Shown here piece by piece: positions 1 through 64,000 of a stretch of 64,000 nt of DNA. The translations under genes and the position numbers were made by a program. The notes under the pieces were generated by a model. It saw only the letters and a list, made by a program, of their open reading frames with translations. It was not told the DNA's origin and made no database searches. How positions within the stretch are numbered: position 1 is the stretch's first letter; each line of letters opens with the position of its first letter. Source of the stretch: Chondrosia reniformis (lineage: Eukaryota > Porifera > Demospongiae > Chondrillida > Chondrillidae); NCBI GenBank assembly GCA_947172415.1, contig OX359202.1, positions 5,132,899-5,196,898 on the forward strand. Reading direction: 5' to 3'.

Positions 1-545
1 TGAAGTACTATCTATCCATATATTTTATATGGATCTCGTTAAAGTGAAATTTCGTCAATCGACAGCCAACGAAACTCCAAAGAAAAAAAGTTGGACCATA
101 CCGAACGCTACCATCCACGACGCTCATAGGCCGGGATCGGTGGTAACGCTCTGCTGAGTTGAGCTTTGGGTGTCACTTGCGTGAGAAGAACCAGTTCTTC
201 TCGATATGGCCGACTCATATGAATCCTTAAAGATATCAGATGCCAATCCCACATTACGTGGAACCCCCCCGAAATCCGGATTATTGGTGAGCACGTCTCT
301 ATGGCACCAACCGATTAGGAGACAGCTTCAGAGTCTAAGCGCTACCAACCTCTATGGGAACCGCAACCACCATAGAGATGTGTCCAGGTAGGCCTACTAT
401 ATAAGGTTTTTCGCTTCTATTTATATGAAGTTTTGTCCAAAGAAAACGGTTGTGGTTGGGACCTTTTTTAATATATTTCTCGTTATTTCCAGATCAGTGA
501 ATTGTTTCAAGCAAGTTTAAAGACATAGGCAGTATTAGTGGTTCA
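1..545 (+). repeat. Five-copy GC-richer module, copy A (cut by window start)
   Basis: This copy is almost identical to copy E at 18665-19200, and the match continues downstream to about 950. The core at about 35-411 is GC-richer than the surrounding satellite. It contains the perfect hairpin GAGAAGAACCAGTTCTTCTC, the palindrome AATCCGGATT and a second hairpin with arms CTCTATGG/CCATAGAG. Compared with copies B, C and D it has an extra A in the run after ATGAATCCTT, which breaks the 76-codon frame open in those copies. I do not recognise it as a known RNA or transposon. The repeat status is certain; the nature is unknown. Confidence 0.85.
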
Positions 546-945
546 CCTGAAAACTGGGAAAAGCGAAAAAAATCCTGTAAGTGTCTTGATGGGCCGAGGA
601 GAACGACTTTTCTGATCCCATTTATTTTCGAGAAATCGTCAATTTATTCCACTTTAATTCTAGACCAGTGAATCGTTCCAAGCAATTTTACACACATACG
701 CAGTATTTCCAATACATCTTAAAACTGTGGCAAATGGATAAAGGCCTGTATGTGTCTTGGTGGAGGGAGGAGAGCGACTTTTCATGATACAGAAAACTAG
801 ATATAGTGAGAGGTCCGATATTTATCGCCTGTACGATATTAATGTCTATGATCGATATTTCAACTAGGCCGGTTATATTAGATGTCTGTGAATGCTGACA
901 CAAAGATTTAGCTTCATATCTCTCCATTTGATAGAGTAACAGCCC
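545..945. repeat. Second repeat family, two diverged units
   Basis: Two related stretches of about 130-170 bp follow one another. Both contain a GTGAAT(C/T)GTT(C/T)CAAGCAA-like start, a 'GCAGTATT' core and 'GTGTCTTG' followed by a purine-rich stretch. They are duplicated at 19175-19610, and a single related unit lies at 15310-15520. The family differs from the 169-bp satellite, which begins just afterwards. No coding capacity is credible. Confidence 0.6.
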
Positions 946-949
946 TCAA

Positions 950-3548
950 TGTACATTAAATTCTGGCATACAAAGTTAATGTATTGTGAGAGATAGGGCA
1001 AATATGAACAAAAATTGAAACTTCTAAAACTCTTTGTAAATGTTTCTTACATGTCTGTGAATGCTGACATCAAGTATTAGAATGACATCTTGCTGTTTGT
1101 TGGGGTTACGACCCTTAATGTACATTAAAATCTGTCATACAAAGTTAATGTATGGTGAGAGATAGGGCAAATATGAACAAAAATTGAAACTTCTAAAACT
1201 CTTTGTAAATGTTTCTTACATGTCTGTGAATGCTCACATCAAGTATTAGAATCACATCTTGCTGTTTGTTGGGGTTACGACCCTTAATGTACATTAAAAT
1301 CTGCCATACAAAGTTAATGTATGCTGAGAGATAGGGCAAATATGAACAAAAATTGAAACTTCTAAAACTCTTTGTAAATGTTTCTTACATGTCTGTGAAT
1401 GCTCACATCAAGTATTAGAATGACATCTTGCTGTTTGGTGGGGTTACGACCCTTAATGTACATTAAAATCTGCCATACAAAGTTAATGTATGGTGAGAGA
1501 TAGGGCAAATATGAACAAAAATTGAAACTTCTAAAACTCTTTGTAAATGTTTCATACATGTCTGTGAATGCTGACATCAAGTATTAGAATGACATCTTGC
1601 TGTTTGTTGGGGTTACGACCCTTAATGTACATTAAAATCTGTCATACAAAGTTAATGTATGCTGAGAGATAGGGCAAATATGAACAAAAATTGAAACTTC
1701 TAAAACTCTTTGTAAATGTTTCTTACATGTCTGTGAATGCTCACATCAAGTATTAGAATCACATCTTGCTGTTTGTTGGGGTTACGACCCTTAATGTACA
1801 TTAAAATCTGCCATACAAAGTTAATGTATGGTGAGAGATAGGGCAAATATGAACAAAAATTGAAACTTCTAAAACTCTTTGTAAATGTTTCTTACATGTC
1901 TGTGAATGCTCACATCAAGTATTAGAATGACATCTTGCTGTTTGGTGGGGTTACGACCCTTAATGTACATTGAAATCTGTCATACAAAGTTAATGTATGC
2001 TGAGAGATACGAAGGGCAAATATGAACAAAAATTGAAACTCTAAAACTCTTTGCAAATGTTTCTTACATGTCTGTGAATGCTGACATCAAGTATTAGAAT
2101 GACATCTTGCTGTTTGTTGGGGTTACGAGCCTTAATGTACATAAAAATCTGTCATACAAAGTTAATGTATGGTGAGAGATAGGGCAAATATGAACAAAAA
2201 TTGAAACTTCTAAATTAATTTAAACTCTTGGGAAATGTTTCATACATGTCTGTGAATGCTGACATCAAGTATTAGAATAACATCTTGCTGTTTGGTGGGG
2301 TTACGACCCTTAATGTACATTAAAATCTGCCATACAAAGTTAATGTATGGTGAGAGATAGGGCAAATATGAACAAAAATTGAAACTTCTAAAACTCTTTG
2401 TAAATGTTTCATACATGTCTGTGAATGCTGACATCAAGTATTAGAATGACATCTTGCTGTTTGTTGGGGTTACGAGCCTTAATGTACATAAAAATCTGTC
2501 ATACAAAGTTAATGTATGGTGAGAGATAGGGCAAATATGAACAAAAATTGAAACTTCTAAATTAATTTAAACTCTTGGGAAATGTTTCATACATGTCTGT
2601 GAATGCTGACATCAAGTATTAGAATAACATCTTGATGTTTGTTGGAGTTACGACCCTTAATGTACATTAAAATCTGCCATACAAAGTTAATGTATGGTGA
2701 GAGATAGGGCAAATATGAACAAAAATTGAAACTTCTAAAACTCTTTGTAAATGTTTCTTACTTGTCTGTAAATGCTGACATCAAGTATTAGAATGACATC
2801 TTGCTGTTTGTTGGGGTTACGACCCTTAATGTAAATAAAAATCTGTCATACAAAGTTAATGTATGGTGAGAGATAGGGCAAATATGAACAAAAATTGAAA
2901 CTTCTTTTGGAAATGTTTCATACATGTCTGTGAATGCTGACATCAAGTATTAGAATAACATCTTGATGTTTGTTGGAGTTATATACGACCCTTAATGTAC
3001 ATTAAAATCTGCCATACAAAGTTAATGTATGGTGAGAGATAGGGCAAATATGAACAAAGATTGAAACTTCTAAAACTCTTGGGAAATGTTTCATACATGT
3101 CTGTGAATGCTGACATCAAGTATTAGCTTCACATCTAGGTGTTTATTGGAGTTACGACCCTTAATGTACATTAAAATCTGTTATACAAAGTTAATGTATG
3201 CTGAGAGATAGGGCAAATATGAACAAAAATTGAAACTTCTGAAACTCTTTGCAAAGGTTCCATACATGTCTGTGAATGCTGACATCAAGTATTAGCTTCA
3301 CATCTAGGTGTTTATTGGAGTTACGACCCTTAATGTACATTAAAATCTGTCATACAAAGTTAATGTATGGTGAGAGATAGGGCAAATATGAACAAAAATT
3401 GAAACTTCTAAAACTCTTTGTAAATGTTTCATACATGTGTGCGAATGCTGACATCAAGTATTAGAATGACATCTTGCTGTTTGTTGGAGTTACGACCCTT
3501 AATGTACATTAAAATCTGTCATACAAAGTTAATGTATGGTGAGAGATA
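950..3548 (-). repeat. 169-bp satellite array, minus orientation
   Basis: About 15 tandem monomers of about 169 bp, for example the motif CTGTTTG(T/G)TGGGGTTACGACC recurring at 1093, 1262 and 1431. Each monomer contains the palindrome AATGTACATT and ends in ATGTATGGTGAGAGATAGGG. Relative to the array from 3549 the units are inverted. Some monomers carry small insertions (TTAATTTAA near 2213 and 2561). Short open frames repeated at this spacing are by-products of the monomer sequence. Confidence 0.95.
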
Positions 3549-5690
3549 CGTATCTCTCACCATACATTAAATTTGTATACAAGAATCTAATGTACAATTA
3601 GTGCTGTAACTCTGTCAATTGGAAAGATGTGAAGCTGAAACTTGTTGTCAGCATTCACAGCTATCCTTAAAGCATATCCAAAGAGTTTTACAAATTTTGA
3701 TGTTCACTCATATTTGCCCTATCTCTCACCATACATTAAATTTGTATAGCAGAATCTAATGTACATTTAGTGCTGTAACTCTGTCAATTGGAAAGATGTG
3801 AAGCTGAAACTTGTTGTCAGCATTCACAGCTATCCTTAAAGCATATCCAAAGAGTTTTGCAAATTTTGATGTTCACTCATATTTGCCCTATCTCTCACCA
3901 TACATTAAATTTGTATAGAAGAATCTAATGTACATTTAGTGCTGTAACTCTGTCAATTGGAAAGATGTGGAGTTGAAACTTGTTGTCAGCATTCACAGCT
4001 ATCCTTAAAGCATATCCAAAGAGTTTTACAAATTTTGATGTTCAGTCATATTTGCCCTATCTCTCACCATACATTAAATTTGTATAGCAGAATCTATTGT
4101 ACATTTAGTGCTGTAACTCTGTCAATTGGAAAGATGTGAAGCTGGAACTTGCTGTCAGCATTCACAGACATCCATAAAACATACCCAAAGAGTTTTACAA
4201 ATTTTTATGTTCACTCATATTTGCCCTATCTCTCACCATACATTAAATTTGTATAGCAGAATCTATTGTACATTTAGTGCTGTAACTCTGTCAATTGGAA
4301 AGATGTGAAGCTGAAACTTGTTGTCAGCATTCACAGCTATCCTTAAAGCATATCCAAAGAGTTTTGCAAATTTTGATGTTCACTCATATTTGCCCTATCT
4401 CTCACCATACATTAAATTTGTATACAAGAATCTAATGTACATTTAGTGCTGTAACTCTGTCAATTGGAAAGATGTGGAGCTGAAACTTGTTGTCAGCATT
4501 CACAGCTATCCTTAAAGCATATCCAAAGAGTTTTACAAATTTTGATGTTCAGTCATATTTGCCCTATCTCTCACCATACATTAAATTTGTATAGCAGAAT
4601 CTATTGTACATTTAGTGCTGTAACTCTGTCAATTGGAAAGATGTGAAGCTGAAACTTGCTGTCAGCATTCACAGACATCCATAAAACATATCCAAAGAGT
4701 TTTACAAATTTTGATGTTCAGTCATATTTGCCCTATCTCTCACCATACATTAAATTTGTATAGCAGAATCTATTGTACATTTAGTGCTGTAACTCTGTCA
4801 ATTGGAAAGATGTGAAGCTGGAACTTGCTGTCAGCATTCACAGACATCCATAAAACATATCCAAAGAGTTTTACAAATTTTGATGTTCAATCATATTTGC
4901 CCTATCTCTCACCATACATTAAATTTGTATAGCAGAATCTATTGTACATTTAGTGCTGTAACTCTGTCAATTGGAAAGATGTGAAGCTGAAACTTGCTGT
5001 CAGCATTCACAGACATCCATAAAACATATCCAAAGAGTTTTACAAATTTTGATGTTCACTCATATTTGCCCTATCTCTCACCATACATTAAATTTGTATA
5101 CAAGAATCTAATGTACATTTAGTGCTGTAACTCTGTCAATTGGAAAGATGTGAAGCTGAAACTTGCTGTCAGCATTCACAGACATCCATAAAACATATCC
5201 AAAGAGTTTTACAAATTTTGATGTTCAGTCATATTTGCCCTATCTCTCACCATACATTAAATTTGTATAGCAGAATCTATTGTACATTTAGTGCTGTAAC
5301 TCTGTCAATTGGAAAGATGTGAACCTGAAACTTGGTGTTAGCAATCACAGACACACATAAAGCAAATCCAAAAAGTTTTACAAATTTTGATGTTCACTCA
5401 TATTTGCCCTATCTCTCACCATACATTAAATTTGTATACAAGAATCTAATGTACATTTAGTGCTGTAACTCTGTCAATTGGAAAGATGTGAAGCTGAAAC
5501 TTCCTGTCAGCATTCACAGACATCCATAAAACATATACAAAGAGTTTTGCAAATTTTGATGTTCACTCATATTTGCCCTATCTCTCACCATACATTAAAT
5601 TTGTATACAAGAATCTAATCTACATTTAGTGCCGTAGCTCTGTCAATTGGAAAGATATGAAGCTGAAACCTCTTGGCTGTATGCACATAT
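3549..5690 (+). repeat. 169-bp satellite array, plus orientation, first block
   Basis: Tandem monomers run in the plus sense, recognisable by CCCTATCTCTCACCATACAT followed by TAAATTTGTATA and TGTACATTTAGTGCTGTAAC. Equivalent points recur every 169 bp (4464, 4633, 4802) and every 507 bp (3957, 4464). Monomers fall into a few sequence types by the segment after AAGCTGAAACTTG, so types are interleaved rather than homogeneous. The block ends in copy B of the GC-richer module. Confidence 0.95.
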
Positions 5691-6400
5691 AGCTATACAG
5701 TATATCCTGCTAGTTTTGTAAAATTTCAAAAAAGGATACCCGAGTTACTGTAGATCGAAAAATACCCTATTCTAAAGTATTGAAGATACGCCAACCACAA
5801 GCGTTTTCATAGGCAATTACTTTATTTAAATAGAAGATAAAACCTTATAATAGTAGGCCTACCTGGACACATCTCTATGGTGGTTGCGGTTCCCATAGAG
5901 GTTGGTAGCGCTTAGACTCTGAAGCTGTCTCGTAATCGGTTGGTGCCATAGAGACGTGCTCACCAATAATCCGGATTTCGGGGGGGTTCCACGTAATGTG
6001 GGATTGGCATCTGATATCTTAGGATTCATATGAGTCGGCCATATCGAGAAGAACTGGTTCTTCTCACGCAAGTGACACCCAAAGCTCAACTCGGCAGAGC
6101 GTTACCACCGATCCCGGCCTCTGAGCGTCGTGGATGGTAGCGTTCGGTATGGTCCAATTTTTTTCCTTTGGAGTTTCTTTAGCAGTCGATTGACGATTTT
6201 TCACTTTAGCGACATCCATATATTATAATATGGACAGATACTACTTCCAAACAATCAAGTATTACAGAGTGAATATCCATGTGTATTAAAATCTTTAAAA
6301 GCGTTCTCGTCATTCAAAATATACATATAAAAGTACCGTATTTTCAATATTCCCTTCTCTTGGTCGGCCATTTATATTATTACGACACTCCCGTACATTA
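5690..6400 (-). repeat. Five-copy module, copy B, with long flanks
   Basis: The core (about 5841-6212) is the reverse complement of copies A, D and E. The flanks on both sides match copy C (10550-11240) nearly base for base, including the satellite edges, so B and C arose by duplication of one insertion together with its surroundings. A frame of 76 codons (6089-5859, TTG first codon, no early ATG) is open and shared with copies C and D. Without an ATG near its start I do not treat it as a gene. Confidence 0.9.
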
Positions 6401-9400
6401 AATTTGCATACAAGAATCTAATGTACATTTAGTGCAATAACTCTGTCAATTGGAAAGATGTGAAGCTGAAACTTGCTGTCAGCATTCACAGACATCCATA
6501 AAACATATCCAAAGAGTTTTACAAATTTTAATGTTCACTCATATTTGTCCTATCTCTCACCATACATTAAATTTGTATACAAGAATCTAATGTACATTTA
6601 GTGCTGTAACTCTGTCAATTGGAAAGATGTGAAGCTGGAACTTGCTGTCAGCATTCACAGACATCCATAAAACATATCCAAAGAGTTTTACAAATTTTTA
6701 TGTTCACTCATATTTGCCCTATCTCTCACCATACATTAAATTTGTATAGCAGAATCTATTGTACATTTAGTGCTGTAACTCTGTCAATTGGAAAGATGTG
6801 AAGCTGAAACTTGCTGTCAGCATTCACAGACATCCATAAAACATATCCATAGAGTTTTACAAATTTTGATGTTCACTCATATTTGTCCTATCTCTCACCA
6901 TACTTTAAATTTGTATAGCAGAATCTATTGTACATTTAGTGCTGTAACTCTGTCAATTGGAAAGATGTGAAGCTGAAACTTGGTGTTAGCATTCACAGAC
7001 ATACATAAAGCAAATCCAAAAAGTTTTACAAATTTTAATGTTCACTCATATTTGCCCTATCTCTCACCATACATTAAATTTGTATAGCAGAATCTAATGT
7101 ACATTTAGTGCTGTTACTCTGTCAATTGGAAAGATGTGAAGTGGAAACTTGCTGTCAGCATTCACAGAAATCCATAAAACATATCCAAAGAGTTTTACAA
7201 ATTTTGATGTTCATTCATATTTGCCCTATCTCTCACCATACATTAAATTTGTATAGCAGAATCTATTGTACATTTAGTGCTGTAACTCTGTCAATTGGAA
7301 AGATGTGAAGCTGAAACTTGGTGTTAGCATTCACAGACATACATAAAGCAAATCCAAAAAGTTTTACAAATTTTGATGTTCACTCATATTTGCCCTATCT
7401 CTCACCATACATTAAATTTGTATAGCAGAATCTAATGTACATTTAGTGCTGTAACTCTGGCAATTGGAAAGATGTGAAGCTGAAACTGCTTGTTAGCATT
7501 CACAGACATCCTTAAAGCATATCCAAAAAGTTTTACAAATTTTGATGTTCACTCATATTTGCCCTATCTCTCACCATACATTAAATTTGTATACAAGAAT
7601 CTAATGTACATTTAGTGCTGTAACTCTGTCAATTGGAAAGATGTGGACCTGAAACTTGTTGTCAGCATTCACAGCTATCCTTAAAGCATATCCAAAGAGT
7701 TTTACAAATTTTGATGTTCAGTCATATTTGCCCTATCTCTCACCATACATTAAATTTGTATAGCAGAATCTATTGTACATTTAGTGCTGTAACTCTGTCA
7801 ATTGGAAAGATGTGAAGCTGAAACTTGGTGTTAGCATTCACAGACATACATAAAGCAAATCCAAAAAGTTTTACAAATTTTGATGTTCACTCATATTTGC
7901 CCTATCTCTCACCATACATTAAATTTGTATAGAAGAATCTAATGTACATTTAGTGCTGTTACTCTGTCAATTGGAAAGATGTGAAGCTGAAACTTGCTGT
8001 CAGCATTCACAGAAATCCATAAAACATATCCAAAGAGTTTTACAAATTTTGATGTTCAGTCATATTTGCCCTATCTCTCACCATACATTAAATTTGTATA
8101 GCAGAATCTATTGTACATTTAGTGCTGTAACTCTGTCAATTGGAAAGATGTGAAGCTGAAACTTGGTGTTAGCATTCACAGACATACATAAAGCAAATCC
8201 AAAAAGTTTTACAAATTTTGATGTTCACTCATATTTGCCCTATCTCTCACTATACATTAAATTTGTATACAAGAATCTAATGTACATTTAGTGCTGTAAC
8301 TCTGTCAATTGGAAAGATGTGAAGCTGAAACTTGCTGTCAGCATTCACAGACATCCATAAAACATATCCAAAGAGTTTTACAAATTTTGATGTTCACTCA
8401 TATTTGCCCTATCTCTCACCATACATTAAATTTGTATACAAGAATCTAATGTACATTTAGTGCTGTAACTCTGTCAATTGGAAAGATGTGGACCTGAAAC
8501 TTGTTGTCAGCATTCACAGCTATCCTTAAAGCATATCCAAAGAGTTTTACAAATTTTGATGTTCAGTCATATTTGCCCTATCTCTCACCATACATTAAAT
8601 TTGTATAGAAGAATCTATTGTACATTTAGTGCTGTAACTCTGTCAATTGGAAAGATGTGAAGCTGAAACTTGGTGTTAGCATTCACAGACATACATAAAG
8701 CAAATCCAAAAAGTTTTACAAATTTTGATGTTCACTCATATTTGCCCTATCTCTCACCATACATTAAATTTGTATAGAAGAATCTAATGTACATTTAGTG
8801 CTGTTACTCTGTCAATTGGAAAGATGTGAAGCTGAAACTTGCTGTCAGCATTCACAGAAATCCATAAAACATATCCAAAGAGTTTTACAAATTTTGATGT
8901 TCACTCATATTTGCCCTATCTCTCACCATACATTAAATTTGTATAGCAGAATCTATTGTACATTTAGTGCTGTAACTCTGTCAATTGGAAAGATGTGAAG
9001 CTGAAACTTGGTGTTAGCATTCACAGACATACATAAAGCAAATCCAAAAAGTTTTACAAATTTTGATGTTCACTCATATTTGCCCTATCTCTCACCATAC
9101 ATTAAATTTGTATAGCAGAATCTATTGTACATTTAGTGCTGTAACTCTGTCAATTGGAAAGATGTGGAGCTGAAACTTTCTGTCAGCATTCACAGACATC
9201 CATAAAAAATATCCAAAGAGTTTTACAAATTTTGATGTTCAGTCATATTTGCCCTATCTCTCACCATACATTAAATTTGTATAGCAGAATCTATTGTACA
9301 TTTAGTGCTGTAACTATGTCAATTGGAAAGATGTGGAGCTGAAACTTGTTGTCAGCATTCACAGCTATCCTTAAAGCATATCCAAAGAGTTTTACAAATT

Positions 9401-10545
9401 TTGATGTTCAGTCATATTTGCCCTATCTCTCACCATACATTAAATTTGTATACAAGAATCTATTGTACATTTAGTGCTGTAACTCTGTCAATTGGAAAGA
9501 TGTGAAGCTGAAACTTGGTGTTAGCATTCACAGACATACATAAAGCAAATCCAAAAAGTTTTACAAATTTTGATGTTCACTCATATTTGCCCTATCTCTC
9601 ACCATACATTAAATTTGTATAGCAGAATCTAATGTACATTTAGTGCTGTAACTCTGTCAATTGGAAAGATGTGGAGCTGAAAGTTGTTGTCAGCATTCAC
9701 AGCTATCCTTAAAGCATATCCAAAGAGTTTTACAAATTTTGATGTTCAGTTATATTTGCCCTATCTCTCACCATACATTAAATTTGTATAGCAGAATCTA
9801 TTGTACATTTAGTGCTGTAACTCTGTCAATTGGAAAGATGTGAAGCTGAAACTTGGTGTTAGCATTCACAGACATACATAAAGCAAATCCAAAGAGTTTT
9901 ACAAATTTTGATGTTCACTCATATTTGCCCTATCTCTCACCATACATTAAATTTGTATAGCAGAATCTAATGTACATTTAGTGCTGTAACTCTGGCAATT
10001 GGAAAGATGTGAAGCTGAAACTGCTTGTTAGCATTCACAGACATCCTTAAAGCATATCCAAAAAGTTTTGCATATTTTAATGTTCACTCATATTTGCCCT
10101 ATCTCTCACCATACATTAAATTTGTATAGCAGAATCTATTGTACATTTAGTGCTGTAACTCTGTCAATTGGAAAGATGTGAAGCTGAAACTTCCTGTCAG
10201 CATTCACAGACATCCATAAAACATATACAAAGAGTTTTGCAAATTTTGATGTTCACTCATATTTGCCTTATCTCTCACCATACATTAAATTTGTATACAA
10301 GAATCTAATCTACATTTAGTGCTGTAACTCTGTCAATTGGAAAGATGTGAAGCTGAAACTTCCTGTCAACATTCACAGCTATCCTTAAAGCATATCCAAA
10401 GAGTTTTGCAAATTTTGATGTTCACTCATATTTGCCCTATCTCTCACCATACATTAAATTTGTATACAAGAATCTAATGTACATTTAGTGCCGTAACTCT
10501 GTCAATTGGAAAGATATGAAGCTGAAACCTCTTGGCTGTATGCAC
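6400..10545 (+). repeat. 169-bp satellite with 845-bp higher-order repeat
   Basis: Monomers are as in 3549-5690, but between about 7108 and 9900 they alternate in a fixed order. Monomers with the rare variant GTGCTGTTACTCTG recur at 7108, 7953 and 8798, exactly 845 bp (5 x 169) apart. Monomers with GATGTGGACCTGAAAC recur at 7633 and 8478, also 845 bp apart. The GGTGTTAGC type occupies the second and fifth positions, and the third position varies. This is a genuine higher-order repeat. Confidence 0.9.
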
Positions 10546-10549
10546 ATAT

Positions 10550-11245
10550 AGCTATACAGTATATCCTGCTAGTTTTATAAAATTTCAATAAAGGATACCC
10601 GAGTTACTGTAGATCGAAAAATACCCTATTCTAAAGTATTGAAGATACGCCAACCACAAGCGTTTTCATAGGCAATTACTTTATTTAAATAGAAGATAAA
10701 ACCTTATAATAGTAGGCCTACCTGGACACATCTCTATGGTGGTTGCGGTTCCCATAGAGGTTGGTAGCGCTTAGACTCTGAAGCTGTCTCCTAATCGGTT
10801 GGTGCCATAGAGACGTGCTCACCAATAATCCGGATTTCGGGGGGGTTCCACGTAATGTGGGATTGGCATCTGATATCTTAGGATTCATATGAGTCGGCCA
10901 TATCGAGAAGAACTGGTTCTTCTCACGCAAGTGACACCCAAAGCTCAACTCGGCAGAGCGTTACCACCGATCCCGGCCTCTGAGCGTCGTGGATGGTAGC
11001 GTTCGGTATGGTCCAATTTTTTTCCTTTGGAGTTTCTTTAGCAGTCGATTGACGATTTTTCACTTTAGCGACATCCATATATTATAATATGGACAGATAC
11101 TACTTCCAAACAATCAAGTATTTCAGAGTGAATATCCATGTGTATTAAAATCTTTAAAAGCGTTCTCGTCATTCAAAATATACATATAAAAGTACCGTAT
11201 TTTCAATATTCCCTTCTCTAGGTCGGCCATTTATATTATTACGAA
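10550..11245 (-). repeat. Five-copy module, copy C
   Basis: This is a near-identical duplicate of copy B with the same flanks and orientation. The core is about 10701-11072. One visible difference from B is CTCCTAATCGG in place of CTCGTAATCGG. The 76-codon frame (10948-10718) is intact here too. Array monomers continue on both sides. Confidence 0.9.
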
Positions 11246-13782
11246 ACTCTCGTACATTAAATTTCTATACAAGAATCTAATGTACATTTAGTGCAATAAC
11301 TCTGTCAATTGGAAAGATGTGAAGCTGAAACTGCTTGTTAGCATTCACAGACATCCTTAAAGCGTATCCAAAATTTTTTGCATATTTTATTGTTCACTCA
11401 TATTTGCCTTATCTCTCACCATACATTAAATTTGTATACAAGAATCTATTGTACATTTAGTGCTGTAACTCTGTCAATTGGAAAGATGTGAAGCTGAAAC
11501 TTGCTGTCAGCATTCACAGACATCCATAAAACATATCCAAAGAGTTTTACAAATTTGATGTTCACTCATATTTGCCCTATCTCTCACCATACAATAAATT
11601 TGTATACAAGAATCTAATTTACATTTAGTGCTGTAACTCTGTCAATTGGAAAGATGTGAAGCTGAAACTTGCTGTCAGCATTCACAGCTATCCTTAAAGC
11701 ATATCCAAAGAGTTTTGCAAATTTTGTTGTTCACTCATATTTGCCCTACGTATATCTCACCATACATTAAATTTGTATACAAGAATCTAATGTACATTTA
11801 CTGTTGTAACTCTGTCAATTGGAAAGATGTGAAGCTGAAACTTGCTGTCAGCATTCACAGACATCCATAAAACATAACCAAAGAGTTTTACAAATTTTGA
11901 TGTTCACTCATATTTGCCCTATCTCTCACCATACATTAAATTTGTATAGCAGAATCTAATGTACATTTAGTGCTGTAACTCTGTCAATTGGAAAGATGTG
12001 AAGCTGAAACTTGCAGCATTCACAGACATCCATAAAACATATCCAAAGAGTTTTACAAATTTTGATGTTCACTCATATTTGCCCTATCTCTCACCATACA
12101 TTAAATTTGTATACAAGAATCTAATGTACATTTAGTGCTGTAACTCTGGCAATTGGAAAGATGTGAAGCTGAAACTGCTTGTTAGCATTCACAGACATCC
12201 TTAAAGCATATCCAAAATTTTTTGCATATTTTAATGTTCACTCATATTTGCCCTATCTCTCACCATACATTAAATTTGTATACAAGAATCTATTGTACAT
12301 TTAGTGCTGTAACTCTGTCAATTGGAAAGATGTGAAGCTGAAACTTGCTGTCAGCATTCACAGACATCCATAAAACATACCCAAAGAGTTTTACAAATTT
12401 TAATGTTCACTCATATTTGCCCTATCTCTCACTATACATTAAATTTGTATACAAGAATCTAATGTACATTTAGTGCTGTAACTCTGTCAATTGGAAAGAT
12501 GTGAAGCTGAAACTTCCTGTCAGCATTCACAGCTATCCTTAAAGCATATCCAAAGAGTTTTGCAAATTTTGATGTTCACTCATATTTGCCCTATCTCTCA
12601 CCATACATTAAATTTGTATACAAGAATCTAATGTACATTTACTGTTGTAACTCTGTCAATTGGAAAGATGTGAAGCTGAAACTTGCTGTCAGCATTCACA
12701 GACATCCATAAAACATATCCAAAGAGTTTTACAAATTTTGATGTTCACTCATATTTGCCCTATCTCTCACCATACATTAAATTTGTATAGCAGAATCTAA
12801 TGTACATTTAGTGCTGTAACTCTGTCAATTGGAAAGATGTGGAGCTGAAACTTGCTGTCAGAATTCACAGCTATTCTCAAAGCATATCCAAAGAGTTTTG
12901 CAAATTTTGATGTTCACTCATATTTGCCCTATCTCTCACCATACATTAAATTTGTATACAAAAATCTAATGTACATTTAGTGCTGTAACTCTGTCAATTG
13001 GAAAGATGTGAAGCTGAAACTTGCTGTCAGCATTCACAGACATCCATAAAACATATCCAGAGAGTTTTACAAATTTTGATGTTCACTCATATTTGCCCTA
13101 TATCTCACCATACTTTAAATTTGTATACAAGAATCTAATGTACATTTAGTGCTGTAACTCTGTCAATTGGAAAGATGTGAAGCTGAAACTTGCTGTCAGC
13201 ATTCACAGACATCCATAAAACATATCCAAAGAGTTTTACAAATTTTGATGTTCACTCATATTTGCCCTATCTCTCACCATACATTAAATTTGTATACAAG
13301 AATCTAATTTACATTTAGTGCTGTAACTCTGTCAATTGGAAAGATGTGAAGCTGAAACTTGCTGTCAGCATTCACAGACATCCATAAAACATATCCAAAG
13401 AGTTTTACAAATTTTGATGTGTACTCATATTTGTCCTATCTCTCACCATACATTAAATTTGTATAGCAGAATCTAATGTACATTTAGTACTGTAACTCTG
13501 TCAATTGGAGAGATGTGAAGCTGAAACTTGTTGTCAGCATACATAAAGCATATCCAAAGAGTTTTACAATTTTGATGTGTACTCATATTTGTCCTATCTC
13601 TCACCATACATTAAATTTGTATAGCCGAATCTAATGTATATTTAGTACTGTAACTCTGCCAATTGGAAAGATGTGAAGCTGAACCTTGTTGTCAGCATTC
13701 ACAGACATACATAAAGCATATCCAAAGAGTTTTACAAATTTTGATGTTCAGTCATATTTGCCCTATCTCTCACCATACGTAC
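11245..13782 (+). repeat. 169-bp satellite array, third block
   Basis: About 15 plus-oriented monomers, more diverged towards the right, where several carry deletions (a shortened unit around 13505-13560). The block ends abruptly at CACCATACGTACGTA, where unique sequence begins. The TACGTA inserted into the TCTCACCATACAT motif is the same change seen at the inversion point 3550 and inside monomers at 16036 and 17409. Confidence 0.93.
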
Positions 13783-13789
13783 GTATTTC

Positions 13790-14270
13790 ATTATCATTAT
13801 GTGTGACATCAACCAAACCATCCAAAAAATTGTTTTCTTTTAGCTCAATATCACTCTTGGAACCTATCAGTGGAAAAAGAGTTTCCAGGATTTCATGCGC
13901 CAAATCCACCATATTGTTCTTGACAGTTTGTATAAACCTACCCAAGCTAATTAAAACACCAGTATAATTTCTTGTATCCGTTTTAATGTTGCATTGTTTA
14001 TTCAAGATAGGAGGACAGGGTTCAATTATGTTCTTGATGTCCACAATACTGACACAGTCTTCCTCTGGCCAATACACAAGTGTTAGGAATGAGCAATGAG
14101 ATAAGTTTTGCTTCAGGGTAATTACTTCCAAAATGGAGCAAAGTTAACTCACCAGCCTTTTCTTGATTAGCCTTTTTTGCCAAACGGGCACTCATACTTA
14201 ATATGTATCTTTCCTTCGTACACTTTATCGACTTGTAATTTGTAAGCACGTCTACAAAACCGTCTTTCAT
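13790..14270 (-). pseudogene. Unrecognised gene fragment, frame broken once
   Basis: Two overlapping minus-strand frames join into one protein-like sequence of about 155 residues if a single frameshift near 14120 is assumed. The upstream part (14270 leftwards) begins MKDGFVDVLTNYKS and includes SARLAKKANQEKAGELTLL. The downstream part includes LVYWPEEDCVSIVDIKN and YTGVLISLG. Amino-acid composition looks like real protein, unlike the surrounding satellite. The W-x-E-x5-V-x6-I pattern recalls the segment preceding BEN domains in some invertebrate proteins, but no BEN domain is visible. It is probably a captured, decayed exon or transposon-borne fragment. Confidence 0.35.
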
Positions 14271-14324
14271 GTGTCTAATATACGTATGTATTCAGGTTTA
14301 AACGATATATATGACTGGCAACTC

Positions 14325-14475
14325 TGTGACCCGTACCAGAGAACGCCTATATCCGTAGCCGTATACGCCCGTACCTTTTGCTTGCTACGCCCGTACTTTC
14401 ACCGAGCTACGACCGTACCCGTATCCGTACTACGTCCGTACTGCTACCCGTCCGTAGTTCGCAAAACGTTTACTT
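14325..14475. repeat. Degenerate CCGTA-rich simple repeat
   Basis: Imperfect reiterations of CCGTAC, CCGTA and CGCCCGTAC give a short CpG-rich island in otherwise AT-rich sequence. Spacing is irregular, so it is not a clean minisatellite. It lies between the gene fragment and a lone diverged satellite monomer (about 14495-14660). Confidence 0.5.
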
Positions 14476-14659
14476 TATTATGATTTGTACCGTACATTAA
14501 CTTAATAAATGTACATTTAGTGGCGTAACACTGTCAATTCGGTAAATATGAAGCTTAAACTTGCTGTCTACATTCACAGACATGTATGAAAGGTTTCCAA
14601 TGAGTTTTGCAAATTTTGATATCAGCTAAAATTTACCTTATATCTCACCATACATTAAC

Positions 14660-15310
14660 TAACCCTAATTGCGTAATACTATAAATGGCCGACCTTGAGT
14701 AGGTGTAAGAGTGAAAATGCGGTACTGTATATATTTCTGAAAAATAGAACTCTTTGAAAGATTTCTTATACACATGGATATGCACTGTGTAGTACTTGAT
14801 TGTTGTTGAAGCAGTGTCTATCCACATATATTATATGGATGTCGTTAAAGTGAAATTTTGCCGATCGACGGCTAACGAAACTCCAAAGAAAAAAAGTTGG
14901 ACCATACCGAACGCTACCATCCACGACGCTCAGAGGCCGGGATCGGTGGTAACGCTCTGCCGAGTTGAGCTTTGGGTGTCACTTGCGTGAGAAGAACCAG
15001 TTCTTCTCGATATGGCCGACTCATATGAATCCTAAGATATCAGATGCCAATCCCACATTACGTGGAACCCCCCCGAAATCCGGATTATTGGTGAGCACGT
15101 CTCTATGGCACCAACCGATTAGGAGACAGCTTCAGAGTCTAAGCGCTACCAACCTCTATGGGAACCGCTACCACCATAGAGATGTGTCCAGGTAGGCCTA
15201 CTTTATAAGGTTTTGCGCTTCTATTTAAACAAGAAATTTTCAAAAGGAAACGATTGTGGTTGGCGCAATTCCATACTTAAGAATAGGGTATTTGCGAGAA
15301 AAATGTAGTC
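14660..15310 (+). repeat. Five-copy module, copy D
   Basis: The core (about 14843-15212) carries the intact 76-codon frame (14965-15195) shared with B and C and the same two hairpins (14989-15008 and about 15154-15181). The left flank (ATTGCGTAATACTATA, then TGGCCGACC) is shared with copy E. The right flank (TTGTGGTTGGCG, then AATAGGGTATT) matches the far side of B and C. The full element is therefore nearer 650 bp than 375 bp. Confidence 0.85.
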
Positions 15311-15730
15311 AAATTATATCAAGTTAATTCGGGATGAGTGCATCGTTCCAAGCCATTTTAAAGGTATATCCAGTATTCGTGGTTCATCTAGAAACTGGGA
15401 AAAATGGATAGAATCCTGTAAGTGTCTTGATTTGCGGAGGAGACCAACTTTTCTGGTCCCATGTAGAAACGATTTTAGCGAGAGGTGTTCCGATATGAAC
15501 GTAAACTGGTATAACCAGCCACACTCAATCTTAATTGCTGTAATAGCATAATGGCTACCTGCCTCTATATAAAGACCTTCTGACAGCTGCGTTTTGGACT
15601 GTCCCTGCGTGTTTCTAGTTGCCCCATTCATGTCAAAACATTTTAACTTGGTATGCCGATAATTTGCATAATAGTATCGCACGATATATATGCTACACCA
15701 TTTAAGGTCGTATAGTAGAAATTTAATGTA
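15310..15730. other. Diverged repeat unit and unassigned sequence
   Basis: The first 210 bases are one unit of the second repeat family seen at 545-945 and 19175-19610. The remaining bases up to the next satellite monomer (about 15520-15730) match nothing else I can see in the window. A minus-strand open frame of 139 codons crosses both parts, but it starts inside repeat sequence and shows no recognisable motif, so I do not call a gene. Confidence 0.4.
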
Positions 15731-17565
15731 CATTAGAGTGCTGTAACTCTATCAAATGGAGAGATATGAAGCTGAAACATTGTGTACGTATTCACAGAGA
15801 TGTATGAAAGGCTTCCAATGAGTTTTGCAAATTTTAATATCTACTCAAATTTGCCTTATCTCTCACCATACATTAACTTTGTATAGCAGTAATTTAAAGT
15901 ACATTTATGGCTCTAACTCTTCGAAATAAACAGATATGTGTTTGAAACTCTAGCTCAGTATTCACAGAGATGTATGAAAGGTTTCCAATGAGTTTTGCAA
16001 ATTTTGATATCAGCTGAAATTTGTCCAATCTCTCACCATACGTACGTACATTAACTTTGTATAGCAGTAATTTAAAGTACATTAAGTGCTGTAACTCTTC
16101 AAAATGGAGAGATCTGGATCTAAAACTCTGTGCCAGTATTCACAGAGATGTATGAAAGGTTTCCAATGAGTTTTGAAAATTTTCAAATCAGAGCTCAAAT
16201 TTACCCTATCTCTCACCATACATTAACTTTGTATAGCAGTAATTTAAAGTACATTAAGTGCTGTAACTCTTCCATATGGAGAGATATGTATCTAAAACTC
16301 TAGCTCAGTATTCACAGAGATGTATGAAAGGTTTCCAATGAGTTTTGCAAATTTTGATATCAGCTCAAATTTACCCTATCTTTCACCATACATTAACTTT
16401 GTATAGCAGTAATTTAAAGTGCATTAAGTGCTGTAACTCTTCCATATGGAGAGATATGTATCTAAAACTCTAGCTCAGTATTCACAGAGATGTATGAAAG
16501 GTTTCCAATGAGTTTTGCAAATTTTGATATCAGCTCAAATTTACCCTATCTTTCACCATACATTAACTTGGTATAGCAGTAATTTAAAGTACATTTATGG
16601 CTCTAACTCTGCCAAATGAAGAGATATGGATCTGAAACTCTAGCTCAGTATTCACAGAGATGTATGAAAGGTTTCCAATGAGTTTTGAAAATTTTGATAT
16701 CTACTCAAATTTACCCTATCTCTCACCATACATTAACTTTGTATAGCAGTAATTTAAAGTACATTAAGTGCTGTAACTCTTCCATATGGAGAGATATGTA
16801 TCTAAAACTCTAGCTCAGTATTCACAGAGATGTATGAAAGGTTTCCAATGAGTTTTGTAAACTTTAATATCAGCTCAAATTTACCCTATCTCTCACCATA
16901 CATTAACTTTGTATAGCAGTAATTTAAAGTGCATTAAGTGCTGTAACTCTTCCATATGGAGAGATATGTATCTAAAACTCTAGCTCAGTATTCACAGAGA
17001 TGTATGAAAGGTTTCCAATGAGTTTTGCAAATTTTGTTATAAGTTCAAATTTGCCCCATCTCTCACCATACATTAACTTGGTATAGCAGTAATTTATAGT
17101 ACATTTATGGCTCTAACTCTGCCAAATGAAGAGATATGGATCTGAAACTCTAGCTCAGTATTCACAGAGATGTATGAAAGGTTTCCAATGAGTTTTGAAA
17201 ATTTTGATATCAGCTCAAATTTACCCTATCTCTCACCATACATTAACTTTGTATAGCAGTAATTTAAAGTACATTTATGGCTCTAACTCTTCGAAATAAA
17301 CAGATATGTGTTTGAAACTCTAGCTCAGTATTCACAGAGATGTATGAAAGGTTTCCAATGAGTTTTGCAAATTTTGATATCAGCTGAAATTTGTCCAATC
17401 TCTCACCATACGTACGTACATTAACTTTGTATAGCAGTAATTTAAAGTACATTAAGTGCTGTAACTCTTCAAAATGGAGAGATCTGGATCTAAAACTCTG
17501 TGCCAGTATTCACAGAGATGTATGAAAGGTTTCCAATGAGTTTTGAAAATTTTCAAATCAGAGCT
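15730..17565 (+). repeat. Diverged satellite subfamily, about 170-bp unit
   Basis: About eleven monomers related to the 169-bp unit share CTCACCATACATTAACTTTG and end in AGAGATGTATGAAAGGTTTC. A block of more than 250 bp at 15894-16160 is repeated essentially unchanged at 17264-17530, 1370 bp or eight monomers later, including the TACGTACGTA insertion. This again indicates higher-order duplication. The array is cut in mid-monomer by the retroelement at about 17566. Confidence 0.92.
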
Positions 17566-17995
17566 CAAATTTCACTCCCTCAAGACTGGCCACTCAATTG
17601 CTTGGGACAAGGCCAAGATTACAGACAGGGAAACCCACTGGCAAAGGAGAAGGGTCAAAGAAGCCATCAGGATCCAGAGGAGTCAGGTGAGAATGAATTT
17701 AGATCAAGGCATTTTGTTACATCAAGCCTGGAGACGATTTAATATTCATACTTCCTGTTTTTCTCATTCTGCTGAGGGTCACATGACAGGAAGTGGGAAT
17801 GGCGGGAAAAATCCTCTATAAATAGAGGCAATTCTTCCACTCAACCATCAGTCACTGAGGAAGACCCCCAGGGTCGAAACGTTTGACCAAGAATTGAAAA
17901 AACCAACTGCGTTTTTAAACGCTCAAAAGTCGAAGGATGTACCATCCCAAAGATAAGTTCGACGCAGTTATAAGGAATCCTTATTCTATTACATT
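17566..17995 (+). mobile_element. Penelope-like element, 3' end
   Basis: From about 17570 a frame without a start codon encodes HSIAWDKAKITDRETHWQRR, then RVKEAI and later LNLD/MNLDQG, running out near 17740. This pattern (H-S-I-x-W-D, then R-x-x-K-E-A-I, then L-N-x-D-x-G) is the family's usual C-terminal end of the Penelope-like polyprotein, downstream of the GIY-YIG nuclease. About 110 bp after the frame lies a hammerhead-ribozyme-like core, which Penelope-like elements are known to carry. The end GGAATCCTTATTCTATTA recurs at about 53050. The element is strongly 5'-truncated and sits where the satellite changes orientation. Confidence 0.75.
17851..17887 (+). ncRNA. Hammerhead ribozyme-like motif
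   Basis: The parts appear in type I order. GTCA (17851-17854) is one strand of stem I. The core CTGAGGA (17855-17861) fits C-U-G-A-N-G-A. After one extra A, stem II is GACCC/GGGTC with loop CCA. GAAA follows (17876-17879). Stem III is just AC/GT without a loop, then T17 at 17883 as the predicted cleavage base, and TGAC (17884-17887) pairs fully with GTCA. Such a minimal stem III is expected to work only as a dimer, as proposed for Penelope-like and related elements. The extra A before stem II is a deviation. Activity is not shown. Confidence 0.65.
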
Positions 17996-18515
17996 AAAAT
18001 CTGTCATACAAAGTTAATGTATGGTGAGAGATAGGGCAAATATGAACAAAAATTGAAACTTCTAAAACTCTTTGGAAATGTTTCATACGGGTCTGTGAAT
18101 GCTGACATCAAGTATTAGAATGACACCTTGCTGTTTGTTGGGGTTACGACCCTTAATGTACATTAAAATCTGCCATACAAAGTTAATGCACGTATGGTGA
18201 GAGATAGGGAAATTTCAAGTTTCATCAAAATTTCAAAAGCTCATTGGACATGCTCTATAGATGTCTGTGAATGCTTACAAAAAAGTTTAGCTTCATTTTT
18301 CTCCTTTTGATAGAGTGACAGCCCTCAATGAACATTAAATTCTGGTATAACAAGTTAATGTATGGTGAGAGATAGGGCAAATTTTAAGTTTCTTCAAAAT
18401 TTCAAAAACCCCATGGGCCATGTTCTATAGATGTCTGTGAATGCTTACAAAAAGGTTTAGCTTCATATCTCTCCATTTGATAGAGTTACAGAACTACAGT
18501 TAATGTACTCTTTTG
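17995..18515 (-). repeat. Satellite array, minus orientation, short block
   Basis: About three monomers lie in the same orientation as 950-3548. The first resembles that array; the next two (GGGCAAATTTTAAGTTTC type) form a further diverged subfamily that reappears after 19600. A CACGTA insertion sits in one monomer at 18187. Confidence 0.88.
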
Positions 18516-19200
18516 TTAAAGAAAATTGCGTAATACTATATATGGCCGACCGTTAGAAGGTATAATATTATAATAAAGACAGAAATTCCATACTATATCT
18601 GAAAATCTGGAATACTTTCCAATTTTTTTATACATGTGGATATGCACTGTGTAGTCCTTGATTGTTATTGAAGTCCATATATTTTATATGGATCTCGTTA
18701 AAGTGAAATTTCGTCAATCGACAGCCAACGAAACTCCAAAGAAAAAAAAGTTGGACCATACCGAACGCTACCATCCACGACGCTCATAGGCCGGGATCGG
18801 TGGTAACGCTCTGCCGAGTTGAGCTTTGGGTGTCACTTGCGTGAGAAGAACCAGTTCTTCTCGATATGGCCGACTCATATATGAATCCTTAAAGATATCA
18901 GATGCCAATCCCACATTACGTGGAACCCCCCCGAAATCCGGATTATTGGTGAGCACGTCTCTATGGCACCAACCGATTAGGAGACAGCTTCAGAGTCTAA
19001 GCGCTACCAACCTCTATGGGAACCGCAACCACCATAGAGATGTGTCCAGGTGGGCCTACTATATAAGGTTTTTCGCTTCTATTTATATGAAGTTTTGTCC
19101 AAAGAAAACGGTTGTGGTTGGGACCTTTTTTAATATATTTCTCGTTATTTCCAGATCAGTGAATTGTTTCAAGCAAGTGTAAAGACATAGGCAGTATTAG
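18515..19200 (+). repeat. Five-copy module, copy E
   Basis: The core is about 18695-19071. With its right flank it duplicates copy A through to the start of the satellite (18665-19615 matches 1-955). It has ATATGAATCCTTAAAG, the same insertion as A, so the 76-codon frame is broken. The left flank (about 18530-18660) pairs with that of copy D. Confidence 0.88.
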
Positions 19201-19610
19201 TGGTTCACCTGAAAACTGGGAAAAGCGAAAAAAATCCTGTAAGTGTCTTGATGGGCCGAGGAGAACGACTTTTCTGATCCCATTTATTTTCGAGAAATCG
19301 TCAATTTATTCCACTTTAATTCCAGACCAGTGAATCGTTCCAAGCAATTTTAGACACATACGCAGTATTTCCAATACATCTTAAAATTGTGGTAAATGGA
19401 TAAAAGCCTGTATGTGTCTTGGTGGAGGGAGGAGAGCGACTTTTCATGATACAGAAAACTAGATATAGTGAGAGGTCCGATATTTATCGCCTGTACGATA
19501 TTAATGTCTATGATCGATATTTCAACTAGGCCGATTTTATTAGATGTCTGTGAATGCTGACACAAAGATTTAGCTTCGATCGCCATTTGGTAGAGTAACA
19601 GCCCTCAATG
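19200..19610. repeat. Second repeat family, duplicate of 545-945
   Basis: Near-identical copy of the two-unit stretch at 545-945, with a few substitutions and GATCGCC in place of the CTCTCC-containing end. It connects copy E to the following satellite block exactly as in the left copy. Confidence 0.6.
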
Positions 19611-20430
19611 TACATTAAATTCTGGTATACAAAGTTAATGTATGGTGAGAGATAGGGCAAATTTTAAGTTTTATCAAAATTCCAAAAACCCATTGGACAT
19701 GCTCAATAGATGTCAGTGAATGCTTACACAAAGAATTAGCTTCATATCTCTCCATTTGATGGAGTGACAGCCCTCAATGAACATTAAATTCTGGTATACA
19801 AAGTGAATATATGGTGAGAGATAGGACAAATTTTAAGTTTCACCAAAATTTCATAAATCCATTGGACATTTTCTATAGATGTCTGTGAATGCTGACACAA
19901 AGGTTTAGCTTCATATCTCTCCATTTGATAGAGTGACAGCCCTCAATGTACATAAAATTTTGGTATACAAAGTTAATGTATGTATTGTGAGAGATAGGGC
20001 AAATATGAACAAAAATTGAAACTTCTAAAACTCTTTGTAAATGTTTCATACATGTCTGCGAATGCTGACATCAAGTATTAGCTTCATTTCAAAGTGTTTG
20101 TTGGAGTTACGACCCTTAATGTACATTAAAATCTGCTATACAAAGTTAATGTATGGTGAGAGATAGGGCAAATATGAGTGAACATCAAAATGTGCAAAAC
20201 TGTTTGGATACATTCTGGGGATGTCTGTGAATGCTGACATCAAGTTTCAGCTTCATATATATCTGTCCATATTAGCCCTATCTTCCACCATATATTAAAT
20301 TATACCTGAAAATAATGTACATAGTGCTGCAACTCTTTCAAATGGGTGAACATCAAAATTTTTAAACTCTTTAGATATGTTCTATGTGAATGTAGATGCT
20401 GACACTATGTTTCTGCTTCGTTTTTAATCA
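19600..20430 (-). repeat. Satellite array, minus orientation, right edge
   Basis: Five to six increasingly diverged monomers close the satellite block. The last ones (20270-20430) are barely recognisable, which is usual at a satellite edge. From 20431 to 20611 the sequence is AT-rich with no repeat I can assign and marks the transition to genes. Confidence 0.85.
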
Positions 20431-20611
20431 TTTATTGCAATGACATATAGCTATGCGCAAACTAAAGTTACTATATAGTGTGTCTTATTATTACATGCTA
20501 ATTACATTAATTTGATTCATGCAGTACAATAAAATGTCAAGTAGTTTTCTAATTAAATAATATACACACAAAAAGTTCAACAGAATCAAAGTACTCAGTT
20601 TAAGCTGTTAA

Positions 20612-20839
20612 TCACGATTCATCATCGTGTCTCCCAATAACCTTTCTCCTCTTGGCGGGTACGAGTATCAAAGCGTGCACAAGAGAGTGGGCGCCTATTC
20701 CTACTGCTCCGCAAGCCAGTAACCCTAGAGTAAACTTCTTTCGCGAGTCATGTACTCTTTGGCGTTGATACAAAGAATAGGCGGCCCCAGTAAAACACAA
20801 TATAGCCATAGTCAACCGTCCTCCACTGACGTTATCCAT
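20612..20839 (-). CDS. DMAC1-like small membrane protein, paralogue without CxxC
   Basis: Encodes 75 residues if started at MDNVSGG; an in-frame ATG at 20884 would add 15 residues. The core GAAYSLYQRQ, followed by SRKKFTLG and a glycine-rich hydrophobic stretch, matches the neighbouring gene at 21029 (SVYALYQRQ, then PRNKLILG), so the two are tandem duplicates. Two hydrophobic segments (about residues 8-20 and 35-55) suggest a membrane hairpin, followed by a basic C-terminus (PAKRRK). The CLSC motif at the corresponding place in the neighbour is absent. The DMAC1/TMEM261 type acts in mitochondrial complex I assembly; for this copy, lacking the cysteine pair, function is uncertain. No intron is seen. 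Confidence 0.55.
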   Translation of the reverse strand: MDNVSGGRLTMAILCFTGAAYSLYQRQRVHDSRKKFTLGLLACGAVGIGAHSLVHALILVPAKRRKVIGRHDDES

Positions 20840-21028
20840 TTCCTTTGTTAAAGTGATGTGTATATACACGGAGCACGCCTCCAATGTTGTATTAAATCAC
20901 TTAGCTAGAACGGCCATTTTATACTGTACAAAAATCCCACAATTATGTCAGTGCACAAAAAAAAGAATTAGCAGTTACGGAAATGATCGCACAAACCAGT
21001 AACAGGTTTCCTAACACACACAAGTGTA

Positions 21029-21229
21029 CTACGTCAGTAGTCTGGCAACCCCTAGTCCTCCCGCTACGAAAGCTATAAATCCTAAGATAAGTTTATTTCT
21101 GGGTCCTGGCGCCTTCTGCCGCTGATAAAGAGCGTATACACTTGCCGCAAAGCATCCTCCAGCACCAACCAATTTACACGACAGACAGTCACTGTCCGAA
21201 GTCGTTACAGCTCGCCTCTCTGAATCCAT
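21029..21229 (-). CDS. DMAC1/TMEM261-like mitochondrial membrane protein
   Basis: A single-exon gene of 66 residues. The order DCLSCKL (about residues 14-20), a short hydrophobic stretch with VYALYQRQ, a basic turn (PGPRNKL) and a second hydrophobic stretch rich in glycine fits the small domain of DMAC1 (TMEM261), an inner mitochondrial membrane factor for assembling the distal arm of complex I. The human protein is longer at the N-terminus. Identification rests on this short motif pattern, so it is tentative. The gene is head-to-head with the ABCD4 homologue (399 bp between start codons) and 190 bp upstream of its own paralogue. Confidence 0.5.
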   Translation of the reverse strand: MDSERRAVTTSDSDCLSCKLVGAGGCFAASVYALYQRQKAPGPRNKLILGFIAFVAGGLGVARLLT

Positions 21230-21627
21230 TTATTAAATGTGATGTCAGCAAATATGGCGATCTGACTGATGCTACTATCTAAACCAGTAGACTAGTCAGG
21301 TTTAGATAGTCAATGGCATAAATATAGACTGAGTAGGGATGAAGGTCATGCAAGAGACGGTAAATAAAACGAAGGATCAAAACAAAAAGTTGCACACTTA
21401 CCTACTATGGTAAATCTACACGATATGCATTACTATGCAATTTAATCACACCAATTTTTAAGTTAATGAGTTGGGATGCAAAATAGTTGTAAAAGTGAAG
21501 CACTATCAGCGCGTTGTCTAGTACATTGAATTGGAGCTGAGCTCATTTATGGCCGCCATGTTTTTTGAGCTATCCAATTGCCACCCCAGCTTTCTGTGTG
21601 ACACAGCTAATCGACTATCTATCTGAT
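21230..21627. promoter_or_regulatory. Divergent promoter region, DMAC1-like / ABCD4-like
   Basis: The 398 bp between the two start codons must hold both promoters. It contains AAATATGGCGATC (about 21250) and GGCCGCCATGTTTT (21551-21564), both resembling the YY1/Pho-type motif AAnATGGCG common near animal start sites. The ATG within the second motif opens a short frame that stops quickly (TGA just before the ABCD4-like start), so it could act as a small upstream reading frame. No TATA box stands out. Confidence 0.4.
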
Positions 21628-24600
21628 ATGGCAGAAGAGCAGGCTAGTTTGCTACATAATGTTTCAATACAAGAACCGTTGCAGAATGCGGATCAAAAAG
21701 TTACGCTTCCCCGTAAAGCAAAACGACGAGGGTTGGTAGGAATTGTTTGTCGTAATTAACTGTACTGCAGAAGTAGATTGGTACATCTGAATATATAATT
21801 TGTACAATGCTTAGAGGTATTGCCTTCTTTGCAGGTTAGATTTCAACTTTCTGAAGTACTTTCTGAGGCTTCTGAGGCTCATGTTTCCCAAGCTAAAGTC
21901 TTGTACTCTCTTTTGGTTCATCTTCCTGTTAATAGCCCGAGGAGCAGGTAACGTAGCGGACTGGGATACTGTCTATTGTGCTCTACTGCCCTTTCATTGT
22001 TTACACAAATAATTGAATTATTTTTGTTAAGATGCTACTGTATGTATTGATGTGTTGGTGTACTTTTGGCATCTAATACTTATGGAGCAGCTCATATTGA
22101 GGTTATAAATCCAGTGTCAGAGATTCAGTCACATAAGTATATAAGGTCTATATACTGTATTATCTCTAATATAAGCCTGGGGCTTGTATTTCTCAAACCC
22201 CTCTGAACCTGGGCTTTTATTGGAGACTGGGTTTGTATAAGAGACTGGGCTTTTATTTTTTCAACCCTTCAATTCATATTGGTAAATCAACTTTGTTGGG
22301 ACAATTTCCACGTAAACTATGTATAGAGAGCAGCATGTTTGATAAGTATGAATACCAAAAGTACTTTAGTAGTGTGTCAGTGGGCTTATATTGGGGACTG
22401 GGTTTCTATTTTTTCGATAACTCCTAAAAGTGGGCTTCTATTGGAGACGGGCTTGTATTAGAGACGGGCTTGTATTAGAGACGGGCTTGTATTAGAGACG
22501 GGCTTGTATTAGAGACCTGGGCTTATATAGAGATAATATGGTATGCCCAGTTTTGTGACCCTACTACAGTGGTATTATGACTTAACACTTCTATCTTATA
22601 TGGTATTAGAGGAGTACAATGTGTACAACACTGGTCTGGTTCCAAGCATTTTTTATGAGGTGATTGACGGAAGAGATGCAGAAGGTTTTAAGAGTGTACT
22701 ATGGCAGGCGGCCATTGTGATACTGTCAGTAGTGCTTGTGAGTGAGGATCAAATTAACCACTCTCTCCTTAGTTTTCTACCTTTAGGATCAGACAAAACA
22801 ATTGACCTGGGGTTCTTACTGATTGAATCCAGTTTGATTAGAATATAAAATTATATATTGTTCCTCAATACTGTGTAAACAGGTTTACTGGAGATTATAT
22901 TTTGTGGTATATGGGATAATTTGATAGCCATTTTGAAGGAATTCCTTATGTGTAATTTTATGTCTACAGCAAATTGTTGTTTAATACAGGGAGCCTCATG
23001 GTATGTGTTGTAAACATTGTGTGTAAACATAGTGTGTTTATTTTTGAGTGTTTGTAGGTGTAGTTTGTAGGTGTAGTTTGTAGGTGTAGTTTGCAGTGTG
23101 TCCTCCTTCTACTTTATTGGATGAAGATTTCATTGCCATGTACATTTCTTGATTACTTACAGTGTAAAAGTGTCAGGGAGTGGGTAGCAGGTCTGCTGTA
23201 TGTACGCTGGCGTGGTCTTATAACACAGGGTATTCATAAACTATACTTCAAGGATAAACTCTACTATCAACTCAGTCTTTTGGAAGAAACAATAGACAAT
23301 CCGTAAGAAATTTAGGCTCAACTACATTTCTAATTTTATTTACACATACATATATTGAGTGGTTAGCAGACCTTTCCAGTGACCCAACAGATGTTTAGTA
23401 TGGTTTTATTTCTATTGCTAGTAGTACATATTATTTTTTAGCACTAAAGATTATAAAAATAGCAGCTGTAGCGACATATTTTAATATCCACAACTCAATA
23501 AGTGAGATATAAGTGGATACCAAAGCAGTAACCATAACTCTGTAAAATTATCTCTATGGAATTTTAAATTAGATACTCAGTGTGTTGCTCTTCCCTCTCT
23601 GCCACATTAAGGGATCAGCGAATCACTCAAGACGTGGACAGATTTTGTCTCGAGTTGCAGAACACAGTCCCACAACTTGTGATTGCTCCATTTGTGATTG
23701 TGTACTATTCTTACAAGACATTTGATCTGTGAGTACAAGAGACTCTGTCTGCCGATTGTATGTATTGCTAAAGAAGAGAGACAGAAAGGAGAGATGATGA
23801 TTGTATTCCTTGACCTCAAACATATGCTACACATGAGATGGTATTCCTACGTACACTTGTAAACGTTACAGTAAATCCTGTAACCAGCCGGCTATAACTC
23901 TTAGATTTCCAGAAACACTGGTCTTCAAGGATGTCATTATTTGTAGAACTTTATATTCCAATAGTATGGGTATCTATGGACCAGCAAGTATCTATGCCTT
24001 TGCCATCATTGGAGCTACTTTAAACAAGTTTCTGATGGGGCCTGTGGTAAGGGCAGTTGTTAAACAGGAAGAGAGAGAAGGTCACTTCAGGTACAGTACA
24101 TATGAATAATAATCGATGTGATAATCAAACCACAAGTAATAATCAATCAAACATCATAAAGAGGGAAAAACACGAAAGAAGCAATTGCTGGGAATCGAAC
24201 CCAGGACAGCTGGTTATGACCACCAGTTGCTCTGCCACTGAGCTACAACTGCCACAGCAATGCCCCCCTCATGCTCTCCCTCTTAAGCTAACTACAACTA
24301 ATAATTGGTTTACATTCTTAATCAGTGGTGATTCTCTTCATCAGTACAAGCTGATAGTGGGAGTGGCCATCTTAACCAATGGGTCGCTGGCCACCATCTA
24401 CTACCACTACTTGCGATATTCAAAGAAATCTCATTAAACCATGATTACTACATTTCTGTGTTAATAACAGATGTGCCCTACATACCTATATGTTTACCGC
24501 AACTAATCTGGACACCTTAGTACATTTGCATACGTACATGGTTACTTTGATCTAAACTTTTCACTCATTAAGTTATTATACCCATCTAATTCACTCAATT

Positions 24601-27600
24601 AATCAGGAAATTTGCATAAAATGGATGCAATGCAAGGTCTTGCTATATATACAGTATTTTCTTCCACTGATGTCATGCAGTGTCATTTATCCACTGTACT
24701 GTATAGGTTTCATCATATGCAAGTTCGAGTCAACTCAGAACCAATTGCCTTGTACAGGTTTGTGTTTTTAGCTTTTATCACCTTACCCCCTCCCTCACTG
24801 CACCATCCCCCTCCCTCACTGCACCATCCCCCCTCCCTCACTGCACCATCCCCCCTCCCTCACTGCACCATCCCCCCTCCCTCACTGCACCATCCTTCCT
24901 CCCTCACTGCACCATCCCTCCTCCCTCACTGCACCATCCCTCCTCCCTCACTGCACCATCCCTCCTCCCTCACTGCACCATCCCCCCTCCCTCACTGCAC
25001 CATCCCCTCCCTCACTGCACCATCCCCCTCCCCCACTGCACCATCCCTCCTCCCTCACTGCACCATCCCCCCTCCCTCACTGCACCATCCCCCCTCCCTC
25101 ACTGCACCATCCCTCCTCCCTCACTGCACCATCCCCCTCCCCCACTGCACCATCCCCCTCCCCCACTGCACCATCCCCCCTCCCTCACTGCACCATCCCC
25201 CCTCCCTCACTGCACCATCCCTCCTCCCTCACTGCACCATCCCCCCTCCCTCACTGCACCATCCCTCCTCCCTCACTGCACCATCCCCCTCCCTCACTGC
25301 ACCATCCCCCCTCCCTCACTGCACCATCCCCCCTCCCTCACTGCACCATCCCCCCTCCCTCACTGCACCATCCCCCCTCCCCCACTGCACCATCCCCCTC
25401 CCCCACTGCACCATCCCCCCTCCCTCACTGCACCATCCCCCCTCCCTCACTGCACCATCCCCCTCCCCCACTGCACCATCCCTCCTCCCTCACTGCACCA
25501 TCCCCCCTCCCTCACTGCACCATCCCCCCTCCCTCACTGCACCATCCCCCTCCCCCACTGCACCATCCCCCTCCCCCACTGCACCATCCCCCTCCCCCAC
25601 TGCACCATCCCCCCTCCCCCACTGCACCATCCCCCTCCCCCACTGCACCATCCCCCCTCCCCCACTGCACCATCCCTCCTCCCCCACTGCACCATCCCTC
25701 CTCCCTCACTGCACCATCCCTCCTCCCTCACTGCACCATCCCCCTCCCTCACTGCACCATCCCCCTCCCTCACTGCACCATCCCCCCTCCCTCACTGCAC
25801 CATCCCCCCTCCCTCACTGCACCATCCCCCCTCCCTCACTGCACCATCCCCCCTCCCTCACTGCACCATCCCCCCTCCCCCACTGCACCATCCCCCTCCC
25901 TCACTGCACCATCCTCCTCCCTCACTGCACCATCCCCCTCCCTCACTGCACCATCCCCCTCCCTCACTGCACCACCTCCTCCCTCACTGCACCACCCTGA
26001 GGCCTCTCTCTGCACCATCCCCCTCCCCCACTGCACCATCCCCCCTCCCTCACTGCACCATCCCCCCTCCCTCACTGCACCATCCCCCCTCCCTCACTGC
26101 ACCATCCCCCCTCCCTCACTGCACCATCCCCCCTCTCTCACTGCACCACCCCTCCTCCCTCACTGCACAATCTCCCTCCCTCACTGCACCATCCCTCCTC
26201 CCTCACTGCACCATCCCTCCTCCCCCACTGCACCATCCCTCCTCCCTCACTGCACCACCCCCCTCTCTCACTGCACCATCCTCCTCCCTCACTGCACCAT
26301 CCCCTCCTCCCCCACTGCACCATCCCTCCTCCCTCACTGCACCACCCTGAGGCCTCTTCTCCTCTTTCTATTGTGTAGAGGTGGTAAAGTAGAATCAGAG
26401 AATGCAAAAAGGAGGCTTGGGGTAAGGCCATTGGTTAGCATTGCTGATAGCATTGCTACCACTTTATACACATTAATTCTCAAGCTTTGTAAAACAGGTG
26501 AAGCATTGTAACAACATGGTTTGTGTTTCTTTCCTCAGGAGCTCCTTAGCACACAGTATAGAGTTTTGAATTGGAATCTACCTTTGAACAGTAAGGTTAT
26601 ATTAGCACATTAATATAAGAAATGAATCTAATCAGTAAGTACGTACCATACTAAAATGTTAAAATCACTTATACGTAAATTGTGTCAGTGAGAGAATTAA
26701 TGGATTGAGGCAGCTACAACTATCTTTATTTCCCATAATAGTGATAGTCAATTTCTTAAAAAGTTTAAATAGATAATTTGATAGCTTTGCTTAATTAAAA
26801 AACTGTTGTACAGTAAGACTACTGCAATTATTATATTTAGTGTTTGCTGCTGCTTGTACTGTGTAACTGTTTGTGGTTTATATTTTTGTAGCTTCTGTCA
26901 ACTTTTTTGACTATTTTGGTGCCATATTGAGCTACATACTAATCAGTATTCCAGTGTTCTATCTCGGATGGTATGACCATCTGTCAGCTGTTGAGCTGAG
27001 CTCGCTAGTCAGTAAGGTAGGTTCATCTGTACAGGGGAAACTACCTAATCCGGTTACTTAGCAACACAGGAGATCTAATTTGTCAACAGCTGCTTTAGTT
27101 GGGTAACTAGATTCTTAGGGTTTAAAGTTACATGATATTGTAGAGGTTCATTGTCGAGTCCGACAATTGTAATAAATGATCTGGAGATGGAGCAAATTAC
27201 GCAACAGAAGTATACATGAAAAATCTAATATACCATTTTCCTACATGCTATATGCCTATTCTGTAAAAAGAGCCTATAGGGGAACTAAACCTAAAGAGAG
27301 CTTTAGATGAAGATACAGGAGTCTTTTCTTCCTTCTTTTCCCTTCTTTCATCTTCTTCTCCACTGGGTCAGACAGCCGTTTCTGGGAATTCCACCCTTCA
27401 TCAGTGATCCTGGGAGTCTTTGTCTTTTTCTTTATCTTGATCTTCTGTGAATCCTTGGCTCATGCATAATATACCAAGGACTCATGAAAGATTAAGAAGA
27501 CAAAATTCCCCCTTGTTATTCTACTTCAGCTCACTAATCCTTGTTATTCTACTTCAGCTCACTAATCCTTGTTATTCTACTTCAGCTCACTAATCCTTGT

Positions 27601-30600
27601 TATTCTACTTCAGCTCACTAATCCTTGTTATTCTCACTAATCCTTGTTATTCTACTGTAGAGTTCCTTCATGTCAATCTACTTGATCAATAACTTCACAA
27701 AGCTTATTGATCTGTCAACTAATATGTCAGATCTCATTGGATATACTCACAGGTTAGCTGGACAGGATCAATTATCTAAAATGTTCTTTTAAAGAAAAGG
27801 GGTTTTCCCACTCCAGGATAGGTGAATTACTGCTAGCTTTAACAAAGCTGGACAAAGATGAGTTCTCTAAAAGGAAAAGAGAAGAGAGTGAATCAGAAAG
27901 TTGTGATGGAGACCAAGACGACAGAGAAAATTCATTGTATGGTTCAAATACAAGTTAAAATCTCCAAATATACTTGTGTACATGATGCCCAATGTAAACA
28001 ACTCTAACTTTCACAGTTTCATTCTTATCATGGCATTTGCAATCACTACACAAAATAGGAAGTTGTTAGCATCTTGATGTCCATTGCACACTGTGATGCT
28101 AAGCATCAACAGATGTACTGTCACCACTAAACCACACTGTGTTGTCATTAACTGTCATGTACTTATTTCCAGCCCTGAGGAAGTAGATAATTCAGATCAG
28201 AATGACCAAGTGGCATTGGAGACTATCAACCTGTCATTGTCGCCTCCTCAATGGAAACATCCTATATTGAAAGGTACAACGTGCCTGTATAGAAGGATGG
28301 GGTGTGCTTGTTATTGATATTGTGGTTTAAAGTCTATGTAATTCTGTTCATCATATGTAGATATATCATTCACTTGGAAGAAAGGTTGTAACATCCTGAT
28401 TACGGGTGAGAATGGAACTGGAAAGAGTTCTCTTATTCGTGTATTAGCTGACCTATGGCAGCCATTAGAAGGTAGGCTGTAATACTTTGAATATTGAATA
28501 TATATGTAAGTCTTCCATTTATTTATGAATAGCTACAGTGTAACTTCAAATATCTTCCAAAATACAAATACACATTATATTGAATTGAAACTTAATGATT
28601 TCATTCTGATATTTGTAATGTGTTACAAATGCAGTGTAAGCCAACTCTTAACTTACAGACTTACCATTCGTGAACATAGGCTCATACAAGTGGCATCAGG
28701 AGTATGGTCCAAATGGGATAATGGTCCTACCACAGAAGGTCTATCTCACAAGTGGCTCGTTGGCAGACCAGGTAGGCCTAGCTAGTATAGCACTTTAATG
28801 AGAGCCAATTGTATAGAGCAGCTGCTGGTATTGTGTGAATAGCTAGCTGGGTGGCCTGTATACTCACCTCATATTAGTTTCCAGGGGTCTCTGATGAAAA
28901 AACGTGAGCTAATAACTACAGTACCTGGCCAAGCTAGTGAACATTTGGTTTGCAAAATAAGTATTATTTATAGCTGTAGTTATATATTAGCTCTCATCTT
29001 TTCATCACACACATATATACATTTATTTATGTAAAAGTAGCATCACAGATGATTCATGCATGCGGAGATACATTTGTGCTTTGAGGTCAAACTTAATCAG
29101 ATATAGTCATTTATATACAAAATATGTCAATGTTTAGATTATGTAATTCCTTCTCCTTGTAGATTGCCTTTCCCAGACAAGCTAAGGACAGTGACTACAC
29201 TTGTGATAACACTTACCAAGGTACTGTTAACCTTGTTAGTCTTTACTTACTTTGTGTAACCTGAGTGTTTTGATTTCAATGTTCAACGCAGTATTGAAGC
29301 AATGTATTTTACTTTCACACATACGTACGTACGTATATACAAACTTGTTTTTCTTTTGACTTTATGTAGTTAGAATGGATAGAACTAGTGAAGCACTGCA
29401 GATGACACATTTGGTGAGAATGCCCAAAACAGTAATATACACATGCACTGCACCACATGCATGTACAGACCTTCATATATATACTTTACATAAGATATCT
29501 AAAATCTATCCAAAGGTTTGACCTAAACCTCTATCCAAAGGCTTGACCTAAACCTCTATCCATAGGCTTGACCTAAACCTCTATCCAAAGGCTTGACCTA
29601 AACCTCAACCCAAAGGCTTGACCTAAACCTCTATCCAAAGGCTTGACCTAAACCTCTATCCAAAGGCTTGACCTAAACCTCTATCCAAAGGCTTGACCTA
29701 AACCTCTATCCAAAGGCTTGACCTAAACCTCAAACCAAAGGCTTGACCTAAACCTCAACCCAAAGGCTTGACCTAAACCTCAACCCAAAGGCTTGACCTA
29801 AACCTCAACCCAAAGGCTTGACCTAACCCTCTATCCAAAGGCTTGACCTAAACCTCAAACCAAAGGCTTGACCTAACCCTCTTTCCAAAGGCTTGACCTA
29901 AACCTCAACCCAAAGGCTTAAATTTTAGAGTATACTGTTTATTTTGAATCTCTTGTGTGTAGCTCTATTTGAGGGATCGTCTTGGTGGTAACACTGTTCC
30001 ACTTTCCCTAAACCAAAGCTGGTAAGTCAGATACCTCATGTGGTAATTTGTAAATAATTTCATCTAAATAAATTTATTTATGTGTTGCGGTGCAGCCAAC
30101 TTAAAACTGTATGTATATTTTGTATCATAGGATTAGCTATGGATGCTTCTATATTTATACGCTTCTTCAACTAAATTATGATGGATATTTGACTTATAAG
30201 AGTAGGATTGAAGCCTATAGCTGATATGTTTAACTCAGCAGGTTATCATAACTGCTATTTCCCCTTGTGTACCCAATATTAATTGTGGTTTAACTATCAC
30301 TTACGTAGCTTATTTAGTGTTCTTATCCATTTACATGATCTAGGAGTGACTACATATCTCCTGGAGAAGCTCAGGGCTTGTCCTTTGCCAGACTGTTTTT
30401 TCATAAACCAGATTTTGCAAGTATGTCAGTCGCACACATACGTACATATGTTTACAGTAGCTCCTGTATATATGCACTATATACAGATCATCTAAATACT
30501 TATTCCATATTTCAGATTGACTGTGTTAAATTTAGTTGCCATTTTTAATGATAAACAAGACAATTTGTGGTAATAAAAATGGCAACCCTTGTTCACCTGG

Positions 30601-32159
30601 CAGAACTTTACATTATTTTCAGAACTTTAACCTGACATTGTGCATTTCTTACTGAAGATGACTTGATAAACGCATTAATCACCATTTGCATAACCTAAAA
30701 GCGGTCAATGATAATTCATTGCAGTTGTTACCAGAATGGTGAAAGAACACAATACCTTCTGGTAAGAAATTTGTTTTCAAATGAAGTTGATAGGAAATGC
30801 ATTTGTTCTAGAGGATATGCCTTTCAGGAGAAATGAATTATGGAGCACAAATTTCATTACATTCTGTACTTATTTAATAACTCACAAACACTTTGGTCTC
30901 TTCAATCTTATAATAACTCACAAACACTTTGGTCTCTTCAATCTTATAATAGTCACAAACTAAATTGCACTATATTCAATCAACTGTACCCTACACAGTA
31001 CAAACAAAGTTATTTATGACTTAACACCCTACGGCTGCCTACCCTACAGCTGCCTACCCTACAGCTGCCTACCCTACAGCTGCCTACCCTACAGCTGCCT
31101 ACCCTACAGCTGCCTACCCTACAGCTGCCTACCCTACAGCTGCCTACCCTACAGCTGCCTACCCTACAGCTGCCTACCCTACAGCTGCCTACCCTACAGC
31201 TGCCTACCCTACAGCTGCCTACCCTACAGCTTTTCTCATCATGATGAGAAAAGCTATAGGTTGTATGTAGGTGTACATTACTGTAAAACCCTTAACATTA
31301 TATTTGTAAATACTTGCTCCACACTACTGCACATGTGTAATAATAAACATTTTAGCCACCATAAATGTTAGTGAATGATATCGCATCGCTATTTTCACTA
31401 ACATTAATGGCACGCTATTATTAAGTAGGGGGAAGATGTCACATTTTCATTGTATGCTCCAGTCTTAGATGAAGCTACTAGTTCAATGAGTGAGACAAAA
31501 GAAGAACTGATGTACAGAACACTGAAGATGATGGGTATCACGTATATAAGTATAGGGCACAGATCAACACTACAGCAAGTATGTATGTGCACCCATAATA
31601 CAGGACATTCCAGAGCTAAGCACTAATTTTATTGTTTTATTGAGGGGTGGGATGACAGAAAGGCAAATTCCTTTAAATCTATCAAAGATGTCTATATATT
31701 AGACTTTGTTTCACAGACATTGGTATAATGCCATTCATTCAAAGGCTATAGATTAGATAGTTCATCTGTTGATGAGCATTTTATAGGCAATTATAACAAT
31801 CCCTTAATTATAGTGTAAATAGATTATAATTGAAACTACATGTACGTATGTGTTACTGCATAATAATGTGCAATATAATTGGCTGACTATTTATTGCACC
31901 ATTTCTTAAATGTGCACTACATAATAGAATTACACAATACAAACAGACATGCATCTAATCAACGTGTTGGCCAGCCTTACTTTTGTATATCTAAGAATGA
32001 GTAGAGTTGTGCTGAAGTAATACCATTTGGAGGCACTGTGGGATTCAATGCTAACCAAACGTTCTTCTTCTGCAGTATCATGACAAAGTCATCAAACTCT
32101 CTGATCAGTGTGGAGAGTGGCAAATTAGAGATGTCCCAACAGGTAGTATTGTTCTATAG
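21628..32159 (+). CDS. ABCD4: ABCD4-type ABC half-transporter (lysosomal cobalamin exporter family)
   Basis: Twenty-one exons join in one open frame of 650 residues: 21628-21731, 21835-21947, 22610-22737, 23163-23302, 23612-23728, 23965-24090, 24707-24757, 26379-26421, 26539-26590, 26892-27016, 27661-27752, 27817-27936, 28173-28273, 28361-28471, 28680-28771, 29163-29220, 29370-29413, 29963-30021, 30344-30420, 31463-31578, 32076-32159. Diagnostic parts are IDNPDQRI-QDV and [12 protein letters not shown] in the transmembrane half, Walker [10 protein letters not shown], a Q-loop ([10 protein letters not shown]), signature [13 protein letters not shown], Walker B with LDEATSS, and the H-loop GHR. 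Human ABCD4 (606 aa) moves cobalamin out of lysosomes with LMBRD1. Compared with it, the linker after TM6 is longer and acidic. Acceptors were chosen by phase and conservation. Weakest points are exon 1 and the start. Confidence 0.88.
22430..22530 (+). repeat. Minisatellite, unit GGGCTTGTATTAGAGAC
   Basis: About five units of 17-18 bp lie in the second intron of the ABCD4-like gene, preceded from 22170 by degenerate copies built on GGGCTT(T/G)TATT. Confidence 0.75.
24181..24252 (-). tRNA. tRNA-like sequence (tRNA pseudogene or tRNA-derived element)
   Basis: Read on the minus strand, 72 nt fold as a cloverleaf. The acceptor stem is GCAGTTG/CAATTGC (one G-T pair), followed by TA, a D-arm GCTC/GAGC (A-box TAGCTCAGTGG), and a T-arm CTGGG-TTCGATT-CCCAG carrying a perfect B-box GGTTCGATTCC. 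A TTTTT terminator lies 11 nt downstream (24170-24166). The anticodon arm is odd. The best stem CTGGT/ACCAG leaves the loop GGTCATA, which lacks U33 and would present TCA; opening the last pair gives a 9-nt loop containing TCATAA, as in Met-CAT tRNA. This makes a functional tRNA doubtful. It lies within an intron of the ABCD4-like gene, antisense. Confidence 0.55.
24786..26349. repeat. C-rich 21-23 bp minisatellite, about 70 units
   Basis: Units read CTCCCTCACTGCACCATCCC with length variation in the C-run and C/T exchange. The array fills the intron between exons 7 and 8 of the ABCD4-like gene and ends in a GAGGCCTCT spacer that also occurs inside the array at 26000. On the minus strand each unit carries GGGAGGG and GGGG runs. 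Long open frames on both strands are translation artefacts of the repeat. Confidence 0.97.
27215..27490 (+). repeat. Dispersed intronic repeat, best full copy
   Basis: Starts near AAAATCTAATATACCATTTT and runs through CCTATAGGGGAACTAAACC, a CT-rich stretch, CCACTGGGTCAGACAG and TGTGAATCC. Full or partial relatives lie at 38246-38302, 39355-39575, 45955-46040 (minus), 54728-54852, 56480-56845 (two in tandem) and 58555-58695, mostly in introns. The termini show no clear inverted repeats and no coding capacity. It is probably a short non-autonomous element. Confidence 0.75.
27520..27655. repeat. 28-bp minisatellite in ABCD4-like intron
   Basis: Five to six units containing CCTTGTTATTCTACTTCAGC end directly at the acceptor of the exon starting at 27661. 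The last unit supplies the TTATTCTACTGTAG acceptor itself, so earlier units carry similar decoy acceptors (TTATTCTACTTCAG). Confidence 0.85.
29505..29920. repeat. 25-bp minisatellite in ABCD4-like intron
   Basis: About 17 units carry the core AAAGGCTTGACCTAAACCTC, alternating between CTATCC and CAACCC/CAAACC joins. The array ends 40 bp before the exon at 29963. Confidence 0.9.
31025..31255. repeat. 15-bp minisatellite capped by a perfect 28-bp palindrome
   Basis: About 13 units of CCCTACAGCTGCCTA run to 31227. They end in a perfect inverted repeat from 31228 to 31255 with arms AGCTTTTCTCATCA and its complement and no loop. Both lie in the intron before the Walker B exon of the ABCD4-like gene. 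Confidence 0.93.
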
Positions 32160-32390
32160 CTTTTTAGAGTTTTATTAGAGGTCTCTTCATTACTTTATTA
32201 TTCTTTATTACTGTAGTCGCCAATTTAAAGTGATTTTAGCTTTGTATTTTTAATATGTATACATTCATTCATCCAATGAATTGACGTCAGCATCGGTGTG
32301 TCGGTAAACCACGCCTACGGACTTTCGCCGCAGTGATTATTTACTTCGCGATCACCTTCGGCCTTATCAACTTCTTCAGTATTCGTGAAA

Positions 32391-34745
32391 ATGAAGGCAG
32401 CCTTCTTTCTTGTGGGGATATTTGCTCTCGTTATAGTGACAACGTCATTAGACGATGATCGTAAGTCGATTATGTTTACACATCGTAGTGAAACACTATA
32501 TAGATTTCAGGAAACCTTGTACGATAGGCTCTATCAATATATATCGCTTCTATATATGTTTATCTATTATATATACACAGCCTATATCTATGTATAAGGT
32601 AAAAATACACTTCTTTCGCATTTATTGCTCATTATAATAGGTCTGATTAATGTACAGGCGTATATATAGCCTATATAGCGCCGCGCCACCTGTGCTTAAT
32701 ATTCCCATACAATAATATTGCTTCTTTCGCCACATTCATCCCTATATATACAGCTATATATATTTTGATGATGTACCCAATCAAACATATGTATATAGAA
32801 ATGATGTCTGTATCACTTAAATTTCAATACATATATATATATGCCACTTCTGTATGGTTAGCCTTGTCACATGATCACTGTACACTGTTTTTATTACTTT
32901 TCCTGGAGTGTTAGTGAAACTAGAATTTGATCGATATATAGCTATATATATAGGTATTGTTAGTATTGCTTGCAACATTGCAACAGTGACTAACTTTATA
33001 CATGTATACAGGCCTGTGTATGGGGGGGGGGGGGGAGGGGGGGCAGGCAGGGAGGGCAGGCAGGGCATTTGACCCCCTAGGATTGATTTTGCCCCACCTG
33101 GACTTTTGGGAGTTTTGGAATGCAAACTTCTTCGACACCCTCATACTATTGCCCCCCTAAATTTTGAAAATTTTATTTCCCCCCCCTGGCCCCAAGTTTT
33201 GCATGCATCCCTGTGTCTACATAGGCATGTTAGCGATATTAATTGTTTCCAGTTGATTTTTAATCGTTTATACATGCAATTAGAATGTAGCAAGTGTGCT
33301 TTCAATACTGACTTTCGTAACAATGAACCAGCTAACGAGTGCTGTAAGTATTTCAAGGATACTTGCTGCACGGCTGCAGAAAACAACTTCCTTCACACAA
33401 TGTAAGCTGATATGTATTAACATATTGATATAATGTGTATTTTTACATGACTGTATTTAAATAGAGCTATATGTAATAGATATAGCACCCTTAGCATGTG
33501 ATATGATGCTTATATATACAGCAAAAATCCCAAGGGCGAGTGCTGTATATATGCATCATATTTAAGGGTGAGCTATACCCAATATATCATACATACAGCA
33601 ACTACTTAACTAAGTGCTCACGTTTAGCAGGAAACTGCAATTTTGTTATTTCATGAAGATGGATTGAGTGAAGGAGGGCTGTTTCTGCCTATGCGTAGGC
33701 ACTTTTATCAACTGTGCATGTTAAGACATCGAAAAATGTTCAATAAATGCTGTATGGAGACTCAACAACCGGAAAAGAAGAAACTTTGAGTAGTAGGCTC
33801 TTGAAGAGATGGAAATCTTTGCTTCAAATTTGTCAAGAAGGAAATACCCAGGCTGCACAAAAAACTTTGCTCCTGCTATTATTATTATTAATGAGGGTTT
33901 AATTTGTGGTTTGACCTGTGCAATATGACTCATATCAGCACAGGTCAAGGGCAGTGGCTCTGGACCCTTACCTGATATATATATATCAGGGGTCAGTTGC
34001 CATAGTAACAGGTGATATATATGGCCTATATATAAGTATACTTGTAGCCCCGGGGAGCCTAAATATCAAAGCAAATGAGTAGACATATCAGGTACCAGCA
34101 TACTCATGTTTTCCAGGATATATCCTGGGCAATATGAACATTTTCCAAGATGTGGATAAGTGAAAACTCAAAAGGTTATAACCTTGCAAAACAACGTTAC
34201 AAATGACCATCTGGACAAGTTAAAAGAAGACCATGCAGATCTGGTGATACAGGAGAGGGGAAGTGCCTCTTGCTGCCTGTAACTTTGTCTTAAAGCAAAG
34301 TCTTGTATCCAAGTGTTACCAGATATAATCTTAGTGGTCAATTTATACCACCTCAGTTATATCCTGTAACACCTCAGAAGCTATGGATTAACCTATACAT
34401 AGTATTATGTATAATTTACATATGAATGCCTATATATACTAGGTCAATTATTAAATTTCTCTCTATAATATCCAATGTAATGTATATAATTATGCCTTAT
34501 AATTACCTTTAAATTATCATTATGAAATTGAATATCATGTATGTATCATGTTTTCATGCAGGTTTATTGTTGCAATAGTTGTAGGAGTGATTATTTTTTT
34601 GATGATCTGTGCCTGCGTCATTTGTTGTGTGTGCTGTTGCGTGTGCTGTGCCAGTAGAGGAGGAGGCACCACCAGACACATCTACACGCCTCTCAACAAC
34701 CCCAACACTACAGTCATCAGCACCACTAACGTCACAAAGGCATAA
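32391..34745 (+). CDS. Small cysteine-rich single-pass membrane protein, family member 1
   Basis: Three exons (32391-32460, 33284-33401, 34562-34745) give 123 residues. Residues 1-19 (MKAAFFLVGIFALVIVTTS) are a signal peptide. The short outside part has C-x2-C, then ECC-x7-CC and ENNFLHTM. A transmembrane helix (FIVAIVVGVIIFLMI) follows, and just after it a dense cysteine run (about nine in 20 residues) and a tail with YTPLNNP, ending in A. The second intron splits the M codon before the helix in all three family members. I do not recognise the family. The layout (signal, paired cysteines, helix, short tail) recalls Shisa-like adaptors but the cysteine spacing does not match what I know of them. 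The start ATG follows TATTCGTGAAA. Confidence 0.75.
33478..33583. repeat. Long imperfect hairpin element
   Basis: An arm beginning TATAGCACCCTTA and ending TATATATACAGCA is matched in reverse by TGCTGTATATATGCATCAT, ending at AAGGGTGAGCTATA, around a 17-bp centre. The size and near-full self-complementarity fit a hairpin-type miniature element. It lies in the second intron of the first membrane-protein gene. Confidence 0.65.
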
Positions 34746-35329
34746 CTGTACTCTAGCTACTCATTTACATGCATGATTGGTGCTACAAGTTATAAAAAAC
34801 TCATATGTAGATCTGCAATTATTAATTGCTTATGCACACATAATGAACTAAACATGTAGGACTACTTCAAATCAAACAAGGAATTAGTTTTACATCATTA
34901 AATCTTGTGTTTATATATATAATATTCTCATCTTTACTGAGTGTAATAAAATAAGCTACTGTATATGCATGTATACGCAATTACAATTAAAACAGACATG
35001 CAAGATTCTAAACACCTAATGTATATGTCGAAGCCTTATTGCATGGTTGTTTCACTACAGTACTCTTTATAAAGATCTATTAGTCACAACTCTAATGTCA
35101 TTTTAAGACTTTCTGTTATTATTTAACTTGTCTACGTACAGGTGTCAATGATTGGGCATGCCTGTTTTCGTTCCATACAGTACTACTTTAGTTGTATAAT
35201 AACATAAGGGCGGGGGATGACCTTGTCGTTTTCCGAATATGGAATTAGGAAGTTCCGCCTCTCCGTTCACATTCCTTATCCGAAGCGCATTCTCTTGATC
35301 TTCTCCGGGTTCCTGCCTTCGTCCAGAAA
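34746..35329. other. Intergenic, members 1 and 2 of the membrane-protein family
   Basis: AT-rich sequence with no repeat or reading frame I can support. The last 120 bp before the start at 35330 are clearly richer in G+C (GGGCGGGGGATGACC, CTTCCGCCTCTCC) and probably hold the promoter of member 2. Confidence 0.4.
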
Positions 35330-36529
35330 ATGAAAACTCTTTTAGTCCTATTGGGAATTTTTGCTTGTATATTCACAGCTAGAGCAGACGACTACTCCTC
35401 TGGTGTATCTGATGTGAATTATGATGCAGAAGACACTGGTATAAATTTTGGAAAAGTAACTACTGGTAACAACAATATTGGTAAGTTCTATAATTTATAT
35501 CTACAAGCTGTATTGTGTATTATACATAGACTATAAAGACAGTGAGTTATACCAGCCGTATACAGCCGTGTTGCAGCGTGTTGCTTTAGTTTCTATCAAT
35601 TTCCTTAATCCATAGCTCCATAGTAAACGAACAGTTGTTCGTTTGTCCTTACGTCGTCCTCATTTGAACTCAAAAGTCTGTACCCTGTTTAGAATTTTAA
35701 CTACATGTACGTATATGAATATATAGGATGTTTGATTATTTTCTCATTCTCTTTCTGGTAGCATGTACTATTGCGTGTGCTCTTAATACGGAAACTCGCA
35801 ATGGCGAAGCGGTAGATGAATGCTGCAACTATTTCAAGAGTGCCTGCTGCACTAAATCAGAAAATGACTTCCTTCACACAATGTAAGTTATGATTAAACC
35901 ACAGACTAGTCTAGTCCATGTTTAAATTAACTCCATAAATTGAAACATTCAATCTTCCACAATAGTTTTCTTTTAGACTCTCTCTTTAGACTTATAAGTC
36001 CAACCTCTTCCCCTCAATCCCTTGTAGAAGAATAAATGACAATATCAGGACTAGCCATTTGCATCATATCTGTTTAGTTTTTACTTTTCACAAATCCAGA
36101 GTTTTACACAAGTTTTTAACTATAAAGTCCTGAGTGACTAGGAAACCTCATGTTGAAATTTGATCATTCGTAAACGCTAGTCGACTTGAAATCATTCTCT
36201 CAAGCGTTTCGACAACCTACAGCTACCCTAGTCATGACAAGTATACAAGCACTACTGTATAAGTACACAAAGCAGACAGATACATGTAGCTTTTATTGTA
36301 TTATGTACATATTGAGTCATTAACAATATTTCAATGCAGGTTTATTGTGGCCATTGTTGGATCAATAGCCGTATTTCTGGCAATTTGTGGTTGTGTTGTT
36401 TGCTGCATTGTCTGCTGTGTATGCTGTGCCAGTGCCGGCTCTGGGAGGTCACAAAGGCCAACCTACTATCCACTCCGGAATCCAGCCACCACAACTGTTG
36501 TAAATACAACCAATACAGTTCATGCATGA
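35330..36529 (+). CDS. Small cysteine-rich single-pass membrane protein, family member 2
   Basis: Three exons (35330-35480, 35762-35882, 36340-36529) give 153 residues. The signal peptide MKTLLVLLGIFACIFTARA is followed by a longer first-exon ectodomain (DDYSSGVSDVNYDAEDTG) than in members 1 and 3, then C-x3-C, RNGEAVDECC, SACC and ENDFLHTM. The helix FIVAIVGSIAVFLAI leads into a cysteine-dense stretch, and the tail has YYPLRNP and TTTVVNTT. Exon borders and phases equal those of member 1, so the genes are tandem duplicates. The start context is GTCCAGAAAATG. Function is unknown; surface or secretory-pathway location is inferred. Confidence 0.78.
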
Positions 36530-37279
36530 TAGTCCCCATGGAGAGTGACTTGGTACTTCCCAGAAAATTAAATACCATATAGATTCTAAACATTTAAAAT
36601 GAACTGTAGTATCTATATCTACAACCTTAATTACATATGAAATGGCTAATTGTATCCTTTTCCGTTTTGTAATATACACAAATAAATGACTATTCTTACT
36701 GTTGCATCTATTGCATGGATATACATTATATATACCTATTAGTAATATGTACGTAATAGACAGGTAGCATATACTTCAAACCTTTGGTTACAGCGGAAGT
36801 AGCAATACCTGTACAGTACATGTGTAGAAGTGCACATTACCAGGTCTTTATTAATAGTGTCATGTATTACATTTAGCCTAATACTCTTATGCACAGTGAA
36901 TATGGAAGGATCTGGGACTTCTAAAATTTTGTAATTATTAATTTATTCTGAACCCAACTAGTTGTCATAAAATTGGTTTGCAAACACAACTATTAATAAT
37001 TATAAAGTGCAATTTGCTACAATTCAATGAGTTGTACGGAAGTCTTCTTGAAGACTAATAACACTTGTTACTTCATCCTTAGCTCTGATCAAGGACAATC
37101 GATTTTTTCGGTTGGGCATGTGTACACTTAAGTCACGTGGACCGGGTCAGCCGGCAGGACGACTAGTTTGTCACCTTCCTAATACGGATTTCTTGCTAAT
37201 TAGCTCTCTTTCTTGGAACCAATTTCTTTCTAAGCTATCTCCTTTAAGTTAGTAGCGGCTTTCGTTTTTTTTGAAAGAA
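36530..37279. other. Intergenic, members 2 and 3 of the membrane-protein family
   Basis: No coding sequence is seen. AATAAA-containing text near 36680 (CACAAATAAATGAC) could serve 3' end formation of member 2. A GC-rich stretch with CACGTGGACCGGG at about 37135-37160 is a likely promoter part for member 3. Confidence 0.4.
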
Positions 37280-37672
37280 ATGAAGCTTATCTTAGTTTTG
37301 TTTGGTGCTTTTGTGTTGGTAGCAAAAGCAGACGCGAATGAAAGCCCGTTCTACCATCACGATTTTCCCACCAGTAGTAAGTTGTCTAGCTAGTAGGCTC
37401 AGTTTAAGAACTAGTTCATGAGCTGCATGAGTCATGTCATTGCGGTAGACTATCACATATCCAGCTTAGGGACGAAGCCATATATGTTGCTTAATTGCTG
37501 TACTTTTTATGTATTCATAGCATCCTCGTCGTATGTCGTTAGTGATTTTGGTAAGTCAAAAATCATGCAAGAATTGCCAGACTATATTTTAATTATTATA
37601 TTTAAAGTAATGACTGTATTTTCAACTTAAGTAGGTATGCTAGGATTTTAACAGGACACCTTCTCCAGTATA

Positions 37673-37709
<37 letters not shown>

Positions 37710-38852
37710 TAACGTGCCACATGCATAGCACTAGGACAGACTGTCCTATGAGGCACACACCAATACATCATGACAAATAAATCAGTTCAACAAAACATCA
37801 AGTTATCAATCAAAAAGGTCAACTAAATCTAGCAGTCCACATCTTCAAGATAATCTTAAGGATTGAGTGATGCTTGCATCCTTGATCCAGAATGGCAAAT
37901 AGTTTATCATCATCAGTCATCAAATCAAACCCCAGTGCTACCCGTGACAAATATATACTTTTTATATATACTTTTTGGTTATGCTCCTATTCTTTTAGGA
38001 TGTTTTAATCAAGATGCCTGTACTAACAACCTAGAAATTCGTAATGGGGAAGAAGCAAATCAATGCTGCAACGTTTTCAGGAGTGGCTGCTGCACTCAAT
38101 CAGAGAATGATTTTCTTCACACAATGTAAGTAAAATTACCATTTTCCAGTTTGCAATGCTTGAACTAATTTCAAAGTTGAACTTCATGCAATGAGGTGGA
38201 AGTCAGCTACATCTCTTGGCGATCAACTCCAACTGAAAACACTAATATACCATTTTCCTACATGCTGTGCCTATGCTATAAAAAGGCTTATAGGGGAACT
38301 AGCATACATAACATACACAAAAGCTATACATAAGTGAACAGTATAATATAATATGTGTAAATCTCTAGCATAATTACAGTAAAACGTGCTGGGCTTGGGG
38401 CCAGCTGAACTTGGCGTTTTTGGCTGTGCATCATAGAAAGCCTTATGTATGGCCCATTATATATACCATTTTTGCAGGAGCTCTAAGAACCGACTGCCGT
38501 CAGCCACTCTGTACAGTTGACCTCTGTACAGTTGACCTCTTATACAGTTGACCTCTTATACAGTTGACCTCTTATACACTAACACAGGTTTTACTGTATA
38601 TGTTATGATGTTATATGTGTACAAGCACCTGTTGTAATATTGTTTCATTGCAGGTTGATCCTGACTATAGTTGGAGTGGTAGTTGTATTTCTGTTGATCT
38701 GTGGAACTGTCATTTGTGGCATTGGATGCTGTATATTTTGTGCCACCAGGAGCAGAAGGCAAAACAACAACAACTACTACCCTCTCCAGAACCCTGCCTC
38801 TCCAAACACTACTGTTGTCAATACAAGTACAACCAGCACAGTTCGTGCATAG
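37280..38852 (+). CDS. Small cysteine-rich single-pass membrane protein, family member 3
   Basis: Four exons (37280-37376, 37521-37550, 37999-38125, 38654-38852) give 150 residues. The signal peptide MKLILVLFGAFVLVAKADA is followed by NESPFYHHDFPTS and a 30-bp exon not seen in the other members. Then come C-x5-C, RNGEEANQCC, SGCC and ENDFLHTM. The helix is LILTIVGVVVVFLLI, followed by fewer cysteines than in its relatives and a tail with YYPLQNP, NTTVVNTS and a final VRA. An (ATT)n run and a 120-bp dispersed repeat sit in intron 2. The phase of the shared introns is conserved. Confidence 0.77.
37769..37890. repeat. 120-bp dispersed repeat, copy 1
   Basis: From GACAAATAAATCAGTTCAAC to CTTGATCCAGA this matches 41108-41228 with only about eight differences. 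It lies in intron 2 of the third membrane-protein gene; the second copy is upstream of the dioxygenase-like gene. No terminal inverted repeats are visible. Confidence 0.85.
38505..38582. repeat. 17-bp minisatellite
   Basis: About four units of ACAGTTGACCTCTTAT lie in the last intron of the third membrane-protein gene. Confidence 0.8.
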
Positions 38853-39790
38853 AAATCCACAGAGAGGGTAATTTAGGATGTCTAATAATCAGTAATTAAT
38901 TAGATACAATATATAAATATATATACAAAAGGTGAACTACGTAATGGCCCATGCTCTTACAATTATGTGCTGTGTAACCTCTGATGCTAACAATGACTAT
39001 AATTGTACCCTCTTCATTTTTGTAACATCCAATATATCTTTTCATAATCAGCTGATTAATTGGATATGTACATATAATACATGTATATATATAAAGTAAA
39101 TGAAGAACATTTACAAAATTGATGTTAGAAGTAGGAATGGCAGTGTTCACTAATATATCTGCAAAAAGTATCGAAACAAGAGAGTGATTATATGGTAAGA
39201 CTAATCATACAGAAGTTACATATATACTGAAATTTAAGTAACTTAATCATACACTTCTGTGTTTGGGCACGCCAAGCTGAAGTACATTGGATAGGGCGGC
39301 CATTTTTTCGGCCATTCCTGCTTAGAGAGTACTACCGTACTCTCTGATACATATGAGGCCTATGGAGAACTATGTATATACACCTAGGTAGAGATAGCTT
39401 TGGATGAGGATACAAATGTTTTCTCGTTCTCCATTCTCCATGCACTGGGCCAGACAGCTAGTGCTGCATGTTTCTGCATGGGAATTCCATCATTCATAAT
39501 CATGCATCAGTGAACCTAGGGTCGAATCTTTATCTTCTTCAAATTCTTGTATGATCTTTTGTGAATCCTTGACATGCAAATATATATACATCTATGTATA
39601 TATATACACATTATCTATATAAAATGATATATACTGATTCGCTGCAGACTTGATACATTTGACACTAATTTTATAATTATATATTGCATAGATAATATAT
39701 AAATAAGAAAAGTTTAAATGCAATAAACAAACCCAATATTCAACTAATGATCAGTCATTAGGGATAATATAAGTGTGTTGTGAAAAGACT
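38853..39790. other. Intergenic stretch with degenerate repeats
   Basis: Contains a fragment related to 43378-43450 and 59085-59150 (GATAGGGCGGCCAT followed by ATTCCTGCTTAGAGAGTAC, at 39293-39350). It then runs into a degenerate copy of the dispersed intronic repeat (39355-39575). The rest is AT-rich with many TATATA tracts. No gene is seen. Confidence 0.45.
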
Positions 39791-41065
39791 TTAACACAGT
39801 TTCTTTGCAGATGGGCTACTATCATTGCTAACACTACTGCTAGCTTCTCCACATGTTCTTCTCTCCTTACACCATTTAGGCACCTTGATAAGGATGGTCG
39901 CCTCCTGGTAAACATAACGTAGATGATGTTCATTGCCATAGTGCATGAATACACATGCCAGGTCTGGCTTGACCCTTACACAGCTAGTTGCCCATGTAAT
40001 ATTCTCGCATTCAACATCAAAACATGACTGCAGGGCCTCCATAGCACTTTCAAATTCAAGATCCACAAGTTTCTTCTCCTGGAAACGGCTTAAAACTGCA
40101 TTCAACCTTGCATTAACTGGTTTGACACTCACATTGAGGGACAATAGTTTGGCCACTGAATACACAACATTATCTGAAGCCTTCAACAATACTGAAAGTT
40201 TCTCTGCATGGTTTAGCTTTTCCTTCACTGCAACATAGCAGTGTTGGCACCGAAACCCAAGAATACCTCCCTCTTTCATGAAAGCAGGATTTCTTATTGC
40301 ACTTCGTAGCTCATGGTAAAATGGCAAAGAGGTGTAATCAACTATCGGATCTTTTGAAGTTGCTGGTGCCAATTCCACACTATAGAGGTTGAATGTCATG
40401 GTAACACGATGTCCTTCTGTCACAGGTAGTATCTCGTGCTCAACATCACTGTAGAAGGCGGCCCACTTCAGCTTATAAAAAGGATAGTCTGACGTGGCAG
40501 ACCAGTCAAAGGATATCCTTTTGCCTCTATGTTGAGTTACCAGCTGACCGCCATGGAAAAAGCTCGGAAGACAAATAACAAGACTACCAAACATGGACAC
40601 ACTTTGAGGAGTGTCCACATGGGCCTTGAAGTGACCTCCAGTTGTGTAGATGTTCAACTTGTGGGGTTCAACGTGGATGGTGTATACGGTTTCTCTAGTT
40701 AGCAACAGAGAATGGATTTTTTGCAGTATGGATGAAGAAGGATGAAAGTTGGTCATGAACATGGAAGGTTCCAAGGACACGGCATCGCGGTAGTTCTTGT
40801 CATACACGTTCTCCTCTCCGCGTCCAAATGTAGCTGGCGAGCCTGCTTCGATCAAGTCTTTCAGACACTCCAGATTAGGTCCAGGAAATATCACGGACTG
40901 CGGAGACCATTCTCCGTTCTTTTTGCGATAAACCAACTCGATCTGATCGGGAGCATCGAGATAACCCCCACAGGTAAACGTTCCTCTGATATTTTCAGCA
41001 GATTTACCCAAGTTATCAACAATTTTTCTGTGAGTAAGGCCTTGTAGCGAAGGTACACAATCCAT
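39791..41065 (-). CDS. 2-oxoglutarate/Fe(II) dioxygenase-like protein, intronless
   Basis: A single open frame of 424 residues from the first in-frame ATG (MDCVPSLQG); the frame is open a further 16 codons upstream but without an ATG. The central part has the double-stranded beta-helix signature of prolyl-4-hydroxylase-like oxygenases. HFKAHVDTP supplies the H-x-D iron ligands, and SLVICLPSFFHGGQL, the FDWS segment and WAAFYSDVEHEI (distal histidine) follow. GHRVTMTFNLY has the arginine expected to bind 2-oxoglutarate. This arrangement is typical of a group best known to me from fungi. The C-terminal 180 residues are unassigned, with a CQHC pair. The substrate is unknown. Absence of introns contrasts with every other long gene here and suggests retroposition or transfer. 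Confidence 0.75.
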   Translation of the reverse strand: MDCVPSLQGLTHRKIVDNLGKSAENIRGTFTCGGYLDAPDQIELVYRKKNGEWSPQSVIFPGPNLECLKDLIEAGSPATFGRGEENVYDKNYRDAVSLEPSMFMTNFHPSSSILQKIHSLLLTRETVYTIHVEPHKLNIYTTGGHFKAHVDTPQSVSMFGSLVICLPSFFHGGQLVTQHRGKRISFDWSATSDYPFYKLKWAAFYSDVEHEILPVTEGHRVTMTFNLYSVELAPATSKDPIVDYTSLPFYHELRSAIRNPAFMKEGGILGFRCQHCYVAVKEKLNHAEKLSVLLKASDNVVYSVAKLLSLNVSVKPVNARLNAVLSRFQEKKLVDLEFESAMEALQSCFDVECENITWATSCVRVKPDLACVFMHYGNEHHLRYVYQEATILIKVPKWCKERRTCGEASSSVSNDSSPSAKKLC

Positions 41066-43938
41066 CACATGCGCATGCGCGGAACGGCCATTTGCATTAT
41101 AGGTACGTGACAAATAAATCAGTTCAACAAAACATTAAGTCATCAATCGAAGAGGTCAACTAAATCTAGCAGTCCACATCTTCAAAATAATCTTAAGGAT
41201 TGAGTGATGCTTGCATCTTTGATCCAGATATACTATATACTCATACAGTAGAATCTCATTATAGTGAAGCTCAAACATTAGAAGGAGTAAGGCCTGCACT
41301 CTGCTCCTTCAATGATGTCATTACAGAAGGAAGGGTCCTCACATATTCCTTCTCTGTGCCTTCCTTGCTATTCCTACATTAGTGTTGATATACATATATA
41401 CCATAATTCACAAAAATTTTGCGATCAATAATTTTCGCGAAATTCGTGAAAATTTTGCGATATACGGTACCTATCTTTTGTCACCTGTATATAGTTGATT
41501 GGTGCATAGATTGTAGCATAAATTATACCTGTGAGGATATCCTTCAGCAACAGAGTCTTCACCAATGTACTCTATCAGATGGCAGGGTTGGATAATAACT
41601 GCCATTCTATCTTTTTAAAATTTAAATTCAACCCTTCTGCTGTTTCTGCAACAAAATAGCATTTCTTTAAAACTGTTTTTTTCTTGGTAGTTTCGCCACA
41701 CCATTGTTTTGCCATCTGTACTGATCTACTCTCCAATCATGACACTAAACGTGTATATATGTGAGAATCCAAAATAAACTTTTAACTGTTTTAGTTTCAA
41801 TTAACAAAGAAACTCTCCCTCTCTTGTGTGTCTTTCAATTCTATTGGCCACTTTACTTATATTCTGTTTATCTTCCTAATGGTAATTGGTTACTGAATAC
41901 AGTCTTAACCATTAATTGCCTACCATTCTGTCCTAAGCTGTGTTGAATGTGTCAATTATTCAGTAACTCAATTATCCTGAAATGCATTCATATATATAAC
42001 ACGTGTATCATGGCTAGTGTCACAGCAAACACACTAACAAAATGTTTTAGCATGAAATATAGTTATTTACTCCTTGAAATTGTTTATTGTAATATGTCTG
42101 ATGATAAAATTTGATAACTTTTTGGAGGACACTACATCAAAATGGTAGACTACTGTTAGAGTTGGATGGTGAGACATTTGTGGTCAGGCTATCTTGTTAG
42201 AGTGACAATGTGAGACTAGAGAGCAATTCACCAGGACTTTGGGAGTTAAAATGAAAGGTTTATATCCAGAAGTTCCTACACAATCCGGCTAACTGCCATT
42301 GACAGTCCTAGAAACAAAAGGTTAATTTTTCTATTTCAATGTTCTTGCACTTTGTGGTCCTTTTGATGTGTTTTGTGTCTATATACTTGTACTATACCTA
42401 TCTATGGGATATGCAGAGATGTTATTGGTAATGAAGAAGTGACCATTGAGTTGAAGAAAAAGGAAGTACGAAAAGGACCGGGAACTTCCATGAAATTCCT
42501 GAAAGTAAGTAACATAAGCTATGTGTGCAAACGTGAGAGTGTGTGTATTGGTACAACAGAAATTGTGATACGAATAAACTTACAAAAACAAAAGGAAGAA
42601 AAGTTAGTATGAAACTGTATTCTCATCATCCGCATAAGTTCGCATATTAGCGCTAGTCAATTTGACAAAAGAAGAAAAAATGAATTTCGGGAATGGGCCT
42701 ATTCCTGGTTAACCGCTTTTTGTAGAGCGTCGAAAGACGTTTTGACATTTAGAAAAGAGTGCATGAATGGCTGCAAATAACCGAATATAACCGAAAATCG
42801 CTTCGTTGGCGATTTATGAGGTGTTAATTGGTAATACATTAGATAGGGGCTTGACTATTTTCCGGACCAAACCGGACCCATAGTGCTAATATAAATCACG
42901 TGGTTAGGTCCGTATATTAGTAAAAAATGCTAAAAGACGGACTCGATCGTATATATTGTTAACTCGCGATCGATGTATATAATACCGTTTGGATGTATAA
43001 CATCTTTTATATCATCTATAACTTTACATTTTATCATCTATGACTGTACAGTTTTTACTTTACATTCATCTCAACTTTAATTTTTATATCATTTTCTCTA
43101 AGACTTTTATAAATAGCTACGTTATATTAAACAGTAAGGATTTATTACTATACACATATATTGTTAACTCGCGATGGATGTATACCGTTATACGTACGTG
43201 ATTGTTATTAAACTGGCGGTGTTTACCGTTTCTATAGTCTATAATACACAACTCAAATTTTATCGATTAATGTGGGTTCCCCTATTTTTTTCCAATGCGG
43301 GTTAGGTCCGTCGCATTGGTCCGTCTTTTAGTCATGCGGACCCAGTTCTGGTTAGGTCCGCTCTTTAGTTTTCGCCTTAGATAGGGCGGCCATCTTTTTT
43401 TCTCGGCCATTCCTACTTAGAGAATACGTACCCTCTGATACTAGTAGAGAAGCGTGCCTTCAGCCAATATACATAACTAAGCAAGACAGATGAAGATCAT
43501 GTGATAAGGTTAATTATACAGAAAACATGTTCTAAGTGCAATTTTAACTGACTTTTAACTGCACACATCCCTACTGTACTTAGGCATATACTTACATACT
43601 AGCACCAACTGGTATAAATAATACATTTTCTATTAAAATATTGAATAACTAAAACTAATTCACTAACAATAAAAATGCCAATTCTGATGGTATCTTAATT
43701 TTACAAAAATTAATGCATGCATTTTCAACTGAATATAGTTAGCCAAGCAGGGTTGGACTTGTACAATATCATAAGTAGCATAGGTAATTGTTAACAATAA
43801 AATATTGAACAGGTGTAAATTTATTAACATACAGATGTATGTTCATTATGCATATAAACTGTACAGGTGTAAATTATTAACATTAAAATTTGTTTTAATC
43901 ACACAAGTGTACAATTATACTAGTAAACACAGAGTTAA
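41066..43938. other. Long intergenic stretch without a supported gene
   Basis: Contains copy 2 of the 120-bp repeat (41108-41228). A region at 42860-43380 repeats GGTTAGGTCCG in both orientations and ATATTGTTAACTCGCGAT twice (42953 and 43160), probably a degraded element. A copy of the GATAGGGCGGCCAT repeat follows (43378-43450). The remainder is AT-rich. Confidence 0.45.
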
Positions 43939-55102
<11,164 letters not shown>

Positions 55103-55324
55103 ATTTAAGGACTAACACTAGAGTTGCCTGTTTGGAGCCTCAAATAACTTAGCAGCGCCCTGCCACACACAACGCGCGTGCATACACTTGTATTGAATCC
55201 ACTCTCCTTTGGTATGCTATTATAACAAACATGCACTATTCCCGCTTCAAGTTCAAGTTGCAAAAATATATCAAGATGGCGTCGATTTGCAATTATTTGT
55301 AGTGTGTCAACTTTATATAGAAAC
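55103..55324. promoter_or_regulatory. Divergent promoter region, KLC / PTIP
   Basis: Only 222 bp separate the two start codons, so both promoters must overlap here. CAAGATGGCGTCGAT (about 55270) matches the YY1/Pho-type AAGATGGCG motif. CpG content is raised around 55150-55180 (ACACAACGCGCGTGC). There is no obvious TATA box for either gene. Confidence 0.5.
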
Positions 55325-58300
55325 ATGATGAGTGGAATATTTAAGGGAATTCATATCTACCTTGTAGAGGATGGCCTGAATGAACCAGATAAGGTACCTT
55401 GAAGGACTGATGTTTTGCACTTTTCATTCAAGGCTTGATCATATGTAGAAGCTAAATCGTGTTTCCGTATGCGTTGTCCACTAGCCGCACTGTTTGTGTT
55501 TCGTCTCATTATCCATAAATCTATGACTCCAAAAATGCTGACATGATATTACAGTAAATGGCTCCTCTCATGTTTGATCTTATTACTACATTCCTTGAGC
55601 TGTACCACCCTTTCTTCATTGGCCTCAGGTGAAGCAGCTTCTGAGGGAAGGAGAGGCCTCTAGTGAGTACTACTATACAGATTTGGTGGATGTAGTCGTG
55701 TGTGACGAGCCTGGGGGACTTGGGGACGTTCCCTCCTCAAATGAGAACAGCCAGACCCCTCCAATTGTGAAATCAGACTGGGTTGTGCTTTCCCACAAGT
55801 GTGCTACAATACTAACGTATCCTTGGGTTGCTAAGCAATAACACTGTGAATATCTTTTCAATACATTCCTATACTATGTAACACTGTGCTGCACAGTATG
55901 AGAAGTTTCCAATGATTTTCTTTTTGATAATGGGGCTTTTGCACAGGTATTATGCAATCAATTCTTTTTTAATAGTATAAGAATCTCCTTTCTTTGGAAA
56001 GAGAGGTCTTTGAGGCCAGAACCTCCTAACGTTCTCACCACAAGGATTGAATCATAGATATATATGTAGTGTTATATGGCAAGAATTTGTACTGTAGCGT
56101 AGTACATATGCAATGTATGCTCCTTAACCAGTTCCTCTAGCAAAGAACCATTCCTCCTCACAGAAAAGAGATTGTTCAGTGGATTTACATTTTGTCCGTC
56201 CAAGGTTAGACACTTGTTGAGTCGTAGCTATCATTAAATTTGGGTTGTTTGACAAGATACAAAGTTGGTGGTTAACACTTTAGTTACGTTGTAGCTATTA
56301 AAGTTCAGTCATTTAGGGATCACTGATTGTAGTGGTTAGATTTGACATCTGTAGACAAATAGTATCACTAAAGTATGTAACTACACCAACACACAAGTAC
56401 TGTATGAATTTATTTAAATGTGCCAATCTCAGGAACACACACTATAGGGCAATTGCCCCATGAATAATCAAACACACTATTTTTCTTACATGCTACATCT
56501 ACTTTGGAACAAAAGGCCTTTAGGGAACTAAACCTAGCGAGAGCTTTGGATGAGGATACAAGAGTTTTCTTCTTCTACACTGGATGCTACACTGCATTCA
56601 AAGGAATGAAAAATCTAATATACCATTTTCCTACATGCTATGCCTATTCTGTAAAAAAGCCTATAGGGGAACTAAACCCGAAGAGAGCTTTGGATGAAGA
56701 TACAGGAGTCTTTTCTTTCTTCTTTTCCTTTCTTTTATCTTCTTCTCCACTGGGTCAGACAGCTGTTACTGGGAATTCCACCCTTCATCAGTGTTCCTGG
56801 GAGTCTTTGTCTTTTTCTTTATCTTGATCTTCTGTGAATCCTATTCTAAATTCTAAACAGTATACAATATAACTACAGCTGGGTCTCTTGTGGTGTTAAT
56901 ACAGTAGAAACTGATTTTTATAGTTTTCAAATAAAGAAGCTATTTACATCAACAAGCAGATATACTAGCAAGATATTGAGGAGTGCGGTGTAAGAGGTTT
57001 CGATGGAGGACTATATGTGATAAAATATGTAACTAATATTACGCATTAGATGATAGGGATTTCTTTTATATTTGAGATGGTTCATCTTTAGTCATTTGAG
57101 CACCTGAAGAAGGTCCCAGGGTTGAAATGTCCGATTCTCAAGAAAACAAACTGTCTCTAGACATTCAAAAAATAAGATGAACCATCTCAAAAATAATATT
57201 ATCCATCTTAATGACTTTTAATTCTCTTTGTTAGTTGACAAAGAAGGACCAAGATCGGTTGTGGGCAATGATTGTCTTTTATGGAGGCACATGGCAGCAG
57301 AGACTGGACAAGAATGTTACCCATCTCATCACCATGGATACCCAATCAGTGAGTATACTTGTGTGCATGCTGTACAAAGCAAACTATCACAAGAAGGAAA
57401 TATGTTGTAATTCTAAGCGACCTCTTTCAGTATGTTTGTTTTGCTACTAAAATTTGGGTGATTTGATTAATATTTTAAGAGGAGGCAAATGCTCCCCCCC
57501 TTAATGAAATCCTGTGTGTGCTTCAAAAATGTCTCTCTCTCTCTCTCGTTACAGTCAAAATGTAGGTGGTTGGAGTCCCACACGAGTGTCAATGTGAAGG
57601 TGATCACACCAGAGTGGGTCTTGGACTCCATAGATGGCAGTTCCTTGTGTCAAGAAGAAGATTACCATCCCAAACATCTACAAGAGGACATTGCACAGCC
57701 AAGTGTGTCACTAAGTGCAGAGGAAACAGCAAAAGATGGCAGGAAAGAGAAACAGAAAGGTTTAACTGACAAAGACAGCCTGCTCCTGGAAAGTACACAA
57801 CAGGTCTCGTTATCATCCTCTTCCAATGAGACAGCTCGTATGCAGTCTAAGGCAACCTTAGCTCTCTTGCATACAGAATCAGATTTACTGCAAGGCTCTC
57901 CTACTAGAAAGGCTATCACACAAAAGGGAAGTTCACTTCAAGATCAATTCTTGAAGAGTAATTCACAAAGCCACCATCCTCCCGCCAGCCACCAGCCTCC
58001 CGCCAGCCACCAGCCTCCCGCCAGCCACCATCCTCCCGCCAGCCACCAGCCTCCCGCCAGCCACCAGCCTCCCGCCTGCCACCACCCTCCCGCCAGCCAC
58101 CAGCCTCCCGCCAGCTACCACCCCTCCGCCAGCCACCACCCTCCCGCCAGCCACCACCCTCCCGCCAGCCACCACCCTCCCGCCAGCCACCACCCTCCTG
58201 CCAGCCACCATCCTCCTGCCAACCACCAGCCTCCTGCCAGCAACCAATCCAGGGAGGACCTAGGTGAGAGTAGAATAGTAAAGACTGGATCTGAAGCAGG

Positions 58301-61300
58301 TACGATTGTGCTGATATCACCAAATGAAGATGTAAGGACCTGTGATGCATCCTGTCAGAGGTTAGAGGCAGAGGAGAAGCCAGCCACAGTGAATGCAACA
58401 CTTCTTAAGGGAATGTACTTCTTCATTGCTGGCTATCAACGAACAATGCGGGAAGAGACTATTAAGAAATGGCACAAGGTTTGCATCAAAAAATATCTGT
58501 TTTTATTGTGTCTCGCAGCAGTTCAATGTTTTCCAATGTGGATGTGAGGCATTAGTTTACATGAAAAACCTATTATACCATTTTCCTACATGCTATGCCT
58601 ACTCATTAAAGAGCCTATAGGGAACTAAACCTGGTGAGAGCTTTGGATGAAGTCTTTTCTTTTCTTTTCTTTCTTCTTCTGCTCCACTGGGCCATGATAA
58701 GGGAACTTGTATGCTCTCCGTCCCCACCCCCCCACCACTAAGGACTTTTTACCTCCATTTGATTAAGTCATTCTCCCAGTATTAGACAGGAACCTCCATG
58801 ATAATGTAATCCATCTGCTTGTTGTCTAGGTGATGATGTAATTTATCTGTATGTTGCCTAGGTGATAGAAGAACATGGAGGTGTGGTGTTATTGGAGTAT
58901 GACAGTGAGAGATGTACTCATTTAGTAGTCAATACGTCAACCAGTCCAGTTTTTGAGCAAGTACGGACACTTGTAGATTACGTATAGTGTAGTCTATAAG
59001 AGAGGATATCCTATTGTATTATTATAATAATTAAAACTATAAATGTATTCATTGTTGATTTTTAGGGTGATAACATAATATATTGAATAGGGCAACCATC
59101 TTTTTTGTGCCATCCCTAATTAGAGAGTGCTGCTGTAATCTCTGATAATTCATGTTTAGCTATAACACTTTATAACACACCATTTTAAGATGTTGTTGAT
59201 TTGATTTACATACTTTCCACTTATATAGAATGAATATTGCCTAGTTATGATGATTAATACAATTTCTATGTGTAGCTTCTGTATGTCTGTTGTTAGGCTC
59301 TTGCTGATGGAAAATGTATAGCCTCAGCATACTGGCTGAATGATGTGCTAATGGAAAATGAGGTGTTTCCCCCAAAGAGTCCCCTTCATTTCCCTTTTGC
59401 TTTTGAAGAATCACCAATTCACAGATGTAAAGATGAATATGTAAGCTTGTCATATGTATGTATGTATGTAATCCCTATATATGTGTCCCTAATTACAGGA
59501 ATATCCTCATTTTAAAGTATGATTCTATGTATCAAAGCTATATGTTTGCATAGCTTTAACATAGATATGTTTTAGTAATTAAATGATGTGATTACTGCGA
59601 GAGACAATTTTGCAATCAAAAGCCTTTGTATTCTTAAAGCTACCTCTGGAATACATGGCTGTACATTGTTTATTTGTGTTATTGATGTTTATTTTCCTTC
59701 CCTTGATAGTGTATCTGTTGGACTAATTTTACTGGTGTCAATAGACAGATTCTGAAGGACACTATAAGACTTGCTGGTTTTCCGTACACAGGATTTCTCA
59801 GCAAAAAGACAACTCATCTCATCTGTCAGAGGTATGTACGTATCTATGCTTGCTGCCTTTGCATGAATATAAGTGATAATCAAAGCTCAGTAGTCTTGAT
59901 CTATTAATGAAGGGAGAAAGTATAAAAAGTAAATAATTCCCACCCACAACTGTATTATAATTTCCTGTGATATTTTACAAATCCTACCTTGAAATCTACA
60001 TTATATTACAATTGCAGTTGGCTATGTATATATTTACATAAAGTAGACATTTAAATTGAACTAGTTCTAATTGCTATAGCCACCAGTGCTCTGCTCCTCG
60101 CAATCAATGCCTCCCTCACTCTTGCGTTTTCATGTGTTTGAACTTATAACTGATAGATACGTATCTCTCTCATCTACTGAATCTCTTAATGGCAGGCCTG
60201 AAGGAGTTAAATACAACACAGCTCTGGAATGGGGTATTCATACATTGAACTCAACCTTCATTACAGAAATACTCTATGGTATGTGTCTGCATCACATGGT
60301 TGTCACATGGTTGTCACATGGTTGTCACATGGTTGTCACATGTGGCTTGTTTCCATGGAACTAATGTTTCAATGTAGATAGATGTCATTTTGATACTGAA
60401 ACTTGGCAGCTTTATCGAGGCCTCAATCCAAGATTAATTTCAACCCTGTTCCATTTTAAAATAAAAAGTGCTATACCAAAGTTTGTATGAAAATCCTGTA
60501 AATATTCTTTTGTGAAATTAGCAGTCATCAACACGTGAATCTTCCATATTATACATATTATATAACTAGTATATGTCTGTGAAACCTTTTTACAACCTGT
60601 AGAAACTGACTGACAGTTTAGTTGTGTATATAGATGTGTATTTCTGATATTGTGTAATATTGCATAATAATTCTGTACCTCTTATGTATGTATATTCAGA
60701 GGGATTCATTCCAGACATTCAACCAAGTCACAAAGACTTAACAATTAATGATAGCCTTGAAGTACCACCTGAACATCCATTCTGCTTGCTTCTACTAAGT
60801 AAGACATCTTTTAAATTCCTCCATATGCACACACATACATACACAACCTACATATGTATGTACTGATAGCAGTGCACTGGATTACCACGTATGTACTGTG
60901 TGCTATACGTAAGATGTTGCTATATCATATTTTCACTCTAAGTTTATTCAAAAGGATTAAATGCTTGTGGTTTAACTATCACTTTAATTAGACACCCATA
61001 TACATATGGAGTACATAGATCACTGTGCAAGTGTCTCCCAATTATGTGAGATGTGTTTCCTGTCCACACAGGACATTGGAAGAGGTTTGTCAATAAACCT
61101 TGTTCCGAGGTGGTTACATCTCTTGGTAAGAGGGCTCCGGAGAGTGACCTTCCTCAAGCTAAGCACTTTAAGCCCGTCAGTGGTAAAGTGGAAGGTCTGG
61201 CTACCTCACCTCAAGTGATGCTCACTGGCTTCACCAAAACTGAGTCCAGTGCTCTGTTACAAGTACGTGCTGTACATCTCAGGGCTGGAGGAAGTAAAAC

Positions 61301-63812
61301 TAAAAGTGGTCACACAATTTAAAATCTTGTGCAATGATTAATTTTACCTAAGTTTGTAGAGTCCCGCCAATCATTTTCTCAATCAGTTGATTCTTTATTT
61401 TTTCTTAAAAACAGTTATCTAAAGTTGTTTTAATTTATGCATTTCAAAATGTAGAAAGTTAAAGCCTTGGGCGGTGTTATTGTTCAGAATATTGAAGACT
61501 GTACTCATCTTGTGGCTAAAAAGGTAATAATACTCTCCAAACCTGTTAATGTCCTATTTGCTGATCATTGGTGTACAGCATATCTTTGTCTTTAGATATC
61601 TAGATCTGTGAAGTTCTTATGTGGACTGTGTCAGTGTAAATATATTCTCTCCAATAAGTGGATCACCCATGCTAAAGAGTTTGGAAGTTAGCTCGAGTTA
61701 TTATAATGTATAGTTATAATGTATAGTTATAATGTGTAGTTATAATGTATAGTTATAATGTGAAGTTATAATGTATAGTTATAATGTGTAGTTATAATGT
61801 GAAGTTATAATGTATAGTTATAATGTATAGTTATAATGTATAGTTATAATGTATAGTTATAATGTATAGTTATAATGTATAGTTATAATGTATGTATAGT
61901 TATAATGTATAGTTATAATGTGTAGTTATAATGTGTAGTTATAATGTGAATGTATAGTTATAATGTATAGTTATAATGTGTAGCTATACCCCACCCATGT
62001 CTCCTGAGGAGCACAAATGAGTAATGGGTAGAACCAAGGGGAAACCAGAATTTTCCCCCATTGCCACTCAAAGCCATTGACTATATACATATATATACTT
62101 GTATCTTAGTTTATATCATATACATACGTACGTACGTATATTCTAAAGTGTTATTGTTTAGAGGAAGAAGACTATATACTAGAGGATAGGAATGGAGAAG
62201 AGACATACGGAATTAAGTTAAGAGAGAGCCTTAAGAAAGCAAACAGGAGGAAATTACTAGATGTACGTATACAAGGGAATTATGTAGGGATTAAGGTTTA
62301 ACCTACATTAAAATAGTGGCAGCTGAAACATTATCGAAGGACCACACACATCTGTTTTGCCCTCCTTGGACTTCTGTATACACTTGTGGTGGACATAAGA
62401 ATTCTGTTGATTATTCGTACTGTAATTCATCCTAACTAGCTTTTGCATGGATTTGTGCACTTAATTCCTTATTCAAATACATACTGTGTATGCTAGTATT
62501 CTCTTCTAATATACCAATCAAAACTTAAGTACGTACATGTACATACATGTATGTTCCTTTTTGCAAAATACGTACATATACGTACATATGTATTTATATG
62601 AAATGAATTATACTTATGTGTATATGAATGATGCTAGAGGACTTGTAAAGTATAAATTATACGTGTGTATGCAGGGATTGTGTATTTATGCCACGCAGTC
62701 AGTAGTTCCAGAATATTCCATCTTAAAGGGAATAGTTCACTGTGCAGGAGGAAAGGTTTGTTCCTTACAAGCTTTTTAAAATGTAATCTTAAGACTGACA
62801 GTTCAGTACTTCTGTAAATATCCTCAGTGTTTCTACCTCACAAGAGTGCTGTATGTATGTATGTAGTTACTGAAGGTAACACTGATCATTCTCTCCCTCT
62901 TTCCTTTGACAGCTGTTGAACGAGATAGAACTCTTAAAGGAGTATAGTTCAGTTCTGAAAGGAGAGGTAGGTATAGGAAAAGTCTCAAAGTATATATCCA
63001 ACTATATTTTGCAATCTTTGAGATGGTTCATATTTGGTCTTTGAGCATCCAGAGATGCAGCTTGTCTTCTAGAGAGTTGGACATTTCAACCCTGGGGGGT
63101 TTTCTTCAGCGACTGATGGTGACTATTGGAGTTTGCTACTTTTATAGAGAATTTCCCTACCATTTCACATATTTACCAAGTTATGTGTTGAGACTAAGAT
63201 TGTATTATTACAACACATCAAATGATACAAGTATGCTTGTTTTTAACTGGAGATTCTGTTTATTTATGTATTAGAGTAAAATGTCACAGATGAACCAGCC
63301 TCTGGTAGTCATTTGCAGAGATGTAGATTTTGAGGATAACAAAACTGAAATGGAAATGTTTCTAAAGGCTAGAGTTTGTAAGAAACACATACAGTATCAT
63401 ATTTACCATTTAATAAAGAACACTTACAACTGATAAACTATATACATACGTACGTAGGTCTCTTTTATTCCACAGCCTGAAAGTTATAATTGGCAGGTTT
63501 TAAACTGCACACCAAGCTGTATGTATGTATTAGCAGATAATTGTAGTAGTATAATACATATATGTTTATTTAGAATAAAATATCCAGTTCTATAATAATT
63601 ACATATACTGTAATTTAAGTCTGTAAAATACGTAAATATGCACTCATTATACTTTATCTATATACATACTTTATTTATTCTTCTACCTCACAGCACTCTA
63701 CACACCAGAGCTAGTGTTTACTGGTATTCTAAAACAGGAGCTGCTGTTTGGTCAATGCAGAATCATTGTTCCAGGCCATTTTTATCAAAATGCCATGACA
63801 TCATCAAATTGA
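55325..63812 (+). CDS. PAXIP1: PTIP/PAXIP1-like BRCT-repeat protein
   Basis: Eighteen exons join in phase to 907 residues: 55325-55393, 55629-55816, 56132-56204, 57235-57348, 57555-58478, 58862-58960, 59297-59440, 59710-59831, 60196-60278, 60700-60798, 61072-61262, 61455-61523, 61596-61686, 62162-62262, 62675-62755, 62913-62966, 63275-63377, 63694-63812. N-terminal BRCT pair: IVKSDWVVLSHKCAT, LWAMIVFYGG, VTHLIT, VITPEWVLDSI, YHPKHL. A repetitive middle (about residues 285-380) is followed by further BRCT units (LLKGMYFFIAGYQ, CTHLVVN, TTHLICQR) and the C-terminal pair (VMLTGF, CTHLVAKK, KWITHAKEF, ESLKKANRRK, GIVHCAGGK, PELVFTGILKQ). PTIP works in the DNA-damage response and with KLL/MLL H3K4 methyltransferase complexes in the nucleus. 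Human PTIP (1069 aa) has a glutamine-rich middle; here it is replaced by H-P-P-A-S repeats. The alternative start is the next codon, also ATG. Confidence 0.87.
57070..57192 (+). mobile_element. Short element with inverted ends and a hammerhead-like core
   Basis: TTTGAGATGGTTCATCTT at the left is matched by AAGATGAACCATCTCAAA at the right. Inside, CTGAAGA (57104-57110), a weak stem and GAAATGTCC (57124-57132) mimic the core at 17855. It lies in the third intron of the PTIP-like gene, just upstream of exon 4. Confidence 0.55.
57966..58250 (+). repeat. Coding 18-bp minisatellite in PTIP-like exon 5
   Basis: About 16 units around CCTCCCGCCAGCCACCA encode (H/Q)-P-P-A-S-H repeats. All units are multiples of three and keep the frame. 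Variant residues (ACHHPP, SYHPSA, ANHQPP) show partial divergence. Confidence 0.93.
60294..60345. repeat. 12-bp tandem repeat after exon 9
   Basis: Four to five units of CACATGGTTGT lie 16 bp after the exon 9 donor of the PTIP-like gene. Confidence 0.8.
61690..61985. repeat. AT-rich 12-bp minisatellite
   Basis: About 24 units of GTATAGTTATAAT with variants GTGTAG and GTGAAG start directly after the donor of exon 13 in the PTIP-like gene. Confidence 0.93.
62995..63195 (-). mobile_element. Decayed Penelope-type terminal fragment, minus strand
   Basis: Read on the minus strand: ACCATCAGTCGCTGAAGA, then a stem of A/C-G/T pairs, then GAAATGTCCAAC. This parallels ACCATCAGTCACTGAGGA and GAAACGTTTGACC at 17846-17888. 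A predicted stem I (GTCG with CAAC, one mismatch) is kept. The outer part shares GAACCATCTCAAA with the element at 57070. It lies in the intron before exon 17 of the PTIP-like gene. Confidence 0.55.
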
Positions 63813-63864
63813 CATGTGAATGATTGATGTAGAGTTGTTGTTTTAAAGATTCAAATATAGTTTT

Positions 63865-63949
63865 TTAATTAGTGTCCTCCTCCTGATAAGGTTCTGCCAG
63901 TTGCTGGACCAGTCTCTTTCTCTTCTCAATTGTCTCATTCTCAATGGAG
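63865..63949 (-). CDS. Probable terminal exon of a convergent gene
   Basis: After a possible acceptor (TTATGAG on the minus strand) a frame of 27 codons reads YHSIENETIEKRKRLVQQLA, then EPYQEEDTN and a stop at 63867-63865. The charged, helix-forming composition looks like protein, and the frame cannot extend upstream because of a TGA. The rest of the gene would lie to the right of the window. No family can be named. Confidence 0.35.
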
Positions 63950-64000
63950 TGATAGTCTCATAATAGTGTATAGGCAACTGCAACTATGCAGGTGTACAGA

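What the first reader, a model, noticed from the sequence alone, without database searches (positions are those of the whole stretch)
17846..17892. Hammerhead ribozyme-like fold at the end of a Penelope-like element
All conserved parts are in type I order: CTGAGGA, a 5-bp stem II, GAAA, a loop-less AC/GT stem III, a predicted cleavage base T at 17883, and a 4-bp stem I (GTCA/TGAC) that pairs perfectly across the core. It lies about 110 bp downstream of a frame that looks like the C-terminus of a Penelope-like polyprotein, where such ribozymes are known to occur. The one extra A before stem II and the 2-bp stem III predict weak or dimer-only activity.
Basis: partly seen in the sequence, partly recalled or inferred. 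Interest (0 to 1): 0.72.

Follow-up and report, generated by a model that had tools for sequence, protein, structure and literature searches.

The report
Penelope retrotransposon hammerhead at transcript start
The motif is a real hammerhead-ribozyme fold carried by a mobile Penelope-like retroelement with hundreds of relatives in this (probably animal) genome; it belongs to a known class, but it appears to sit at the very start of the element's own RNA, and new copies look as if they were made from RNA that had not been cut there.

Summary
A hammerhead fold with C3 at 17855 and predicted cut after T17883 is present as described: 1 in the window, 0 in 300 random windows. It lies in a 5'-truncated Penelope-like element (17571-17991). 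That stretch has 50 listed matches in the own genome, itself included, and one copy has an 825-aa RT + GIY-YIG frame. The core pattern occurs 934 times genome-wide, 4 times reversed. Over 42 distinct motifs stems I and II covary: 83.6% of cells paired, shuffle maximum 67.3%; 77 double-change cells, maximum 35. A covariance model trained on other families finds 17847-17891 at E 2.4e-9; Rfam reports no hammerhead there. The 'extra A' is a family trait, not a defect. New here: a TATA box overlaps the ORF stop; 15 of 113 mapped 5' ends of copies lie 1-8 nt upstream of C3, 0 of 113 within 2 nt of the cut. The ribozyme therefore seems to form the transcript's 5' end, and integrated copies seem to derive from uncleaved RNA. 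Known class (minimal type I, diminished stem III); cleavage was not testable here.

The parts
17571..17991 (+). 5'-truncated Penelope-like element copy (C-terminal 80-odd codons, pLTR, start of the next ORF, long 'tail' end)
   Evidence: blastn to the L009 unit 98.8% over 422 columns; 50 listed matches of 17580-17990 in the own genome, itself included
17571..17821 (+). C-terminal end of the PLE ORF with stop TAA 17819-17821
   Evidence: tblastn 94% identity to residues 741-825 of the L009 ORF, alignment 17564-17818, E 1.4e-47
17817..17824 (+). TATAAATA box overlapping the ORF stop codon (promoter role inferred)
   Evidence: sequence; 18 of 32 other motifs have a TATA-like word at -48..-26 against 4.6% background
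17847..17854 (+). predicted transcription start region; pile-up of 5' ends of copies (unit 1697-1704)
   Evidence: 15 of 113 mapped 5' ends in these 8 nt, Poisson P about 1e-10 from upstream density
17851..17887 (+). minimal type I hammerhead fold; predicted cleavage after T17883
   Evidence: model R1 hit 17847-17891, 43.5 bits, E 2.4e-9; covariation in sister families
17862..17862 (+). extra base between A9 and stem II, present in all 32 motifs (of 42) with a stem II of 2 bp or more
17937..17990 (+). start of the next unit's ORF (MYHPKDKFDAVIRNPYSI)
   Evidence: tblastn 100% to residues 1-18
17955..17991 (+). 37-bp optional 'tail' between the two alternative 3' ends of copies (inferred reverse-transcription starts)
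   Evidence: 3' ends of 123 arms: 60 at unit 1803-1809, 60 at 1839-1846 (5 of these run on into a next unit), 3 elsewhere; 41 of 43 inverted pairs have one short and one long end

Best explanation
It is the pLTR-borne minimal type I hammerhead ribozyme of an EN-containing Penelope-like retrotransposon. Shown: the fold is conserved by compensatory change across motif families of this genome; it lies 33 nt after the ORF stop and its cut 54 nt before the next ORF's ATG; 5' ends of copies pile up at its 5' edge and not at its cut site; 3' ends fall on two sites in the next ORF. Inferred: the element's promoter (TATA 17817-17824) starts the RNA a few nt before stem I, so the ribozyme is the 5'-terminal structure of the monomer RNA and recurs at every unit boundary of tandem read-through RNA. 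Two motifs together (or one plus the element's protein) complete a 4-bp palindromic ACGU stem III and cleave after T17883, splitting tandem RNA or removing the leader. Cleavage is gated: the RNAs used as templates for integration are mostly uncleaved, and reverse transcription starts near 17955 or 17991 on the two cut DNA strands and runs to the RNA 5' end, giving head-to-head inverted insertions.
For: Exact motif 138 places vs 0 reversed; core 934 vs 4; covariation over 42 distinct motifs, 83.6% paired vs shuffle maximum 67.3%, double-change cells 77 vs maximum 35; A2: 94.6% paired vs 72.4% shuffled, score 0.733 vs 0.278, 0 of 500 shuffles, slid versions 0.226 or less; held-out family model E 2.4e-9; RT and GIY-YIG; TATA 18 of 32 vs 4.6% background; 5' ends 15 of 113 at -8..-1, 0 of 113 at the cut; the 16 letters after the cut preceded by GTT in 111 of 118 places; inverted pairs 41 of 43 with one short and one long end. 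Literature: the PAc PLE hammerhead cleaves only with its protein, and mutants still insert (PMC11167929, passages and second part of section 3).
Against: No cleavage assay. No Rfam hammerhead at 17750-17980 even at E 10. The hammerhead stems have probability of only about 0.16-0.18 in the 47-nt monomer and 0.12-0.16 in the 141-nt RNA, and a 7-bp hairpin competes. In 35 young copies the ribozyme segment varies like its flanks (0.0062 against 0.0067, 0.0110, 0.0063 and 0.0114 per site), so they show no clear selection. In one search two of five measures did not stand out: further pair types 12 vs 13.0 shuffled (459 of 500 as high), pairs with double change 7 vs 5.5 (17 of 500). 9 of 42 motifs belong to a family with a longer insert and mostly broken stem II. 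14 of 32 motifs lack the TATA word, and the 32 include close relatives (L174/L198, L187/L190, L193/L194). Two copies do begin within about 2 nt of the cut (L156, L159). The loci were mostly gathered by the motif, so arms beginning downstream of C3 are under-sampled.
Confidence: 0.82

Rival explanations
1. The conserved RNA fold is no longer catalytic; it is a hammerhead-derived structure kept as a protein-binding or reverse-transcription signal at the RNA 5' end.
For: Templates of new copies look uncleaved; weak monomer fold; hammerhead mutants of PAc still insert in vitro (PMC11167929).
Against: The core letters needed for catalysis (CTGANGA, GAAA) go with stems that change, though the search pattern itself fixed these core letters; PAc's hammerhead does cleave with protein.
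Confidence: 0.15
2. [quoted passage not shown]
For: Position between units of tandem arrays; two copies start within about 2 nt of the cut.
Against: 0 of 113 mapped 5' ends within 2 nt of the cut against 15 at the upstream edge (under-sampled downstream); 111 of 118 downstream segments keep the GTT upstream of the cut.
Confidence: 0.06
3. Coincidental or DNA-level palindrome in a repeat, no RNA role.
For: Stem pairing could also serve a DNA hairpin; inverted junctions near the site make palindromes.
Against: 0 of 300 random windows; chance matches of the core in viral contigs: 0 of 69 have a stem II of 5 bp or more, 3 of 69 have 4; covariation outside the fixed core.
Confidence: 0.03

Closest known systems
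Minimal type I hammerhead ribozymes of Penelope-like elements (Cervera and de la Pena 2014; Luense, Weinberg and Breaker 2017; both not held, seen only as cited in other papers)
   Same: Host element, position in the pLTR, hammerhead core (letters of the core recalled), short stems, hardly any stem III, no loop-loop contact, expected dimer activity (passages of PMC6155905, PMC7761336, PMC6466107).
   Different: Whether the extra base before stem II and the TATA/start-site position are described there could not be checked.
PAc (Poseidon of Anolis carolinensis) hammerhead, PMC11167929 (passages and second part of section 3)
   Same: EN-containing PLE, tandem units, hammerhead at the pLTR-ORF junction, two reverse-transcription starts near the ORF start, both DNA strands cut and extended, cleavage only with protein.
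   Different: There the ORF begins at stem II and the cut lies 26 bp inside it; here the ATG is 54 nt after the cut. 3' ends lie about 19 and 56 nt into the ORF here; RT starts in a stem loop 111-118 bp into it there.
Pen2a_Av and relatives of Adineta vaga, PMC3846280 (passages)
   Same: pLTRs, inverted pLTR, optional 31-bp tail on one of the inverted pLTRs, TATA plus Inr-like TCACT in the pLTR.
   Different: The word hammerhead does not occur in that paper; here the TATA-start-hammerhead order and the end pile-ups are counted.
Retrozymes with canonical hammerheads (PMC7229834, PMC7761336, passages)
   Same: Hammerhead in a retroelement, often tandem.
   Different: Non-coding, small circular RNAs, canonical hammerheads with tertiary contacts; here a 2.6-kb coding unit and a minimal motif.

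Membership tests
Hammerhead ribozyme (type I topology) | C3 U4 G5 A6 N7 G8 A9 ... G12 A13 A14 with A15.1-U16.1 and H17 (definition recalled) | tested here: met
   All letters present; in the sister motifs fixed by construction of the search
Hammerhead ribozyme (type I topology) | Three helices around the core, open ends on stem I | tested here: inconclusive
   Stems I and II supported by covariation; stem III is 2 bp without a loop, so only in a dimer can it form a 4-bp helix
Hammerhead ribozyme (type I topology) | Stem II follows A9 directly (recalled) | tested here: not met
   One extra base (A 17862) in the window and in all 32 of 42 motifs with stem II of 2 bp or more
Hammerhead ribozyme (type I topology) | Rfam covariance model match | tested here: not met
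   No hammerhead model at 17750-17980 up to E 10; sub-threshold Hammerhead_3 matches at two of ten sister loci, L188 23.9 and L179 20.2 bits, gathering 48.5
Hammerhead ribozyme (type I topology) | Self-cleavage after H17 | not testable with these tools
   needs an RNA assay
PLE-type minimal hammerhead (diminished stem III) | Located in the pLTR of a Penelope-like element, in tandem at unit boundaries | tested here: met
   L009 and L011: motif on either side of the coding unit, 2594 and 2593 bp apart (the L011 frame is broken)
PLE-type minimal hammerhead (diminished stem III) | Stem III reduced to a few palindromic pairs | tested here: met
   ACGT without loop
Penelope-like element, EN-containing | RT plus C-terminal GIY-YIG endonuclease in one ORF | tested here: met
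   RVT_1 E 4.1e-10; GIY-YIG E 0.0002, 22.0 bits against cut-off 22.6
Penelope-like element, EN-containing | pLTRs, tandem or inverted partial copies, optional tail | tested here: met
Retrozyme | Non-coding short tandem units with canonical hammerhead and tertiary contacts | tested here: not met
   2.6-kb coding unit, minimal motif; tertiary contacts themselves not tested

The most novel reading that the evidence does not exclude
In this genome the PLE hammerhead is a start-site element. Promoter, RNA 5' end, ribozyme, ORF start and both reverse-transcription starts are packed into about 175 bp, and the ribozyme with its obligatory extra base forms a distinct, gated subclass whose task is not to make the 5' end of the transposing RNA but to act on RNAs not used for transposition (for example uncapping or splitting tandem transcripts), with integration proceeding from RNA that escaped cleavage.
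Probability: 0.35. Interest if true: 0.65.

Novelty: new member of a known kind. Interest (0 to 1): 0.48.

Why it matters
[quoted passage not shown] A genome with 934 core motifs, several families and young copies lets one read the fate of the ribozyme from the ends of the copies. The ends speak against the guess that cleavage makes the template's 5' end. They also tie the ribozyme to the start of transcription, which a 5'-end RNA assay can test directly.

Tried and rejected
Viral contigs as a source of outside PLE hammerheads: 69 matches of the core pattern, 0 of 69 with stem II of 5 bp or more, no tblastn match of the PLE protein at E 0.001; kept only as a chance background. The PLE protein found nothing in viral contigs by short-peptide patterns. 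Young copies for selection on the ribozyme: uninformative. Rfam as a test: negative. Search for inverted partners in the 40 small loci: found for 10 of 42 motifs, too few and too loose to add to the end count; 5 of the 7 values of -23 to -38 lie in the insert-bearing family. Solved structures: three distant RT matches. The pattern ending in CGAAACGTC did not complete. For one search I chose 20 of the 42 motifs plus the window by hand, after seeing the stems, leaving out near-duplicates, poor stems (for example L180, L161, L186) and the insert family (L166 misaligned); one search repeats the count on 41 distinct motifs plus the window. In one search, 1 of the 43 pairs (C2:6081000) was joined by a looser second rule, and 30 arms stayed without partner (15 short, 15 long), some cut by the ends of the fetched stretches.

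Full report
What was checked first. A scan for the complete fold (core letters, stem II of 4 bp or more, a 2-bp loop-less stem III, H17, stem I of 4 bp or more, with or without one extra base) finds 1 place in the window and 0 in 300 first-order random windows of the same length. Rfam 15 reports no hammerhead at its thresholds in the window and none at 17750-17980 up to E 10.

The element. In the window's own genome (117.4 Mb, 15 contigs, unnamed) the exact motif occurs 63 + 75 times and the reversed pattern 0 times. The stretch 17580-17990 has 50 listed matches including itself; those over nearly the whole stretch are 96-99% identical (only 40 of 1683 first-look candidates were scored, so a lower bound). 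L009 holds a unit of 2594 bp from motif to motif with an open frame of 831 codons from stop to stop. Its 825-aa protein matches RVT_1 (E 4.1e-10) and GIY-YIG (E 0.0002, 22.0 bits against a cut-off of 22.6). The window copy is a 5'-truncated piece, 17571-17991: the C-terminal part of that ORF (alignment to residues 741-825), the stop TAA at 17819-17821, the ribozyme, and the first 18 codons of the next ORF from ATG 17937. The motif is thus 33 nt after the stop, not about 110.

The fold is kept by compensatory change. The core CTGANGA...CGAAACGTT with 6-26 free bases occurs 489 + 445 times in the genome; read backwards, 3 + 1. I fetched 40 short stretches around places chosen from the 100 listed, mostly for differing stem II; they hold 42 motifs. 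Stem II is 3 bp or longer in 31 of 42 and stem I 4 bp or longer in 31 of 42. All 32 motifs with a stem II of 2 bp or more have exactly one extra base before it (29 A, 2 G, 1 T by the listing). Nine motifs belong to a family with a longer insert, where only L166 shows a clean hairpin (GGCC/GGCC, seen by eye); one (L170) has a broken closing pair. Counting 42 distinct rows (41 of these plus the window), 83.6% of cells pair against at most 67.3% in 500 shuffles, and 77 cells carry double changes against at most 35. On a hand-chosen 21-row alignment, 94.6% of cells pair against 72.4% shuffled and the covariation score is 0.733 against 0.278, 0 of 500 reaching either; slid partners score 0.226 or less. 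The number of further pair types does not stand out (12 against 13.0), and the number of pairs with double changes does so only mildly (7 of 8 against 5.5, 17 of 500). The core letters were fixed by the search, so only the stems count as evidence. Shuffles do not remove relatedness. A covariance model built from 17 rows without the window's GACCC(cca)GGGTC family finds 17847-17891 with 43.5 bits, E 2.4e-9; part of that score comes from the fixed core. The next matches are 63072-63117 (-) at 0.29 and 52972-53023 (+) at 1.1.

Where copies end. I merged the larger loci (L001-L086) to 68 stretches and mapped 123 arms against the natural L009 unit. 3' ends: 60 of 123 at unit 1803-1809, 60 at 1839-1846 (5 of these are internal and run on into a next unit), 3 elsewhere; that is about 19 and 56 nt into the next ORF, 37 nt apart. 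Many insertions are head-to-head inverted pairs: of 43 pairs, 41 have one short and one long end and 2, both in one complex locus, have two short ends (P 2e-10 against even odds, taking pairs as independent); 30 arms had no partner. Optional tails on one of the inverted pLTRs are known (PMC3846280, passages), and two adjacent RT starts with extension of both DNA strands were shown for PAc (PMC11167929). Of 113 arms with a mapped 5' end, 15 end 1 to 8 nt upstream of C3; from the density upstream 1.5 are expected, P about 1e-10. None of the 113 ends within 2 nt of the cut. These loci were found mostly through the ribozyme, so arms that start after it are seen only through a partner. A check without that bias: the 16 letters just after the cut occur 118 times, and 111 of these are preceded by GTT (three letters only, not the whole ribozyme). 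Of the 7 others, 5 are in the listed part. Four of these were read: L156 and L159 begin at the cut within about 2 nt, L157 is a local duplication, L158 a rearranged or changed ribozyme. The fifth (C5:3844788) lies in an arm whose 5' end is upstream of the ribozyme. The last 2 were not seen. So at most 4 of 118 can begin at the cut.

Promoter. TATAAATA (17817-17824) overlaps the ORF stop, 30-33 nt before 17847-17850, where most of the piled-up 5' ends lie. Among the 32 motifs of the fetched stretches without a detected inverted partner, 18 have a TATA-like word 26-48 nt upstream of C3, against 4.6% for random places in the window; three comparison bins gave 1, 2 and 5 of 32. The 32 include three pairs of close relatives. 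Motifs without it may be insertions that begin at the start site and so left the TATA behind (inference). The rotifer PLE Pen2a also has TATA and an Inr-like TCACT in its pLTR (PMC3846280). Library searches for Penelope with hammerhead and transcription start site or TATA listed two papers each, by their titles and abstracts on plant retrozymes and circular RNAs or unrelated; the two founding papers on PLE hammerheads are not held, so I do not claim the link is unpublished.

How it most likely works. The RNA starts a few nt before stem I (inferred). Alone the motif folds poorly: stem probabilities of about 0.16-0.18 in the 47-nt piece and 0.12-0.16 in the 141-nt RNA, with a competing 7-bp hairpin over the cut site. 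ACGT is its own complement, so two motifs can share a 4-bp stem III, the double-hammerhead mode described for PLEs (PMC6466107, PMC7761336, passages); PAc's hammerhead cleaves only with its protein. Copies in the genome keep the ribozyme, and those that are not truncated run to the presumed RNA start, so the integrated RNAs appear to have been uncleaved, in line with PAc mutants that insert normally. The young copies themselves cannot show selection: 0.0062 differences per site in the ribozyme; 0.0067, 0.0110, 0.0063 and 0.0114 in the four flanking segments, 35 copies.

Standing. Member of the known class of minimal PLE hammerheads by place, core and covarying stems. Not met against the textbook hammerhead: stem II directly after A9, and an Rfam match. 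Not testable here: cleavage.

Noticed in passing
window 63072-63117 (-), with TATAAAA upstream and ATGAACCATCTCAAAGAT downstream: A second, older PLE-type hammerhead motif of a sister family; its stem II AACCC/GGGTT differs from GACCC/GGGTC by a change on both sides (model E only 0.29).
   Followed up: partly
window 57104 (+) and 52972-53023 (+): Two decayed PLE-type motifs, the first between inverted copies of an ORF-start-like ATGAACCATCTCAAA.
   Followed up: partly
window 27377-27404 (-), and two places in the C2:4809796-4820257 stretch: Another repeat with CTGATGA, a hairpin AGGG/CCCT without extra base, and GAAACGG, but no T where U16.1 should be; seen in three places, nature unknown.
   Followed up: no
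window 17000-17570 and 18000-18500: A repeat of roughly 175 bp runs forward on the left and inverted on the right of the PLE piece (by eye); no target duplication was recognised by eye.
   Followed up: no
merged loci: PLE insertions are head-to-head pairs with one short and one long 3' end in 41 of 43 pairs, as if each DNA strand used a different reverse-transcription start.
   Followed up: yes
L016 5176-6795 (-): Another reverse-transcriptase-like frame with YRYIDD (by eye) beside PLE copies, not the same family.
   Followed up: no
window 24603-26511 (+): Minisatellite open in all three forward frames (PPSLHH/LTAPS/LPHCTI); GC skew -0.48 over 24001-28000.
   Followed up: no
window 48599-51853 (-): Two adjacent long frames in a GC-rich stretch that look like a LINE-type retrotransposon (from recall, no search made).
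   Followed up: no
L164, L166, L167, L171, L172, L195, L196: A motif family with an insert before stem II; one search gives stem I of 5 bp in all nine motifs, stem II mostly broken.
   Followed up: partly
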